Shown: one piece after another, positions 1 through 64,000 of the stretch | Layout of the letters: each line of letters opens with the position of its first letter | Numbering within the stretch: position 1 is the first letter of the stretch | Origin: Sandaracinus amylolyticus | GTDB lineage: Bacteria > Myxococcota_A > Polyangia > Polyangiales > Sandaracinaceae | Assembly: GCF_021631985.1 (NCBI RefSeq) | Contig: NZ_CP070225.1 | Location: forward strand, 62,001 to 126,000 | Reading direction: 5' to 3' | Length of the DNA stretch: 64,000 bases | Made by a program: the position numbers and the translations under genes | Notes under the pieces: generated by a model | Database searches by the model: none | What the model saw: only the letters and a program-made list of their open reading frames with translations | What the model was told of the DNA's origin: nothing

Positions 1-1
1 C

Positions 2-1942
2 GGTTGGTGGACGGCGGGCGGGTTGGCGACACTGCTGGCGGGCTGCCCTGGCCCAGGACCGGGGGGCGATCCCCCGCCGGTGGATCCGCCGATCGACGGC
101 GGTGGACCCGTGACCAGCGCGCTCTTCATGGATCCTCGCGTCGAGGATCGCGCGCCCCAGTTGCTCGCCGACACGCCTCCGCCGATCAGCGGCGGCACGC
201 TGCACGTCCTCCGCAGCGCGCGCATCGCCGTCGTCGCGGACCCCGATCGCGACCGCATCCTCGTCGTCGATCTCACCGCGCGCCAGATCCTCGGCCAGAC
301 CGAGCACCTGCCCCCGGGCGCCGAGCCCTCGCGCATCACCGAGGACGCGGAAGGTCGCGTCCACGTCGTCCTGCGCGGCACCGGCGAGATCTACTCGTTC
401 GATCCCGAGCGCGTCGACGAGGGCACCCGCCGCCAGGTCTGCGCGATGCCGCGCGGCCTCGCGTACGACGGCGTGAACGATCAGCTCCACGTCGCGTGCC
501 GCGGCGGTGAGCTCGTGACGCTCCCGCCCGAGGGCGGCGCGGCGATCCGCACCGTGCAGCTCGATCAGGATCTGCGCGACGTCGTGGTGCACGGCGATCG
601 CCTCTTCGTGTCGCGCTTCCGCACCGCGGAGCTGCTCGAGGTCGACGCGGCGGGCGCGCTCGCCGGCACGCCGCTGCGCCCTTGGGCGTCGAGCGCGTTC
701 GGTGGGGGCCTGGTCGAGCCGGGCTTCATGGATCGCCCGGCGCCGGGCGTGGATGGTGAGGCGCGCTTCGAGCCCGCGGTCGCGTGGCGCACGATCAGCG
801 CGCCCGCGCAGAGCGCGCCGGATGGCGCCGCCGAGCCCGACGACATCGCGATGGTCCACCAGCGCGCGAGCGGCCAGGAAGTGCAGCCCGTGCCCGGTGG
901 CTACGGCGGCGGCGGCGGGTGCGAGTCGAGCATCGTCCACTCGAGCGTGACCTTCTTCGATCCCGAGACCGGCAACGTCACCCAGGGCCCCGACCTCGCG
1001 CGCGCGACGCTCCCCGTCGACATCGCGATGTCGCCGCGGTTCAGCGATGGCGCCGAGTACATCGCGGTGATCGCGGCGGGCAACGAGTCGGGTGAGTCCG
1101 TCTTCCTCTACCAGCGCACGAGCCTCGAGTTCACGGCGCCCGGTCAGTGCATGTTCCCCGAGGCGCGCACCGAGTCGGTCGTGAACGCGACCTCGGCGGC
1201 GTGGACCGACGACGGCACGCTCGTCGTCCTCTCGCGCGACGCGATCGACGGCAGCGGCGCGGAGCTCGCGCTGATCTCGCCGCGCGACGGGCGCACCCAG
1301 CGCATCCCGCTCGGCGGCGTGGAGAGCTACGACACCGGTCACGCGGTGTTCCACGCGAACTCGGGCGGCCACATCGCGTGCGCGTCGTGTCACCCCGAGG
1401 GCCAGGAGGACGGCCGCGTCTGGACGTTCGGCAGCATCGGCCCGCGCCGCACGCCCGCGATGCACGGTGACCTCCGCGGCACCGAGCCGTTCCACTGGGA
1501 CGGCGACATGAACGACCTGAACCACCTCACGCACGAGGTCTTCACCGGCCGCATGCAGGGCCCCGCGCTCCGCACGCAGCAGGTCGACGCGCTCGGGCAC
1601 TGGCTCGACGAGCTGCCCCGCCCGGTGAACGCGATTCCGACGGACGTCGCGGCGGTGGAGCGCGGTCGTGAGCTCTTCTACGGCGCGGCGCAGTGCGGGA
1701 CCTGCCACTCGGGCGCGCTGCTCACGAACAACGCGACGGTCGACGTCGGCACCGGCGGCGCGTTCCAGGTCCCCTCGCTCGTCGGTGTGCAGTACCGGAC
1801 GCCGGTGATGCACTCGGGCTGCGCGGTGACGCTGACCGGTCGCTTCGACGTGACCTGCGGCGGTGGTGATCGCCACGGCCGCACCAGCGACCTGAGCGAA
1901 ACGCAGATCGCCGACATGGTCGCGTACATGCGCACCCTCTGA
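2..1942 (+). CDS. Di-heme cytochrome c lipoprotein with N-terminal propeller-like domain (5' end outside window)
   Basis: The reading frame is open to the left edge, and the residues before the lipobox (WWTAGGLATLLAGC) look like the hydrophobic core of a lipoprotein signal peptide, so the true start lies upstream; the TTG at 23 is probably not the start. After a Pro/Gly/Asp linker come about 400 residues with the repeated beta-strand character of a propeller. The C-terminal third has two haem-binding CxxCH motifs, CASCH (codons at about 1379-1393) and CGTCH (about 1694-1708), about 105 residues apart, with RTPAMH and RTPVMH segments that could supply axial ligands. This layout resembles the MauG / cytochrome c peroxidase-like di-haem proteins. 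Expected to be anchored in the envelope and to act in periplasmic electron transfer. Substrate unknown. It ends in a strong hairpin at 1961-1992. Confidence 0.85.
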   Translation, partial: GWWTAGGLATLLAGCPGPGPGGDPPPVDPPIDGGGPVTSALFMDPRVEDRAPQLLADTPPPISGGTLHVLRSARIAVVADPDRDRILVVDLTARQILGQTEHLPPGAEPSRITEDAEGRVHVVLRGTGEIYSFDPERVDEGTRRQVCAMPRGLAYDGVNDQLHVACRGGELVTLPPEGGAAIRTVQLDQDLRDVVVHGDRLFVSRFRTAELLEVDAAGALAGTPLRPWASSAFGGGLVEPGFMDRPAPGVDGEARFEPAVAWRTISAPAQSAPDGAAEPDDIAMVHQRASGQEVQPVPGGYGGGGGCESSIVHSSVTFFDPETGNVTQGPDLARATLPVDIAMSPRFSDGAEYIAVIAAGNESGESVFLYQRTSLEFTAPGQCMFPEARTESVVNATSAAWTDDGTLVVLSRDAIDGSGAELALISPRDGRTQRIPLGGVESYDTGHAVFHANSGGHIACASCHPEGQEDGRVWTFGSIGPRRTPAMHGDLRGTEPFHWDGDMNDLNHLTHEVFTGRMQGPALRTQQVDALGHWLDELPRPVNAIPTDVAAVERGRELFYGAAQCGTCHSGALLTNNATVDVGTGGAFQVPSLVGVQYRTPVMHSGCAVTLTGRFDVTCGGGDRHGRTSDLSETQIADMVAYMRTL

Positions 1943-1960
1943 TCTCGACGACATCACGGA

Positions 1961-1992
1961 GAAGGCCTCGGTCCTCACGGACCGGGGCCTTC
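1961..1992. terminator. Strong hairpin between convergent genes
   Basis: A 14-bp stem (starting GAAGGCC, one G-U pair) closes a 4-nt TCAC loop just after the cytochrome stop codon and 13 bp before the end of the convergent exonuclease gene. There is no long T-run. Probably a bidirectional terminator. Confidence 0.75.
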
Positions 1993-2004
1993 GTCGTTCC
2001 GTCG

Positions 2005-2880
2005 TCAGCGCTTGAGGCGCGCGGCGACGCGCTTCTCCGCGCCTTCCCAGCCCGCGTCGATCGGCTCGCCCGGCGCGTCGACATCGATCAGCACCGGCGC
2101 GTGATCGGACGGCGTGGGCTTGCCCTTGCGCGCCTCGCGATCGATCTCGCTCGCGACGAGCCGCGCCATCACCGGCGCGCTCGCGAGCACGAGGTCGATG
2201 CGCATCCCGAAGTTCTTGTGGAACATGCCCGCGCGATAGTCCCACCACGAGTAACGACCGCTCTCGGGGTGCTTCGCGCGGTACGCGTCCTCGAGCCCCC
2301 ACGCGCGCAGCCGCGCGATCGCCTCGCGCTCGGGCGCCGAGACGTGCGTCCCGCCGTGGCACGCCGCGGGATCCCACACGTCGACGTCCTCGGGCGCGAC
2401 GTTGTAGTCGCCGGCGACGACGAGCGGCGCGCTCGGATCGTTGCGCTCGCGGAGCCACTGCTCGAGCCGCGCGAGCCACACGAGCTTCGCGTCGTAGAAC
2501 GGCGAGCCGAGCGAGCGTCCGTTCGGCGCGTAGAGCGAGACCACGCGCACGCCTCCGCACGTCGCCGCGATCATGCGCGCCTCGGCGAGCGGCTCGTCGT
2601 CGCCGGCATCGCTCGTCTTCGCGGGGCGCAGCGGCTCGCCGAAGTTCGTGACCACGTCCTCGAGCCCGATGCGGCTCGCGATCGCGACGCCGTTCCAGCG
2701 TCCTTCGCCGTGGTGCGCGACCTCGTAGCCGCGCGCGCGGAACGCGTCGTGCGGCATCGCGTCGTCGCTCAGCTTCGTCTCCTGCATCAGGAGCACGTCG
2801 GGCTTCGCACGCTCGAGCCACCACTCGACCTTCTCGAGCCGCGCGTTGAGCGAGTTCACGTTCCAGGTCGCGATGCGCAT
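2005..2880 (-). CDS. xthA: Exodeoxyribonuclease III (AP endonuclease)
   Basis: A 291-residue protein of the EEP nuclease family, cytoplasmic, acting in base excision repair by cutting at abasic sites and degrading 3' ends. The N-terminus reads MRIATWNVNSLNAR, the family's opening strand with the metal-site Asn. It is followed by QETKL (catalytic Glu), GDYNVAPEDVDVWDP (catalytic Asp and Asn), DLVLAS and a C-terminal SDHAPV (catalytic His). The ATG at 2880 was chosen because family homology begins exactly there, although the frame stays open to 3015. It is convergent with the cytochrome gene and divergent from the lipoprotein at 3070. Length is normal for the family. Confidence 0.95.
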   Translation of the reverse strand: MRIATWNVNSLNARLEKVEWWLERAKPDVLLMQETKLSDDAMPHDAFRARGYEVAHHGEGRWNGVAIASRIGLEDVVTNFGEPLRPAKTSDAGDDEPLAEARMIAATCGGVRVVSLYAPNGRSLGSPFYDAKLVWLARLEQWLRERNDPSAPLVVAGDYNVAPEDVDVWDPAACHGGTHVSAPEREAIARLRAWGLEDAYRAKHPESGRYSWWDYRAGMFHKNFGMRIDLVLASAPVMARLVASEIDREARKGKPTPSDHAPVLIDVDAPGEPIDAGWEGAEKRVAARLKR

Positions 2881-3069
2881 CGGCGTGGACCCTACCATCG
2901 CCGACTCGCGCGACCACCGCTCACGCACACTCGCGCGCCCACGGGCCGCCCATGCGCGAGATCGACGCGAAATCCGCGAAATCTCGCGATCACGCGCACG
3001 AACGTTCGGGCACACGCGCTGCAGTGCGCCCTCGCGCGCCGCGATTCGCGCGCGCAGGAGGACACTCGC

Positions 3070-4350
3070 TTGTCGCGTTCATTCTCGGTTCCCACGCTCG
3101 CGCTCGCTGCGGGCCTCACGAGCCTGGTCGTCGGTTGTGTCTCCGACGTCGATCGTCGCGCGCAGGAAGGCATCGACGCGCTCGATCGATGCGACGTGCG
3201 TGGCGCGCACGAAGCGTTCGAGGACGCGCACGAGATGGACGAGACGCGCGGTGACATCGCGCTCGCGTACGCGCTCACCGACCTCGCGACGCTCGTCGAA
3301 GATCCCGCGATCACCGCGCTCGCACCGCGCCTCGGCTTCGATCGCGAGATCGACACCGCGCTGCTCTGGGGCCCGGACGGTCTGCTCGATCGGCTCGGTC
3401 GCGACGAGAGCTGCGAGTCGATCGAGGCGTGGAACGAAGAGAGCTTCCCGCACCCCGCAGTGCGCGATCCCGAGATCGCGTTCTGGGGCACCGTCGATCC
3501 GCGCCTCACGATCGGTGAGGTGCGCGACGCGCTCGTGGCGATCTCGCCCCGCCTCGAGCGCGTGTCGCTCGCGCTCCAGCGCGCGGCCGATCACGTGCAG
3601 GACGGCGGCGTGACGATCGAGGGTGGCTGCGGGCTCGCGACCACGCCGACGCGGGTACAGAGCCCCGAGCTCCTCGCGCTCGCAGCCGGGCTCGAGGCCG
3701 TGCGCGCGACCGCACGCGCGGCCCAGGGCTACGACGGCTCGATCCCCGTCGTCATGATCTTCCGCGGGGCGACCGCCGACGGCCGCGGGGCGTGGATCGA
3801 TGCGATGAACGCGGGCTTCCTGCGCCCCGTCGACGACGCCGCGATCGCCGACTCGCGCGCGATGTTCCGCGTCAGCGCGCAGCTCGTGCGGCGCGCCGTC
3901 CCCGCGGCGAGCGCGGTGCGCTTGGCGCCGCCTGCGAGCGACGCGATCTTCGACTGGAACCGCATCCCCGTGCGCGTGCTCGACGACGTCTATGCGTTCG
4001 CGGTCGCGATCGACGAGGCGCTCGAGGTCGACGGTGCGCACACGATCCCGAGGCTCTCTCCCGAGCTCGACATCGATCTCGGCTCGTTCTTCCGCGATCC
4101 CTTCGACGGCACCGCGGGCGGCCCGCTCTGGTCGATCCAGCGCGACGAGGAGCTCGGCGACGAGTGGATCCAGCTCGACGGTGCCGTGCTCGAGTCGCTG
4201 CTCGCCGATCGCTTCTCCACGAACCCGTGGGCCGCGGATGCGCCGAGCTACGAGTGGGAGATCGACTGGAGCGACATCGAGCGCGGGACCTGGGAGTCGG
4301 TGTTCGATCCCGGCGCGCGCTGGACGAACGGCTACGCCTGCGCGGAGTGA
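3070..4350 (+). CDS. Lipoprotein with helical repeat-like N-terminus, function unknown
   Basis: A 426-residue predicted lipoprotein. I chose the TTG at 3070 because AGGAGG at 3056-3061 sits 8 nt upstream and the product then opens with a clean type II signal peptide ending SLVVGC (Cys23); the open frame upstream has no such features. Residues about 30-75 are helical and TPR-like (AQEGIDALDRCDVRGAHEAF). The remainder is acidic and helix-rich with no domain I recognise. It may be a cargo-like or structural envelope protein. The gene ends 5 bp before a copy of the dispersed structured repeat and faces the NlpC/P60 lipoprotein gene. Confidence 0.8.
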   Translation: MSRSFSVPTLALAAGLTSLVVGCVSDVDRRAQEGIDALDRCDVRGAHEAFEDAHEMDETRGDIALAYALTDLATLVEDPAITALAPRLGFDREIDTALLWGPDGLLDRLGRDESCESIEAWNEESFPHPAVRDPEIAFWGTVDPRLTIGEVRDALVAISPRLERVSLALQRAADHVQDGGVTIEGGCGLATTPTRVQSPELLALAAGLEAVRATARAAQGYDGSIPVVMIFRGATADGRGAWIDAMNAGFLRPVDDAAIADSRAMFRVSAQLVRRAVPAASAVRLAPPASDAIFDWNRIPVRVLDDVYAFAVAIDEALEVDGAHTIPRLSPELDIDLGSFFRDPFDGTAGGPLWSIQRDEELGDEWIQLDGAVLESLLADRFSTNPWAADAPSYEWEIDWSDIERGTWESVFDPGARWTNGYACAE

Positions 4351-4355
4351 GAGAC

Positions 4356-4413
4356 GGTCCAAAATCGGCTCGCCCGCGCAGGGCCCTGCGCGAGCGAGCA
4401 CTCCGGCTGGACC
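4356..4413. repeat. Dispersed structured repeat, family A, short copy
   Basis: Begins GGTCCA and ends TGGACC, matching the ends of the longer copy at 10522-10614. It keeps the outer arms (ATCGGCTCGCCCGC and GCGAGCACTCC) but lacks the middle. The missing part is what lies between two GGGCCCT direct repeats in the longer copy. It lies between convergent genes and can fold as a hairpin, so it may act as a terminator. Confidence 0.8.
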
Positions 4414-4421
4414 GAGAGCAG

Positions 4422-7400
4422 TCAGCGCGTGGGGCGCTGCCGGCTCGCGAACCACGCGCGCATCACGCGCATGCGCGCGCGCTGATCGGGCGGCGCGTGG
4501 CGGCGACAGCTCGCCAGCTCCGCCGAGCCCTCGGGCGCGCCCCATCGCAGCTCTGCGCAGTCGTTGGGGTTCCACGCGACCTCGATGCCGTCCTCGCGCG
4601 TGACGAGCTCCGCGAGCGTCAGCGCCTGCGTCGCGCCGTCGCTGCGCGTGTACGAGAAGCTCCGCCGCTCGAGCTCGCTGCGCATGCGCGCACGCGCGCT
4701 CTCCACCGCGGCATCGAGCTCCGCGCCCTCGCGCAGCCCCCAACGCGAAGGATCGCGGCGCAGCGCATCGGGGAACCCGACGACGGTGTCGATCGCGACG
4801 AGCAGGCGCATGTCGCGCGAAGGAGTGCTGAAGTCCTCCCAGGGCCCTTCGGTGAGGAAGATGTCGGTGCCCTCGGGCATCGGGATGATCGTGCTCGGGT
4901 GCGTCTGCCTCCACTCCTCGAGCACCTCGACGCTGACGATGCGCCTCCGCACCGACTCCTCGAGCGCGTCGATCAGCGCGAGCTGCATCGCGTCGGGATC
5001 GAGCGCGCGCGGGTTGATGATCGCCTCCATGCGCCCGTAGAAGTCGTCGACGCTGCCGGCGTACTGCTGATCGCTCCACGGCGTCGGGCCCGCGTCGCGC
5101 GCGGTGCCGCGGCGCGCTCGCAGCTCCTCGTTGGTCAGCGTCGCCCAGGTGTTCGCGCGACGGTCGTAGACGACGGGCCGCCACGCCTTGAACCCCGCGC
5201 CCACGTCGGCCGTCTCGGGCGTGAAGAGGAACGTGCCGCGCCAGAACGTTCGCCGGCCGATCACTCCGTCGGGCTGCGCGTCGGCACCGACGAGCACGCC
5301 CGCGCCGCTCGCGCCCTGCGGGCGCCACGCCGCGATCACGAGCAGGTGCCCATAGGGATCGGCGAACACGGTGCCGGGGAGCAGCGCCTCGCGCGTGAGC
5401 GGCACCGGATAGAGATCGGTCGCGTCGTCGAGCGGAGTGGTGCGCCCGCTCGCGGAGTGCACGCCCGGTCGCAGGTTGCGCTCGACGAAGAAGCGGAACG
5501 CGTCGACGTCGTCGCCGCCGGGATGCGGCATCAGCGTCGTCACCGGCTCGCCGCAGCTCGGCGGCTGTCCCGCGCGCCCGCGGCTGCAGCGCCGGAACGC
5601 GAAGGGCAGCCGCAGCTTCCACGCGAAGTACGCGCGCAGGAAGTACGGCAGATCCGCGCAGTCGGGCTGCAGCTCGATGCGCGCTTCTTCACCGAGCCCG
5701 AGGTGATCGAAGAGCAGGTTGTGATCGCGATCGCGCAGGAGCTCGGTGAGCGAGCGCCAGGTGCGATCGTCGTCGGGGTACGCGAAGAGCTGCTCGACGA
5801 ACGCGGCGTAGAGGTTCTCGGTGTCCTCTTCCCACGTCCATCGCGGGATCCAGATCGCCTCGTCGTGACGCATCGCGCGCCGCTCGGCGCCGACCGGCAG
5901 CGGTACCGCCTGCGACGCATCGCGCGCGTTGCGCGCGACGGTGACGCGATCACACGCCGCGATGCGTGTGCCGTCGCCGATCGCGATCGTCCATCGCCCC
6001 GCCTCGGGCTGCGGGATCTCGACCCACCACGTCCACGGCGGCCCTCCGAGCCGATGCACGTTCTCGGGCCGCACCACGCGCCCGCTGGGATCACGCAGCG
6101 CGAGATCGACCGCGCCGAGATCCTCGCCGCTCGTGATCACGAAGCGCAGCGGCGTGCCCGAGTGCGGCATCGCGGGGCTCTGGAAGATCCGCGTGTGCAC
6201 CGAGTCGCTGCACGCGTCGTCCGTCGGCGGCTCGACGGCCCGCGCCGGGCGCAGGGTCGCGACGCCCGAGAGCTCCGGCCCGGGCCCCGGACCGAGCACC
6301 ACGATGCGCTCGAGCCGCTCGACGAACGCACGACGCGACGTGCCGCGACCGAGCTCGAGGTCGGTGATCGACACGCGATGCACGCGACGCAGCGTCTCGC
6401 CCCCACCGCTGCACGGCTCGAGGTACTCCGCGAACGAGTGGAGGATGCGTGGCTCGCCGCCCGTCGTGCGGCCGAGCCAGATCATCACGTGCCCGGGGAA
6501 GTGCAGCAGCACGATCCCGCGCCGCGCTGCGGCGTCGAGCAGGCGCATCCGATCGGCCTCGCTCGTCTCGGGCGGGATCGCGATCGAGAACGAGCCCGCA
6601 TCGGCCTGGCGCGCGCTGTGGCGCGGCATCTCGATGCCGAACGTGCCGAGCACGTCCATCACGAGCTCCGAGCAGTCGAGCCCGTTCTCGCGCCCGCCCC
6701 AGCCGTACGGTCGCCCGAGGTGCCGGAACGCCTCGGTCAGGAACGCGCGGCGCGTGAGCGGGCGCTGCACCGCGTCGATCGACCCTTGCGAAAACGCAAC
6801 ACTGCGTTGCATTCCCGCAAGGGTCGCGAAGCGCACCCGCAGCGCGTCGCCGGGATCGAGCGGCAGCAGCACGTCGGGGTCGACGTCGATCGCGGTGCCG
6901 AGCTCGCTGCGGAGCGTCATCCCGCCGCGCGCTCGCGCGCGCGGTCCCTCGGTCCACAGCGCGACGTCGGTCGCGGGCACCGAGGGCGAGAGCGGCGCGT
7001 CCTGCGCGATCCAGCCGAGCGCGTAGCGCGTGCGCGCCAGCAGCATCCCGCCCGGCCAGCGCGCGAGCACCTGCACCGGCTCCTGGCGCTCGATCGTGCT
7101 GCACGCGTTGCGATCGAACGCGACGTCGGGCGGCGACGAATAGAGCGCCGCGACCTGGGGCCCGCAGCGCAGCGCGATGCGATCCACCGCGACGCGCAGA
7201 TCGGGCTGCACGTCGATCGAGGTCGGCGCATCGAAGCGCGCGAGCGTCGCCGCGTCCACGCGCGCGCCCGAGGGATCGACGTAGCTGCCGTTCGCGAGGC
7301 GCTCGCGCATGAACGCGAGGCGCTCGCGCACCTCGCCCTCGATCAGCGTCCGCGGTGGCGACGACGCGAGCGATCGACGCGCGAACGGGAGATCCTCGCC

Positions 7401-7703
7401 GCCGCTCGCGACCGCGGCGTTCTGCGCGTCGATCTCCGCCGCATCGAGGAGCGGCGCGTCGAGATCACCGAGCTCGGCGTGGCGCGCGAGCCAGTACTCG
7501 AGCGTGCGCTCCTCGTCGTTCACGCGCGGCAGCGCCGCGGGCGCATCGGCGCTCGCAGGGCACGTCGCGGTCCCGCCGCTCGGGGCCGCGGCTGCGGTGG
7601 GCTCGCTCGGCCCGTCGGGCCGCGTGGTCTCGCCGCCGCCGCACGCTGCGCTGCCGAGGGCGAGCGCAGCGGCGATCGGCGTGACGCGGAGGAGGAACGA
7701 CAC
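4422..7703 (-). CDS. Very large NlpC/P60-family lipoprotein with SH3-like region
   Basis: A 1093-residue predicted lipoprotein; the GTG at 7703 gives a signal peptide ending LALGSAAC, while the open frame further upstream is not protein-like. Residues about 150-300 resemble the SH3b modules of cell-wall hydrolases (YALGWIAQDAPL). An NlpC/P60 papain-like domain follows at about 325-430: RPYGWGGRENGLDCSEL carries the presumed catalytic Cys344, FPGHVMIWLG carries His405, and HSF follows. NlpC/P60 enzymes cut gamma-D-Glu-diamino acid or related bonds in peptidoglycan peptides. About 600 residues after the domain are unfamiliar, with several scattered Cys. A normal SH3-NlpC/P60 protein is about half this size. 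The gene is downstream of the Ig-like lipoprotein on the same strand, 77 bp away. Confidence 0.85.
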   Translation of the reverse strand: MSFLLRVTPIAAALALGSAACGGGETTRPDGPSEPTAAAAPSGGTATCPASADAPAALPRVNDEERTLEYWLARHAELGDLDAPLLDAAEIDAQNAAVASGGEDLPFARRSLASSPPRTLIEGEVRERLAFMRERLANGSYVDPSGARVDAATLARFDAPTSIDVQPDLRVAVDRIALRCGPQVAALYSSPPDVAFDRNACSTIERQEPVQVLARWPGGMLLARTRYALGWIAQDAPLSPSVPATDVALWTEGPRARARGGMTLRSELGTAIDVDPDVLLPLDPGDALRVRFATLAGMQRSVAFSQGSIDAVQRPLTRRAFLTEAFRHLGRPYGWGGRENGLDCSELVMDVLGTFGIEMPRHSARQADAGSFSIAIPPETSEADRMRLLDAAARRGIVLLHFPGHVMIWLGRTTGGEPRILHSFAEYLEPCSGGGETLRRVHRVSITDLELGRGTSRRAFVERLERIVVLGPGPGPELSGVATLRPARAVEPPTDDACSDSVHTRIFQSPAMPHSGTPLRFVITSGEDLGAVDLALRDPSGRVVRPENVHRLGGPPWTWWVEIPQPEAGRWTIAIGDGTRIAACDRVTVARNARDASQAVPLPVGAERRAMRHDEAIWIPRWTWEEDTENLYAAFVEQLFAYPDDDRTWRSLTELLRDRDHNLLFDHLGLGEEARIELQPDCADLPYFLRAYFAWKLRLPFAFRRCSRGRAGQPPSCGEPVTTLMPHPGGDDVDAFRFFVERNLRPGVHSASGRTTPLDDATDLYPVPLTREALLPGTVFADPYGHLLVIAAWRPQGASGAGVLVGADAQPDGVIGRRTFWRGTFLFTPETADVGAGFKAWRPVVYDRRANTWATLTNEELRARRGTARDAGPTPWSDQQYAGSVDDFYGRMEAIINPRALDPDAMQLALIDALEESVRRRIVSVEVLEEWRQTHPSTIIPMPEGTDIFLTEGPWEDFSTPSRDMRLLVAIDTVVGFPDALRRDPSRWGLREGAELDAAVESARARMRSELERRSFSYTRSDGATQALTLAELVTREDGIEVAWNPNDCAELRWGAPEGSAELASCRRHAPPDQRARMRVMRAWFASRQRPTR

Positions 7704-7780
7704 GCGCGAATTGTAGATGGACGGCGCGAGCACGTCGCGGAAACGATCGGCCCGCCTGCCCGACTTCCCAGGCCCCCGGA

Positions 7781-9529
7781 CTACGGAGCGCGCTGCGACT
7801 CCTCGCGCGTGATGATGTTCGGGCGTCCGCCGGTCGCGAGGTCCGTGATCGTGCATCCCGCCGCGCGCACGTCGACGTCGGCGACGCGCCACACGCGATT
7901 GCGATCGATCAGCACCGGGCCGAACGTCATGCGCGGCGTGGTCGTCGAGTCCGCGCAGTAGATGCGCACCGTCACGCGCCCCGCGCCGCTGAACGCGTGC
8001 ACGCCGACGCGGTACACCCCCGGCACCGGCCTCCGGATGTTGATGTTCTCGGGCCCGAACCCGTCGGTGTCGTCGATGTCGAGCCGCGGATCGTCGTCCA
8101 TCCCGCCCGGGCCCCACATCAGCGAGCCGCTGCGGCAGTTCTGGTAGAAGCAGTCGTCCATCGAGTCGAACCACGCGCGCGCGCCGGGGCGCAGGACGTG
8201 CGTGTCCATGTCGGTGCGGTTGCTGTCCCAGAACATCTCGACGCGAAGGCCGTCACCGCTCACCGCGCGCACCAGCGTCGTGCACTCGGCGGTGTCGCCG
8301 TCGTCGTCGGTGACGCGCAGGCGCAGCGTGTACTCGCCCGCGAGGTCGGGGGTGAACACGGTGCGCGCTGCGTTCGCAGGGGCGGGCGCGTCGGGGCGCG
8401 AGCCGGGCGGCACCGCCTCGACGCTCCACGCCCAGGCGCGGATCGTCCCGTCGTCGACCGCGCTCGCGACGATCTCGGTCGGCGTGAGGGGCACCGTCTC
8501 GACGACCGCCGGGCACATCACGGTGGGGGGCGTCGGCGTGCCGATCACGGTGACGACGCAGCTCGCGGAGAGCCCGTCGTCGTCGGTCGCGGTGAAGCGC
8601 AGCTCGTACTCGCCCTGACGATCGGGGGTCATCGTCGTCGAGAGCCCGCTGGTCGGCGAGATGGTCGCCATGCTCGCGTCCGGTCGCGTCACGAGCTCCC
8701 ACGTCGTGCTGACGACCATGCGCTCGTCGGTCGCGCTCGCGCGCACCGTCACCGGGCGGCGCGTCGGCGCGCTCACGGTGCCGGGGCTGCAGTCGACCAC
8801 CGGCGGCGCGGTGACGCGCACTTCGACCTCGCAGCGATCGCTCTCGCCGTCGACGTCGCGCACCTCGAGCGCGAGCCGGTACACGCCCGCGACGCTGGCC
8901 TCGAAGTCGATGATCGTGCCGCCCCCGTCGATGACGGGTGTGAGGAGCGCGGTCGAGGGGCCCGAGACCTGCGTCCACGTCGCCTCGACGACCATCTCGT
9001 CGTCGAACCCGTCGCCCTCGATGCGCAGCGGCACCGACGGCGCGGTCACGAGCTCGTCCTCGGGGCAGAGCGCGACCGGCGGTCCGACGATCGCCTGCAC
9101 GCGCACCTCGCACGTCGCACGACGGCCGCGCGCGTCGGCGGCGGAGAAGCGCATGAGGAACTCGCCGAGCACGTCGGGGGTGATCGCGGTGGTCGGGCCC
9201 GTGGTCGGCGCGTTGGTCGCGGTCGCGCCCGCGGGCGCGCTCGCGAGCGACCAGCCCTGCTCGACGATCGGCGCGTCGCTCATCGCAGTCGCCTCGAGCG
9301 TGATCTCGCGGCGCGGGGTCGTGAACTGCTCGCTGCGCCCGCAGTCGACGACGATCCCGCCACCGCCGTCGACGCCCGCGTCCTGGAAGACGCTGCCGTC
9401 GAACGAGCCCGCGTCGGGCCGTGGGCCGTCCTGCGGCGTCCACACCGTCGTCTTGCTCCCACAGGCCGCGAGCAGCGGGAGCATTGCGATCACGCCCGGG
9501 ATCCACGACCGAACGAGTGAGCGAAGCAT
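7781..9529 (-). CDS. Lipoprotein with four Ig/PKD-like repeats and a C-terminal YfaP/DUF2135-like domain
   Basis: A 582-residue protein from an ATG at 9529. The signal peptide ends LPLLAAC (Cys23), followed by an Asp/Gly linker. Four repeats of about 95 residues follow, each with a conserved opening Cys and a closing pattern such as GEYELRFTATDDDG, typical of PKD/cadherin-like Ig folds. The C-terminal approximately 140 residues contain FWDSNRTDMDTHVLRPG, a Cys-rich DDCFYQNC segment and DIDDTDGFGPENI, the Asp-rich signature I associate with the YfaP/DUF2135-like domain common in myxobacterial surface proteins; it may bind calcium. Likely a cell-surface protein. It is divergent from the gene at 9599 with only 69 bp between starts. 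Confidence 0.82.
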   Translation of the reverse strand: MLRSLVRSWIPGVIAMLPLLAACGSKTTVWTPQDGPRPDAGSFDGSVFQDAGVDGGGGIVVDCGRSEQFTTPRREITLEATAMSDAPIVEQGWSLASAPAGATATNAPTTGPTTAITPDVLGEFLMRFSAADARGRRATCEVRVQAIVGPPVALCPEDELVTAPSVPLRIEGDGFDDEMVVEATWTQVSGPSTALLTPVIDGGGTIIDFEASVAGVYRLALEVRDVDGESDRCEVEVRVTAPPVVDCSPGTVSAPTRRPVTVRASATDERMVVSTTWELVTRPDASMATISPTSGLSTTMTPDRQGEYELRFTATDDDGLSASCVVTVIGTPTPPTVMCPAVVETVPLTPTEIVASAVDDGTIRAWAWSVEAVPPGSRPDAPAPANAARTVFTPDLAGEYTLRLRVTDDDGDTAECTTLVRAVSGDGLRVEMFWDSNRTDMDTHVLRPGARAWFDSMDDCFYQNCRSGSLMWGPGGMDDDPRLDIDDTDGFGPENINIRRPVPGVYRVGVHAFSGAGRVTVRIYCADSTTTPRMTFGPVLIDRNRVWRVADVDVRAAGCTITDLATGGRPNIITREESQRAP

Positions 9530-9584
9530 CTCGAACCCCTTCGAAGAAGCTCGCGAGTCTAGCAGCGCGCCCTCGTCTCCGCGG

Positions 9585-9590
9585 TATTCT
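9585..9590 (+). promoter_or_regulatory. -10-like hexamer TATTCT, leaderless candidate
   Basis: TATTCT lies 8 nt before the ATG at 9599 in the 69-bp divergent gap. Transcription starting about 7 nt after a -10 box would begin at or next to the start codon. No good -35 box is visible. Confidence 0.45.
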
Positions 9591-9598
9591 GGCCGTTC

Positions 9599-10516
9599 AT
9601 GCGCGTCGGGATCCTCACGCTCGCCCTCGCGGCCTCGGGGTGCGGCGCGGGCGCGGGAGCGGTCGAGGCGCGCGCGGAATGCGGGATCTACGGGGCTCCG
9701 CGCGAGACCGGGCGGGTCCGGAACGCGGCCCTCGACGAGGTCTCGGGAATCGTGGCGAGCCGCGCCCATCCCGGCGTCCTCTGGGCCCACAACGACTCGG
9801 GCGACGGGCCGCGCCTCTTCGCGATCGACGCCGAAGCGGGCGCGTCGCGCGGCGAGTGGTTGCTCGAGGGCGCGTCGGCGCGCGACTGGGAGGACATCGC
9901 GATCGAGGTGATCGAGGGTGCGCCCGACCGCCTGTGGATCGGGGACGTCGGCGACAACGGGGCGCGCAACGGGCGGGTCCCGCCGCGCGACTCGGTGATC
10001 GTCCTGCGCGTCGACGAGCCCGAGCCCCTGCCCGAGCAGGAGGCGCAGGAGGCGGCGCGCCCGCTCGCGTACCAGACGATCGTGCTGCGTTATCCCGATC
10101 GCCCGCGCGACGCCGAAGCGATCGCGATCGATCCGCCGAGCGGTGATCTCTTCGTGCTCGCGAAGGAAGACGCCGGCGCGTCCGACGTGTTCGTCGCGCG
10201 CGCTCCGCTCGCCGATGGCGAGACCCGCACGCTCGAGCGCGTCGCGATGATCCAGCTCGCGAGCATGATCACCGCCGCGGACGTCTCGTCCGACGGGCAC
10301 GAGCTGATCGTGCGCACGTACCGCGACGTCGCGTGGTGGCGCCGCGATCGCGACGAGGGCTGGGCCGACGCGCTCGCGCGCCCCGCGATCCTCCTGCCCC
10401 ACGCCGAAGAGCCGCAGGGCGAAGCGATCGCGTTCGAGGCGCGCGGCGCCGGCTTCTACACGATCTCGGAAGGCGACCATCCGCCGATCTGGCTCTCCGC
10501 GCGCTGCACCGACTGA
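9599..10516 (+). CDS. Propeller-like lipoprotein, function unknown
   Basis: A 305-residue predicted lipoprotein. The signal peptide MRVGILTLALAASGC places the lipidated Cys at 15. The mature protein has repeated blade-like segments, for example GIVASRAHPGVLWAHNDSG, DWEDIAIEVIEG and WIGDVGDN, which fit an esterase-like or SdiA-regulated-type beta-propeller. It lacks a recognisable catalytic triad, so a binding or sensing role is as likely as an enzymatic one. It has no upstream Shine-Dalgarno and a -10-like TATTCT just before the ATG. It ends 5 bp before a full copy of repeat family A. Confidence 0.8.
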   Translation: MRVGILTLALAASGCGAGAGAVEARAECGIYGAPRETGRVRNAALDEVSGIVASRAHPGVLWAHNDSGDGPRLFAIDAEAGASRGEWLLEGASARDWEDIAIEVIEGAPDRLWIGDVGDNGARNGRVPPRDSVIVLRVDEPEPLPEQEAQEAARPLAYQTIVLRYPDRPRDAEAIAIDPPSGDLFVLAKEDAGASDVFVARAPLADGETRTLERVAMIQLASMITAADVSSDGHELIVRTYRDVAWWRRDRDEGWADALARPAILLPHAEEPQGEAIAFEARGAGFYTISEGDHPPIWLSARCTD

Positions 10517-10521
10517 AGAGT

Positions 10522-10614
10522 GTCCAAAATCGGCTCGCCCGCTCAGGGCCCTCCCGTCCACGTGCTTCGCACGCTCCCGTGCGGGCCCTGCGCGAGCGAG
10601 CACTCCAGCTGGAC
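10522..10614. repeat. Dispersed structured repeat, family A, full copy
   Basis: A 93-bp element between convergent genes. It has three nested stems: outer GCTCGC with GCGAGC, middle GGGCCC with GGGCCC, and an inner hairpin CGTGC-TTC-GCACG. The ends are GTCCA and TGGAC. Full copies of the same design are at 30031-30201 (two) and 54944-55038, with compensating changes in the stems. Confidence 0.85.
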
Positions 10615-10625
10615 CGACTGATCGA

Positions 10626-12014
10626 TCACGCAGCGAGCGCGGGCTCGCTCGGGGCGTCGTCCTTCGCCTCGCGCTCGAGGCGCGCGCGCGACTCCACCGC
10701 GAGCGGCTTCCACGCACCGCTCTCGACGCGGATCCAGCAGAGCACCGCGAGCACGAGGATCTCGGTGCAGAGCCCGATCCATCCGCCGAGCGCGCCGAGC
10801 CCGAGCTCGCGCCCGAGGAACCACGCGAGCGGCGGCGTGCACACCCACGCCGTGCAGATGCCGAGCATCGCGGGCACGCGCACGTCACCCGCGCCGCGCA
10901 GCACGCCGCGCGCGACCACCACTGCGCCGTCCGCGATCTGGAAGAACGCGGCGACGCGCAGCAGACCGAGCGCCGTCGTCGCGAGCGCGACGTCGTCGGT
11001 GAAGCACGCGACGATCGGCACTCCGAGCACCGTGAAGATCAGCGTGCACGCGCCGGTGTAGAGCGCCGCACCGACGAGCCCGACGTGCGCGATCCGCTTC
11101 ACGAGCCCGTCCTCGTTCGCCCCGACCGCCTGCCCGGCGAGCACCGAGCCCGCTTCACCGAGCGCGATGGTCGGCAGGAACGAGAAGTGGATCACCTGCA
11201 AGGCGATCTGGTGCGCGGCCATCTGCACTTCGCCGAGCAGCGACACGATCGTCGTCAGCAGCGCGAAGCTGCCCATCTCGAGCAGGAACTGCAGGCCCGT
11301 GGGCACGCCGATGCGCCAGAGCGCGAGCGCGTGACGTGCGCGGGTGATCGAGATCGGGAAGCCGTCGCGCGACTGCGCGACGATCACCACCGCGAGCTCG
11401 ACGCCGTGACCGAGCACCGTGGCCCACGCGCTGCCGCGCACGCCCCAGCCCAGCTGGATCACCATGAGCCAGTTGAGCGCGATGTTCGCGGCGTTGCCGA
11501 CGAGCGCGGCGACCATCGGCGAGCGTGTGTCTCCGTCGCCGTAGCGGAACTCGCGCAGCGCGACGAACGCGAGGACGAAGGGCGCGCCGAGCACGCGGAT
11601 CGCGAGGTACGCGCTCGCGTTCTCGCCTGCCGCGGTCGACGCCGCGAGATGCGGTAAGAGCTGCGCGAGGCCTTGTCCGAGCACGAGCGTCGCGATGCCG
11701 AGCACGATCGCGAGCGCGAGCCCCGCACCGAGGTGCGCGCCGAGCTCGCCGCGTCGATCGGCGCCGACCGACTGCGAGACCAGCACTTTCACGCCGCGCA
11801 AGAGGCCCATCGGGAAGCAGAGCAGCGCGAACGTCGCGGTGCCTGCGAGCCCGACGCCCGCGAGCGCCGAAGGACCGAGCCGGCCGACGAAGAGCGTGTC
11901 GACCAGCGTCATCACACCGAACGAGAGCATCGAGATCGCGATCGGCCACGACAGCCGTGCGAGCTCGAGCATGGGTCTCTCTCTCCAGGGCAGTTGGCGA
12001 TGACGATTGGACAT
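10626..12014 (-). CDS. MATE family efflux transporter
   Basis: A 462-residue inner-membrane protein with about 12 hydrophobic segments in two related halves, the length and layout of the MATE (MatE) multidrug exporters that move cationic drugs out in exchange for Na+ or H+. Family-like segments include LSWPIAISMLSFGVMTLVDT at the start, GLAGTATFALLCFPMGLLRG, and in the second half MGSFALLTTIVSLLGEVQMA and ALQVIHFSFLPTIALGEAGS. The ATG at 12014 is preceded by GGAG. The transported compound cannot be read from the sequence. A T-rich terminator at 12056-12089 separates it from the small ORF upstream. Confidence 0.92.
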   Translation of the reverse strand: MSNRHRQLPWRERPMLELARLSWPIAISMLSFGVMTLVDTLFVGRLGPSALAGVGLAGTATFALLCFPMGLLRGVKVLVSQSVGADRRGELGAHLGAGLALAIVLGIATLVLGQGLAQLLPHLAASTAAGENASAYLAIRVLGAPFVLAFVALREFRYGDGDTRSPMVAALVGNAANIALNWLMVIQLGWGVRGSAWATVLGHGVELAVVIVAQSRDGFPISITRARHALALWRIGVPTGLQFLLEMGSFALLTTIVSLLGEVQMAAHQIALQVIHFSFLPTIALGEAGSVLAGQAVGANEDGLVKRIAHVGLVGAALYTGACTLIFTVLGVPIVACFTDDVALATTALGLLRVAAFFQIADGAVVVARGVLRGAGDVRVPAMLGICTAWVCTPPLAWFLGRELGLGALGGWIGLCTEILVLAVLCWIRVESGAWKPLAVESRARLEREAKDDAPSEPALAA

Positions 12015-12055
12015 GACGAATCTCCGGGAACGAGAAGGAAAGGGCTGAAAACGAA

Positions 12056-12089
12056 GAAGGCCGCGGGTCCTCTCGGAGCCGCGGCCTTC
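12056..12089 (-). terminator. Rho-independent terminator of the small upstream gene
   Basis: An 11-bp perfect stem GAAGGCCGCGG / CCGCGGCCTTC with a 12-nt loop. On the minus strand it is followed by TTCGTTTTC, the T-rich tail expected of an intrinsic terminator. It lies 27 bp after the stop of the ORF at 12116-12301 and supports that ORF being transcribed. Confidence 0.8.
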
Positions 12090-12115
12090 GTGCTTCTCTC
12101 GGATCGTGGAGCGCT

Positions 12116-12301
12116 CTAGGGGGAGGCTCGACCGATCCCGCGCACGCGGGCCGCGACGACGTACGGGCGCTTGCTGACGAGTCCGACCGCGACGAGTCCG
12201 TCGGCGACGGGACGCCATGCGCCTGCGTTCGGACGGGACGCGCTCGGGAGGGAGTCGCTCGCACGGCGCATCGCGAAGCGGATGTGGCTCGTGCGGGACA
12301 T
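12116..12301 (-). CDS. Small protein of unknown function
   Basis: A 61-residue ORF starting at an ATG. Codons end mostly in G or C, like the surrounding real genes, and an intrinsic terminator lies just downstream, both of which argue for a real gene. The product is basic and has a C-terminal stretch GLVAVGLVSKRPYVVAARVR that could form beta strands or a short hydrophobic segment. No family is recognised. No clear ribosome site is visible. It could alternatively be a transcribed non-coding or leader region upstream of the MATE gene. Confidence 0.5.
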   Translation of the reverse strand: MSRTSHIRFAMRRASDSLPSASRPNAGAWRPVADGLVAVGLVSKRPYVVAARVRGIGRASP

Positions 12302-12335
12302 GGAGGTCGCACTCTGACCGTGCGACTCGGAGCGG

Positions 12336-12716
12336 TCAAGGGCGCGGATCGATGCCGTGATCGCGACGGAACTCGAGGCACTGCCAGCTGCCGCGCTCGA
12401 ACTCGCGACACGTGGTCCCGCGGACGTCGTAGATCGCGCACGCGTTCGGCGCGCCCGGGATGCCGAGGTGCACGCACGCGCCGCGATCGTCGGTCGCGAA
12501 CGCCATCTCGCCGAAGTGACCGGGCTGCAGCTGCTCGGCGAGGTCGTCGCGACCGATGCGGCGCCAGCGCACGATGTCCTCGGCGGGCACGAGGATGCGC
12601 CCGTCGTGCCCGGTGCGGCAGCACGCGCCGCAGGTCAGGCAGTCGAGCTCGCGCGCGTCGGGCCGATCCACGCGCGCGATCCTGCGGCGCGACCCCGAGA
12701 GCGTCCAGTTGGTCAC
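12336..12716 (-). CDS. YkgJ-type cysteine-cluster protein
   Basis: A protein of about 126 residues with the CxxCxxCC cluster (CLTCGACC) followed by further Cys at CVHL, ACAIYD, TCREFERGSW and QC. This arrangement defines the YkgJ / CxxCxxCC family, presumed metal (Fe or Zn) binding proteins without a settled biochemical role. The C-terminal region CREFERGSWQCLEFRRDHGI is typical. The start is uncertain: GTG at 12716 leaves 65 bp to the divergent lipoprotein at 12782, whereas the open frame reaches a GTG at 12752. Confidence 0.82.
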   Translation of the reverse strand: MTNWTLSGSRRRIARVDRPDARELDCLTCGACCRTGHDGRILVPAEDIVRWRRIGRDDLAEQLQPGHFGEMAFATDDRGACVHLGIPGAPNACAIYDVRGTTCREFERGSWQCLEFRRDHGIDPRP

Positions 12717-12781
12717 CCAGATGGCGCTTGTGATCCTCGGTCGTCGTGCCACTCTGGCCGGACTTCTTCAGGAGGCACTTC

Positions 12782-14509
12782 GTGAAAAGCACGTGGATTC
12801 GTGCCGCGCTCGTCGTCGCTGCGCTGACGACGACACTCGTCGCGTGCGGCGACGACGATGGTGGTGGTGACGTGGACGCGGGCCGCGCCGATGCGGGCCG
12901 AGCCGACGCGGGTCGCAGCGACTCGGGGACGACGCCGACGGAAGACGGCGGGTTCGACGCGGGTGGCGAGGACGCCGGTGATGTCGACGGCGGCGACGTC
13001 GACGGTGGTGACGTCGACGGTGGCGCTGACGACGCGGGCACCGACGGCGGCGGCGCAGATGCCGGCACGACCGACGGTGGAGTCATGGTGACCGACCCCG
13101 CCGCGACGTCGGCTCAGATCGGCGCGGTGCGCGCGGCGGACGACGGAACGATCGATCTCGACATCGACGAGGCGGTCGTGACGTATCTCAAGCCGGCGGT
13201 CGGAACGGACCCCGAGGGCTTCTTCCTCCAGGCGCAGCCCGACGGGCCCGCTGTCTTCGTGGCGATCGCTGCCGCGACGCTGACGCCGGCGCCGGAGGTC
13301 GGCGACGTCGTGTCGTTCACCGCGACCGAGGTCGCGAGTGCGCAGGGCCGGCGCCAGATCACGATGGTGAGTGGCTGGGCCGTGCTCGCGAGCGGCTTCG
13401 ACGTGAGCACGCTCGCGGTGGATCGCTCCGCCGCGACGGACCTCGTCAGCGCGCTGGGCACATACGAGGCGGAGCTGATCCAGCTCAACGGCACGATCAC
13501 CGGCGCCTTCGTGGGCAGCGGCACCGGCCACGAGGCCGCGCCGATCGACACCGCCGGCGTGACCGGCAGTGCCGACCTCCTGCTGCGCATGCCGACGACG
13601 CTGCGCGAGTCGCTGGACGCCGACGTCGATCTCGAGCCGGGCTGCGACTTCACGGCCACCGCGCCGATGTGGCGGTTCAACGCACGCGCGCAGCTGTCGG
13701 TGTACTTCGAGCCGGACGACATCGTCGTGACGTGCCCGGCGCCGACGGTCGATCGCGCCAGCGCGATCAGCGGGACCTCCGTCGCCGTCGTGTTCGACCG
13801 CGCGATCGATCCCGCGAGCGTGATGGCGAGCGGCGCGCAGTTCACGATCACCGGCGGAGTCACCGTGTCGGCAGCTGCCCTCAGCGATCGCACCGTGACG
13901 CTCACCACGAGCGCGCTGACGTCGGGGACGACCTACACCGTGACGGTCGCGGCGAGCGTGACCGATCTCGCCGGAGCGGCCGTCGACGCCTCGGCGAACA
14001 CCGCGACCTTCACCTACTCGGCGACCCTGCCGTGCACCGGCGTCGTGATCAACGAGCTGCGCGTGGCCGGGCCCGGCGGCGCCGGCGACGAGTTCATCGA
14101 GCTCGTGAACTGTGGCGCCACGGACGTGCCGCTCAGCGGGTATCGCCTCGTCTACCGCAGCGCGATGGGCACGACCGACACCGCGCTCCTCACGATCGGT
14201 GCGGTCACGCTGGCTCCGGGCGGGTACGCGCTGTTCGCGAACTCCGGCTTCACCGGCACGACCGTCGATGGCGCGTTCGCGAGCGGCCTCGCGGCGGGCG
14301 GTGGCGGGATCCAGCTGCGCGATATGGACGGCGCCGTGCTCGACTCGATGGGCTACGGCACCGCGACGAACGCGTTCGTCGAGGGCACTGCGGCACCGGT
14401 GCCCCCCAGTGGTCAGTCGGTCTCGCGCACGCCCAACGGCACCGACACCGGCGCGAACGCCGCGGACTTCGCCGTCAGCGCATCCACGCCGCGCGCGCCG
14501 AACATCTGA
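12782..14509 (+). CDS. Lipoprotein with DAG/DVDGG linker, Ig-like and lamin-tail domains (paralog 1)
   Basis: A 575-residue lipoprotein from a GTG at 12782, preceded by AGGAGG 6 nt upstream. The signal peptide ends TTLVAC (Cys22). A linker of about 80 residues is made of Asp/Ala/Gly repeats including three DVDGG units. Residues about 105-320 form a domain shared with the next gene (EGFFLQAQPDGPAVFVA). A bacterial Ig-like segment (VAVVFDRAIDPASV, TTSALTSGTTYTVTV) is at about 325-415. A C-terminal lamin-tail domain starts at VVINELRVAGPGGAGDEFIE and contains ALFANSGF. Such modules are common in secreted or surface proteins. A hairpin terminator follows at 14526. Confidence 0.82.
   Translation: MKSTWIRAALVVAALTTTLVACGDDDGGGDVDAGRADAGRADAGRSDSGTTPTEDGGFDAGGEDAGDVDGGDVDGGDVDGGADDAGTDGGGADAGTTDGGVMVTDPAATSAQIGAVRAADDGTIDLDIDEAVVTYLKPAVGTDPEGFFLQAQPDGPAVFVAIAAATLTPAPEVGDVVSFTATEVASAQGRRQITMVSGWAVLASGFDVSTLAVDRSAATDLVSALGTYEAELIQLNGTITGAFVGSGTGHEAAPIDTAGVTGSADLLLRMPTTLRESLDADVDLEPGCDFTATAPMWRFNARAQLSVYFEPDDIVVTCPAPTVDRASAISGTSVAVVFDRAIDPASVMASGAQFTITGGVTVSAAALSDRTVTLTTSALTSGTTYTVTVAASVTDLAGAAVDASANTATFTYSATLPCTGVVINELRVAGPGGAGDEFIELVNCGATDVPLSGYRLVYRSAMGTTDTALLTIGAVTLAPGGYALFANSGFTGTTVDGAFASGLAAGGGGIQLRDMDGAVLDSMGYGTATNAFVEGTAAPVPPSGQSVSRTPNGTDTGANAADFAVSASTPRAPNI
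12980..13024 (+). repeat. 15-bp tandem repeat encoding DVDGG x3
   Basis: Three in-frame 15-bp units inside the post-signal linker of the lamin-tail lipoprotein. A coding repeat that can expand or contract without shifting frame. Confidence 0.8.
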
Positions 14510-14525
14510 TCGACGCACGTTCCGC

Positions 14526-14569
14526 ACGACGAGGCGGTGCGCTCTTCGTGAGCGCGCCGCCTTCGTCGT
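14526..14569 (+). terminator. Long hairpin after lamin-tail lipoprotein 1
   Basis: An 18-bp stem with a single bulge (ACGACGA...GCGCT arms around CTTCGTG) 16 bp past the stop codon, followed by only short T stretches. Probably separates the two paralogous lipoprotein genes. Confidence 0.7.
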
Positions 14570-14658
14570 TCCGTCGCCCTCCTTGTCGAGCGTCCACCAC
14601 GTGTCGACGTCCTCGGCATGCGCGGCGGCTCTCACGAGCTGCGCGGGAGGACTTCGTG

Positions 14659-16377
14659 ATGGGGCGCATGGGCGGGCGTGCGGCGATGATCGCCGCGGCG
14701 CTGATGGTCGTGGCTTGTGGTGACGACGACGACGGCTCGATGGGCGGTGTCGATGCGGGACGCGTCGATGCCTCGATGTCGCTCGATGCCGCGACTCCAT
14801 TCGACGCGGGCGACGAGCTCGACGCGCAGATCGACGACGACGACGCGTCCACCGTCGCCGACGCGTCGAGCGACGACGCCGCCACCGACGACGACGCGTC
14901 CACCGACGATGCGAGCACGAGCGATGCGGGCACCGACGCGTACGTGCCCACCGACGACGCCGGCCTGACCGACTCGGCGCGCGCCATCCTCGCGCTCCGC
15001 GCGTCGAGCGGCGCGCTCGCGTCGCCGCAGTACCTCGACACGGTGCAGATCACCTACGTGCTCCCGCCCTTCGGCGACGATCCCGGCGGCGTGTTCGTGC
15101 AGCACGAGCTGCTCGGTCCCGCGATCTTCCTCGCGCTCGATCCCACGACCCTCGGCGACACGCCGGTGCGCGGCGCGTACGCGTCGTTCTCCGCGACCGA
15201 GACCGGGATCGTCGACGGACAGCATCGCGTCACCGCGATCGTGCCCGGCTCGTTCCAGTCGGGCGACACGCCGGTCCCGGGCTTCCTCGCGGAGCCCCAG
15301 GACGTCACCGCGATCGACGTGCCCGCGGAGCTCGACGATCTCGAGAGCGAGCTCACGCGCAATCGCGTGAGCGTCGTCTCCGACTACGTCGACTGCGGCC
15401 TCGATCACTGGTGCGCGGACATCACGACCGCGGGCGTGCCCACCGCGAGCCCGGCGACCTATCGCTTCCGCGCCGTGCAGTCGGTGATCGAGGCGTACGG
15501 CCTGCAGCGGCGCTGCTACCAGGAGATCGAGCTCACGCCGCTGTGGCGCTTCGACGCGCAGGCGCAGACCTCGGCGTGGTCGCCCGACGACTTCGCGGAC
15601 ATCGCGTGCCCGCTGGTGCGTGTGATCGGCGCCGTCGCGCTCGACACCACGACGGTCGCCGTGGTGTTCGATGCGCCGCTCGATCCCGCGACCGTCGCGG
15701 CCGCCGACTTCACGGTCACCGGCGCGACGGTCTCGAGCGTCGTGGTGAGCGGCTACGTCGCGACGCTCACGACGAGCGCGATGGCGCGCGGCTCGATGCA
15801 CACCGTGTCGGTCACCGGCGTGCAGGACGTGCTGGGCATCGACATCACCGCGTCCGCATCCGCCGAGCTGGTGGTACCGCCCGCGACGAATCGCCCGAAC
15901 GGAGCAGGCCAGATCGTCATCACCGAGATCATGGTGAACCCGTCGGGCGCCACCGAGACCGGTCGCGAGTGGATCGAGCTCGCGAACCCGAGCACGAGCG
16001 AGCCGCGCGTGCTCACCGGGTGCGTGCTGCGCGACGCAGCCGCGACGCACACGCTCGGTGCGCTCACGATCCCCGCGAACGGCCGGGTGACCCTCGCGAG
16101 CGGTGCGGACCCCGGCTTCGCCGAGACCTACGTCTACTCGGGCATCACGCTGGGCAACTCCGGCGACTCGGTGGTCATCGAGTGCGACGGCGTCGAGATC
16201 GATCGCGTCGACTACGACGGCGACTTCCAGTCGCGCGACGGATACTCGCTCAGCCTCGATCCCGATCTGCGCACCGCGTTCCACGACGACGCGACGACGA
16301 GCTGGTGCACCTCGATCGCGGCCTACGCGGCGATGGATCACGGCACGCCGGGCGCAGCGAACGAGGAGTGTCGCTGA
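14659..16377 (+). CDS. Lipoprotein with Asp-rich linker, Ig-like and lamin-tail domains (paralog 2)
   Basis: A 572-residue lipoprotein with the same plan as the preceding gene: signal peptide ending ALMVVAC (Cys20), a very acidic Asp/Ala/Ser linker of about 80 residues, a shared domain (PPFGDDPGGVFVQHELLGPA parallels its paralog), a WRFDAQAQTSAW segment matching WRFNARAQLSVY, an Ig-like segment VAVVFDAPLDPATV, and a C-terminal lamin-tail domain (IVITEIMVNPSGA, GREWIELANPS). Tandem duplication followed by strong divergence is the simplest explanation. GGGAGGA lies 7 nt before the ATG at 14659; a GTG at 14656 is possible. Confidence 0.82.
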   Translation: MGRMGGRAAMIAAALMVVACGDDDDGSMGGVDAGRVDASMSLDAATPFDAGDELDAQIDDDDASTVADASSDDAATDDDASTDDASTSDAGTDAYVPTDDAGLTDSARAILALRASSGALASPQYLDTVQITYVLPPFGDDPGGVFVQHELLGPAIFLALDPTTLGDTPVRGAYASFSATETGIVDGQHRVTAIVPGSFQSGDTPVPGFLAEPQDVTAIDVPAELDDLESELTRNRVSVVSDYVDCGLDHWCADITTAGVPTASPATYRFRAVQSVIEAYGLQRRCYQEIELTPLWRFDAQAQTSAWSPDDFADIACPLVRVIGAVALDTTTVAVVFDAPLDPATVAAADFTVTGATVSSVVVSGYVATLTTSAMARGSMHTVSVTGVQDVLGIDITASASAELVVPPATNRPNGAGQIVITEIMVNPSGATETGREWIELANPSTSEPRVLTGCVLRDAAATHTLGALTIPANGRVTLASGADPGFAETYVYSGITLGNSGDSVVIECDGVEIDRVDYDGDFQSRDGYSLSLDPDLRTAFHDDATTSWCTSIAAYAAMDHGTPGAANEECR

Positions 16378-16404
16378 GCTCGACGACGCGCCATCATCGC
16401 GGCG

Positions 16405-17007
16405 ATGAACGATCGCGTGATCGAGTTCTTCTTCGACGTCGGCTCTCCCTACACGTACCTCGCGGCCACGCAGGTCACGGCCATCGAGGGGCGCACCGGC
16501 GTGCGGGTGCGGCATCGTCCGTTCCTGCTCGGCGGCGTGTTCAAGGCCACCGGCAACACGCCTCCCGCGCAGGTCGCGTCGCGCGGGCGATGGATGGTGC
16601 AGGACCTCGGTCGCTGGGCCGTGAAGTACGGCGTGCCGTTCGCGATCGCGTCGCGCTTCCCGATCAACACGCTGGCCACGCAGCGTGTCCTCGCGGCCGC
16701 GGAGCGCGCGGGAGGCGAGGACGCGGTGCGCGCGCTCGCGCTGCCGCTCTTCCGTGCGTTCTGGGTCGAGGATCGCGACGTCTCGTCGCCCGCGGTCCTC
16801 GCCGAGGTCGCGAGCGCGTGCGGCCTCGACGGAACGACGCTGGTCGAGTCGGCGAACGCGCCGGAGACGAAGGACCTGCTGCGCGCGACCACCGAGGAGG
16901 CCGTCGTTCGCGGCGCGTTCGGCGCCCCGAGCTTCTTCGTCGGCGATCAGCTCTTCTTCGGCAACGACCGGATCGCACACCTCGAGGATCTCCTCGCATC
17001 ACATTGA
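16405..17007 (+). CDS. 2-hydroxychromene-2-carboxylate isomerase-like DsbA-fold protein
   Basis: A 200-residue cytoplasmic protein. It opens IEFFFDVGSPYTYLA, the glutathione-site Ser-Pro-Tyr/Ala signature of the HCCA isomerase branch of the DsbA/thioredoxin fold, which lacks the CxxC of true DsbA. Other family marks are RPFLLGGVF, TLATQRVLAAAE, FRAFWVEDRDVSSPAVLAE and GAFGAPSFFVGDQLFFGNDR. HCCA isomerases convert aromatic-ring breakdown intermediates in naphthalene-type pathways or act as kappa-class glutathione transferases. No catabolic neighbours exist here, so a general glutathione-dependent role is equally likely. Confidence 0.88.
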   Translation: MNDRVIEFFFDVGSPYTYLAATQVTAIEGRTGVRVRHRPFLLGGVFKATGNTPPAQVASRGRWMVQDLGRWAVKYGVPFAIASRFPINTLATQRVLAAAERAGGEDAVRALALPLFRAFWVEDRDVSSPAVLAEVASACGLDGTTLVESANAPETKDLLRATTEEAVVRGAFGAPSFFVGDQLFFGNDRIAHLEDLLASH

Positions 17008-17029
17008 TCCGCAGTGGGCGCACGCAGGG

Positions 17030-17035
17030 TATTCT
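17030..17035 (+). promoter_or_regulatory. -10-like hexamer TATTCT, leaderless candidate
   Basis: TATTCT ends 9 nt before the GTG at 17045, predicting an RNA with a leader of about 3 nt. The same hexamer stands in nearly the same place before the gene at 9599. Confidence 0.45.
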
Positions 17036-17044
17036 CGTCCCGGC

Positions 17045-18304
17045 GTGTCCCCACACGGTCGATCGCTCGTTGTGCTCGCGTCGGCGCTGTTCACCATCGC
17101 GTGTGGCCGCGTCGGGTACGACCCGCTCTCCACGCCGTTCCCGTTCGACGCCGGCGACCCGTCGATCGACGCCGGCACGCCGGCCGACGGGGGGGACCCC
17201 GACCTCGATGCGACCATCGATCCCGACGCCGCGACGCTCCCGCCCGGCACGCTGAGCGTGAGCGCCGGCGAGGATCACACCTGCGCGGTGCGCGACGGCC
17301 GCGTGCTCTGCTGGGGCAACGGCGAGAACGGCGAGCTCGGCGTCGCCTCGCTGGTGGTCACGACGGCGCCCGAAGAGGTCACCTTGCCCGCCCTCGCGGC
17401 GTGGGTCGGCGCCGGGAGCGAGCACACGTGCGCGCTGACGATCGCGGGCGAGACGTATTGCTGGGGCCGCAACGACCTCGGGCAGCTCGGCAACAACGGA
17501 TCGTCATCGAGCATCAGCGACGTCCCCACGACGCCGGTGGTGTCGCTCGCGAGCCCGACCGATCTCGACGTCGGCGGCCGGCACTCGGCCGCGGTCAGGG
17601 TGACCACGCGCGTCGTGTCCTGGGGCGACAACAGCTCGGGCCAGCTCGGCGACGACACCAGCGCGGGCTCGCGCTTCGCACCGGTCGACACGCGCTTCAA
17701 CGCGATCGACGTCGATGCGGGCGATCGGCATACATGTGCCATCCGCATGGATCGGACGCTGCGCTGCTGGGGGTCCAACGTCTACGGTCAGATCGGCGAT
17801 GGCAGCGGGCGCGATCAGAACGGGCCCGTCGTCGTCCCCGGCATGACCTCGGTGACCTCGGTGTCGGCAGGCGGCCGCCACACCTGCGCGATCACCAGCG
17901 ATCGCGGCGCGTTCTGCTGGGGCGCGGGCGACCTCGGACAGCTCAGCGACGGCGAGCCTCCCGCGAGCACGTCGGGGCCCACGCCGGTGCTCGATCTTCC
18001 CGAGCCTGCGGTGGAGATCTCCGCGGGTGGGCTCCACACCTGCGCGCGCGCCGCGAGCGGCGCGGTGTACTGCTGGGGCGACAACAGCACCGGCCAGCTC
18101 GGCGACGGCTCGACCACCGAGCGCCACGCGCCGGTCCTCGTGACCGGGCTCCCCGCCGCGGCATCGCTCTCCCTCGGCGCCTCGCACTCGTGCGCCACCA
18201 CGACCGATCGTCGCCTCTTCTGCTGGGGCAACGGCGCGGACGGTCGCCTCGGGGACGGCACGACCACGATGCGCACGTCGCCGGTCGAGATCGATCTGCC
18301 GTGA
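17045..18304 (+). CDS. RCC1-repeat (seven-bladed propeller) lipoprotein
   Basis: A 419-residue protein from a GTG at 17045. The signal peptide ends LFTIAC (Cys20), followed by GRVGYDPL, a start motif I associate with myxobacterial lipoproteins, and an Asp/Gly/Ala linker. Seven RCC1-type blades follow, each ending in a pattern such as CWGNGENGELG, CWGRNDLGQLG, CWGSNVYGQIG or CWGDNSTGQLG, and most with an HTCA motif. One blade has SWG instead of CWG. Seven blades make a closed propeller, so the fold is complete. Likely an envelope protein that binds another macromolecule; the partner is unknown. Confidence 0.88.
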   Translation: MSPHGRSLVVLASALFTIACGRVGYDPLSTPFPFDAGDPSIDAGTPADGGDPDLDATIDPDAATLPPGTLSVSAGEDHTCAVRDGRVLCWGNGENGELGVASLVVTTAPEEVTLPALAAWVGAGSEHTCALTIAGETYCWGRNDLGQLGNNGSSSSISDVPTTPVVSLASPTDLDVGGRHSAAVRVTTRVVSWGDNSSGQLGDDTSAGSRFAPVDTRFNAIDVDAGDRHTCAIRMDRTLRCWGSNVYGQIGDGSGRDQNGPVVVPGMTSVTSVSAGGRHTCAITSDRGAFCWGAGDLGQLSDGEPPASTSGPTPVLDLPEPAVEISAGGLHTCARAASGAVYCWGDNSTGQLGDGSTTERHAPVLVTGLPAAASLSLGASHSCATTTDRRLFCWGNGADGRLGDGTTTMRTSPVEIDLP

Positions 18305-18353
18305 CGCGTCGCGGCTTGCGTCCGAGCCTCGCGAATTCTAAGCGGTTCGCGAG

Positions 18354-20096
18354 ATGCGCTACGTCTGCCTGAACTGCGGCCACCGCTGGGATCTCGAGGA
18401 GGGCAAGGAGGACAAGAAGGTCCGCTGCCCCTCGTGCATGCGCGTCACCGGGATCGAGAAGGTGAGCGACGCGAAGCCTGCGGCCTCGGCGCGCAATCCG
18501 TGGCTCGTGCCGGGGCTCGTCGTGGTGCTGCTCGCGGCGATCGGCGGCGGCTACGCGATGTGGCGCGCGAGCGCGCCGCGCGAGGTGGGCGAGGACGTGC
18601 CGGAGCGTCCGCTCGAGCGCGACGAGCTCGTGGGTCATCTGCGCCGGCTGCGCGTCGATGCGCGCGGCGTGGTCGACCTGCTCGCGGCCGACGAAGGCGT
18701 CGAGGAATTCGCGGAGCGCGCGACCGAGGGACGTCGCAGCGCGACCGAGATGGCCGCGGGTGTGTACGAGGCGATCCGCGCGCGCGCGTCGCAGCACGCG
18801 TTCTCGCGATGGTCGCTCGGCGTCCCGCGCGAGACGTCGATGGGCGATGCGGGCGCGGTGCGCGCGTGGATCCGCGAGGACGGCTCGCGCCGTCGTCTCT
18901 ATCCGCTCGAGGCCGCCGCGCTGATGGTCGCAGCGCTGCGCAGCCGCGGCGTGGACGCGATGCTCGCCGAGACGTGGGAGTTCCCCGGCGATCCGTCGCC
19001 GCCCGATCCCTCGGGGCACTTCGGGTACTACGTCGCCGCGGTCTACGAGAACGAAGTGGGGCAGGGCGAGCCGCGCATCTTCGATCCCTGGGGTGGCCAC
19101 GAGGTCGCGCCCGAGGCGGACGACGTGCGCGTGATGACCGACCTCGAGGCGCTCGGTGCCGCGCTCAACGTCCGCGCGATCCACCTGCTCGTGCGCGAGA
19201 GCGATCCCGCGCGCGCGATCGAGGTCTCGCGCGACGCGCTGCGGCTCGATCCGCGCTCGCCGACCACGCGCTCGGTGCGCGGCGCGATCCTGCTCGCGTC
19301 GGGCGGCGGCAGCGAGGGCGTCGCGGAGTTCGAGGCGGCCAAGCAGATCCGCGCCGATGCCCCGCGCCATCAGCTGCTCGCGGGCGTGCTGCTCGCGCAG
19401 GGCGACGTCGAGGGCGCGCAGCGCGAGCTGAGCACCGCGCTCGAGCTCGCGCCCGAGTACGCGGCGGCGCGTGCCGCGCTCGCGGCGGTGCACCTCGGGC
19501 AGAGCGAGCCCGACCTCGCGCGCGAAGAGCTCGAGCGTGCGCAGCGCATCGATCCCGATCTGCACACGCTGCCGGGACTCTGGGCGGGCTACTACGCGAC
19601 GACCGGCGACCTCGAGAGCGCGGTGCAGAGCGCGCGCTCGGCGGTCGAGCGCAACCCGTGGGACATCCAGACCCGCCTCATGGCGGCGCGCGTGTATCGC
19701 CAGGCCGCGCGCTACGACGACATGCGCCGCGAGGCGCGCGAGGTGATGGAGCGCGTGCCCTCGGCGCAGCGCGGCGACATGGAGCAGCTCATCCGCCGCC
19801 TGCTCGGCCCGACCGCGCTCGAGTCGCCGCTCGAGGAAGAAGAGGCGCTCGCGGAAGAAGAGGAAGCCGAGGACGACTACGAGCTCGGCGGCACCTCGCT
19901 GCGCCTCGGCGGCGGCGCGGAGGGTGCGCCCGCTGCGGGTCGGAGCGGGCCGAGCCTGCTCGACGAAGAAGGCGATCTCGCGCCCTCGCAGGGCGGCGGC
20001 GAAGACGGTCCCTTGCTCATGCTCGGCGATCCGTCGAGACTCCGTCTCGGGGGCGGCGGCGAAGGCGACCGACTGCGGCTCGATCTGCAGGAGTGA
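18354..20096 (+). CDS. Zinc-ribbon, single-TM, TPR protein
   Basis: A 580-residue protein. The N-terminus has a zinc ribbon (Cys5, Cys8, Cys25, Cys28) of the MJ0042/predicted-Zn-ribbon type often placed in front of a membrane segment in myxobacteria. One transmembrane helix is at about 51-69. Residues 90-260 form a domain I cannot name, including a segment about processing or folding (HFGYYVAAVYENE). TPR-like helices run from about 275 to 480 (EVSRDALRLDPRS, ALELAPEYAAARAALAAVHL). A low-complexity acidic tail contains repeats such as LRLGGG. The cytoplasmic ribbon with external TPRs suggests scaffolding of a membrane complex. It is 42 bp upstream of another single-TM protein and probably co-transcribed with it. 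Confidence 0.82.
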   Translation: MRYVCLNCGHRWDLEEGKEDKKVRCPSCMRVTGIEKVSDAKPAASARNPWLVPGLVVVLLAAIGGGYAMWRASAPREVGEDVPERPLERDELVGHLRRLRVDARGVVDLLAADEGVEEFAERATEGRRSATEMAAGVYEAIRARASQHAFSRWSLGVPRETSMGDAGAVRAWIREDGSRRRLYPLEAAALMVAALRSRGVDAMLAETWEFPGDPSPPDPSGHFGYYVAAVYENEVGQGEPRIFDPWGGHEVAPEADDVRVMTDLEALGAALNVRAIHLLVRESDPARAIEVSRDALRLDPRSPTTRSVRGAILLASGGGSEGVAEFEAAKQIRADAPRHQLLAGVLLAQGDVEGAQRELSTALELAPEYAAARAALAAVHLGQSEPDLAREELERAQRIDPDLHTLPGLWAGYYATTGDLESAVQSARSAVERNPWDIQTRLMAARVYRQAARYDDMRREAREVMERVPSAQRGDMEQLIRRLLGPTALESPLEEEEALAEEEEAEDDYELGGTSLRLGGGAEGAPAAGRSGPSLLDEEGDLAPSQGGGEDGPLLMLGDPSRLRLGGGGEGDRLRLDLQE

Positions 20097-20138
20097 CCTG
20101 ACGAGCCCGCCCCCGGGACCCATGGAGCGGAGGCGCAC

Positions 20139-20756
20139 ATGAGTGACGGAGGGTTCACGCCGCTCACGCCCATCGGTGGGCCGAGCCTCGAGCAGGAAGA
20201 GAAAGCGCTACGCAGCGGGCGCGGGCGCATGCTCGCCGCGATGATCGTCGCGGTGCTCGCCGCGGGCGCGGGGCTCGTGTGGTTCGTGTCGTCGTCCGGG
20301 CCGAGCGAGTACGGCCAGCTCGGGCGACAGATCAACGGGATGCGCGCCGAGCACTTCGACGCGTTCTGGGCGTGCGCCCTGCCGCGCGAGGATCTGCGTG
20401 ATCTGCGCAACGACCAGCAGCTGCGCGGGGAGATCGCGGAGCGTGCCGCCCAGCCGCGCGCGTACGCGCAGCACGTGCGCACGCAGTGCATGGTGCACCT
20501 CGACGAGCACCTCCCGCCGCTCGACGCGCTCATCCTGCCCGAGGACCTGCAGCCCGGCGTGCACGACCTGCGCACCGCGATCGAGGCGCAGCGCAGCGCG
20601 TGGAGCGCGTTCCTCACGCGCCTCGATCAGACCGAGGGCGGGTTCGTCGCCGAGGACGCCGACGACGAGCTCGGCGCGATCGCGCGCGGCTGGTACGAGT
20701 ACAAGGTCGCGCACAGCGCGATCAACGACGTGCTCCGCTCGCACATCGACGAGTGA
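20139..20756 (+). CDS. Single-pass membrane protein of unknown function
   Basis: A 205-residue protein with a short cytoplasmic N-terminus, a transmembrane helix at about 31-51 (MIVAVLAAGAGLVWFV) and an exported helical domain with two Cys (WACALP, TQCMVHL). No family is recognised. Its position 42 bp after the zinc-ribbon/TPR membrane protein, same strand, suggests an operon and possibly a shared complex. GGAGGCGCAC lies just before the ATG and supports the start. Confidence 0.75.
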   Translation: MSDGGFTPLTPIGGPSLEQEEKALRSGRGRMLAAMIVAVLAAGAGLVWFVSSSGPSEYGQLGRQINGMRAEHFDAFWACALPREDLRDLRNDQQLRGEIAERAAQPRAYAQHVRTQCMVHLDEHLPPLDALILPEDLQPGVHDLRTAIEAQRSAWSAFLTRLDQTEGGFVAEDADDELGAIARGWYEYKVAHSAINDVLRSHIDE

Positions 20757-20801
20757 ACGGTCACGCGCGCGTCACTCGCCCGCGCTACCCTGCGAGGCCG
20801 C

Positions 20802-20948
20802 CGATGAACCGGAACCTGTGCCAACGAGAGCAAGCGGGGGTGGGGCCCCGCGCGCAGTGTTCGGGGTGGGGGGCCCCGATCCGGCTTTGCCGGTCGGGGG
20901 GAGGGGCTCCTCTGAAGAGGAAGAGCCAAGACCCCTCGGAAAACTGAG
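20802..20948. repeat. Dispersed repeat, family B, long copy
   Basis: Shares with 58121-58202 a 5' block (CGATNAANCGGAANCTNTGC), an identical 15-bp block ATCCGGCTTTGCCGG (itself a CCGGC-TTT-GCCGG hairpin), a G-rich stretch, and a 3' end CCCCTC..AAAACT.AG. This copy has an extra C/G-rich segment of about 45 bp. It fills the leader of the RimK gene and ends at the base before its ATG. Confidence 0.7.
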
Positions 20949-22133
20949 ATGCGCATCGCCATCCTGTCCCGCGCGCGCGGCTGCTACAGCACGCGCCGCC
21001 TCCGCGAGGCGTGCCTCGCGCGGGGCCACGAGACGAAGGTGCTCGACACGCTTCGCTTCTCGATGGCCGTGGAGCAGGGCCAGCCCGAGCTCTACTACAA
21101 GGAGCGGCGTCTCTCGCGCTACGACGCGGTGATTCCGCGCGTCGGCGCGTCGATCACGTTCTACGGCACCGCGGTGGTGCGGCAGTTCGAGCAGATGGGC
21201 GTGTTCACGCTCAACGGCTCGCACGCGATCACCGTCGCGCGCGACAAGCTGCGCGCGCTCCAGGTGCTCTCGCGGCACAACGTCGGCTTCCCCGCGACGA
21301 CGTTCGTGCGGCACCGCGACGACCTGCTGCCCGCGATCGATCGCCTCGGCGGCGGGCCCGTCGTGGTGAAGATGCTCGAGGGCACGCAGGGCATGGGCGT
21401 GATCCTCGCGGACAGCCGTCGCGTCGCGCAGACGATCGTCGAGACGCTGCAGAGCGCGCGGCAGAACGTGCTGATCCAGCGCTTCGTCGCGGAGAGCCGC
21501 GGGCGCGACGTGCGCGCGTTCGTGGTCGGGGGGCGCGTGGTCGCGGCGATGCGGCGCATCGCGCAGGGCGACGAGTTCCGCAGCAACGTGCACCGCGGCG
21601 GGCGCACCGAGTCGATCCACCTCGAGCCCGAGTACGAGCGCACCGCGATCCGCGCCGCGCAGATCATGGGCCTGCGCGTCGCGGGCGTGGACATGCTGGA
21701 GTCGAAGGACGGCCCGCTCGTCCTCGAGATCAACTCGTCGCCCGGCCTGCAGGGCATCGAGGCCGCGACGAAGGTCGACGTCGCGGGCGCGATCGTCGAG
21801 CACATCGAGGAGCAGGTCCTCTTCCCCGAGGTCGACCTCAAGCAGCGCCTCACGCTCGACAAGGGCTACGGCGTGAGCGAGTTCCCGATCACGCCGGGCA
21901 GCGAGCTCGCCGGGCGCACCCTCGCCGAGGCGAAGCTGCAGGAGCGCGACGTGCGCGTGCTCTCGGTGCAGCGAGGCAGCCTGGTGATCCCGAACCCGCG
22001 CGGCGCGACGCGGCTCTACGCGGGCGACGTGGTGCTCTGCTTCGGGAAGCTGATCGCGCTCAAGCACCTCATCCCGCGCGACGCGCGTCGCGCTCCGCGA
22101 GAGCCGGGCGCGCCGGAGGCGACGGAATCCTGA
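20949..22133 (+). CDS. rimK: RimK-type ATP-grasp ligase fused to a C-terminal TrkA-C (RCK-C) domain
   Basis: A 394-residue cytoplasmic protein. Residues 1-290 match RimK, the ligase that adds glutamate to the C-terminus of ribosomal protein S6: start MRIAILSRARGCYSTRRL, ATP-grasp loop VVVKMLEGTQGMGV, FRSNVHRGG, and metal/catalytic EINSSPGLQGIE. Residues about 305-372 match a TrkA-C/RCK-C ligand-binding domain (GRTLAEAKLQERDVRVLSVQ, VIPNPRGATRLYAGDVVLCF), normally found on potassium-channel regulators. E. coli RimK is about 300 residues and lacks this. The fusion suggests control of ligase activity by a small molecule (inference). No Shine-Dalgarno is visible because a family B repeat abuts the ATG. 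A TACCCT box at 20786 may be the promoter. Confidence 0.92.
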   Translation: MRIAILSRARGCYSTRRLREACLARGHETKVLDTLRFSMAVEQGQPELYYKERRLSRYDAVIPRVGASITFYGTAVVRQFEQMGVFTLNGSHAITVARDKLRALQVLSRHNVGFPATTFVRHRDDLLPAIDRLGGGPVVVKMLEGTQGMGVILADSRRVAQTIVETLQSARQNVLIQRFVAESRGRDVRAFVVGGRVVAAMRRIAQGDEFRSNVHRGGRTESIHLEPEYERTAIRAAQIMGLRVAGVDMLESKDGPLVLEINSSPGLQGIEAATKVDVAGAIVEHIEEQVLFPEVDLKQRLTLDKGYGVSEFPITPGSELAGRTLAEAKLQERDVRVLSVQRGSLVIPNPRGATRLYAGDVVLCFGKLIALKHLIPRDARRAPREPGAPEATES

Positions 22134-22162
22134 GAGCGCGGAGCCCTGCGGCCCGCGCTCTC
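22132..22162. terminator. Bidirectional hairpin between convergent genes
   Basis: A perfect 10-bp stem GAGAGCGCGG / CCGCGCTCTC with an 11-nt loop overlaps the RimK stop codon and ends 12 bp before the end of the convergent lipoprotein gene. Confidence 0.7.
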
Positions 22163-22173
22163 CGTCGATCCCT

Positions 22174-23040
22174 TCAGTCGCAGTGACCGGGCCCGGTCGC
22201 GCCCTCGTTGTAGCCCGCGAGCGCGTCCGCGATCGCCACACCCGCCGCGCCGGTCGCGCTGCTCGCGCGCACGCCCTGGGGAAGCGCGCCCGCGTTCGCC
22301 GCGAGCCACGCGTGCGCGGCCGCGAGATCCGTCGAGGCCGTCGCGCCCGACGCCGCGTTGAGCTCGGCCGCGATCAGCTGGTGCGCGAGGATCAGGCTCG
22401 CATCGCCACGCGGCGCGGTGCGCAGGATCGCGAGCAGTGCCGCCGCGTCGTAGCTGCGCCCACCGAGCACGAGCGACGACACCGGCCACGCCTCCGCGTG
22501 GTTCTTCCAGTAGCCCTGCGTGAGCGTGCAGCCCTGATCCACCGGCGCGCAGCACACGTCGTAGAACGAGTACCAGCCCCAGCCGCCGAGGTCGCCCTCG
22601 CCGAGCGCCGAGACCTGCTCGCGCCCCGCGGGATCACGCGCGTAGCCCTGGATGATCACCTTCACGCGCTCGCCGCACGCGACGCCGAGCTCCTCGAGCG
22701 ACACGTGCAGGTCGAGGCTCGTGACCCAGCCGGTCACCCACGGCTCCGGGTTCAGCGTGTGCCACGTGAGCGCGTCGGGCCCCGGGCCCACGCCGATGTA
22801 GTGGTCGCCCAGCTCCCAGCCCGATGCCGCGTCGAGGTGGATGTCGATGCCACCTTCGCTCGCGGTGATCGTCGCGACGCCGGCCTCGAGCGTCGCGGTC
22901 TCGACGTCGAGCAGCGGTGTCTCGTGGGTTGGCTCGCACACCAGACCCAGCGACGACTCGGCCGAGCCCACCACGTCGCTCGTGCAGCCCATCATCGCGA
23001 GGGCGACCGCCGCCGCCACCCATGACCAGTTCGCTCGCAT
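22174..23040 (-). CDS. Lipoprotein with TQGYWKNH motif
   Basis: A 288-residue lipoprotein from an ATG at 23040, preceded by GGGAGG. The signal peptide ends LAMMGC (Cys19). Residues about 40-150 form a beta-rich domain (GDHYIGVGPGPDALTW). At about 175 is the sequence CTLTQGYWKNHAEAWPVSS, the hallmark of a domain of unknown function repeatedly found in secreted proteins of myxobacteria and actinobacteria; the helical region after it (ILAHQLIAAELNAASGA) belongs to the same domain. The DVCCAPVDQGC cluster could form disulfides. Function unknown; likely extracellular or surface. Confidence 0.82.
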   Translation of the reverse strand: MRANWSWVAAAVALAMMGCTSDVVGSAESSLGLVCEPTHETPLLDVETATLEAGVATITASEGGIDIHLDAASGWELGDHYIGVGPGPDALTWHTLNPEPWVTGWVTSLDLHVSLEELGVACGERVKVIIQGYARDPAGREQVSALGEGDLGGWGWYSFYDVCCAPVDQGCTLTQGYWKNHAEAWPVSSLVLGGRSYDAAALLAILRTAPRGDASLILAHQLIAAELNAASGATASTDLAAAHAWLAANAGALPQGVRASSATGAAGVAIADALAGYNEGATGPGHCD

Positions 23041-23194
23041 CGGAACCTCCCGCCGAGAGCGGATTGCACGCGCTGGTCCACCGTCGGAGAGCGCCCGTTC
23101 TTCGAGAATGCGTCGGTGAAGTGGCGTCTGGGCCGGCCCGTGGTGGCGCCTCCGGTAGCCATACATCGGCGCCCAGCACGCTCCGCGCGCCGCG

Positions 23195-24148
23195 TCAGGG
23201 CCCGAAGAGCACGCGCCCGCTCGCGAAGAGCACGCGCGCCGGGCCCGGATCCTCGCCGACGACCCGCAGGTCCTCGATCGCGATCGCACCGCGCACCGAA
23301 GCCGGCTCGAGCGCACGGGCGAGCGCGAGCGCGTGGGCCTCGTCGCGCGCGCGCACCTCGACGACCCGCAGGTAGCCCTCGACCTCCACGGCCGCGTCGT
23401 CCGGACGCGGCGCGGAGAGCGTCAGCCTGTAGCGAGCGGTCCCGTCCTCGCCGGGCAGCAGCGCGAGCGCGTCGATCACCTCGCCGCGCATCGCCCAGCC
23501 TTCGACCGCGCGCTCGATCGCGCTGCGCACCTCGTCCTCGCCGCGCCCCGCGCGCGCCCTCGCCAGCGCATCGAACGCCGCGAGCTCTGCGTGCCCCGCA
23601 CGATCGTCCTTCGCGAGCGACGAGCCCATCGCGCGCACCAGCGAGACCGCATCGTCGACGCGCCCGAGCCGCTCCAGTGCGTCGATCGCGACCCGCAGCG
23701 CATCGAGCGTGAACGGCGGCGTCGAGGGATCTTCGAGCACGCTCTCCGCGTCCGCGAGCGCGCCTCCGACGTCTCCGGCGCGCAGTCGCGCGACCGCGCG
23801 GTTGTAGCGCACCGAGCTCACCCACACGCCCTCGCAGCGCAGTGCCGCGTCGAGCGCGGCGAGCGCCTCGTCGGAGCGCCCGCTCTCCGAGCACATCGTG
23901 CCGAGCAGCAGCTGCAGCGACCACGCGCCGGGCGCGAGGCGCACGCCTTCTTCGAGCACGCGCACCGCGCCCTCGGGATCGCCCTCCGCACGCGCCGCGA
24001 GCGCCTCGATCTCGAACGCGCCCGACCACCGCATCGCGCGCAGCTGGCGCGCGATCTCCCTCGCGCCCGAGAGATCGCGCGCATCGATGCGCGCCAGCGC
24101 CTCCTCGTGCAGGCGTCGCGCCTCGTCCTCGCTGGTCCCGAAGAACAT
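23195..24148 (-). CDS. TPR-repeat protein
   Basis: A 317-residue protein with helical TPR-like repeats through most of its length: RRLHEEALARIDARDLSGAR, GDPEGAVRVLEEGVRLAPGA, SGRSDEALAALDAALRCEG and VRYNRAVARLRAGDVGGALA. The last 80 residues (VEVEGYLRVVEVRARDEAHA) are beta-rich and different. No signal peptide, so probably cytoplasmic. It starts 26 bp after the lipoprotein gene at 24175-25821 on the same strand, so the two likely form an operon. A partner-binding or assembly role is likely; no specific function can be assigned. Confidence 0.8.
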   Translation of the reverse strand: MFFGTSEDEARRLHEEALARIDARDLSGAREIARQLRAMRWSGAFEIEALAARAEGDPEGAVRVLEEGVRLAPGAWSLQLLLGTMCSESGRSDEALAALDAALRCEGVWVSSVRYNRAVARLRAGDVGGALADAESVLEDPSTPPFTLDALRVAIDALERLGRVDDAVSLVRAMGSSLAKDDRAGHAELAAFDALARARAGRGEDEVRSAIERAVEGWAMRGEVIDALALLPGEDGTARYRLTLSAPRPDDAAVEVEGYLRVVEVRARDEAHALALARALEPASVRGAIAIEDLRVVGEDPGPARVLFASGRVLFGP

Positions 24149-24174
24149 GACGACGTTCTACGTCGTCGCGTCGC

Positions 24175-25821
24175 TCACTGCACCGGCTGCACGCGCACTC
24201 GGATGGTCCCCATCGTGTGCGGCACCGTGTCCTGCGAGCGCAGCTCGAGGCTGATCTCGCCGCCGCTCGCCGGGATCTGTCCCGGATTCAGATCGACCAC
24301 ACCGATCAGCTCGTCGCTGCCGACGTCGTCGTCGTAGACCGAGAAGCGCAGGGGGAGATCCTCGGGCCGGAACGCGCCGGGCAGCCACGCGTCGAGCGGC
24401 ACCTCGTGGCGATCGCTCACCGCCTCGGTGCGCTGCACCTCGCGCTGCCCGGGGATCGACACGACGATCACGTAGGGATCGGGCTCGCCGCCGATCATGT
24501 CCCAGCGGCTCCCGCTCGCGCTCTGGGGCGCGACGGTGAGCGCGGTCATCTGGATGCGCACGGGGCGCGCGCTCGACGTCGTCGTGGTGGTCGTCGTGGT
24601 GCCGGTCGTGCCCCCGACGGTGGGGCCCGTCGCGGCCTGCTGGGCGCGCGCGGTCGCGGTCGGTGCGTCGGCGGGGGTCACGCGCACCCGCATGCGCGAG
24701 GGCAACGTGGCGCCGTCGCGCGTCGTGACGAGCAGCAGCGTCGGGCACCCGAGCGCCGGCACGACCGCGCGCTGGGCGCTGCCCGCCTGCGCGAATTCCA
24801 TCACGCGCGTCCCGCGCGGCGGCGTGGGCTGCGCGCCCTGCAGCATCTGATCGTAGAAGCGCTCGAACTCGCTCGCGCAGATCGCCTCGACGATCAGCCC
24901 TTCGCCCTCTTCGAGCTCGAGGTCGAGCGCCTGCGGTCCGCGCCCGTCGAGCACCGGGCCGATCACGTCGAGCCCGCTCGGCCAGAGCTGCATGCGCTGG
25001 TTCACCGACCAGGTGACGCCCGTCTCGGCCTCGTAGGGGCGCACCGGGATCTGACCGCGCGCGAGCGCGCCGACCATGAAGTCCATCTGCTCGTTGTCCA
25101 TCGCGAACGTGACGGTGAAGCCGCTGCCGAAGCGCTCGCGAAGGCGCTGGCTCCCCTCGTCCGCGACCTGCTGCTGCGCGCGCGCGCTCGCCGAGCTGCC
25201 GGTGAGCTCGAGGAGGCCGCCGAGCATGCCGCTCATCACGTTCGTCGCCTCGGCCTGCACCAGCCCGCGCGGCGTCACCGCGGCGGTCACGTCGGCGTCG
25301 GGACGCATCCAGATCGTCGCGATGCGGTGCGGCCGATCGTAGGCGACCTCCATCGTCGCGCGGAACGCGGCGGTCGCGTCGAAGCGCAGGTACTGCCGCA
25401 CCCGGAAGCCCATCGACTCGCGGTCGACCCAGGTCCATCCGGTGCCCGCGATCGAGAGGCTCAGACGATCCCCGTCGACGCTCGCGCTGCACTCGCGGAT
25501 CCACCACCGACCCACCGTCGGATCGCTGCCCGACGCGGGCCCGGTGGTCCCGCCGTCGCCGGGCAGACCGACGAACGAGCCGCGCAGCGACTCGCAGAGG
25601 TGCGGCGCGATCACGTCGACGAGCAAGACCGCGACGTCGTCGCTCGTGCCCGCCGCGGCACCCGCGGAGCTCTCGCCTCCGCTGCTCGCGACGGCACCCC
25701 CGCTGCCCTCGCCGCCGGCGCTTGGTCCCGATGCGCCGCCCGACCCCGCGGCCCCACCGCCGCCGCACGCCGTGGCGAGCGACAGACACAACCCCAACGA
25801 CGCGATCTGCACCCTGCGCAT
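24175..25821 (-). CDS. Lipoprotein with C-terminal C2-like domain
   Basis: A 548-residue lipoprotein from an ATG at 25821. The signal peptide ends LSLATAC (Cys19), followed by a Gly/Ser-rich linker. Residues 60-330 are a globular region of unknown type. A Thr-rich linker ([20 protein letters not shown]) separates it from a C-terminal domain of about 130 residues with the pattern [11 protein letters not shown] ... [20 protein letters not shown], the calcium/phospholipid-binding C2 fold as seen in bacterial surface proteins. The Asp residues (DDDVGSD) could bind calcium. First gene of a probable two-gene operon with the TPR protein. Confidence 0.8.
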
Positions 25822-25888
25822 GGCCGACGAGTGTAGACGAAGACGCGAACGTCTCTCGCCTGCATTCCCGCGCGCAGATGTGCGTGCG

Positions 25889-26257
25889 TCAGGCTGCGTG
25901 CGGGGTGCCGATGGGCGCTTGCGGCGCGCGGATGGGCGAATGTGCGGCTTCCTCGGCGAGCGTGCGACCGAGCTGTTCCGCGATCGCCGGTCGTGCGTCG
26001 GCGCGCACCGAGCCGTGGATGCGAATGATCACGCGCCGTCCCGCGAGCTCGATCACGACCTCGTGCCCGCCGTCGCACCCGTACACGCGCAGGTTCGCGA
26101 CCGCGTTCTTCGGATACCAGCCGCGCGCGATCAGGCGGTCGTCGAGCCGCGTCCAGTCGACGTGGGCTGGAAGCGAGCCGATCCAGCGATCCGACGAGAC
26201 CGAGTACGGATCCGGCCCGAAACCCAGGGCCTCCCGCCAGCCGACCTTCGACTCCAT
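25889..26257 (-). CDS. Conserved-looking small protein of unknown function
   Basis: A 122-residue protein from an ATG at 26257 preceded by GGGAGGG at a good distance. The sequence opens [20 protein letters not shown] and contains [24 protein letters not shown], a compact beta-sheet pattern, then a helix ([15 protein letters not shown]). No signal peptide or membrane segment. I do not recognise a family. It is divergent from the YgiQ gene, with 121 bp between the starts. Confidence 0.72.
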
Positions 26258-26378
26258 AGCTGACCCTCCCGCGTCCGAGCCGCGTTCGCCCCATCTATAC
26301 ACGTGGTCCGTGTTTCCAATCAGATCTCCGTCGAGATCGTCACCTCTCGCATCCCCTGCTACGGTGCCCCCTTCGCTC

Positions 26379-28370
<1,992 letters not shown>

Positions 28371-28379
28371 GAGAACGCA

Positions 28380-28670
28380 TTGGAGCTCGTCCTTCGGATG
28401 TTCGAGACCGGGCGCGCGCTCGCGCACCTCGCGCCCGTGTTCCGCGTGCTCATCCCGCTGGTGGGCTTCGTCGGCAGCGGGACGCTCTTCGCGTGGGGCG
28501 TGATGGGCCTGCTCAACCAGCGCACGTTCGCGCTCGCGCGACGGGGCGCGGGGGGCCGCATCCACGGGGTGCCGGCGATGATCGTGGGCGCGCTCTATCT
28601 CGCCATCTCGATCGTGCTCGTCGTGATCCTCGCGCCGGTGAGCGCAGGGCTGGTGGTCGGACCGCGTTGA
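28380..28670 (+). CDS. Small two-helix membrane protein
   Basis: A 96-residue protein with two hydrophobic helices, at about 20-44 (FRVLIPLVGFVGSGTLFAWG) and 65-92 (AMIVGALYLAISIVLVVILA), and a basic loop between them. The start is a TTG 9 bp after the YgiQ stop codon, so the two genes are probably co-transcribed, although a functional link is not evident. No family recognised. The weak start codon lowers confidence in the exact N-terminus. Confidence 0.65.
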   Translation: MELVLRMFETGRALAHLAPVFRVLIPLVGFVGSGTLFAWGVMGLLNQRTFALARRGAGGRIHGVPAMIVGALYLAISIVLVVILAPVSAGLVVGPR

Positions 28671-28703
28671 CGCGGCGCTCGCGCGGAACGATCTGACGCG
28701 CTC

Positions 28704-29621
28704 GTGGACGCACGCGAGGAGGCGCTCGTCGCGCTGGGACGCGCGCTGCGCGGCGCGGGATACCGCTTCGAGACCGTCACTCCGGCAACGCACGCGCGCG
28801 TCGTCGCGCGTCCCTCGATGCGCGAGGCGCGCGACCTGCGCGGCGTGCTCGGATGGAGCCTGCCGTTCGCGCCGCACGTCGTGCCCGACGCGATCCTCGC
28901 GCATCTCCGCGACGCGGACGCGCTCGACGTGCTCGACGAGGGAAGGCTCCGGGCGCGCGTGCGTGTGTCGACGCTGGGTGAGCACCTCTTCGTGCACTCC
29001 GCGTATCCCACGCGCGATCGCGATGCGGTGTTCTTCGGGCCCGACACCCATCGCTTCGCGCATCTCCTCGTGAGCGTGCGAAGGCCCGTGCAGCGGATGC
29101 TCGATCTCGGCTGCGGCACCGGCGCCGGCGGGATCGTGCTCGCGGAGCAGGCACGCGAGATCGTGCTCTCGGACATCAGCCCTCGCGTCCTCTCGCACGC
29201 GCGCGTGAACGTCGCGATCGCGGGCGCGACGAACGCGACGATCATCCACGCCGATCTCTTCGATGGCATCGAAGGACGCTTCGATCTGATCGCGGCGAAC
29301 CCGCCGTACCTCGTCGACGACGAGCACCGCACCTATCGCGACGGTGGCGATGCGCTCGGCACCGCGCTCGCCGCGCGCATCGTGCGCGAGTCGATCCCGC
29401 GCCTCACGCGTGGTGGGCGGCTCGTGCTCTACACCGGCGTGCCGATCGTCGACGGACGCGACGTGCTGTGCGACGTGGTGGTGCCCGCGCTGCGCGCAGC
29501 GGGCGTGCACGTCGAGCGCGACGAGCTCGACCCCGACGTGTTCGGCGAGGAGCTCGAGCGCGACGTGTACGAATCCGTCGAGCGCATCGCCGCGATCGCG
29601 CTGATCGCCACGATGCCGTGA
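28704..29621 (+). CDS. SAM-dependent methyltransferase (HemK/PrmC-like NPPY type)
   Basis: A 305-residue protein. The Rossmann SAM-binding motif is LDLGCGTGAGGIVLAEQA at about 131-148, followed by an acidic ribose-binding strand (IVLSDIS) and the NPPY motif (AANPPYLVDDEH) at about 201, typical of N-methyltransferases acting on amide or amine nitrogens such as PrmC on release-factor glutamine. The N-terminal 100 residues differ from PrmC, so this is not the standard release-factor enzyme; it may belong to the class of myxobacterial or actinobacterial relatives with a distinct substrate domain. Start is a GTG. Confidence 0.85.
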   Translation: MDAREEALVALGRALRGAGYRFETVTPATHARVVARPSMREARDLRGVLGWSLPFAPHVVPDAILAHLRDADALDVLDEGRLRARVRVSTLGEHLFVHSAYPTRDRDAVFFGPDTHRFAHLLVSVRRPVQRMLDLGCGTGAGGIVLAEQAREIVLSDISPRVLSHARVNVAIAGATNATIIHADLFDGIEGRFDLIAANPPYLVDDEHRTYRDGGDALGTALAARIVRESIPRLTRGGRLVLYTGVPIVDGRDVLCDVVVPALRAAGVHVERDELDPDVFGEELERDVYESVERIAAIALIATMP

Positions 29622-29726
29622 CGTCGCACGCCCTCTGAGGCGCCACGCATCACCTCGCGATCGCGCTTTTCCCGCGAATCGCGCGGCATCGTGCTTGCGA
29701 TGGCGGGGCGCCCGGAGGAACGACGA

Positions 29727-30017
29727 ATGCGCTTCTCGATCATCACAGTGCTCGTGCTCTCGCTCGCGACCGCGTGCTCGAACCCGGTCGACGAGATCGA
29801 CGAGGGCGTCGACTGCGCGAACATCTGCGACCGCTACCGCGACTGCTACGACACCGACTACGACACCGGCGCGTGCCGCGATCGCTGCGACGACCTGGTC
29901 GACGGCGAGAACGGCGATCCCCACGCCGCCGACGCGTGCGACGCATGCCTCGACGACCGCTCGTGCATCGACGCGACGTTCACGTGCGCGAGCGAGTGCG
30001 CCGGCATCATCCCCTGA
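29727..30017 (+). CDS. Small cysteine-rich lipoprotein
   Basis: A 96-residue protein from an ATG at 29727 with GGAGGA 7 nt upstream. The signal peptide ends LSLATAC (Cys17). The mature part of about 79 residues carries ten further Cys, spaced CANIC, RDC, GACRDRC, ACDAC, SC, TC and EC, enough for five disulfides. It is also strongly acidic. The pattern resembles small disulfide-stabilised surface proteins common in myxobacteria; no function is known. It is immediately followed by two tandem copies of the family A repeat. Confidence 0.8.
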   Translation: MRFSIITVLVLSLATACSNPVDEIDEGVDCANICDRYRDCYDTDYDTGACRDRCDDLVDGENGDPHAADACDACLDDRSCIDATFTCASECAGIIP

Positions 30018-30030
30018 TTCGAAGATCGTC

Positions 30031-30201
30031 GAAACATCGGCTCGCCCGCCGGTCCCTACCGTGCGCGCGCTTCGCGCGCTCCCGTCCGGGACCTGCGGGA
30101 CGAGCACTCCAGCAAGGACTGCGAAAATCGGCTCGCCCGCGGGTCCCTACCGTGCGCGCGCTTCGCGCGCTCCCGTCCGGGACCTGCGGGACGAGCACTC
30201 C
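30031..30201. repeat. Two tandem copies of structured repeat family A
   Basis: Two nearly identical copies with a 91-bp period, between convergent genes. Each has outer arms GCTCGCCCGC and GCGGGACGAGC, a middle stem GGTCCC / GGGACC, and an inner hairpin GCGCGC-TTC-GCGCGC. The middle and inner stems differ from those at 10522-10614 on both sides, keeping pairing. Confidence 0.85.
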
Positions 30202-30210
30202 GGCAACGAC

Positions 30211-31122
30211 TCACTCCACGGTCAGCTCGACCGGCGCGCCCCACAGCGCGCCGCGAGGACCGGCGACGATGCGCGTGATGCTCGCCTCGCCGGTCCCGCG
30301 CTCGCGCCCCAGCCCGACGCGCACCGCACGCTCGACGCACGCTCGCAGCGCGGCTGGTCCGCTCGAGGACACGGCGACGCCAGCCGCGCTGCGCTGGATC
30401 GCGACCCGCACCGCGACCGGTCGCCACCGCGCATCGATCTCGGGCTGGAGGCACGCGCCCGCGCGCCGTACGGCGAGACGTGCGCTCGGGTCGTCGCCGC
30501 GCTGCGGCTCGACCGCGACCGAGACCTGCGCGAGCGGGCTCGCGAGCTCCGCCAGCATCTCGATCGCCGCGCGCGTCAGGTGCTCGCGGCGGGCGCCCAC
30601 CGCGCGCTCGACGAGACGGCCGAGCGCGATCACGACCTGCTCGAGCGACCACTCCATGCCGTGCTCGGCGAGCGCGCGCGCCGGCTCGAGCGCGTCGCCG
30701 GTCAGGCGCGATGCCGCGGCCCTGCGCGCGACGGCATCGCGCATCGGCGGCGCCTCGCGGAGCGCTGCGGCGTCGTGGGGGCGGCCCTCCGCGTCGAGGA
30801 TCTCCGCAGCGAAGAAGCGCACCGCGCGATCGATCGCGACCTCGCGGATGCGATCGAGGCTCGGGCACCGCCGCGCGCTGCCGAAGCCCGTCGAGCCGCG
30901 CCTCGCGATGACGCCGCAGCGCGGGTGCACGCGTGCTGCGAGCCACACGCGCTCCTCCGGAGACATCCACGCCGCGAGCGATGCCCGGAAGAGCGCGACG
31001 TGCGCATCCTCCTCCGGCGCCGGCGGCTGCCACCCAGGAGGCACCACGTCCGCACGCCCGTGCCCGGGCGCGATCACGATCGCGAGGGCGACCACGGCGA
31101 GGGCGCGACGCACGTCCGGCAT
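30211..31122 (-). CDS. Exported protein of unknown function
   Basis: A 303-residue protein. The ATG at 31122 gives a signal peptide MPDVRRALAVVALAIVIAPG ending near GRADVV, with an AxA-like site and no lipobox Cys. The mature region is helix-rich in its first half (HVALFRASLAAWMSPEERVW, DAVARRAAASRLTGDALEP) and beta-rich in its last 90 residues (VAVRVAIQRSAAGVAVSSSG), a part that resembles the C-terminal TonB/AgmX-like domain only loosely. No family assigned. A GTG at 31131 is an alternative start. Confidence 0.72.
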   Translation of the reverse strand: MPDVRRALAVVALAIVIAPGHGRADVVPPGWQPPAPEEDAHVALFRASLAAWMSPEERVWLAARVHPRCGVIARRGSTGFGSARRCPSLDRIREVAIDRAVRFFAAEILDAEGRPHDAAALREAPPMRDAVARRAAASRLTGDALEPARALAEHGMEWSLEQVVIALGRLVERAVGARREHLTRAAIEMLAELASPLAQVSVAVEPQRGDDPSARLAVRRAGACLQPEIDARWRPVAVRVAIQRSAAGVAVSSSGPAALRACVERAVRVGLGRERGTGEASITRIVAGPRGALWGAPVELTVE

Positions 31123-31147
31123 ACGCGCCACCCGTCGTGCTCCTGCC

Positions 31148-32561
31148 TCACAACATCGGTGAGAAGAGCCGCGCCGTCGCTTCGCCCAGCCGCTGCACGA
31201 GCGGCTCGCGATCGAGCTGCCGTGCCTTCACCTCGCGGCATTCCGCGAGGTCGTCCTCGAACACCGCGGCGAGACGCTGCGCGAACTGCCCTCCGTACAC
31301 CGCCGCGCAGACCTCGAAGTTCAGCCGGAAGCTGCGGTTGTCCATGTTCGCGCTGCCGGCGATCGCGAGGTCGCGATCGATCACGATCGTCTTCGCGTGC
31401 ACGAAGCGCGGCAGGTACTCGTAGATGCGCACGCCCGCCGCGAGCAGCTCCGGGAAGTACGAGCGCGCCGCGAGATCGACGAGCATCGAGTCGCCCGCCG
31501 CGGGCACGATCACCTTCACGTCGATGCCGCGCATCGCCGCGGTCACGAGCGCGCTCACGATCGGCTCGTCGGGCACGAAGTACGGCGTCGTGATCAGCAC
31601 TCGCTCGTGCGCCGACGCGATCGCCGCGAACATGAGCTTGTGGATCGCGTAGACGTCGGCGTCGGGCCCCGACGCGACGATCTGCACGAGCTCCTCGCCG
31701 CGCGCCGTCGCGCGCTTCAGGTACTCGGGCCCGTTGGGCGTCTCACCACACGCGTAGCTCCAGTCCTCGATGAACACGCGCTGCAGCGCGCGCACCGCCG
31801 AGCCCTCGATGCGCATGTGCGTGTCGCGCCACGCGCGATCGCCGTGGAACTCCGAGGTCTGCTCGTCGCTGATGTTCATCCCGCCGGTGAACCCGACGAC
31901 TCCGTCGCACACCACGATCTTCCGGTGCGTGCGGAAGTTCGTGTAGCGCGGCCGCAGGCGCGTGAGCGACACCGGGTTGAACCACGCGATCTTCCCGCCC
32001 GCTTCGACCAGCGGCGCGAGGAAGCGCGACGTCGTCGAGTACGCGCCGATCCAGTCGAGCAGGAGCCGCACCTCGACGCCCTGCTTCGCCTTCGCGACGA
32101 GCGCGTCGCGGAAGCGCGCCCCCGATGCGATCGGGGTACCAGATGTAGTAGCTGATGTGGACGTGGTGCTTCGCGGCGGCGATCGCCTCGAGCTGTGCCG
32201 CGAGGCAGTCCTGCCCTTCGGTGTAGAGGTCGACGCGCTCGGCGCGCAGCGGCGCTGCTTCACCGGCCTGCACCGCGAGCTTCGCGAGCTCGCCGCGGCT
32301 CTTGTCGTCGGCCTCGTCGTCGATCGCGGCGATCGCCGCGTCGACGAGCTTCTGCGCCTGCGCGCGCTTGAGCTTGCGTCGCGTCAGCCGGCGCGGGCCG
32401 AGGAAGTAGTAGACGACGATGCCGACCGCCGGCAGCCACGCGAGCGTGAGGATCCACGCGATGGTGGCGACCGGCGGACGGCGCTCGAGGACGATCCACG
32501 CGGAGAGCCCCGCGACCCAGACGATCTCGAGGATCGTGAAGACCGTCCAGAACCAGCTCAA
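31148..32561 (-). pseudogene. cls: Cardiolipin synthase with a one-base frameshift
   Basis: Two overlapping frames together encode a complete cardiolipin synthase of about 470 residues. The first (from a TTG at 32561) gives two N-terminal membrane helices and the PLDNc region up to YYIWYPDRIG. The second continues ARFRDALVAKAKQGVEVRL and carries both HKD motifs, HRKIVVCD and HAKTIVID, with the following SANMDNRSFRLNFE. The break falls in a run of five C at 32119-32123; four C would restore one frame. Cls makes cardiolipin from two phosphatidylglycerols in the inner membrane. Apart from the extra base the gene looks intact, so a sequencing error or very recent mutation is likely. It starts 4 bp after the FKBP stop. 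Confidence 0.88.
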
Positions 32562-32565
32562 CGCG

Positions 32566-32886
32566 TCAATCCACGCTCAGCAGCTCGACCTCGAACACCA
32601 GCGTCGAGTCGGGCGGGATCACCGGCGGGAAGCCGCGCTTGCCGTATCCCATCTCCGGCGGGATCACGAGCTTGCGCTGGCCGCCCTCGCGCATGCCCGC
32701 GACGCCCTCGTCCCAGCCCTTGATGACCTGTCCGCGCCCCAGCACGAAGTCGAAGGGCTCGTCGCGATCGCGCGAGCTGTCGAACTTCTGGCCGTTCGTC
32801 AGTGTGCCGACGTAGTGCACGGTGACGCGCTTGCCCGAGGTCGCTTCGGCCCCGGTCCCCACCACGAGATCCGTCTTCTGCAACAT
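32566..32886 (-). CDS. FKBP-type peptidyl-prolyl isomerase
   Basis: A 106-residue cytoplasmic protein that is a single FKBP domain: [51 protein letters not shown] and [10 protein letters not shown] are the classic FK506-binding strands and the proline-isomerase active-site residues (Tyr, Phe, Asp, Trp). It catalyses cis-trans isomerisation of prolyl bonds in folding. The ATG at 32886 gives a standard compact length; the open frame beyond it is not FKBP-like. Probable first gene of an operon with the cardiolipin synthase, unrelated by function. Confidence 0.95.
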
Positions 32887-32914
32887 GGGCCGGGGTGTAC
32901 ACGCCTTCGCGCGA

Positions 32915-32930
32915 CGCGGGAAGTCCCGCG
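32915..32930. promoter_or_regulatory. Palindrome in the FKBP/dprA divergent region
   Basis: CGCGGGA-AG-TCCCGCG lies 29 bp upstream of the FKBP start in the 149-bp gap to dprA. A possible operator or simple GC-rich inverted repeat. Confidence 0.3.
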
Positions 32931-33035
32931 CAGATTCCGGGAACGCAGCGTCGCGCCCTGGTGTCGCGAGCGCGCGGTCCGCGAGCGTCAGATTTCCGAC
33001 GCAACGCGCGACTGCTCGCATCGATACGAGCGCCC

Positions 33036-33926
33036 GTGCGTACCCACGACCTCTCCCATCACGCGTTCGACTTCCTTCCTTCCGACCCCGCGTGGCCCGC
33101 GTGCCTCGAGGAGCTTCCCGACCCCCCGGCGAAGCTCCGCGTGGCAGGCGAGCTGCCCTTCCTCGACCGCGCCGTCGCGATCGTCGGCACACGCCGCGCG
33201 AGCGACGACGCGCTCGAGATCGCGCGACGCATGGCCCGCGACCTCGCCGCGGCCGGCTTCGTCGTCGTCTCCGGTGGCGCCGAGGGCATCGACGCCGCCG
33301 CCCATCACGGCGCGCTCGAGGGCGACGGCCGCAGCATCGCGGTGCTCGCGTCCGGCCTCTCGCGCCCCTATCCGCGCGGCCACGCGTCGCTCTTCGAGCG
33401 CATCGCAGCGTCGGGCGCGGTGATCACCGAGGCCGCGCACGAAGACGAGCCGCGCGCCCACACGTTCCTCTCGCGAAATCGTCTGATCGCCGCGCTCTCG
33501 CGCGCGGTGATCGTCGTGCAGGCGCCGGCGCGCTCGGGCGCCCTCTCCACCGCCGGCCACGCGCGGATCTCGGGCCGCCCGCTCTTCGCGGTGCCGTGGG
33601 CGGTCGACGACGTTCGTGGCGAAGGCGGGGTCGCGCTCCTCGCGCGGAGCCATGCCCGCGCATGCCGCAACGCCGACGACGTGATCGAGGCGATCACCGG
33701 GGAGCGCGTGACCCGTCCGCGCCGCGCCGCGCGCGCCCCGCGCACCCGCCTCGACGACGATCAGAAAGTCGTGATCGAGGCGCTGCGCTCGCGTCCCTCG
33801 CACGTCGACGATCTCGTGCGGACGACGGGGCTCCCCGCGTCGCGCGTGCAGACGACGCTCACGACCCTGATGCTGCTCGGCCTCGCGGCGCCCGACGAGC
33901 GAGGCGCGTTCCGGCGCATGCGCTGA
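33036..33926 (+). CDS. dprA: DNA-processing protein DprA
   Basis: A 296-residue cytoplasmic protein of the DprA/Smf family, which binds incoming single-stranded DNA and loads RecA during natural transformation. The Rossmann-like core is complete: [75 protein letters not shown] and [12 protein letters not shown]-terminal winged-helix-like region ([36 protein letters not shown]) matches the DprA WH domain. The GTG at 33036 was chosen because homology begins soon after; the frame is open to 32895. Confidence 0.93.
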
Positions 33927-33930
33927 TCGA

Positions 33931-34455
33931 TCAGGGCGCGCGGACGCCGTACGACGCCGTGTGCCGCGGCTCGCTCGACGCCTTCGCCCGTGCCGCGCCG
34001 GCTCGCTCCAGCGCGGAGCGCAGCACCGGCGACGACGTCACCAGCGCCGCGCGCAGCTCGTGCACGCAGCGCCCCCACTCGGTCGCGGTGTGGCGCGCGT
34101 CGGTGCCGCGTGCGCACCGATCGAACACCTCCACCGCACGCCGCAACGCGCTGGCGAGCGCGCGCTCCGAGGCGTCGAGCCGCTCGAGCGTGCGGCGCGC
34201 ACGCGCGATCTCCCGCGCGACCATCAGCTCGAGCGCTTCGAGCTCGAGCGCCAGCAGGTCGGAGTCCCAGCGCGGCGCCGCGTCGAGGACCTGATCGATC
34301 TCGTCCGTGAGCTCCGCGATGCGCCGCGCCGCACGTCGCGCGCGGACGGTCGCGAGGAGCGGGGTGAGCGCAGAGTCCACGCGCGCACGCAATGCAGGCG
34401 ACGCGCCGCGCGGGCGTGCCGCGCGATCCCCGGTCTCGTCCCCGGTCGCGAGCAT
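33931..34455 (-). CDS. Helical protein of unknown function
   Basis: A 174-residue ORF that would be almost entirely alpha-helical, with a coiled-coil-like centre (IAELTDEIDQVLDAAP, LLALELEALELMVAREIARA, TLERLDASERALASALRRA). No signal peptide. It faces dprA (4 bp between stops) and is divergent from trmFO. Codon third positions are GC-rich in this frame, which favours it over the frames on the other strand. No family recognised. Confidence 0.6.
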   Translation of the reverse strand: MLATGDETGDRAARPRGASPALRARVDSALTPLLATVRARRAARRIAELTDEIDQVLDAAPRWDSDLLALELEALELMVAREIARARRTLERLDASERALASALRRAVEVFDRCARGTDARHTATEWGRCVHELRAALVTSSPVLRSALERAGAARAKASSEPRHTASYGVRAP

Positions 34456-34522
34456 CGGAGCGGGGCGCTGCGCCGCATCCGTGTGGCGCCCGGGCCGGGC
34501 GGAATCGCGCCCTTTCGTCTGC

Positions 34523-34528
34523 TAGGGT
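34523..34528 (+). promoter_or_regulatory. -10-like hexamer TAGGGT, leaderless candidate
   Basis: TAGGGT ends 9 nt before the trmFO ATG at 34538. The identical hexamer is the -10 box of the much clearer hslV promoter at 43375-43402. Confidence 0.45.
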
Positions 34529-34537
34529 CCCCGGCCC

Positions 34538-35935
34538 ATGCCCGGAACGGTGACCATCGTCGGCGGCGGCCTCGCGGGATGCGAGTGCGCGTGGCAGCTC
34601 GCCGAGCGCGGCGTCGACGTCGTGCTGATCGAGCAGAAGCCCCTCGCGCGCACGCCTGCGCAGACCGGTGACGGGCTCGCCGAGCTCGTCTGCTCGAACT
34701 CGTTCCGCGGCGCTGCGCTCTCGAACGCCGTCGGCCTGCTCAAGGAAGAGATGCGCCGCGCGGGCTCGCTCGTGATGGCGTCGGGCGCCCTCGCGCAGGT
34801 GCCCGCAGGTGGTGCGTTCGCCGTCGATCGCGAGGTCTTCTCGCGCGAGATGACCCAGCGCGTCCACGCACACCCGCGCATCCGCGTGGAGCACGCGATC
34901 GTCGACCGCGTCCCCGACGCGCGCCCCCTCGTGCTCGCGACGGGACCGCTCACCGGTGAGTCGCTCGCGGCGGATCTCTCGCGCGTGATCGGCGGCGAGC
35001 ACCTCGCGTACTACGACGCGATCGCGCCCATCGTCTCGGCGGACTCGATCGACGAGAGCAAGACGTTCCGCGCGAGCCGCTACGACAAGGGCGGCGACGA
35101 CGCGTACCTCAACTGCCCGCTCACGAAGGACGAGTACGAGCGCTTCGTGCAGGCGGTGATCGACGCCGAGAAGGTCGCGCCGCGCGCATTCGAGGAGCCG
35201 AAGTACTTCGAAGGATGTCTTCCGCTCGAGGTCATGGCCGAGCGCGGCATGCGCACCCTCGCGTTCGGCCCGATGAAGCCGGTCGGGCTCACCGATCCGC
35301 GCACCGGGCGCTGGCCCTACGCCGTCGTGCAGCTGCGCGCCGAGGACGTCGACTTCAGCGCGTACAACCTCGTCGGGTTCCAGACGCGCATGAAGCACGC
35401 GGATCAGAAGCGCGTGTTCTCGATGATCCCGGGCCTCGAGAACGTCGAGATCGTCCGCTACGGCAGCGTGCACCGGAACACGTTCGTCGACTCGCCGCGC
35501 GTGCTCGACGACTCGCTCGCGCTGCGCGCGCTGCCGGGCGTGCACCTCGCCGGTCAGATCAGCGGCGTCGAGGGCTACGTCGAGAGCGCGGCGTGTGGCC
35601 TCGTGCTCGGCGTGCTGCTCGCGGGCGGCGCGCTTCCGCCGGAGACGACCGCGCTGGGATCGCTCTATCGCCACCTGCGTCGCGCGCCCGAGGGCAAGCA
35701 GTCGTTCCAGCCCTCGAACGTCGTCTTCTCGATGTTCCCGTCGCTCGGCGACGCGGCCGTGATCACGACGCCGACCGGCAAATTCAAGAAGCTCGGCAAG
35801 CGCGAGCGCGGCGAAGCGCTCGCGATGCGCGCGCTCGCCGATCTCGATGGCTGGCTCGATCAGGTGGGCGCGCGCGAGGTCCACGCGCGCGTCGCGCCGC
35901 GCGAGAGCGTCGCGATCGAAGCGAGCGCCGGATGA
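34538..35935 (+). CDS. trmFO: tRNA (uracil-5)-methyltransferase TrmFO, folate-dependent
   Basis: A 465-residue cytoplasmic flavoprotein that makes m5U54 in tRNA using methylenetetrahydrofolate. The FAD dinucleotide-binding start is [20 protein letters not shown]. The two Cys needed for catalysis are present: Cys52 in [11 protein letters not shown] and Cys227 in [15 protein letters not shown]. Other family segments are [50 protein letters not shown] and [12 protein letters not shown]. Length is normal. No Shine-Dalgarno is visible. The last codon overlaps the ATG of the next gene (ATGA), so the two are translationally coupled. Confidence 0.96.
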
Positions 35936-36342
35936 CGAAGCGCCGCATCCCGATGCCGCCGCGCTGGCTGCTCTTCGTGCTCGGCATTCTTCCCGCGGTC
36001 CTCGCGATCGGGATCTTCGCGTTCATCGCGCGCTTCCAGCTCGCGCACGACGAGGCGCGTTGCCCCTTCGAAGAGCGCGAGACGCGCGATGTCGCATCGG
36101 GCCTCCGGGTGCGCGAGGACGCGCGCCGCTGTCTCCCCGAGATCGAAGAGCACCGCTGGCTCGTCCTTCGCGACGGGCACGAGCCCCTCGAGCTCGGTCG
36201 CTTCCCGCTCGAGGCCGAGCAGATCACGGCGGGGTTCCCCTGGAGCGCGAGCGTCGACGACGGACGCGCGGTGGTGACGGTCACGAACGAAGGGCGCGGT
36301 GACCTCGTGTTCCGCGAGCCCGATCTCTCTGCGCCGCACTGA
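35932..36342 (+). CDS. Single-pass membrane protein, function unknown
   Basis: A 136-residue protein whose ATG overlaps the trmFO stop (ATGA). A basic N-terminus ([11 protein letters not shown]) and one transmembrane helix at about 12-33 ([20 protein letters not shown]) are followed by an exported beta-rich domain with two Cys ([24 protein letters not shown]) that could pair. The end, [20 protein letters not shown], looks like a small Ig-type sheet. No family recognised. Coupling to trmFO may be incidental. Confidence 0.72.
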
Positions 36343-36424
36343 TCCGGAGTGCACGTGGAGAAACGTTGCGTCGCACCGGCCGGTGCTGGCGACCGAGCGC
36401 CCTCAGACCCACAATCGCGCGGTC

Positions 36425-38050
36425 GTGCAGGGGCGTTCGGGAAGTGGTTTCTACGATCGGCTGATGACCCGGCTCGGGCTGGGCACGGTCGACTTCGCGA
36501 TCTCGCAGGATCGTGATCTCACGCAGCGTCGACTCGCGCTCTTCCTCGCGCTGGTCGGTGGGCTCGAGGTCACGCTGTGGGTGCTGCAGGCGAGCGTCCT
36601 CGCGGTGTTCGACACGGCGCGCCTCTCGTGGATGCTGCAGCACTACGTCGCGTACCTGCACCTCGTGCTCGGTTGCTCGCTGCTCGGGCTCTCGCGCCTC
36701 GTGCGGTCGCGGCCGTGGCGATACGAGTCGCTGCAGCTCTTCGACGCGGGTGTGGTGGTCGGCCTCGGCGTGGTGTTCGGCAGCTTGCCGAGCCTCGGCC
36801 AGGCCCAGTGGCGCCCCGAGCTCGCGGGCTTGCTCGCGATCAGCTTCCTGCTCTTCGTGCGCAGCGCGATCGTGCCGAGCGACACCACGCGCACCGGCGT
36901 GCTGGGTGTGATCGTCTGCATCCCGATCGTGCTCAGCACGTACCTCGTCCACACCCAGCCCGGTCGACCCGCGGACTGGCCGCCGCCCGCGCTCTTCGTC
37001 GCGGGGACGCTCGTGTGGGCGTTCGCCGCGATCAAGGCGAGCAGCGTCGTCTCGCACGTCATCTACGGCCTGCACCGTCAGGTGCGTGAGGCGCTCACGC
37101 TCGGGCAGTACACGCTCGAGGAGAAGATCGGCGAGGGCGGGATGGGCGTCGTCTACCGCGCACGCCACGCGCTGATGCGCCGCCCCACCGCGATCAAGCT
37201 GCTGCGCGCCGAGCGTGGCCCGCAGGCGATCGCGCGCTTCGAGCGCGAGGTGCAGATGACGAGCCGTCTGACGCACCCCAACACGATCGCGATCTACGAC
37301 TACGGCCACACGCCGGACGGCATCTTCTATTACGTGATGGAGCACCTCGACGGCTTCGACCTCGAGCACGTCGTGCGCGCCGAGGGCCCGATGCATCCGG
37401 GGCGCGTGGTGCACGTGCTGCGTCAGGCCGCGGAAGCGCTCGGCGAAGCGCACGCGCTCGGGCTGATCCACCGCGACGTGAAGCCGGGCAATCTCCTGCT
37501 CTGCGAGCGCGGCGGACGACCCGACTTCGTGAAGGTGCTCGACTTCGGTCTGGTGCGCGAGATCGACGGCGGTGCGCCCGCGTTCAGCCAGACCGAGGCG
37601 CTGCAGGGAACGCCGCTCTACATGTCGCCCGAGCAGATCCGCGAGCCCCACGCGATCGACGGGCGCAGCGACGTCTACTCGCTGGGCGCGGTCGCGTACT
37701 TCCTGCTCACCGGCGAGCCGGTCTTCGAGGGCAAGAACGTGGTGGAGGTCTGTGGCCACCACCTGCACTCGCATCCGGTGCGCCCTTCGGTGCGCGTCGG
37801 TCGCCCCCTCCCCGAGAAGCTCGAGGCGCTGGTGATGCGCTGCCTCGAGAAGGATCCCGCCGCGCGCCCGTCGAGCGCGGCCGCGCTCATCGAGCTGCTC
37901 GAGGCGTGCGATGTGCCGGAGTGGACCGATGCGGATGCGCGCCAGTGGTGGCGCGAGCGCGCACCCGAGCTTCGTCGCTCCTCGAGCGAGCGTCACAGCG
38001 CGCGCCCCGTCACGCTCGCAGTGGATCTCGACAAGCGCAACGCTGCCTGA
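36425..38050 (+). CDS. Membrane Ser/Thr protein kinase with N-terminal multi-helix domain
   Basis: About 541 residues. The N-terminal approximately 210 residues hold six hydrophobic segments (LALFLALVGGLEVTLWVLQA, ELAGLLAISFLLFVR, GVLGVIVCIPIVLSTYLV among them). A complete Hanks-type kinase domain follows: glycine loop KIGEGGMGVVYRA, Lys258 in TAIKLL, catalytic loop HRDVKPGN, DFG, TPLYMSPEQIRE and GRSDVYSLG. Most bacterial receptor kinases have the kinase first and the membrane part last; here the order is reversed, suggesting sensing within the membrane. The start is uncertain: GTG at 36425 is chosen, an ATG at 36464 is later, and the frame is open from 36299. A perfect 14-bp palindrome GCACCGGCCGGTGC is at 36373-36386. 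Confidence 0.9.
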   Translation: MQGRSGSGFYDRLMTRLGLGTVDFAISQDRDLTQRRLALFLALVGGLEVTLWVLQASVLAVFDTARLSWMLQHYVAYLHLVLGCSLLGLSRLVRSRPWRYESLQLFDAGVVVGLGVVFGSLPSLGQAQWRPELAGLLAISFLLFVRSAIVPSDTTRTGVLGVIVCIPIVLSTYLVHTQPGRPADWPPPALFVAGTLVWAFAAIKASSVVSHVIYGLHRQVREALTLGQYTLEEKIGEGGMGVVYRARHALMRRPTAIKLLRAERGPQAIARFEREVQMTSRLTHPNTIAIYDYGHTPDGIFYYVMEHLDGFDLEHVVRAEGPMHPGRVVHVLRQAAEALGEAHALGLIHRDVKPGNLLLCERGGRPDFVKVLDFGLVREIDGGAPAFSQTEALQGTPLYMSPEQIREPHAIDGRSDVYSLGAVAYFLLTGEPVFEGKNVVEVCGHHLHSHPVRPSVRVGRPLPEKLEALVMRCLEKDPAARPSSAAALIELLEACDVPEWTDADARQWWRERAPELRRSSSERHSARPVTLAVDLDKRNAA

Positions 38051-38165
38051 CGTGTGACGCGGGCGTCGCACGTCGGTGCCACCGCCCGTTCACGCACGTC
38101 GGCGCGAGGTGTGCGATTCGCTGCGTTTCCTGCGCGGCACGCGCGCTGCTCCGAGCGCGGGTGTC

Positions 38166-38693
38166 ATGTCTCCTCGATCTCGTTTCCTCGCCGCGTTCGG
38201 TCTCGTCTTCGCGCTCTCGTGCGCGGCACCATTCGTCTCGCCTCCGCGCGCGTCCGCCGACGGCCCTCTGGTCCTCGGGTTCTCCGGTGAAGGCGGCGGC
38301 TTCGTCACCGACCCACAGAGCGCGATGGGCGGCCTCGCGCTGCGCCTCGGCGTGCGCCCGATCCCGCTGCTCTCGATCTACCTGCAGAGCCACGGTCTGA
38401 TCGGCGCGCTCACCGCCGGACCGGAGAGCGGCAGCGCGCAGGGCGTGCTGTGGAACACCGCGATGCTCGGCGTGCACTTCGGGCCGCTGCACCTCGCGTT
38501 CGGTCCCTCGCTCGACTTCGCGTGGGGCTGCGACACGCAGGAGGGCTGCGTTGACGGCGACTTGCTCTTCGGCCTCGACGGGCGCGTCGCGCTCCACTTC
38601 GGAAGCCTGGTGCTCTCCGCCGACGTCCATCCGACGTGGATCGACGACGACATCGTCGTCGGTCTGGTCGGCGGCCTGGGCTGGCAGCTCTAA
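38166..38693 (+). CDS. Probable small outer-membrane or exported beta-barrel-like protein
   Basis: A 175-residue protein from an ATG at 38166. The signal peptide (MSPRSRFLAAFGLVFALSC) could end at a lipobox Cys19 or be cut after ASA at about 33. The mature part alternates hydrophobic and polar residues in strands (LGVRPIPLLSIYLQSHGLIG, HFGPLHLAFGPSLDFAWGC, RVALHFGSLVLSADVHPTW) and ends in an aromatic-hydrophobic pattern WQL, all typical of a small beta-barrel. One Cys pair (GCDTQEGC) may form a disulfide. Convergent with the next gene; their stop codons overlap by 4 bp. Confidence 0.72.
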   Translation: MSPRSRFLAAFGLVFALSCAAPFVSPPRASADGPLVLGFSGEGGGFVTDPQSAMGGLALRLGVRPIPLLSIYLQSHGLIGALTAGPESGSAQGVLWNTAMLGVHFGPLHLAFGPSLDFAWGCDTQEGCVDGDLLFGLDGRVALHFGSLVLSADVHPTWIDDDIVVGLVGGLGWQL

Positions 38694-39250
38694 GAGGCAG
38701 GGAACGACGGCGCCCAGGGCTCGTTCGCGAGCCCGGCGCCGTTCGCGACGCACGCGATCGTGCGGTACCAGCCCGCGAGCACGAGGAGCTCGACGATCTG
38801 CTCCGGGCTCCACGCGTCGGCGAGCTCCGCGCGCAACGCGTCGTCGAGGGTGGCGTGCTCGTGGAGCGCATCGACCGCCCGCACGAGCAGGCGATCACGC
38901 GGTGCGAGGTCGTCGATCGCACCGCGCACGGTCGCGCGCACCGTTGCTTCGTCGAGCCCGACGCGCGACGCGAAGAACGCGACGTGCACGCCCCACTCGT
39001 ACTCGCAGCGCGCGCGGGCCGTCGCACGCAGGATCACGATCTCGCGATCCCGCGGCGCGAGCGTCGCTCCACGCGCACCGAGCAGGACGCGCGCGAACGG
39101 GCGCATCACCTCCATCAGCGCCGGGTGGTGCGCGAAGAATCGGAAGAGCGCGAGCGGCGGGACCGGCGCGCCGCGCGGCATCATCTCGGTGAGCGCGGCT
39201 TCGATCTCGGGCGCGTGAGGGGGCGAGAGCGGAGCGGGGAAGCGCGACAT
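38690..39250 (-). CDS. Carboxymuconolactone decarboxylase / AhpD-like protein
   Basis: A 186-residue cytoplasmic all-helical protein. FRFFAHHPALMEVMRPF and DREIVILRATARARCEYEW followed by GVHVAFF form the CMD core; the Cys-x-x-Glu-x-x-x-His pattern is present while the CxxC of true AhpD peroxidase reductases is not. Such proteins are often part of oxidative or electrophile stress responses. Two 21-bp operators of the kind expected for an HxlR regulator sit 16-70 bp upstream of its start, and a matching third operator overlaps the start of the HxlR gene at 39883, so it is probably a target of that regulator. Confidence 0.87.
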   Translation of the reverse strand: MSRFPAPLSPPHAPEIEAALTEMMPRGAPVPPLALFRFFAHHPALMEVMRPFARVLLGARGATLAPRDREIVILRATARARCEYEWGVHVAFFASRVGLDEATVRATVRGAIDDLAPRDRLLVRAVDALHEHATLDDALRAELADAWSPEQIVELLVLAGWYRTIACVANGAGLANEPWAPSFPAS

Positions 39251-39265
39251 GGCTCGTCCTCCGTG

Positions 39266-39320
39266 GTGCTACGAAATGTGTAGCGCTACGGATTCTGGAG
39301 CGCTACGGAATTCGTAGCGC
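39266..39320. promoter_or_regulatory. Two HxlR-type operators upstream of the CMD-family gene
   Basis: Two 21-bp inverted repeats: GTGCTAC-N7-GTAGCGC at 39266-39286 and GCGCTAC-N7-GTAGCGC at 39300-39320, with centres 34 bp apart. An extra half-site GCGCTAC is at 39283-39289. The symmetry and 7-bp spacer match the published YodB/HypR-type operator plan (TACT-N7-AGTA) of HxlR regulators. Confidence 0.75.
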
Positions 39321-39324
39321 ACGT

Positions 39325-39825
39325 TCAGCCGCGCTTCGCGAGCCAGTCCTTCACGGCGAGGCCGGTGCCGAAGGGCCAGGGGCGCAGCTTCGGGATCGGG
39401 ATGCGCTTGTACGCCTCGAGCTCCTCGCCGAGCGTGATCGCTCCGCGCGCCCGCACGTGCCACGTCGCGATCACCTCGTTGCGCTGCAGGAACGGGTACA
39501 CACCGACGAGCGAGACGATGTCGCCGCGCAGGCCGAGCTCTTCCTCGAGCTCGCGCAGCACTGCGTCCTCGGGGGTCTCGCCGCGCTCGAGGAAGCCCGT
39601 GACCAGCCCGAACCATCCTTCGGGCCACGCCTTCTGACGCACCAGCACGATGCGGCTCTCGGTCTCGTCCTCGCCCTCGACGTGCTCGACGATCGCGGCG
39701 ACGACCGGCAGCGGGTTGCCGTAGTGCACGAAGCCGCACGCCGGACAGCGCTTGCGCGCGCGGCCCTCGAGCGTGACCTCTTCGAGCGCGGTGCCGCATC
39801 GCAGACAGAAGCGGGCATCGTCCAT
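39325..39825 (-). CDS. NUDIX hydrolase with zinc ribbon
   Basis: A 166-residue cytoplasmic protein from an ATG at 39825. It begins with a zinc ribbon (CLRCG ... CPACGF), followed by a NUDIX domain with the complete Nudix box GFLERGETPEDAVLRELEEE carrying the metal-binding REEEE-type residues. NUDIX enzymes hydrolyse nucleoside diphosphates linked to another moiety, such as NADH or ADP-ribose. Ribbon plus NUDIX is the plan of NudC-type NADH pyrophosphatases, but this protein is shorter than NudC, so substrate is uncertain. It lies between two operator groups and diverges from the HxlR gene with 57 bp between starts. Confidence 0.9.
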   Translation of the reverse strand: MDDARFCLRCGTALEEVTLEGRARKRCPACGFVHYGNPLPVVAAIVEHVEGEDETESRIVLVRQKAWPEGWFGLVTGFLERGETPEDAVLRELEEELGLRGDIVSLVGVYPFLQRNEVIATWHVRARGAITLGEELEAYKRIPIPKLRPWPFGTGLAVKDWLAKRG

Positions 39826-39877
39826 CGGATCGCTCTCCTCGTGCGCTTGTCGCCGGCGGCACGCTCGGCGAGGATGC

Positions 39878-39898
39878 GCGCTATGAAAACCGTAGCGC
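39878..39898. promoter_or_regulatory. Third HxlR-type operator, overlapping the hxlR start codon
   Basis: GCGCTAT-N7-GTAGCGC, one mismatch from the operators at 39266-39320. The start codon ATG at 39883 lies inside it, so binding would block transcription or translation start. Suggests autoregulation. Confidence 0.7.
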
Positions 39899-40245
39899 AA
39901 CGCGGCGCACCTCGTCCGGGCCGTCCGGTGCGCGGCTCGAAGACGGGCCGCCCGATCATGGCGCTCTTCGATCTGCTCGGACGTCGCTGGGCGCTGCGCG
40001 TCGTGTGGGAGCTGCGCGAAGGACCGCTCCACTTCCGCGCGCTGCGCGAGGCGTGCGGCGGCGTGTCGCCGACGTCGCTCGCCGCGCGCATCGCCGAGCT
40101 GCGCGAGGCCGGTGTGGTCGCGGGCGAAGGAGAGGGCGAGGCCGCGGGCTACTCGCTGACCGACGAGGGACGCGCGCTGCTCGACGCGCTCGGCCCGCTC
40201 GCGGAGTGGGCGGAGGGCTGGAGCAAGCGCACCGCGAAGCGTTAG
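39883..40245 (+). CDS. HxlR-family transcriptional regulator
   Basis: A 120-residue winged-helix DNA-binding protein. LLGRRWALRVVWELREGPLH and FRALREACGGVSPTSLAARI followed by AELREAGVV match the HxlR/MarR-like core. HxlR proteins usually sense quinones, aldehydes or disulfide stress, often through a Cys; here Cys is present in ALREACGG, at the position that in some family members is redox-active. The ATG at 39883 is preceded by AGGA; an in-frame ATG at 39874 exists. An operator overlaps the start, and two more lie before the CMD-family gene. Convergent with the hydrolase gene (stop codons overlap by 4 bp). Confidence 0.9.
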   Translation: MKTVAQRGAPRPGRPVRGSKTGRPIMALFDLLGRRWALRVVWELREGPLHFRALREACGGVSPTSLAARIAELREAGVVAGEGEGEAAGYSLTDEGRALLDALGPLAEWAEGWSKRTAKR

Positions 40246-40877
40246 AGCGCGAAGTCCTCGATCATCGTGCGCTCGATGATCGGAAGGCTCGCGACGAGAT
40301 CGTGGCCGTCGTCGACCTCGATCAGGCGCGCATGCGGGTGCGACGCGAGCCAGCGGCGCGAGCTCTCGATCGGGACACGATCGTCGCGCGTGCCGTGGAC
40401 GATCGTGACCGGGCACGAGAGGCGCGGATACGCGGTGTGCGCCCTCGCGCCCTCGTAGAACGCGAAGTGCAGCGGCACGAGCGCGCCCGTCGCGTCGGCG
40501 ACCTCGAGCTCTCCGCGCGCGCGCCACGTCTCGAATTCGCCGGGCTTCATCAGCTGCGGCCAGCGCGTCTCGATGTCGAACGCGGGGCACAGAAGGATCA
40601 CGCGGTCGACGCGCTCGGGATGTAGCTCGGCCCAGCGCGCGGTGAGCCATCCGCCGAGGCTCGATCCCACGAGTCGCCAGCGCGGTCGTCCGTGCGCCTC
40701 GTGCATCGCGTCGAGCTCCGCGAGCATCGCGTCGATCGAGAGCTTCGCGAACGAAGGACGGTTGAGCTCCGCGAGCTGCAGATCGATGCGATCGCGCAGC
40801 GCGGCGTGGAGGTGCACGCCCTTCTTCGAGCGCGCGCTCGACGCGAAGCCGTGCAGGTATCCGTACGCGATCGTCAT
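40242..40877 (-). CDS. YqiA/YcfP-family alpha/beta hydrolase
   Basis: A 211-residue cytoplasmic protein beginning [18 protein letters not shown], the YqiA/YcfP signature. The catalytic triad can be read: nucleophile Ser in [14 protein letters not shown], Asp in [14 protein letters not shown], His in [10 protein letters not shown]. These are esterases with poorly known natural substrates. The ATG at 40877 overlaps the stop of the upstream cupin gene (ATGA), so the two are coupled. Confidence 0.88.
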
Positions 40878-41242
40878 TCGGGATCTCGGCGCGCGTCGTC
40901 GGGCGAGAACGCGGGCATGCAGATCGCGAAGTACTCGCTCTCGACCGGATACGGGTTCGAGTAACGCACGCGCACGTCGGGCTCGATCCAGATCGCCTGT
41001 CCCGCGCGCAGCTCGAGCTGCTCGTCGCCGATCTCGATGTGCATCGAGCCGCGCACCATGATCGTGAGCTCGCCGAAGCGCGGCGTCTGCGCGGGCTCGC
41101 TCCATCCGGACGGCGCGATCATGTGCGCGAGGCTGAACGCGTCGGTGCCGGTGCGGACGCGGCCGAAATACTCCTCGATGAGCTTGCCGCCCGGGACCGG
41201 GATGCGCGTGGGATCGCCCACCAGCGTGTAGCGCTTCGACAT
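40874..41242 (-). CDS. Cupin domain protein
   Basis: A 122-residue protein from an ATG at 41242 that is one cupin barrel: [20 protein letters not shown], then [20 protein letters not shown], then [19 protein letters not shown]. Metal-binding His/Glu positions of motif 1 are only partly kept, so it may bind a ligand rather than catalyse. Its stop overlaps the start of the hydrolase gene (ATGA), indicating an operon. It diverges from the gene whose open frame begins at 41241. Confidence 0.82.
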
Positions 41243-41390
41243 GAGCGCTGTCGTAGCGTCACTCGCGCGCGCGGTCGACGATCTCGCTCCACGCATCGTC
41301 GTCGTCCGAGAGCTGCCGTGGCGTCGGGATCGCGGGGCGAGCGCTGACTTGGCCGATCGCGCGTCCTCGTGCGAGACGTCGGGGATGACG

Positions 41391-42371
41391 ATGTTTCCAG
41401 GCAAGGTGATCGCGCCGCGCTGCGGGATGTACACCCAGTGCATGTGCGTGTTGTTCGATCGAGCTCCGACGATCGACGCGACCGCGGCGCGGCTCGATCG
41501 CTTCACGATCGTCGGTGAGCGCGCCGCGGCGGGAGGGCGCGACGGATGGACGCTCGCGGGCCCCGCAGTCGTCGTCGCGTATCGACCCGAGGTGAACGGG
41601 CACGTGCTCGTCGACGTCGTCGATCGGCCGTGGCCCGACGGCATGGGTGCGCCGAACGGGCCCGAGGAGACGCTCTTCTCGTCGTGGGCGATGGGCGCGT
41701 TCGGGCCGAGCACGTTCCCCGGCAACCTCGAGCGCGCGATGCAGCAGGCGCACACGTGGCCCGAGGCGCGCGTGATCGCACCGCGGCATCGCGCGTTCGT
41801 GCGCGTTCGGACGACGTACGCGATCGGTGCGCGGCCCGAGACGAAGGTTTGGCCCGACGATCGTGATCCGCTCGACGAGCTGAGGTTCGTGACCGACGTC
41901 GTGCGCGCGGTGCTCGGCGCGCCGCGCGCGCTCTGTGCGTTCAACCCGAGCGGCGAGACGCTCGTCTCCGCCGAGCGGCTCGAGCGGCTGTGGGAGCGCG
42001 ATCGCCGCGGCGAGGCGATTCCGATCGATGCATGGGTGAACGTGCGGCTCTTCCGACCGGGGCGCCTCGGACGCGAGGAGTGGTTCCTGTTCGACACGGT
42101 CGGGCTCGATCAGCTCGGCGTGCGCGATCACGAGGGTGCCGTGCCCGAGAGCTCGAGCTCGTTCGATCACGTGCCCGGCGTGCTGTGGTCCTTCGGCTCG
42201 TACGACCTGGCGAAGCGCGGCGCGATGCGCGTCGGGGACACCGCGGACGACTTCGCGGGCGCGAAGTGGCGTGCGCACGCGGAGGGTGACGCGCTGGTGC
42301 AGCCGCCGCGTCCGGTGCTGCGCTGGGCGCCCGCAGCGCTCGACGTGCCCGCGCCGCTGCGCGGACGATGA
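41391..42371 (+). CDS. DUF4261-like protein of unknown function
   Basis: About 326 residues. I chose the ATG at 41391 because family-like sequence ([20 protein letters not shown]) begins just after and an AGGGGGG-like GGGG lies upstream; the frame is open from 41241, which would overlap the divergent cupin start, and an ATG at 41385 is also possible. The pattern [20 protein letters not shown] and the repeated short Trp-rich segments fit the DUF4261/DUF4272 type proteins of unknown function, which are common in bacteria with polymorphic toxins. No toxin gene is seen nearby. Confidence 0.7.
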
Positions 42372-42374
42372 GCA

Positions 42375-43304
42375 TCACTCGTCGTCGTGCGCGAGCGGGT
42401 GCGCCTTGTCGTAGACCGCCATCAGGCGATCGACGGTGACGTGCGTGTAGCGCTGGGTCGTCGCGAGGCTCGCGTGGCCGAGCAGCTCCTGGATCGCGCG
42501 CAGATCCGCGCCCGCGTCGAGCAGGTGCGTCGCGCAGGTGTGGCGCAGCGCGTGGGGATGGAGATCCCCGCGTCCCGCGCCGAGCGCGCCGTAGCGACGC
42601 ACGACGTTCTGCACCTGACGCGCGGTGAGCGCGGTGCCGAGCCGGCCGAGGAAGAGCGCGTCGAGCGGATCGGTCTTGTCGCTCACCAGCGCGCCGCGGA
42701 TCGCGAGGTACGCGTCGAGCGCATCGGCGCAGCTCGATCCGTAGGGCGCGAGCCGCTCCTTGCGTCCCTTGCCCATCACGCGCACCAAACGTGCGCTGCG
42801 ATCGACGGATCCGAGCCGCAGCCCTGCGAGCTCGCTGACGCGCAGGCCGGCGCCGTAGAGCATCTCGAGCATCGCGGCATCGCGCAGGCGCAGCGCTTCG
42901 TCGCGATGCGCGTCCTCCTTGGGCGCATCGACCACGCGGAACGCCTCGTCGACGGTGAGGAAGCGCGGGAGCGGACGCGCGAGCTTCGGCGAGCGCAGCG
43001 CGGCGGCGGGGTTCGACGGGATGATCCCGCGGCGCAGCAAGTAGCGGAAGAACGAGCGCAGCGTGGCGATCTTGCGCGCGAGGGTCGCGCTCGCGTGCGA
43101 GTCGAAGAGCGCCGCGAGGTACGCGCGCAGCGAGACGATCGTGATGCGACGCGCGTCGGTGGGGAGCTTCTTGTCGACGAGGAACGAGCGCAGCTCGTTC
43201 AGCGTTCGCGCATAGGTCTCGATCGTCTTGTCGGGGCTGCGACGCTCGTCGCGCAGCCACGCGAGGAAGAGCGCGATCTGCTTCGCGAGCTCGTCGTCGG
43301 GCAC
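42375..43304 (-). CDS. xerC: Tyrosine recombinase XerC
   Basis: A 309-residue protein with an N-terminal SAM-like core-binding domain (LFLAWLRDERRSPDKTIETY) and a C-terminal tyrosine-recombinase domain. Catalytic residues are complete: Arg in GAGLRVSELAGL, Lys in MGKGRKERLAPY, His-x-x-Arg in HPHALRHTCATHLL, His in LLGHASLATTQ and nucleophile Tyr in RYTHV. It resolves chromosome dimers at dif with XerD. It is divergent from hslV with a 165-bp gap; XerC/CodV next to HslVU is an order also seen in Firmicutes and other phyla. No integrase-style att site or phage genes are near, so XerC rather than an integrase. Confidence 0.92.
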   Translation of the reverse strand: MPDDELAKQIALFLAWLRDERRSPDKTIETYARTLNELRSFLVDKKLPTDARRITIVSLRAYLAALFDSHASATLARKIATLRSFFRYLLRRGIIPSNPAAALRSPKLARPLPRFLTVDEAFRVVDAPKEDAHRDEALRLRDAAMLEMLYGAGLRVSELAGLRLGSVDRSARLVRVMGKGRKERLAPYGSSCADALDAYLAIRGALVSDKTDPLDALFLGRLGTALTARQVQNVVRRYGALGAGRGDLHPHALRHTCATHLLDAGADLRAIQELLGHASLATTQRYTHVTVDRLMAVYDKAHPLAHDDE

Positions 43305-43374
43305 CCGAGCAGGGTACGTCCGAGCGCGCGAGGAGAGGAGAAAACGGCGCGCGGCTCGGAGTTTGGAAGCGGGG

Positions 43375-43402
43375 TTGACGGGGCGAGGTGACGACTTAGG
43401 GT
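43375..43402 (+). promoter_or_regulatory. Sigma-70-like promoter of hslVU
   Basis: TTGACG (43375-43380), a 16-bp spacer, then TAGGGT (43397-43402). This is the clearest -35/-10 pair in the window. The start would leave a leader of about 60 nt before the hslV GTG. Confidence 0.65.
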
Positions 43403-43469
43403 GCCGGCCTCTCTCTGCCTTGTTTCGGCGACTCTGCTCTCAGGCGGAGATTTGCGTGGAGATGCGCGC

Positions 43470-44014
43470 GTGAGCGAAGAAGCTCGTTTCCGATCGACCA
43501 CCATCGTGGCGGTGCGCCGCGATGGACGCGCCGCGATGGCGGGAGATGGTCAGGTCTCGCTCGGTCAGACCGTGATGAAGTCGGGCGCGCGCAAGGTGCG
43601 CCGCATCGCGGAGGGCAAGGTGATCGCGGGGTTCGCGGGCGCGAGCGCGGACGCATTCACGCTGCTCGAGCGCTTCGAGGCCAAGCTCAAGGAGCACAAG
43701 GGCGGGCTCGCGCGTGCCGCGGTCGAGCTCGCGAAGGACTGGCGCACCGATCGGTACCTGCGCCGGCTCGAGGCGATGCTCGTCGTGATGGACGCGAGCG
43801 CGACGTTCCTCATCAGCGGGACCGGGGACGTGATCGAGCCCGACGAAGGCGTGATCGCGATCGGCTCGGGCGGGCCCTACGCGCTCGCCGCGGCGCGCGC
43901 GCTCATGCGGCACACGTCGATGGCGCCCGCCGACATCGCGCGCGAGGCGCTGCTCACCGCGGGTGAGATCTGCGTGTACACGAACCAGAACGTGGTGGTG
44001 GAGGAGATCGAAGG

Positions 44015-44018
<4 letters not shown>
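43470..44018 (+). CDS. hslV: ATP-dependent protease HslV (ClpQ), peptidase subunit
   Basis: A 182-residue protein of the proteasome beta-subunit family. The active-site Thr is in [12 protein letters not shown]: the mature enzyme begins at the TTIV Thr after a nine-residue propeptide. [20 protein letters not shown] and [20 protein letters not shown] are strongly conserved HslV segments, and [15 protein letters not shown] is the C-terminal signature. It forms a double hexameric ring with HslU. The GTG at 43470 has GGAG 8 nt upstream. The gene overlaps hslU by ATGA. Confidence 0.96.
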
Positions 44019-45402
<1,384 letters not shown>

Positions 45403-45415
<13 letters not shown>

Positions 45416-47670
45416 TCGGCTGCCGGTGCCACGTGCACCGGCACGTACTTGTGGAACGGCGTCCGCGAGATGCGATCGCAGTGCGCCGACGACGTGAGCC
45501 GGTTCACCTCCGGTCCGATCACCGCGCCGCCGTAGCGCATGCCGTAACCGTGCGGCAGCACGACGACGCCGCGCCGCACCGTGTCGTCGATCGAGATCAC
45601 GACGTCGATGCTGCCGCGCTCCGAGGTGCACGTCGCGCGTGCGCCGTTCGACATCCCCAGCGCCGCGGCGTCCTCGGGATGCATGCGCATCGCGCCGTGG
45701 GGATCGACGCGGCGCCACGCGGGGTCGCGATAGATCTGGTTCGCGTTGTAGGCGCGTCGCTCGCCCGCCATCAGCACGAACGGGTGATCCGCGCCGGGCG
45801 CCACCTCGGACTCGAGCGCGCCGAGCTCCTCGAGCATCTCGGGGATCTCGAGGTGGATGCGGCGATCGTCGCTCGCGAGCAGGCGCCACATCTCGTCGTA
45901 CTCGTGCGCGCTCACCACGACGCCTTCGCGCTTGTCGAGGATCGCGCGGAAGAGCGCAGCGCCGAGCGAGAGCGCGGTGCGGCCGCGATGTCCCGCGCGC
46001 CGCACCGCATCGGCGTGCGTGCGCGCGTAGTCGATCGCGAGCGGGAGCAGCGGCGCGGCGGCGGCGGCGCCGCGATCGAGCGTGGGCCCGAGCGTGCGAT
46101 AGAGGATCGACGCCGCGTAGGGCATCCACTTCCGGTTCGTCGCGATCGTCGCCGCGAACGCCGCGAGGTAGAGCGCGTGATCGGTCGCCCGCGGCTCGAT
46201 GCGCGCGACGCGCTCGAGCACCGGGAAGTGCTTCGGGATCTCGCCCATCGCCTCGAGCAGGCGCGTGTAGATCTCGGGCTCGGGCAGCGTCTCTCCGAGC
46301 GGCTCGAGGAGCGGATGCCGCAGGTGGAACGCGTTCTTCGGGAACTCGAGGTTGAAGCCCGTCGCTTCCCACTTCTCGAACTGCGATGCGGCGGGCAGCA
46401 CGAAGTGCGCGAGGCGCGCGGTCTCGGTCATCGCGACGTCGACCACGACCAGCAGCTCGAGCTGGGAGAACGCGCGCTCGAGCGCGTCGGTGTCCGCGTA
46501 GGTGACGAGCGGGTTGCTGCTGTCGACCACGACCGCGCGCACGCGATCCTCGCCCTCGTGGAGGATCTCGTCGGCGAGGATGTTCGGCGGGAAGATCCCC
46601 GCGATCGCGTGCATCCCGTGGCGCGCGGTGCGCGGGCACTTCGGGCTGCGCTCGTCGGTGTCGCCGAGGATCGGGAGCAACGACGTGTGGAGGTTGTTCC
46701 CGCCGCGCCGTCCGAAGTTGCCCGTGAGCAGATAGAGCAGCTTCTCGAGGTATCCGTTGAGCGTGGTGTGCAGCGTGTGCTGGATGCCGAGGTCGATGCG
46801 CACGCACGCGCTCCGCGCGGTCGCGAAGCCGCGCGCGACGCGCTCCACGTCGGCGAGCGGGACGTCGGCGCGACGCACGTAGTCGGCCACGTCGATGCGC
46901 GCGAGCGCGCGCTCGATCGCGTCGAAGCCGGTGCAGCGCTGCGCGAGGAACGCGCGATCGTGGAGCCCCTCGCGCACGATGATCGCGAGCATCGCGGCGA
47001 GCAGGTACGCATCGGTGCCCGGCCGCAGCTGCAGGTGCACGTCCGCCATCTTCGCGGTCTCGGTGCGGCGCGGATCGATCACGACCATCGTGCGGCGCGG
47101 GTCGTTCTGGATCGCCTTCAGCGTGTCGCGCGCGTTGGGGATGCCGTGCGCCTGGAACGGGTTCGTGCCGACGAAGAGCACGTAGTCGGCGTGCTCGACG
47201 TCCTCGGTCGTGTGGCACTTCTGGCTGCCGAAGAGGCGACCGTTCACCCAGAAATCGCCGGTCTTCTCCTGGCCGAGCGAGTTGTACGCGTAGCGGCTCC
47301 GCATCGCGCGGAGCATCTGCCGTCCGTACGCGCCGCCGAGGTGGTTGCCCTGGCCGCCTCCGCCCACGAGCGCGAACGCCTTGCCTCCGTGGCGATCGCG
47401 GATCGCGCGCAGGCGTGCCGCGATCTTCGTGATCGCTTCGTCCCAGCTCACGCGCGCGAACGTGCCGTCGGGCTGCCGCTCGAGCGGGTGCTCGAGGCGA
47501 TCGCGATTCGACTGATAGTGCTCGAGGCGCGCTGCTTTCTGGCAGATGTAGCCCTTCGAGACGGGATGCGCGTCGTCGCCCTGGATGCGCGCGAGGCGGC
47601 GCCCTTCGATCTGCACTTCGAGCCCGCAGTTGCGCGAGCAGAGGATGCACGCGGTCCGATCGGTTCTCAT
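45403..47670 (-). CDS. Molybdopterin-dependent oxidoreductase, large subunit
   Basis: A 755-residue protein of the DMSO reductase superfamily. The N-terminus binds a 4Fe-4S cluster ([10 protein letters not shown] ... ICQKAA), followed by the molybdo-bis(MGD) cofactor regions: [48 protein letters not shown], and the C-terminal dinucleotide-binding domain with [17 protein letters not shown]. No Tat signal peptide, so cytoplasmic. No small electron-transfer subunits are beside it; a likely formate dehydrogenase/oxidoreductase of unknown substrate. It starts one base after the stop of the TetR gene. Confidence 0.9.
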
Positions 47671-48261
47671 TCAGACCTCCAGCTCCGCGTCGGCGAAGCG
47701 ACGGCACGCGCGGAGGATCGCGTCGGAGAGCGCTGCGTCGTCGACCGCGCGCGCGAGCACGATCCCACCGACGCAGAGCGCGGTGAGCGCGAGCGCGAGC
47801 TCCTTGCCCGAGAGGCCGGAGCGCGCCGAGCGCGGGACCTTCGTCTGCATCCGCGATGCGAGCTCGAGGAGGTACCCCGCGAGGTCGTGTCGCGGCGCGT
47901 CGCCGTGTCGCGCGACGTCGGCGGCGAGCGCGGGCAGCACGCAGCCGTGCTCGGGATGGTCGCGGTGCTCTCGGCTCAGGTACCGGCGCGTCAGCTCGCG
48001 GACGAACGCGGCGCCCTCGACACCCTCGAGCCCGGCGAAGAGCGCGTGCTCGGTGTGCGCGAATCCGTCCATCAAGACGGCCGATAGAAGCGCCTCTTTC
48101 GATTCGAAGTGCGAATAGAAGCCGCCGGCGGTGAGGCCGGCCGACTTCATCAGGTCGGACACGCCGATCCCGGCGTAGCCGCGCTCGCGGAACAGACGCC
48201 CCGCGGTCTCGAGGATGCGGGTGCGCGTCGAGTCTTTGTGCCCGGGCTTCCAGCGGACCAT
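47671..48261 (-). CDS. TetR-family transcriptional regulator
   Basis: A 196-residue protein. The N-terminal helix-turn-helix reads TRTRILETAGRLFRERGYAG, then IGVSDLMKSAGLTAGGFYSHF and ESKEALLSAVL, the canonical TetR pattern. The C-terminal ligand domain matches the TetR_C branch with CVLPALAADVARHGDAPRH. It is the first gene of an operon: its stop abuts the ATG of the molybdopterin oxidoreductase gene. A palindrome starts at the base next to its ATG (48262-48287), so it very likely represses itself and the oxidoreductase gene, with an unknown inducer. Confidence 0.93.
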   Translation of the reverse strand: MVRWKPGHKDSTRTRILETAGRLFRERGYAGIGVSDLMKSAGLTAGGFYSHFESKEALLSAVLMDGFAHTEHALFAGLEGVEGAAFVRELTRRYLSREHRDHPEHGCVLPALAADVARHGDAPRHDLAGYLLELASRMQTKVPRSARSGLSGKELALALTALCVGGIVLARAVDDAALSDAILRACRRFADAELEV

Positions 48262-48287
48262 CTTTGTATGACGGTCGTACTACAAAG
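48262..48287. promoter_or_regulatory. TetR operator overlapping the promoter/start region
   Basis: CTTTGTA-TG-ACG-GT-CGT-AC-TACAAAG: a 26-bp palindrome with 10 of 13 positions per half matching, directly before the TetR ATG. A larger inverted repeat, GCCCGGGCTT (48240-48249) and AAGCCCGGGC (48285-48294), encloses it. Confidence 0.75.
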
Positions 48288-48310
48288 CCCGGGCGCGACG
48301 CAAACCACCG

Positions 48311-48841
48311 TCACTCGCTCGGGGCCGCGCGCCGCAGCCGCGCATCGACGTGCGGGCCTCCGCGCTCGTGCGACCAGTCGTGGAACCGCACCGACGCGTA
48401 GAGCGAGAGATCGAGATCCTCCGTGCCGCTCAGCGCGCGCACGCCGACGCGCACGCTCGTGCGGCAGCCTTCGTCGTCGCACTCGCCGAGCTCCACCGAC
48501 TCGATGTTCGCGAGGACGGTCTCGCAGTCGGTGACGTGATCGATGCGCTCGGTGCGCGTGCTTCCGTCGGCGAGCTCGACGGTCACCTCGATCTGCGCCG
48601 GATACTCGCGTCCGTCGCACAGCTCGTCCTGCAGCACGAGCGCGATGTCCGCGGTCCGATCGCGGCTCGTGATCGCGCGGTTCGCGTGCACGTCGAAGAC
48701 GAGCTGATCCGCGCCTTCGCCGAGCGCGAGTGGCACGGCGTGGGGACGCGCGTCGACGGGCGCGGCAGTCGAGAAGCGGGACGAGGCACCGCCGCACGCC
48801 GTGGCCGCGACGAGCACGAGGAGAGATCCGACGAGTCGCAT
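48311..48841 (-). CDS. Lipoprotein of unknown function
   Basis: A 176-residue protein from an ATG at 48841, giving signal peptide MRLVGSLLVLVAATAC (Cys16). The mature part is mainly beta strands (DIALVLQDELCDGREYPAQI, VELADGSTRTERIDHV, SVRVGVRALSGTEDLDLSLY) with four Cys that could form two disulfides. No family is recognised. The frame is open upstream to 48958, but only this start gives a lipobox. Confidence 0.75.
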   Translation of the reverse strand: MRLVGSLLVLVAATACGGASSRFSTAAPVDARPHAVPLALGEGADQLVFDVHANRAITSRDRTADIALVLQDELCDGREYPAQIEVTVELADGSTRTERIDHVTDCETVLANIESVELGECDDEGCRTSVRVGVRALSGTEDLDLSLYASVRFHDWSHERGGPHVDARLRRAAPSE

Positions 48842-48987
48842 GACGCCGCGGGCTCGCAATCGTCGAGCCACGCCGCCTCGCCCCGAAATCGCGCGATCGA
48901 GCGCGCGCCGTGCGAACGCGCGTCGACACGGCGGCCAACGCATGTTCGCGCCTGCCACACTGCAAACGTGCGATCGGCGCGCCGTCG

Positions 48988-48993
48988 TATCCT
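48988..48993 (+). promoter_or_regulatory. -10-like hexamer TATCCT, leaderless candidate
   Basis: TATCCT ends 6 nt before the GTG at 49000, so transcription would begin at about the start codon. Confidence 0.45.
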
Positions 48994-48999
48994 CGTCGA

Positions 49000-49839
49000 G
49001 TGAGCTGGAGCGGCGACAACCATCGCACCCCCGATCGCAGGTTCATCGCGGCGCTGCGGGTCGACGAGACCGGCGGTTGGGGCGACACGCTCTTCGTGGC
49101 CGGCGTCTACGTCGTGATGGACACGTGCAGCGCGCGCGTCCTCGGGACGATCGGGTACGCCTGGCACGACGGCGAGCCCACGACGCGGCTCGAGCTCGAC
49201 GTCGAGCGCACCGAGGACGGCAGCGAGCAGATCGTCGGCCGCACGATCGCGCTGGGCTTCGGCCTCGACGAACAGGTCGTCGCGACGCACGCCTTCGCCG
49301 CGCCCGCGTCGGACGAGATCGGTGAGCCGCCGCGCGGCCCGCACCTCTCGTTCGCGCTCGACGAGCCGCTGGTGACGCGCGCGCAGCTCGTCAACGCGGT
49401 CGACGCGCTCCGCGGGAGGCTCACCCAGTCGTTCGCGAAGGAGCTCTTCGGCCGCGATCCGACCACCGTCCGCCTCGTCTCCGGCGATCGCATCGTGGTC
49501 GAGCTCTCGGGCGCCCGGGAGGACGCGATCCTCGCCGAGCTCGCGCTCGATCGACCCGCGATCCTCGAGATCCCGCCGTTCGACGTGCTCGTCGAAAGGA
49601 CGAACCTGCTCAGCCCGCCCGAGATGATGCAGCTCCGCATCCGCGCGACGTGCGAGGAGCCGGTGCCCGACGTCGTGCACGTGGCGATCGACGGGATCGC
49701 GCTCGGCGCAGTGACCTCGGCGACCATCCCGCGTGGCCGCGGGCACGTGAACCTCCCGCCGCCGCCGGTCGACCGCGAGCTCTACAACCGGCTCGTTCGA
49801 TACCCGCTGCGCGGGCGCGTGCGCCGCGTCGCCACCTGA
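49000..49839 (+). CDS. Unrecognised protein, function unknown
   Basis: A 279-residue protein from a GTG at 49000 with a -10-like box immediately before it and no Shine-Dalgarno. The first half is beta-rich (RFIAALRVDETGGWGDTLFV, TIGYAWHDGEPTTRLELDVE); a helical middle (TRAQLVNAVDALRGRLTQSF) is followed by more strands. No signal peptide, membrane segment or known motif. Codon use resembles its neighbours. It faces the thioesterase-like gene (10 bp between stops). Confidence 0.72.
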   Translation: MSWSGDNHRTPDRRFIAALRVDETGGWGDTLFVAGVYVVMDTCSARVLGTIGYAWHDGEPTTRLELDVERTEDGSEQIVGRTIALGFGLDEQVVATHAFAAPASDEIGEPPRGPHLSFALDEPLVTRAQLVNAVDALRGRLTQSFAKELFGRDPTTVRLVSGDRIVVELSGAREDAILAELALDRPAILEIPPFDVLVERTNLLSPPEMMQLRIRATCEEPVPDVVHVAIDGIALGAVTSATIPRGRGHVNLPPPPVDRELYNRLVRYPLRGRVRRVAT

Positions 49840-49849
49840 CGCGCCCGCG

Positions 49850-50779
49850 CTATCGCACGAACTGCATGCGCGCGAAGACGTGCGCGCGCTCGGTCGGGGT
49901 CGCCCCCGCGGTGAGCGCTTCGCTCGCGGAGACGACCGCACCGAGCACCCCGATCTCGTCGCCCGCGCGGTAGGCGCGCAGCGTGATCCGCACGCGATCG
50001 CCTGCGAAGCAGGGCTTGCGGAACGCGAGGTCGACGTAGCGTGCGAGCACGGTCGTCGGCAGGCCGAGCTCGTGGAAGCGACGCAGCGCGGCCTCCTCGA
50101 TCAAGCGCGGATAGACGAGCGAGTTCACGTGCTGGTTGCTGTCGGTGTGTCCGAGCCCGAACACGATCGACAGCCGGTCGAGCGCGAACGCGTCGTCGAT
50201 CGGCGTCGCGCCGCGCGGCAGATCGATCGCGGTGCGCGGCGCGCGCCATGCCGCGTCGCGCATCGTCATCCCATCGGGCAGCCCGCCGGGGATGGCCTCG
50301 ACGCTGCGCTCCTCGGGCGGTGCGAAGGGTCGCGTGAGCACGTGCTCCGCGATCGCGCGACCCAGCACCACGGGCTCGCCCGCGCCCTCGGGCGGCGCGC
50401 CGTGGGTGCGACCGCGCGGGCCCTGCAGCTCGGCCCACATGTCCACGCGCACGCGCTGCCGATCCTGATCGTCGATCGTGCGCAGCACCTCGAACGTCCC
50501 GCGCGCGCCCACCGGCTCGCGCGCCGAGATCGGACCGCCGCCCGCTTCGACCTGCAGGCGCGAGAGGATCGGCACGATGCCCTCGGCGCCGAGGCGCAGC
50601 ACGAGCGGGTGCTCGGAGAGCGTCTTCTTCCAGATCGCCGCGCCGATCGCGTGCGTGACCGGCTCGAGCCGGAGCCGACCGTCCTGCACGACGTCCTCGT
50701 AGCGCAGCGGGAGCGGGCCCGCGCCACGCTGCGCCTCGGGGACCTGCGGCTCGGGCGGCACGTCGCGGAGCTCGTTCAT
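49850..50779 (-). CDS. Hotdog-fold acyl-ACP thioesterase-like protein
   Basis: A 309-residue protein from an ATG at 50779. The C-terminal half contains GHTDSNQHVNSLVYPRLIEE, the typical central helix and active-site region of the acyl-ACP/4-hydroxybenzoyl-CoA thioesterase hotdog fold, followed by sheet strands (RVRITLRAYRAGDEIGVLGA). The N-terminal half may be a second hotdog repeat. It would hydrolyse or bind acyl thioesters, in lipid metabolism. A longer start at 50866 is possible but would overlap the divergent phosphatase gene. Confidence 0.75.
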   Translation of the reverse strand: MNELRDVPPEPQVPEAQRGAGPLPLRYEDVVQDGRLRLEPVTHAIGAAIWKKTLSEHPLVLRLGAEGIVPILSRLQVEAGGGPISAREPVGARGTFEVLRTIDDQDRQRVRVDMWAELQGPRGRTHGAPPEGAGEPVVLGRAIAEHVLTRPFAPPEERSVEAIPGGLPDGMTMRDAAWRAPRTAIDLPRGATPIDDAFALDRLSIVFGLGHTDSNQHVNSLVYPRLIEEAALRRFHELGLPTTVLARYVDLAFRKPCFAGDRVRITLRAYRAGDEIGVLGAVVSASEALTAGATPTERAHVFARMQFVR

Positions 50780-50834
50780 CGCGCGCGAGCATTGAGCCCA
50801 CCCGCGAGCTGCGCAACTCCGGCATGATCGCGCG

Positions 50835-51584
50835 GTGGCGAACCGAACTTTCGCGATCGGCGACATCCACGGCGAGCTCGATCACCTGCGCGCGCTGGTC
50901 GCGAAGCTGCCGCTCCTCGACGAGCAGGACACGCTGGTGTTCCTCGGTGACTACGTCGATCGCGGACCGAAGTCGGAAGAGGTCGTGCGCGTGGTGCGCG
51001 CGTTCGAGCGCGAGCTCGGCTGTCGTGTCGTCATGCTGCGCGGCAACCACGAGGACGCCTGGGTGCGCGTGGTCGATCGTGGATGGCCCGAGTTCGTCTT
51101 CCCGCCGGGCAACGGCTGTCTCGCGACGATGCGCTCGTACGTCGGCGGGGCGCATCCCGCGGACGACGAGATGCCGAAGCCCGACGAGGTCGACGATCTC
51201 TTCGCGGGGCGCTTCTTCCCCGCCGACGTGATCGCGTGGATGCGCGAGCTGCCGTGGTTCTACGAGGACGAGCATGCGATCTACGTGCACGCGGGGCTCC
51301 TGCGGCGCGACGGACGGTTCCTCCATCCGAGCGAGACCGAGCCGAGGACCGCGCTCGCGTGGACGCGCGAGGAAGAGCTCTTCACCGAGTACCGCGGCAA
51401 GCGCGTGGTGATCGGGCACACGCGCACCGAGTACCTGCCGCCCGAGCTCTCGGGTCACACGCCGCACGACCCGAGCGATCTCTGGGCGAGCGAGCACGTG
51501 ATCGCGACCGACACGGGCTGCGGCAGCGGCGGGTTCCTCACCGCGGTCGAGCTGCCGAGCCTCACGGTCTACGAGTCGCGCTGA
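50835..51584 (+). CDS. PPP-family metallophosphatase (Ser/Thr phosphatase-like)
   Basis: A 249-residue cytoplasmic protein with all metal-site motifs of the PPP family: GDIHGELDHL (binds metal 1), FLGDYVDRGPKSEEV (bridging Asp), LRGNHEDAW, and later His in VHAGLL and IGHTRTEY. The pattern fits diadenosine-tetraphosphatase or protein phosphatase-type enzymes; the exact substrate is not readable. Could counteract the Hanks kinase at 36425, but nothing links them. Start is a GTG. Its end overlaps the convergent membrane gene by 23 bp. Confidence 0.9.
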   Translation: MANRTFAIGDIHGELDHLRALVAKLPLLDEQDTLVFLGDYVDRGPKSEEVVRVVRAFERELGCRVVMLRGNHEDAWVRVVDRGWPEFVFPPGNGCLATMRSYVGGAHPADDEMPKPDEVDDLFAGRFFPADVIAWMRELPWFYEDEHAIYVHAGLLRRDGRFLHPSETEPRTALAWTREEELFTEYRGKRVVIGHTRTEYLPPELSGHTPHDPSDLWASEHVIATDTGCGSGGFLTAVELPSLTVYESR

Positions 51585-52161
51585 AGACCAGGAGGTGGGT
51601 CGCGATCACGACCGGCACGACGAACGTCGGGATCACGCTCCAGGGAAACGCAGCCATCCCGGACATCGTCTCGGGGTGGCCCGAGAAGAACAGGATGCGC
51701 TGCGCGGTCGCGACGACGACGAGGATGTCGGCGAGGCCGATCACGTTCCACACCCGCACGATCGCGAGGCGTGACGGGAACGCGAGCGCGGCGACGAGCG
51801 CGAGACCCCCCGCGACGATGTCGCCGTAGCCCGCGATCGTCGCGAACGTCGGGTCGAGGCGGCCCTGCGACGCGAGCACGAGGAACCCGGCGCCGATCGG
51901 CAGCCGCACGAAGTGGAAGAGGATCGGGACGCGCAGATCGACGCGCTGCGCGAACGCGCGGAACGAAGGCACGCGGCGATACGCGAGCACGAGCGCGAGC
52001 GTGCCACCGGTGATCGAGAGCGGGACGAGCGCCATGCGCGCGGGCGTGATCACGCCGAGCGCCGACGCGAGCAACGCGAGCACGAGCCAGGCACCGAACA
52101 CGACGTGCCATCGGCGATCGTGCGAGGTCGGAACGGGAGCGGACGCGGAGAGCGTGGACAT
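51562..52161 (-). CDS. Multi-pass membrane protein, function unknown
   Basis: A 199-residue protein. The ATG at 52161 has AGGAGG 8 nt upstream. Six hydrophobic segments are visible (HVVFGAWLVLALLASALGVI, LVPLSITGGTLALVLAYRRV, VVATAQRILFF, WSVIPTFVVPVVIATHLLVF among them). No family or motif is recognised; an enzyme is unlikely. Convergent with and overlapping the phosphatase gene by 23 bp; divergent from the sensor kinase gene. Confidence 0.78.
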   Translation of the reverse strand: MSTLSASAPVPTSHDRRWHVVFGAWLVLALLASALGVITPARMALVPLSITGGTLALVLAYRRVPSFRAFAQRVDLRVPILFHFVRLPIGAGFLVLASQGRLDPTFATIAGYGDIVAGGLALVAALAFPSRLAIVRVWNVIGLADILVVVATAQRILFFSGHPETMSGMAAFPWSVIPTFVVPVVIATHLLVFSATRRP

Positions 52162-52341
52162 GTCGAGGTCCTCCTTCGCGTCGCGCTTCATCACGTCGCG
52201 TGCCGCGCGTGATGTCGGGCTTCTTCGCCGCAATTCGCCGGGAATCGTCGGTCCGCCGACGGAGCTGTCGGGGCCGCGACGATCGTGCGCGCGTTTCGCG
52301 GCGCGACGCGATCGGTGCGAGGCTTGCGACGAGCTCGCTCC

Positions 52342-53588
52342 GTGACCCGCGCCTTCGACACGCTCCACGCCGCGCGCCTCCGCGCCGTCGGCACGCGCTT
52401 CTTGCGGCAGCGCCCGCTCGTGGTCGCGATCGGCGCGCTCGGTCAGGCCGCGATCCTCGCGAGCTCGAGCGCACCGCGCGCGCAGGTGATCGCGATCGCG
52501 GGCGCGACCGGCGCGATGGTGATCGCGTTCTTCGTCGAGGCGTGGGCGCTCGGACGTCGCGCCCTCGACGAGCGCTGGCTCGGCCTCTCCCTCGGCGCGA
52601 CCGCGATCGCGATCGGGCTCGGCGCGCTGCTGAGCGGCGGGCTCGAGAGCCCGATGTTGCCGCTGCTCTTCGCGCCGGTGACGGTCGGCCTCGCGGCGTT
52701 CGGTCCGCGCCGCGGCGCGGGCGCGATGATCGTGATCGCGATCGGCGTGCTGCTCGTGCTCGCGGTGGTGCGCGGGCCCTTCGACGTCGTGCCGTCGCCG
52801 CAGCGCGGATGGATGGTCGCGTGGAGCACGCTCATGACGCTCGCCCTCGCGCGGCTCGGCGTCGTCGGGCTCGTCGAGGCGTATCGCTCGGTGGGCGAGA
52901 CCCTCGATCGCATGCGCGGCGACGTGCTCGAGGAAGCGGCGCATCGCGCGCGCGAGTCCGAGGCGCTCGGCGCGAAGGTCGCGCACGAGATCCGCAACCC
53001 GCTCACCGCGGTGAAGGGGCTCGTGCAGATGCTCGCGAAGAAGCCGAGCGATGCCCGCGACGAGCGACGCTTCGGCGTGGTGCTCGAGGAGGTCGAGCGC
53101 ATGGAGGCGATCCTCCACGAGTACCTCACGCTCGCGCGCCCGCTGACCGATCTCGCGCCCGAGCCGATCCGCCCGCGCGCGCTGATCGACGACGTCGCCG
53201 CGGTGATCGAGGCGCGCGCCGCGGCATCGTCGATCGAGGTCCGCTGCGAGGGCGACGCGGGCGAGGTGATCGCCGATCCGCGCCGGCTGCGCGAGGCGCT
53301 GCTCAACCTCGCGCAGAACGCGGTGCAGGCGATGCCACGCGGTGGTGTGATGACGCTGGCCGTGCGGCGCGAGGGCGCCCGGGTGCGCTTCGAGGTGCGC
53401 GACACCGGCGAGGGCTTCGACCCCGCGGTGCGCGCCGGCGAGGTGTTCGAGAGCGCGCGCGAGGGCGGCACCGGGCTCGGCCTCGCGCTCGCGCGCAGCA
53501 TCGCGCGCCAGCACGGCGGCACGCTCGAGATCGGCGGCGAGCGAGGGAAGGGCGCGATCGTCGCGCTGGTGATCGAAGGGGAGACCCG

Positions 53589-53592
<4 letters not shown>
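52342..53592 (+). CDS. Membrane-bound histidine kinase
   Basis: A 416-residue inner-membrane sensor. About five hydrophobic segments fill residues 20-180 with no obvious extracellular domain, so the signal may be sensed in the membrane. The transmitter has the phosphorylated His215 in VAHEIRNPLTAVKG, an N box in EALLNLAQNAVQAM, G1 DTGEGFDPA and G2 GGTGLGLALARS. The HAMP is absent. The stop overlaps the start of the response-regulator gene (ATGA), so the two form a coupled pair. Confidence 0.92.
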
Positions 53593-54905
<1,313 letters not shown>

Positions 54906-54907
54906 AG

Positions 54908-55038
54908 GAGCCCTGCGCCGGCGAGCACTCCAACTGGGCTGATCAAAATCGGCTCGCCCGCTCAGGGCCCTCCCGTCCACGTGCTCCGCACGCTCCCGTG
55001 CGGGCCCTGCGCCGGCGAGCACTCCAACTGGGCTGATT
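54908..55038. repeat. Structured repeat family A: a partial copy followed by a full copy
   Basis: A partial 3' end (GCGAGCACTCCAACTGGGCT) at 54908-54942 is followed at 54944-55038 by a complete copy with the same 3' end, offset by 94 bp. The full copy has outer pairing GCTCGCC / GGCGAGC, middle GGGCCC / GGGCCC and inner hairpin CGTGC-TCC-GCACG. Unlike the other loci, it lies between genes on the same strand. Confidence 0.8.
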
Positions 55039-55073
55039 GCCGCGTGTGGCTGCGCGCGGTACACGCGGCCGCG

Positions 55074-55889
55074 ATGTTCTCCACGTCCACGATGCTCCCG
55101 CGCCACGCGTTCTCCGCGCGTGATGCCGCGCGGGCAGGCGACGTCTGGCGCCTCTTCCAGGAGGTCGCGGTCGAGGGCTCGACCGCGTGTGGCTGGCCTC
55201 CGATGCGCTACCGCGAGGAGAAGACCGCGTTCGTCGTGCGCAGCATGACGGTGCGCCATCACCTCGAAGCGACCTACGGCGAGCCCCTCGCGGCGACGAC
55301 GTGGGTGTCGCGCATGCGCCGCGAGATGCTCTCGACGCGCGAGATCCGAGTGCGCTCGTCCCGCGGTGCGATCGCGTCGGCGCGACAGGAGTGGGTGTAC
55401 GTCTCGGAGTCGCTCGAGATGGCGCGCGCGCCGCGCTCGCTGCTCGACGCGTTCCCGGTGGAGAGCGGCCCCGACGACGACGCCGCGCCCGAGCTGCCCG
55501 CGCTGGCGCGCGAGGTCGACGCGCACGAGCCCCACGTCTTCACGTTCCGCGCGTGGTGGACGTGGATGGACCCGCTCGATCACGTGAACCACCCGCAGTA
55601 CGTCGACTTCTGCGACGAGGCGCTCTCGATCGCGGCGCGCGCCGCGGGCCTCGCGCCGCGCGACGTCGAGCCCATCGCCGAGGAGCTCACGTTCCGCAGC
55701 CCCGTCGCCGCGGGCGACGAGGTGCGCGTCGAGACGACCGCGCGCGGCCACACCGAGGACGGCGCCGCGGTCTTCGCGACCCGCATCCTCGTCGGCGACC
55801 GCGTGTGCGTCACCGGCACCACGGTCCGCCGCATGCTCGGCGAGACCGGCCCGTCACGCCTCGTCGACGCGATCCGCACGTCGCGCTGA
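55074..55889 (+). CDS. Hotdog-fold acyl-ACP thioesterase-like protein
   Basis: A 271-residue protein; the ATG at 55074 is the first start after the repeat. Two halves resemble each other as tandem hotdog modules: the first has FQEVAVEGSTACGWPPMRY, the second MDPLDHVNHPQYVDFCDEAL (the family's central Asp/His/Asn region) and FRSPVAAGDEVRVETTARGH. Likely a thioesterase or binding protein for acyl groups on ACP/CoA. A second, distant hotdog gene is at 49850. It has no Shine-Dalgarno; a TACACG-like box is close to the start. Confidence 0.85.
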   Translation: MFSTSTMLPRHAFSARDAARAGDVWRLFQEVAVEGSTACGWPPMRYREEKTAFVVRSMTVRHHLEATYGEPLAATTWVSRMRREMLSTREIRVRSSRGAIASARQEWVYVSESLEMARAPRSLLDAFPVESGPDDDAAPELPALAREVDAHEPHVFTFRAWWTWMDPLDHVNHPQYVDFCDEALSIAARAAGLAPRDVEPIAEELTFRSPVAAGDEVRVETTARGHTEDGAAVFATRILVGDRVCVTGTTVRRMLGETGPSRLVDAIRTSR

Positions 55890-55928
55890 TAGGCTCCGCG
55901 CCGATGTCCCGCCCCGCTTCCATCTCCG

Positions 55929-56005
55929 CGCGCACCACGCACACGCGCGGAGCGCGGTGCCCCCGAATCACCGCGCGCAGCGCGCACACGCGCGAAGCGC
56001 GGTGC
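55929..56005. repeat. Two 32-bp degenerate copies, C/G-rich
   Basis: Copies at 55929-55960 and 55974-56005, both ending AGCGCGGTGC and differing at a few positions. Between 55960 and 55974 lies a short unrelated spacer. Confidence 0.6.
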
Positions 56006-56159
56006 GACTCGCGAGCGTCCGAGCCGCGCGGATCGGTCGCGAGCCATCGCCACCTTCACCACGCGAGGCGGCAGAACCGCGGTACCGGAAGTGGGGTGGT
56101 GGGTCCGACGCCCTCGTGCGACGGGGGCTCGCAGACGTCGACCACAGACTGACCACAGT

Positions 56160-56186
56160 CATCGCGGCGCGCTTCGCGCCGCGATG
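56160..56186. other. Perfect 12-bp hairpin upstream of argB
   Basis: CATCGCGGCGCG-CTT-CGCGCCGCGATG. No T-run follows. It may be an attenuator, RNA-stability element or terminator. Confidence 0.6.
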
Positions 56187-56284
56187 CGCCCACAGCCGCC
56201 CAACGCTCTCACCCTCTCGTCCAGCAGCCCGCGAGCACACCGGGCGGCGGACGCACCACCCCGCGCCACTCACCGAGACGCTTC

Positions 56285-57157
56285 ATGCAGGACCTCATCC
56301 ACAAAGCCTCGATCCTCCACGAGGCACTGCCGTACATCCGCCGCTTCCACGGCCGCACCTTCGTCATCAAGTACGGCGGTCACGCGATGACCGAGCCCGC
56401 GCTGCGCGACTCGTTCGCGCGCGACGTGACGCTGATGAAGCTCGTCGGCCTGCAGCCGATCGTCGTGCACGGCGGTGGCCCGCAGATCGACGAGATGCTC
56501 GGCAGCCTCGGCGTCGTCAGCGAGCGCATCGACGGCCTGCGCGTCACCGACGAGCGCACGATGGACGTCGTCGAGATGGTGCTCGGCGGTCGGGTGAACC
56601 AGGAGATCGTCACCCTCATCAACAACCACGGCGGGCGCGCCGTGGGCCTCTCGGGCAAGGACGACTCGTTCCTGCGCGGCGAGCGCGTCACCGAGATGCG
56701 CACCAAGAGCGGCAAGGTCGTCGACCCCGGCCGCGTCGGGCGCATCGTCGAGGTCAAGACGCGCATCCTCGAGCACCTCGTCGCGGGCGGCTTCATCCCG
56801 GTGGTCGCGCCGGTCGCGGTCGACGACGAAGGGCGCTCGCTCAACGTCAACGCCGACACCGTCGCGGGCGCGATCGCCGCCGCGACCAAAGCCGAGAAGC
56901 TCGTGCTCATGACCGACATCGCCGGCGTGAAGGACGAGAGCGGCAACGTCGCGTCGTCGATGTCCGCCGATCACGTGCGCTCGCTGATCGAGACCGGCGT
57001 GATCAGCGGCGGGATGATCCCGAAGGTGCAGTGCGCGCTCGACGCGATCGCGGTGGGCGTCAAGAAGTGCCACGTCATCGACGGGCGCATGCAGCACGCC
57101 GCGCTGCTCGAGCTGTTCACCGACCGCGGCATCGGCACCGAGATCACCGCCGGCTGA
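56285..57157 (+). CDS. argB: Acetylglutamate kinase
   Basis: A 290-residue cytoplasmic amino-acid kinase performing the second step of arginine synthesis, ATP-dependent phosphorylation of N-acetylglutamate. The ATP-binding Lys/Gly motif is FVIKYGGHAMTEP, followed by VVHGGGPQIDEML (substrate Gly-rich loop), GKDDSFLRGERV and NADTVAGAIAAATKAEKLVL (nucleotide-binding). GGMIPKVQCALDAI is present. N-terminal helix QDLIHKASILHEALPYIRRF is that of arginine-sensitive, hexameric enzymes, suggesting feedback control by arginine (inference). First arg gene of a broken cluster with argD and argF. Confidence 0.95.
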   Translation: MQDLIHKASILHEALPYIRRFHGRTFVIKYGGHAMTEPALRDSFARDVTLMKLVGLQPIVVHGGGPQIDEMLGSLGVVSERIDGLRVTDERTMDVVEMVLGGRVNQEIVTLINNHGGRAVGLSGKDDSFLRGERVTEMRTKSGKVVDPGRVGRIVEVKTRILEHLVAGGFIPVVAPVAVDDEGRSLNVNADTVAGAIAAATKAEKLVLMTDIAGVKDESGNVASSMSADHVRSLIETGVISGGMIPKVQCALDAIAVGVKKCHVIDGRMQHAALLELFTDRGIGTEITAG

Positions 57158-57181
57158 AGGGGAACCGCCCTCGCGAGGACT

Positions 57182-57326
57182 ACCCCTAGGGGTGATCGAA
57201 GGCAGATCGATCTGCCTCGAGTGGGGTGTCGAGGCCCCAATGAGGCAGATCGATCGAACCTCGGTGACCTCCGAGGCTCCCCCTGGGCCGATGCATCGGC
57301 CTTGGTTGGGGTGTCGAGGCCCCAAT
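57182..57326. repeat. Palindrome-dense block between argB and msrA
   Basis: Contains ACCCCTAGGGGT (57182-57193) and GGCAGATCGATCTGCC (57201-57216), both perfect palindromes; two exact 20-bp copies at 57222-57241 and 57307-57326; and arms GATCGATCTGCCTC (57205-57218) / GAGGCAGATCGATC (57242-57255) around the first copy. Function unknown; possible structured RNA or mobile-repeat remnants. Confidence 0.7.
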
Positions 57327-57406
57327 CGAGCCGAATCATCGCCCGTCGCCGACCTCGGAGGGTCTCGCCCTCGTAACGCGGGTGCCGGGCGCGACGTACA
57401 GAGGGC

Positions 57407-58063
57407 GTGACCCGACTCGCGCTCGTCCTCGCGCTCGTGTTCGCGTCGTGCTCGTCGCCCCCGAGCAGCACGCCCGGCGCATCCGCCTCCTCGCGCGCTC
57501 CCCAGACCCAGGCCGCGCCTCCGCCCGGCGAAGGCCAGGCCGTCGCGATCTTCGCGGGCGGCTGCTTCTGGTGCATGGAGCGCCCGTTCGAGGATCTCCC
57601 GGGCGTGATCTCGGTGCTCTCGGGCTACACCGGCGGCGAGCTCGAGGGCCCGAGCTACGACGAGGTCAGCGCCGGCCGCACCGGTCACGCCGAGGCGGTG
57701 CGCGTGCTCTACGACCCCTCGCGCATCACCTACGAGCAGCTGCTCGAGGTGTTCTGGCACAACGTCGATCCCACCCAGGCGGACGCCCAGTTCTGCGATC
57801 ACGGCACCCAGTACCGCAGCGGCATCTTCCCGATCGACGCCGAGCAGCGCCGTCTCGCCGAGGCGAGCAAGGCGCGCGTCGAGCAGACGATCCCGGGCCG
57901 CATCGTCACCGAGATCACCGACGCGGGCCCGTTCTGGATCGCCGAGGACTACCACCAGGACTTCTACCGGACGCACCCCGTCCGCTACACCGAGTACCGC
58001 CTCGGCTGCGGCCGCGACGCGCGCCTGCAGCAGATCTGGGGCGACCTCGCAGGCGGGCACTGA
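57407..58063 (+). CDS. msrA: Lipoprotein peptide-methionine (S)-S-oxide reductase
   Basis: A 218-residue envelope-anchored MsrA. The signal peptide MTRLALVLALVFASC puts the lipidated Cys at 15, and a Ser/Pro/Ala linker precedes the enzyme. The catalytic motif GCFWCMERPFEDLPG has catalytic Cys53 and second Cys56. SGYTGGELEGPSYDEVSAGR, VLYDPSRITYEQLLEVFW and QYRSGIFPIDAEQ are standard. GCGRDARL near the end may supply a resolving Cys. It repairs oxidised methionine in periplasmic proteins. A second GTG start is unlikely. It lies between argB and argD but is not an arginine gene. Confidence 0.93.
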   Translation: MTRLALVLALVFASCSSPPSSTPGASASSRAPQTQAAPPPGEGQAVAIFAGGCFWCMERPFEDLPGVISVLSGYTGGELEGPSYDEVSAGRTGHAEAVRVLYDPSRITYEQLLEVFWHNVDPTQADAQFCDHGTQYRSGIFPIDAEQRRLAEASKARVEQTIPGRIVTEITDAGPFWIAEDYHQDFYRTHPVRYTEYRLGCGRDARLQQIWGDLAGGH

Positions 58064-58120
58064 TCACTCCGAGGCGGTCCCACGGCCCTGCCGCGCGCAG
58101 CTGGTGGGGACCTCCGGTGT

Positions 58121-58202
58121 CGATCAATCGGAAGCTCTGCGAACGCAGATCCGGCTTTGCCGGGCGGGGGAGGGGGCTTCCAAGGCCCCTCCCAAAACTC
58201 AG
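58121..58202. repeat. Dispersed repeat, family B, short copy
   Basis: The second copy of the element at 20802-20948, sharing ATCCGGCTTTGCCGG and the end AAAACTCAG. It overlaps the stop codon of the convergent lipoprotein gene. Its G-rich part can form a stem GGGAGGGG / CCCCTCCC. Confidence 0.7.
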
Positions 58203-58687
58203 CGTACGCAGACCGTCAGGTCGAGCGCCACCCGACCTTCCACCCGCAGCTCGAGCTCGGTCGTCGCACCGAGCGCGCGGAACGTCGGGTCACTCCGGAT
58301 GGCGTCGCAGCGTCCTCCGAACGAGCCCTGGGTATCGCAGGTCGGGCTCCCGGGCCGCAGGAAGAACACGTTGCCCTCGGCACGGGGATCGTCGGTGCAC
58401 GCGATGCGCAGCATCATCTGCGCGCGGTCCGCGAGCTCGCGCGAGCGAGCGATCACACGCACCGGCGTGCCCTCGGCCGACGACGGCGAGTCGGGCCGCG
58501 GCGCTCCGGTCCCCACGACGCTCGCTCGCGTGCACCCGGTCTCGGGCACTTCGATCGTCGTCACTGATTCGCCGGCGAAGCACATCGGCGACGGCGCGGC
58601 GGCGTCAGCCACCGGCGCGTCGCGCTCGTGCGCCACGTAACACCCGCACAACACCATCGTCGCGACGACTGGCGAGAGACCCCTCAT
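58199..58687 (-). CDS. Small lipoprotein of unknown function
   Basis: A 162-residue lipoprotein with signal peptide MRGLSPVVATMVLCGC (Cys16) and a beta-rich mature part with six further Cys (MCFAGESV, TGCTRASV, ACTDDPRAE, TCDTQGSFGGRC, VCVR) that may form three disulfides. No family recognised. It is 17 bp downstream of the cytochrome c gene on the same strand, so the two form an operon. Its stop codon is inside the family B repeat. Confidence 0.75.
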   Translation of the reverse strand: MRGLSPVVATMVLCGCYVAHERDAPVADAAAPSPMCFAGESVTTIEVPETGCTRASVVGTGAPRPDSPSSAEGTPVRVIARSRELADRAQMMLRIACTDDPRAEGNVFFLRPGSPTCDTQGSFGGRCDAIRSDPTFRALGATTELELRVEGRVALDLTVCVR

Positions 58688-58704
58688 CGTCGCGAGCGTA
58701 GCGC

Positions 58705-59169
58705 TCAGCGCGGGATCGTCAGCGTCGCTGCGAGCTCGGCGTCGAGCTTCCGATCGAGATCGATCCCGTTGGCGTGGAGCGCGAACGCGAGGATCGCCCA
58801 GTACTCCTCGCCCGAGAGCGAGCCCGGCGCGGTCGGCGGCATCGCCATGACCGCGAACTCCGCGACGTCGGCCACGGTCACGAACTGGGTGGTGCGCACC
58901 GCGCCCTCGCGCGGCTCGAGCGGCAGCGCGCCCTCGGCGAGGCCCACGACGCGCGGCCCGGTCGCGGTGCCCTCGCCGCTCGCGCCGTGGCAGCTCGCGC
59001 AGTGCGCGGTGTAGGTCGCGGCGCCGAGCTCGACCTGCTCGGCGAACGTCGCGGGCGGAGGCGCGTCGGTCGCGACCGACGCGTCGGTGGTGGGCGTGGA
59101 GGACGAGCCATCACACGCCGCGAGCAAGAGGAAGACGGAGACGAGCGAGGTCCGAGTGGTTCGAGTCAT
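58705..59169 (-). CDS. Mono-haem cytochrome c lipoprotein
   Basis: A 154-residue lipoprotein from an ATG at 59169. The signal peptide ends LLLAAC (Cys19) and an Asp/Thr linker follows. The haem motif is CASCH (Cys57, Cys60, His61) inside the class I pattern GAATYTAHCASCHGASGEG; the distal Met is likely in the VMAMPPTAPGSLS region. It carries electrons in the periplasm, tethered to a membrane. It is first of an operon with the small lipoprotein and diverges from argD with 100 bp between starts. Confidence 0.88.
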   Translation of the reverse strand: MTRTTRTSLVSVFLLLAACDGSSSTPTTDASVATDAPPPATFAEQVELGAATYTAHCASCHGASGEGTATGPRVVGLAEGALPLEPREGAVRTTQFVTVADVAEFAVMAMPPTAPGSLSGEEYWAILAFALHANGIDLDRKLDAELAATLTIPR

Positions 59170-59254
59170 CGCGCCATCGGAGGCGCGATCTGCGACCGGC
59201 GTTACGCCGTCTCGCACGCGCGCCCTGGACCTCGCGATCGCCCGACGGGAGTGG

Positions 59255-59260
59255 TAAAGA
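59255..59260 (+). promoter_or_regulatory. -10-like hexamer TAAAGA before argD
   Basis: TAAAGA ends 9 nt before the argD ATG at 59270, the same distance as before the genes at 17045 and 34538. Leaderless candidate. Confidence 0.35.
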
Positions 59261-59269
59261 CGCCGCGCG

Positions 59270-60484
59270 ATGGCCACCAACCGCGAGCTGTACGAGACCG
59301 CCCAGAAGACCTTCGTGCCGAACTATCGGCAGCCGCCGAGCATCCTCGCGCGCGGCGAGGGCTGCCGCGTGTGGGACGTGGAGGGCAACGAGTACCTCGA
59401 CTTCTCGGGCGGCATCGCGGTGCTCTCGGTCGGCCACGCGCACCCGACGCTCGCGAAGGCGCTCGCGGACCAGGCGGCGCGCCTGATCCACACGTCGAAC
59501 CTCTTCTTCAGCGATCGCGCGATCGAGCTCGCGGCCGAGCTCACGAAGCGCACCGGCTTCGACCGCGTCTACTTCTCGAACTCGGGCACCGAGGCCAACG
59601 AGGCGCTGATCAAGCTCGCGCGCCGCTACCACCACGTGCGCGGCGATGCGCGCCGCGTCGAGCTCGTCGCGACCCACAAGTCGTTCCACGGCCGCACGAT
59701 GGGCGCGGTCTCGATCACCGGGCAGGCGAAGTACCACGAGGGCTTCGGCCCGATGCTCCCCGGCGTTCGTTTCGTCGACTACGGCGACGTCGACGCGCTG
59801 CGCGCGGTGGTCGGCCCCGACACCGCGGCGGTGTTCCTCGAGCCGATCCAGGCCGAGGGCGGGATCATCGTCGCGAGCGACGAGTACCTCCGCGAGGCGC
59901 GGCGCATCTGCGACGAGGCGGGCGCGCTGCTCTTCTTCGACGAGGTGCAGACCGGCTACGGGCGCACCGGCCGCTTCCTCGCGCGCGAGTGGTCGGGCGT
60001 GATGCCCGACGCGTGCTCGCTCGCGAAGGGCATCGGCGGCGGCGTGCCGCTCGGCGCGATGTTGATCACCGAGAAGGTCGCGGGCGCGCTCACGACCGGC
60101 ACCCACGGCTCGACGTTCGGCGGCAACCCGCTCGCGTGCGCGGCGGGCCTCGCGGTGCTGCGCATCTTCGACGAGGAGAAGCTCGTCGAGAACGCCGAGA
60201 CGATGGGCCGCTACCTCGGCGAGAAGCTCGCCGCGCTGGTCGCCGATCCGTCGATCCCGGCGGCGGCGGAGCGTCGCGGGATGGGTCTCCTGCAGGGCGT
60301 GCGGGTCGACGCGGCGTACGACCCGATGGTCGCGTACCAGCAGCTGCGCTCGCAGCGCGTGCTCTCGGCGATCGCGGGCGGCGACGTGATCCGCTTCGCG
60401 CCGGCGCTCAACGTGAAGCGCGCCGACGTCGATCAGGCCGTCGAGCAGCTCGCGATCGCGCTGCGCTCCATTCCGAAGAAGTGA
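59270..60484 (+). CDS. argD: Acetylornithine aminotransferase
   Basis: A 404-residue PLP enzyme of fold type I that converts N-acetylglutamate semialdehyde to N-acetylornithine using glutamate. SNSGTEANEALIKLARRYHH (PLP phosphate cup), LFFDEVQTGYGRTGRF, SLAKGIGGGVPLGA with the Schiff-base Lys, and GTHGSTFGGNPLACAA are all present. It could also act on ornithine or succinyldiaminopimelate, as ArgD relatives often do. It is followed by argF 26 bp later. Divergent from the cytochrome c operon. Confidence 0.93.
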   Translation: MATNRELYETAQKTFVPNYRQPPSILARGEGCRVWDVEGNEYLDFSGGIAVLSVGHAHPTLAKALADQAARLIHTSNLFFSDRAIELAAELTKRTGFDRVYFSNSGTEANEALIKLARRYHHVRGDARRVELVATHKSFHGRTMGAVSITGQAKYHEGFGPMLPGVRFVDYGDVDALRAVVGPDTAAVFLEPIQAEGGIIVASDEYLREARRICDEAGALLFFDEVQTGYGRTGRFLAREWSGVMPDACSLAKGIGGGVPLGAMLITEKVAGALTTGTHGSTFGGNPLACAAGLAVLRIFDEEKLVENAETMGRYLGEKLAALVADPSIPAAAERRGMGLLQGVRVDAAYDPMVAYQQLRSQRVLSAIAGGDVIRFAPALNVKRADVDQAVEQLAIALRSIPKK

Positions 60485-60510
60485 TCTCGACCCCTCGCGA
60501 AGGATCCGCC

Positions 60511-61443
60511 GTGCCCAAGCACTTCCTCACTCTGCTCGATCTGGGACGCGACGATCTGCTCCGCGTGCTCGCGCGCGCGAAGGAGCTCAAGGCGCTGCGC
60601 GGCACGCCCGCGCACCCGCGCCCGCTCGAGGGCAAGAGCGTCGCGATCGTCCTCGAGAAGGCGTCGACGCGCACCCGTGTGTCGTTCGAGGTCGGCGTGT
60701 TCGAGCTCGGCGGTCAGCCCGTCACGCTGCTCGCGAAGGACACGCAGCTCGGGCGCGGCGAGCCGATCGAGGACACGGCGCGCATGCTCTCGCGCTTCGT
60801 GCACGCGATCGTCTTCCGCACCTTCGGTCACCAGAAGGTGCAGACGCTCGCGAAGCACTCGCGCGTGCCGGTGATCAACGGGCTCTGCGATCGCTTCCAC
60901 CCGTGTCAGCTGCTCGCGGATCTGCAGACGGTGCAGGAGGCGCTCGGCACCGAGGATCTGCGCGACGTGCCGGTCGCGTGGATCGGCGACGGCAACAACG
61001 TCTCGCACTCGTGGATCCTCGCGGCGGCGCTGCTCGGGCTCGACCTTCGCCTCGCGTGCCCCGACGGGTTCTTCCCCGAGGCGGCGGTGCTCGAGATGGC
61101 GGCGCGTGCGGCGCGCGAGGTCGGCATCGATCCGCAGATCCGCGTGGTCCGTGATCCGCGCGAGGCCGCCGAGGGCGCGCGCGTCGTGACGACCGACGTC
61201 TGGGCGAGCATGGGCCAGGAGAGCGAGGCGGTGGCGCGGGCCCGCGTGTTCGAGGGCTACCAGGTCGATGCGGCACTGATGGAGCGCGCGGCGCGCGACG
61301 CCATCTTCCTGCACTGCCTGCCCGCGCACCGCGGCGAAGAGGTCTCGGCCGACGTGATCGACGGCCCCGCGTCGCGGGTGTGGGACGAGGCCGAGAACCG
61401 GCTGCACGCGCAGAAGGCGCTGCTCGAGCACCTCGTCCGCTGA
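60511..61443 (+). CDS. argF: Ornithine carbamoyltransferase
   Basis: A 310-residue enzyme condensing carbamoyl phosphate and ornithine to citrulline. The carbamoyl-phosphate site is STRTRVSFE; FRTFGHQKVQTLAKHSRVPV and RFHPCQLLADLQT (HPxQ) follow, and the ornithine-binding FLHCLPAHRG motif is present with VWDEAENRLHAQKALL at the end. The GTG at 60511 is chosen since homology starts there, 26 bp after argD. argD-argF are almost certainly one operon. Confidence 0.95.
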   Translation: MPKHFLTLLDLGRDDLLRVLARAKELKALRGTPAHPRPLEGKSVAIVLEKASTRTRVSFEVGVFELGGQPVTLLAKDTQLGRGEPIEDTARMLSRFVHAIVFRTFGHQKVQTLAKHSRVPVINGLCDRFHPCQLLADLQTVQEALGTEDLRDVPVAWIGDGNNVSHSWILAAALLGLDLRLACPDGFFPEAAVLEMAARAAREVGIDPQIRVVRDPREAAEGARVVTTDVWASMGQESEAVARARVFEGYQVDAALMERAARDAIFLHCLPAHRGEEVSADVIDGPASRVWDEAENRLHAQKALLEHLVR

Positions 61444-61557
61444 GCCTCCGTCGTCGCGCGCTCCAACGCGCGTCGCGGCCACGTACCGACGCTCCGTTCC
61501 CCGCGAATTCGACGCGTGGCGTGATGCCACGTGCTACCGTCGCGGCCTGGCTTCCGC

Positions 61558-63345
61558 GTGGGAAATCGGAGTCCCAGAATCCCGCGGCTCGTCACCGACG
61601 TGGACCTTCGCTCGCTTCCGCTGACGCCGACGGAGGGGTTCATCCTCTCGCGCATCGACGGTGTCGCGACGATCGACGATCTCTCCGACCTCACGAACCT
61701 CGACGTGGCCGACGTGGTGCTCACGATCGGCAAGCTGATCGAGCTCGGCGCGGTGGAGTGGGCCGACGGGACGATCAGCCTGCCGCGCGCGTCGAACCGT
61801 CCCCCGACGCCCTCGCAGGGGGTGCATCGTCGCGCGATCCCCTCGCCGCGCGCGTTCGAGCGAGCGCAGGTGACCGAGAGCGAGCCGCCGAGCGCGACGC
61901 GCGAGCCCACGCGGGTGAAGGTGCCTCCGCCGGCGCGCGTGCCCGGGCCGAGCACCGTCCCGCCGGGCGCTGCGACGTCGAGCGACAGCGTCGATCCGCG
62001 GCGCCTCGAGGGTCGTGTCGACGCGTCGCGCGCGGGCACCGGGCGCCCCGGCAGCGTCGCGCGCGTGAACGTGCGCGAGCGCCCGCCCAGCAGCCCCACG
62101 GTGCCGAGCGCCGATGCGTCGACACGTCGTCCGACGCCGCCCGCGATGCCGGCGACGACGTCACCTACGCCCTCCGAGCCCGCTGCGGTTGCCGCACCTT
62201 CGAGCGCCGGCTCCCAGCCCGCGGAGATCGACCTCCCGCCCGAGCGTCGCAAGCGCATCGACGAGCTCTATCCGGTGCTCGAGCTCCTCGATCACTACGA
62301 GGTGCTCGGCCTGCGCCCGAACGTCGAGCTCAAGGACATCCGCGCGACGTACTTCGAGCTCTCGAAGGTCTTCCATCCCGACACCGCGTTCCGGAAGAGC
62401 CTCGGCCCCTACAAGGCGAAGATGGAGGCGATCTTCACCCGCCTCACCGAGGCCTACGACGTGCTCGGCAAGAAGAAGTCGCGCGCCGAGTACGACGCCT
62501 ACCTCGCGCTGCAGGGCGACACCCGCGCGGTCGAGGACGCGATGCGCGCGACGGCGAAGCCCGTCGCGAGCCCTCCGCCCGAGCCTCCTCCGCCGACCCC
62601 GCCGACCCCGACCCCGCAGGCGCCCACCGAGAGTCCGACGCGTGCGCTCAGCGACGAGGGCCGCCGCCGCGCCCGCGAGCTGCTCCAGCGACGCCTCCAG
62701 GGCGCGCGGCCGGGGACCGCGACGTCGGCGGGCGGTGTGCCCGCGCCGGCCTCCTCCGCGCCGCGCGCGCGCGACGAGGTGCTGCGCGACCTCGCGAGCA
62801 GCCTGAAGAGCACCGCCTCGCTCACCGGCGGCATCGATCGCATCTCGCGCCACCAGCGCGACGCGCAGCGCCTCGAGGCCGAGGGCGATCTCGCCGGTGC
62901 GAGCCGCGAGCTGCGCATGGCGACGGCGCTCGCGCCGCAGCGCGACGACCTCCGGCTCGAGCACGAGCGCGTCTCGCGCCTCCTCGCGGTGCAGCTCGCC
63001 GACAAGTACGAGCAGGCCGCGCTCTACGAAGAGAAGCACCGCAAGTGGGCCGCGGCGGCGGCCAGCTGGTCGAAGGTGGTCGATGGTCGCCCCGACGACG
63101 TCGCGGCGCTGCTCCGCGCCGCCCTCGCGCTGGTCGAGGCGAAGGGCGATCTCCACCAGGCGCAGCGCTTCGCACAGCGTGCGTGCGAGCTGAGGCCGGA
63201 CGACGTCGCCGCACGCCGGACGCTCGGTCGCGTCTATCTCGCGGCGGGGCTCCAGCTCAACGCGCGCCGCGAGCTCGAGCGTGCCGCGTTGCTGGACCCC
63301 ACCGACCAGATCGTCAAGAATCTCCTGGGCGAGCTGAAGGGCTGA
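61558..63345 (+). CDS. J-domain co-chaperone with winged-helix-like N-terminus and TPRs
   Basis: A 595-residue cytoplasmic protein from a GTG at 61558. Residues 10-70 (RSLPLTPTEGFILSRIDG) resemble the PatA/DUF4388-type N-terminal domain seen in myxobacteria. A Pro-rich linker follows. A J-domain at about 245-317 has HPD at residues 273-275 (FHPDTAF), the motif that stimulates DnaK ATPase. After another Pro-rich linker, TPR-like helices fill residues about 430-590 (RDAQRLEAEGDLAGASRELR, RFAQRACELRPDDVAARRTL). It is directly upstream of dnaK in the same direction (113-bp gap), so it is likely the client-selecting partner of that DnaK. Confidence 0.87.
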   Translation: MGNRSPRIPRLVTDVDLRSLPLTPTEGFILSRIDGVATIDDLSDLTNLDVADVVLTIGKLIELGAVEWADGTISLPRASNRPPTPSQGVHRRAIPSPRAFERAQVTESEPPSATREPTRVKVPPPARVPGPSTVPPGAATSSDSVDPRRLEGRVDASRAGTGRPGSVARVNVRERPPSSPTVPSADASTRRPTPPAMPATTSPTPSEPAAVAAPSSAGSQPAEIDLPPERRKRIDELYPVLELLDHYEVLGLRPNVELKDIRATYFELSKVFHPDTAFRKSLGPYKAKMEAIFTRLTEAYDVLGKKKSRAEYDAYLALQGDTRAVEDAMRATAKPVASPPPEPPPPTPPTPTPQAPTESPTRALSDEGRRRARELLQRRLQGARPGTATSAGGVPAPASSAPRARDEVLRDLASSLKSTASLTGGIDRISRHQRDAQRLEAEGDLAGASRELRMATALAPQRDDLRLEHERVSRLLAVQLADKYEQAALYEEKHRKWAAAAASWSKVVDGRPDDVAALLRAALALVEAKGDLHQAQRFAQRACELRPDDVAARRTLGRVYLAAGLQLNARRELERAALLDPTDQIVKNLLGELKG

Positions 63346-63458
63346 GATCGTCCTTCGCGCGCCTTTCGTCCTCGACGTCGTCACCGAAATCGTCGAGCAT
63401 CGTAGGCGAGACGCGATCGATCGGAGCCGGGCTCGGCGAGCCCTGACGTGGGGAGCGG

Positions 63459-64000
<542 letters not shown>

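Follow-up and report, generated by a model that had tools for sequence, protein, structure and literature searches.

Within the 64-kb window (the whole stretch of DNA analysed), genes ending in TGA stop codons are followed by copies of an imperfect palindrome of 80–100 bp (Table 1). The window belongs to the 10.75-Mb chromosome of a Sandaracinus strain, a soil bacterium (genome G000), and we compared this chromosome with that of a second, sister Sandaracinus species (G001, 10,327,335 bp). The initial annotation had placed a structured repeat at four loci (4356, 10522, 30031 twice and 54908), and all copies were found at these places. Three of the four loci lie between convergent genes, as had been claimed, while the genes flanking the fourth (54908) are on the same strand. 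Full copies in the window score 65–76 bits with our profile, against stray matches only in 50 Markov-shuffled windows (∼9–11 bits in those listed), and thus the element is not a product of chance. No Rfam model matched the 64-kb window.

Table 1. Element copies and adjoining stop codons in the 64-kb window
Feature	Position	Strand	Details
TGA stop codon	4348–4350	+	Ends gene 3196–4350; putative target of the copy at 4351 (gene call and sequence)
Shortened subfamily-A copy	4351–4415	+	Central hairpin lost; right-end motif CCGAG (sequence and profile)
TGA stop codon	10514–10516	+	Ends gene 9599–10516; putative target of the copy at 10517
Full subfamily-A copy	10517–10617	+	Outer GTCC/GGAC, GCTCG/CGAGC, middle stem GGGCCC, hairpin CGTGC/GCACG; orthologous site in sister species empty
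Subfamily-B copy 1 of tandem pair	30018–30122	+	
Subfamily-B copy 2 of tandem pair	30123–30210	+	Profile edge 8 nt before TCA of convergent gene; orthologous site empty
TGA stop codon (TCA on +)	30211–30213	−	Ends gene 30211–31122; putative target of the B pair
TGA stop codon	54903–54905	+	Ends gene 53589–54905; putative target
3′ half of a further subfamily-A copy	54906–54935	+	Array remnant
Full subfamily-A copy	54936–55035	+	Orthologous site filled with three copies

Anatomy and subfamilies

The element falls into two main subfamilies, A (4356, 10522 and 54944) and B (30031), with a smaller third type making up nine of 113 aligned copies. Both A and B carry AAAATCGGCTCGCC...CGAGCACTCC. The stem differences given in the initial annotation are correct: subfamily A has GGGCCC/GGGCCC and CGTGC/GCACG, and subfamily B has GGTCCC/GGGACC and CGCGC/GCGCG (GCGCGC/GCGCGC as first described). 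Read from the target, B runs TGA, then GTCCYTGCC-GGAG-hairpin-GATTTTTCGACAGTCTT(T/C)GAG, and A runs TGA, then GCGAGTGTCC-hairpin-CTCCAGCTGGAC(T/C)GAG, both readings being partly our own; (T/C)GA recurs at the far end of the element. Single copies fold better than shuffles on the strand on which they were found (z of −2.8 to −4.6). Median identity is 96% within arrays and 92.5% among B sites in G000, falling to 79% between A and B. Such head-to-tail arrays are frequent, with a period of ∼77–101 bp (mostly 83–94) and up to at least five near-identical units. A separate 41-bp tandem repeat of approximately ten units is present in the sister species (L137:18672–19093).

The two sides of the stem had been described as changing together, and this covariation had been taken to support selection on folded RNA or DNA. 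As the RNAalifold consensus of mixed subfamilies was poor, we counted pairs for each subfamily. The description holds between subfamilies, where both sides of the stem differ at two positions, but not within them, where changes mostly break pairs. By our own tally, changes in the subfamily-B core stem disrupt a pair ∼56 times, leave a wobble pair ∼14 times and retain pairing by a double change five times, the flanking columns of the pair-count run being unreliable. Pairing broken as often as kept, the outcome that the initial annotation had named as refuting its reading, is therefore found within subfamilies and not between them, and covariation argues weakly for selection on folded RNA. Given that changes inside subfamilies are mostly pair-breaking, the stem resembles a trait handed down within a mobile family more than an RNA in which selection maintains each pair, and self-correction of the palindrome as DNA could also yield the paired changes.

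Copy number and distribution

A search of the whole genome and its relatives, as the initial annotation had proposed, found further copies in abundance. The G000 chromosome holds at least 149 element sites and G001 gave at least 151 model matches, so that the two genomes are comparable (at least 150–151 matches each). The genome contains 105 occurrences of the 13-mer AAAATCGGCTCGC and none of its reversed control. One copy lies on a 209.7-kb plasmid contig of G000 (C2:2689–2773; 209,732 bp), and the Sandaracinus plasmid NZ_MW053453 also carries a copy.

Across the order, the element is present in only two of 183 genomes, G000 and G001; none was found in the other 181 under the more stringent filters applied to large searches. 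G002, a 6-Mb genome assigned to the same genus, lacks both the element and REP-transposase homologues. A pattern scan of approximately 85,000 species genomes gave six matches, one of which scored as a real copy (L121:68–146), on a 5.8-kb metagenome-assembled (MAG) contig labelled Nannocystis. The remainder of this contig best matches Sandaracinus at 67–79%, so it may represent a third lineage or be mis-binned. Viral and phage searches gave no match to the element.

Orthologous sites with and without the element

G000 and G001 align collinearly, with one genome reversed, and are ∼90% identical. REP-like repeats are known to gather near gene ends, either by inserting there or by merely surviving there. 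Since these two species offer many sites both with and without the element, and the stop codon is present either way, the rule of target choice is directly visible, which makes the element a tractable case for asking how mobile DNA spares its host from harm.

We mapped 40 G000 sites to G001. Nine held the element, usually in a different number of copies, and 31 were scored empty; of these 31, one is a decayed remnant (L061 6460), one aligns over much of a degenerate copy (L093 8332), three mappings are imprecise, one site was counted twice through overlapping regions, and the remainder are empty. Clean junctions, given as empty against filled, read CGTCTCACCCC against CGTCTCA[AGGACGG..GGCAGGGA]CTCACCCG, and GATCTGAGCGCG against GATCTGAG[AATCC..GCTGGA]CTGAGCGCG. 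At empty sites, 36 of 40 neighbouring gene ends encode an unchanged C-terminus, and so the stop codon either predates the element or outlived its loss. B copies in G000 are 92.5% alike (median), compared with 64–94% for orthologous filled copies; as they are closer to each other than most orthologous copies are, recent spread by insertion is favoured. On these alignments, insertion rather than loss appears the better account of the differing sites, although proof of polarity would require an outgroup. In L068 and L168:4190, copies may lie in opposite orientation at about the same orthologous place.

Integron attC sites were considered as an identity for the element and set aside, as there are no gene cassettes and the neighbouring genes are kept at empty sites.

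Placement relative to genes and stop codons

Gene context was assessed in sampled 20-kb regions with a home-made gene caller, in which ∼89% of the DNA is coding. Of 85 sampled G000 sites, 82 are intergenic: 40 lie between convergent genes, 39 between same-strand genes and three between divergent genes, with two in a gene and one at a region edge. The corresponding background counts are 182 convergent, 584 same-strand and 184 divergent.

The edge of the element that faces the stop codon is fixed, with the profile edge 8 nt from the stop at most B sites and usually 6–11 nt from it at A sites. At 42 of 57 B sites, exactly 10 nt separate CACTC from the stop, and a stop lies within 13 nt at 104 of 123 sites overall. 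Each subfamily has one orientation to the gene that it follows, and those of A and B are opposite. The target stop is TGA in 96 of 99 cases, against 90% of other stops; a few copies are not at TGA (for example, 333621 and 9603848). Measured against all intergenic TGAs, the fraction of sites at a stop would be 31% (872/2813).

A stricter, gap-matched null model predicts 88.8 of 123 sites at a stop, where 104 were seen, and in gaps with a facing stop and at least two other TGAs, 23 of 28 sites are at the stop compared with 8.0 expected. This excess implies that some targeting or strong filtering exists, between which the data do not separate. A preference for hairpins at empty targets was not significant (p = 0.08).

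REP-transposase homologues

A search for a REP-associated transposase, also proposed in the initial annotation, showed that both genomes encode homologues, but the element flanks none of them. NCBIfam model NF047646 matched six diverged homologues in each of G000 and G001 (E-values of 1e-16 to 1e-10, below the curated cut-off), and the Pfam Y1_Tnp search, with nothing above threshold, was therefore misleading. The homologues carry the motifs HEH (with E in the HuH motif) and Y---NP, and the predicted fold (mean pLDDT of 67) best matches 4er8, a REP transposase bound to its REP hairpin. No element copy lies directly beside any of the 12 genes, the nearest being ∼3.3 kb away, and homologues are common in many relatives that lack the element. 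For both reasons, we regard them as candidates only. The genes are located at L191–L201 (for example, L192:4846–5754) with a conserved upstream palindrome, GGTGGCGG..CCGCCA..CCCACGTTGCGTTTT, and several have flanking DNA common to both Sandaracinus species.

Nature of the element and competing explanations

The element is multi-copy and lineage-restricted, present or absent at orthologous sites, tandem-amplified at some of them, and positioned directly after a pre-existing TGA. We consider it probable that it is a non-autonomous, mobile REP-like palindrome of the genus Sandaracinus, moved as a single-stranded DNA hairpin by an HUH/Y1-type enzyme, and that it is for the most part a self-spreading passenger at the 3′ ends of genes. 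In the proposed mechanism, a REP-transposase-like enzyme of this type would cut and join the hairpin; TGA would serve as both the target and the left cleavage site, and the far-end (T/C)GA as the right one. Subfamilies A and B would use opposite strands of the palindrome, and arrays would grow afterwards through local duplication. No chromosome-wide strand bias of copies was seen in G000, unlike the lagging-strand preference of IS608-type enzymes (PMC6006769), which counts against an HUH enzyme.

The flanking TGAs could equally be a target duplication of 3–4 bp made by an ordinary transposase. The element would then derive, in the manner of a MITE, from a DDE insertion sequence whose TGA(G)/(C)TCA target is duplicated, an explanation that accounts for TGA or CTCA on both flanks and the single copy at the empty site. 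We judge it unlikely, because in both subfamilies the far copy frequently reads CGA instead of TGA, as expected of a motif borne by the element, each subfamily keeps a single orientation to its target, and we saw no full-length relative that carries a transposase gene. A conserved bidirectional or intrinsic transcription terminator, maintained by selection behind genes, is very improbable. Strong hairpins, a U-run and the 40 of 85 sites between convergent genes would suit such a role, but the element is mostly missing at orthologous gene ends and stem changes within subfamilies mostly break pairs. The bidirectional terminator suggested in the initial annotation is also unsupported in that the U-run is on one strand only and A and B are oppositely oriented to their genes; in subfamily A the run is on the wrong strand for the gene followed, facing away from it. 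No intrinsic terminator was called around 10522, the one locus scanned, and some empty sites retain hairpins or T-runs of their own. The element thus probably has no essential terminator role.

The position at stop codons may instead reflect purifying selection on random TGA-targeted insertion, with no targeting of stops as such. This is compatible with a hairpin moved by an HUH/Y1-type enzyme and is a serious possibility, if somewhat short of an even chance: coding sequence fills most of the sampled DNA, short gaps offer few other TGAs, and the gap-matched expectation is already high. The excess nevertheless persists in roomy gaps. That the mobilising machinery itself recognises the stop-codon context (TGA at gene ends), perhaps via exposed single strands or the transcript, is a more doubtful proposal, which we advance tentatively. 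If true, the element would have a built-in safe harbour, inserting just after, and hardly ever inside, host genes.

Comparison with known systems

The alternative name in the initial annotation, a REP-like element, is borne out by the large number of dispersed sites, the imperfect palindrome, the intergenic position near gene 3′ ends and the mobility between species. The publications consulted contain no description of the Sandaracinus family. The element is a high-copy, dispersed, intergenic imperfect palindrome, as REPs are, but in place of the GTAG/GTGG 5′ foot it has GGAG on one strand and an outer TGA tag. It resembles the REPtron/TnpA-REP (RAYT) system (PMC2817692, PMC8266576) in its imperfect hairpin, in the GGAG 5′ of the stem on one strand (our reading) and in the homologous transposases in the genome, and differs in having no transposase gene between two inverted copies and in carrying GGAG rather than the published GT[AG]G. 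The class 3 TnpA-Y1 palindromes, with a 5′ foot of CnGA (PMC6006769), are likewise high-copy, and the subfamily-A target is mostly CTGA; however, no class 3 transposase was identified and the Sandaracinus homologues have Y---NP, the signature of class 2. Bacterial MITEs, among them the enterobacterial RU/ERIC elements (PMC2229807), are similarly ∼100 bp, non-autonomous and near genes, whereas the Sandaracinus element has a fixed stop-codon address and shows no typical terminal inverted repeats linking it to an insertion sequence. Once transcribed, it would fold into a strong hairpin a few nucleotides after the stop codon. E. coli REPs no more than 15 nt from a stop can stall ribosomes (PMC12306157).

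The GTAG- and CGTC-tagged REPs (PMC3733652) are also high-copy intergenic palindromes within 20 bp of ORF 3′ ends, in convergent and same-strand gaps, and the CGTC REPs likewise have no flanking transposase gene. GTAG REP termini often supply the TAG stop codon itself (PMC3733652). These REPs are 20–40 bp long, with a GTAG or CGTC tag and inverted dimers (PMC3733652), whereas the Sandaracinus element is 80–100 bp, with internal loops, a TGA/(T/C)GA tag and direct tandem arrays, and its stops are demonstrably present in empty alleles. REPs abutting stops were already known (PMC3733652); the novel part is the apparent, near base-exact insertion after pre-existing TGA stops.

Follow-up and report, generated by a model that had tools for sequence, protein, structure and literature searches.

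Here, we found that four 21-bp inverted repeats in the window (the whole 64-kb stretch of DNA that was analyzed) are very probably operators of the adjacent HxlR regulator, which would thereby repress both a neighboring CMD-family gene and itself. The motif shared by these repeats, GCTAC-N7-GTAGC, has strong comparative evidence behind it as the predicted operator of this regulator, and hxlR, the operator, and the CMD gene appear, from genome comparison, to be an old divergent module present across phyla. The fixed operator of this module supplies an immediate prediction about a regulator subfamily; in our literature search, which covered openly licensed papers only, no paper on the hxlR-CMD operator or on this regulator subfamily was found. 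This operator reading is well supported by the sequence comparisons and of ordinary interest; its counterweight is that most other copies of the motif in the genome that holds the window (G000) lie away from promoters. Amplification of a regulator's own operator to approximately 65–70 copies, mostly at gene ends and in one genus, was unexpected and is unusual.

Four repeats around the CMD, NUDIX, and hxlR genes

The hxlR gene (39883..40245, plus strand) encodes a 120-aa protein with the Pfam HxlR domain (PF01638, 5.1e-14), whose score of 52.3 bits, against a cut-off of 20.8, identifies the winged helix characteristic of the family. The winged helix is preceded by a conserved N-terminal arm of approximate sequence TPRPGxPVRGSxTGRPIM, and the ATG at 39883 is the sole in-frame start upstream of this arm. 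The CMD-family gene (38690..39250, minus strand) encodes 186 aa with PF02627 (1.2e-07) and an EYEWGVH motif. Between the two lies a NUDIX hydrolase gene (39325..39825, minus strand; PF00293 and PF14803) whose product has a zinc-ribbon N terminus.

The earlier note on this DNA had described three matching inverted repeats, two upstream of the CMD gene and one over the hxlR start codon, with the NUDIX gene between them. All three are present where it had placed them, namely GTGCTAC-GAAATGT-GTAGCGC at 39266..39286, the exact GCGCTAC-GGAATTC-GTAGCGC at 39300..39320, with the NUDIX stop codon 4 bp away, and GCGCTAT-GAAAACC-GTAGCGC at 39878..39898, none being assigned a strand. The positions were thus right, but the count was one short, as a further unit with one mismatch, GCGCTACGGATTCTGGAGCGC (GCGCTAC-GGATTCT-GGAGCGC, likewise without strand), lies at 39283..39303, 17 bp after the first. 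The units at 39266, 39283, and 39300 overlap by their outer bases and form a single 55-bp array with a 17-bp period (39266–39320), which is bounded by the CMD start (CAT, 39248–39250), 15 bp from the array edge, and the NUDIX stop (TCA, 39325–39327, minus strand). The NUDIX gene (39325–39825) is indeed flanked by this array and by the site at 39878–39898, within which the hxlR ATG (39883) falls. The same array is found in the sister species (G001, locus L094), where every window site has its counterpart, including the hxlR-start site at position 1847 with one mismatch. Scanning the 64-kb window with up to three mismatches returned 48 matches, compared with 47.9 expected by chance, yet all seven rows with zero or one mismatch (both strands) fall at four places, 39266, 39283, 39300, and 39878; beyond these places, no match with two or fewer mismatches was found in the window, and all remaining matches have three.

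From the observed sites, footprint, and gene pairing, we infer that an HxlR dimer would bind each 21-bp inverted repeat through the half-site GCTAC, with an AT-rich 7-bp center between the halves. The array, whose near edge is 15 bp upstream of the CMD start, would cover the region directly upstream of CMD, and the 39878 site would cover the hxlR start; from this siting, HxlR is predicted to repress CMD and itself until a ligand releases it from the operators. The CMD gene is likely the main target. In this genus, where NUDIX sits between hxlR and CMD, each of these two genes would retain its own operator, and NUDIX may share the divergent promoter region.

The repeat at hxlR in distant relatives

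The window HxlR was aligned with four orthologues from a genome search, contigs from one genome per species were then scanned, and the 80 best-matching loci, beyond which further relatives exist, were retained. These best loci span Proteobacteria, Myxococcota, Chloroflexota, and others. In the 300 bp that precede hxlR, 48 of the 80 hold an exact GCTAC-N7-GTAGC and 65 a copy with no more than one mismatch, so that an inverted repeat, the predicted dimer site, is present at the regulator's own gene in most of them; the remaining 545,368 bases of the same loci hold no exact copy and nine copies with one mismatch. The spacer is equally constrained, with 80 occurrences of CTAC-Ng-GTAG upstream of hxlR at g = 7 and zero or one at every remaining g in the range 3–12. 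Fifteen of the 80 best loci, mostly from Actinobacteria, have no motif upstream of hxlR even when one mismatch is allowed, so that the operator is not shared by all relatives. Two sites 31 bp apart precede hxlR in three genomes of other genera, family- or order-level relatives (G005, G039, and G053), and account for 2/2, 2/5, and 2/3, respectively, of the W-centered motifs (A or T at the spacer center) in these whole genomes. The 17-bp tandem also precedes hxlR at three loci (L136, L146, and L150).

Of the 80 best loci, 71 have a CMD gene that diverges from hxlR, and one more has it on the other side of hxlR; among the eight best loci without CMD, two have less than 200 bp upstream of the hxlR match. 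NUDIX tblastn matches, by comparison, occur in 2 of 84 loci, those of the sister species (L094) and L154. Because CMD is divergent in so many of the best loci and NUDIX is found in these two only, the ancestral unit would comprise hxlR, the operators, and CMD, and NUDIX appears to be a local insertion outside the conserved hxlR/CMD module. The prediction of an autoregulated HxlR that also controls CMD has therefore gained comparative support, in that relatives from other genera and phyla carry the sites between hxlR and CMD, and the spacer of these sites is exactly 7.

The candidate signal of the regulator

The window HxlR resembles the MarR/DUF24 proteins (HxlR, YodB, CatR, and QsrR) in its Pfam HxlR domain and in having palindromic sites both at the gene that encodes it and at a neighbor, and its sequence matches the YodB, QsrR, and HxlR structures in the PDB. 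Unlike them, it has an extra conserved N-terminal arm, targets a CMD gene, and has no cysteine at the electrophile-sensing position. According to excerpts of the respective papers, Bacillus subtilis HxlR reacts via Cys11, the conserved electrophile-sensing cysteine of MarR/DUF24 proteins (PMC7835342), and the sensor cysteines of YodB and CatR are Cys6 and Cys7 (PMC6798810). Placed by means of HxlR Cys11 and an alignment with PA1607, this position corresponds approximately to Gly22/Arg23 of the window protein; columns 22–26 contain cysteine in 0 of 85 aligned HxlR rows, and column 23 is arginine in 84 of 85. Conservation is seen at another cysteine, Cys58, which is present in 79 of the 85 rows.

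The redox motif of AhpD is CxxC...H. The window CMD resembles the AhpD/carboxymuconolactone decarboxylase family in its PF02627 domain and in weak profile matches to CMD/peroxidase-related PDB entries, but carries EYEWGVH in place of the redox motif, and an AhpD-type CxxC is absent from the CMD in a 17-row alignment. The earlier note had proposed a response to quinone- or disulfide-type stress, and family membership, the YodB and QsrR structures among the PDB matches, and the single conserved Cys58 would fit such a role. With no cysteine in columns 22–26 and a CMD without CxxC, however, this signal is unsupported, and we consider it improbable that HxlR uses the usual thiol switch to sense stress of either kind. 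Since Cys58 is conserved, some thiol-based signal through this residue is possible.

Copies of the probable operator sequence elsewhere in the genome

G000 (10.96 Mb, two contigs) contains 69 exact copies of GCTAC-N7-GTAGC, with the consensus GCGCTACGGAWTCCGTAGCGC, often in 17-bp tandem and with a longest array of six units; 65 of the 69 were examined in context (63 in fetched loci and 2 in the window). The sister species G001 has 65 copies with A or T at the center. The dispersed copies match the operator in their arms, in a pyrimidine at −1, and in the A/T center. Random genome-wide scatter was what the earlier note had expected to count against its prediction; the motif is scattered to the extent of these 69 exact copies, but the scatter is not random.

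Gene calls were obtained with our own codon-bias caller, and the siting counts cover array loci other than two with one-mismatch sites (L072 and L073). The 44 array loci of G000 comprise 20 convergent, 11 same-direction, and 3 divergent spacers, along with 10 positions in genes, while random positions (464 kb) are convergent in 1.55%, same-direction in 10.8%, divergent in 2.8%, and in genes in 84% of cases; the convergent excess has a binomial probability of 8e-25. The 31 loci of G001 comprise 13 convergent, 10 same-direction, and 0 divergent spacers and 8 positions in genes. Called genes stop inside the array at 8 of 34 extragenic loci in G000 and 3 of 23 in G001; elsewhere, TAG is uncommon and accounts for 32 of 315 called stops. 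Two other candidate explanations were rejected. A mark of chromosome position, such as an ori/ter site, is at odds with the spacing of 43 loci, which is compatible with a uniform one (Kuiper p 0.77), and a pairing of one HxlR paralogue with each motif site is at odds with the seven HxlR-domain matches of the genome, among which only that of the window, of those listed, lies at a motif.

Conservation was assessed at 36 of the 44 G000 loci that could be aligned to G001 (seven had no fetched counterpart and one aligned weakly). The exact motif is kept at 30 of the 36, with one mismatch at 1, and is missing from 5, figures that are biased upward because the G001 loci were mostly chosen for holding the motif. 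Changes were seen at 1 of 260 arm positions compared with 97 of 558 flank positions, a comparison that is biased likewise, being made only at loci with an exact G001 motif and no more than 60 gap columns.

Among 377 Myxococcota genomes, a stricter pattern found any match in 20, with 50 matches in G000, 60 in G001, 5 in G022, and 1–2 in the others. Fifty regulator-carrying genomes, representing 50 of the best 80 loci, were compared, and 49 have zero to three W-centered sites. The exception is a Massilia MAG (G402, locus L116) with nine, two of which are adjacent and fit its hxlR operators; the other seven operator-like sites (L249–L255) lie away from hxlR, about half of them in genes, and possibly represent an independent, weaker dispersal. 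G022 also carries hxlR and CMD and has 13 sites by a looser pattern; its loci (L217–L227 and L248) include the hxlR-CMD locus and approximately eleven scattered sites, and a Y1 transposase match is present in this genome. G002, filed in the same genus as the window genome, has neither hxlR nor the motif, and both amplified genomes (G000 and G001) carry hxlR. By these counts, one genus shows strong amplification, and two further lineages may show weak parallels to it.

Origin and role of the dispersed copies

The dispersed copies show features of both an operator and a hairpin. The mean fold z score of extragenic copies is −4.8 for two-unit and −3.5 for single copies, compared with −2.5 for in-gene copies and −2.6 for the operators of relatives (base rather than dinucleotide shuffles, with the six-unit array set aside). 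The flank complementarity of single extragenic copies was reached in 1 of 2000 shuffles in G000 and 22 of 2000 in G001, the two species not being independent, and the covariation between array units was reached in 566 of 5000 and 33 of 5000 shuffles, respectively. The window array also folds as RNA (z −5.2), and since it lies directly after the NUDIX stop and folds in the manner of the gene-end copies, it could have a second role.

These properties recall published repetitive extragenic palindromes (REPs). In the sections of PMC3733652 on which we draw, REPs are found mostly downstream of genes, between convergent or same-direction genes, supply TAG stop codons, form dimers, and include some in-gene copies. 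The copies described here are likewise short palindromes, within the 20–40 bp of GTAG REPs, with gene-end siting (34 of 44 extragenic, 20 convergent), TAG stops, dimers, and some in-gene members. Published REPs, in the same sections, also carry a GTAG tag that is left unpaired and are partnered by a Y1 transposase (PMC3733652), and an excerpt of PMC2817692 gives their usual number as >100 per genome. Here, there are 69 and 65 copies, the units are symmetric with GTAG inside the stem and no unpaired tag, and the Y1 family PF01797 has no match in G000 or in G001, on which ground a resident Y1/RAYT transposase was rejected as the agent of spread. Unlike REPs, moreover, the dispersed copies have the same sequence as the operator that belongs to a conserved regulator encoded in the same genome.

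On balance, a REP-like family derived from the operator is a likelier account of the dispersed copies than a classical promoter regulon. In its full form, this would mean that the copies, perhaps together with the array at 39266–39320, are a family of 3′-end hairpins or passively spreading elements on which HxlR does not act, a reading that we hold tentatively, at somewhat less than even confidence. It accords with the convergent excess (20 of 44 loci), the gene stops inside arrays (8 of 34 extragenic G000 loci), the better folding of extragenic copies than of in-gene copies or relatives' operators, the flank complementarity beyond shuffles (1 of 2000), and the shared habits of published REPs in the sections cited (PMC3733652). 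Against it stand the transposase, tag, and copy number already mentioned and the arms, −1 base, and A/T center, all of which are as in the operator; for the window array in particular, it conflicts with the hxlR footprint. The operator identity would be readily accounted for if the sites were bound by HxlR and kept by selection, the regulator acting as a genome-wide gene-end factor, for instance as a roadblock or insulator between convergent genes. The retention of the exact motif at 30 of 36 alignable loci, the nearly unchanged arms in the biased sample (1/260 vs 97/558), and the joint presence of hxlR and amplification in G000 and G001, with both missing from G002, would agree with this. We regard it as rather unlikely, as operator identity alone does not show occupancy, a dimer needs no extra hairpin stability in order to bind, and some in-gene copies look like coding coincidence. 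The site at L033 (1462–1478), for example, reads as RYGIRS of a thioredoxin and is probably a coincidence, belonging as it does to the RYGIRSIPT segment that we take to be the usual conserved one of this family. Insertion was considered as an origin of the in-gene copies, and the copy in a TrpE-like gene (L045) falls within a variable stretch, the only gaps there relative to the PDB match being short ones. The remaining weight falls on mixtures or other explanations.

Gene-end siting and hairpin folding could also be expected of intrinsic (U-tract) terminators with a chance resemblance to the operator. None of 40 outward flanks examined at convergent loci has a T run (at least four T in eight bases), on which ground such terminators were rejected, and by rough estimate chance would produce a palindrome family sharing the arms and the A/T center with a probability of approximately 2 in 100,000, making this very improbable. 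The amplified family would allow tests of whether transcription-factor sites can give rise to palindromic repeats in bacteria and, equally, of whether a local repressor can gain a global role at gene ends. That HxlR is a genome-wide factor at approximately 45 loci, most of them gene ends in convergent spacers, marking or stopping transcription with or without an RNA hairpin, and that the spread began from the array at the NUDIX 3′ end, is an unlikely form of the latter.

Variation among arrays and gene blocks

The longest array (L060, 1454–1555; G000 contig C1, 8149553–8149654) consists of six head-to-tail 17-bp units between convergent genes, while the same place in G001 (L236) has two, revealing that the unit number changes. 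At L230 (1488–2204) of G001, an extra DUF1003 gene (PF06210) carries arrays on both flanks and is absent from the corresponding G000 locus (L064), which suggests that it was gained or lost by recombination between arrays. Finally, the same two-gene block with a gene-end site occurs on both C1 and the 210-kb contig C2 of G000 (L068 and L071).
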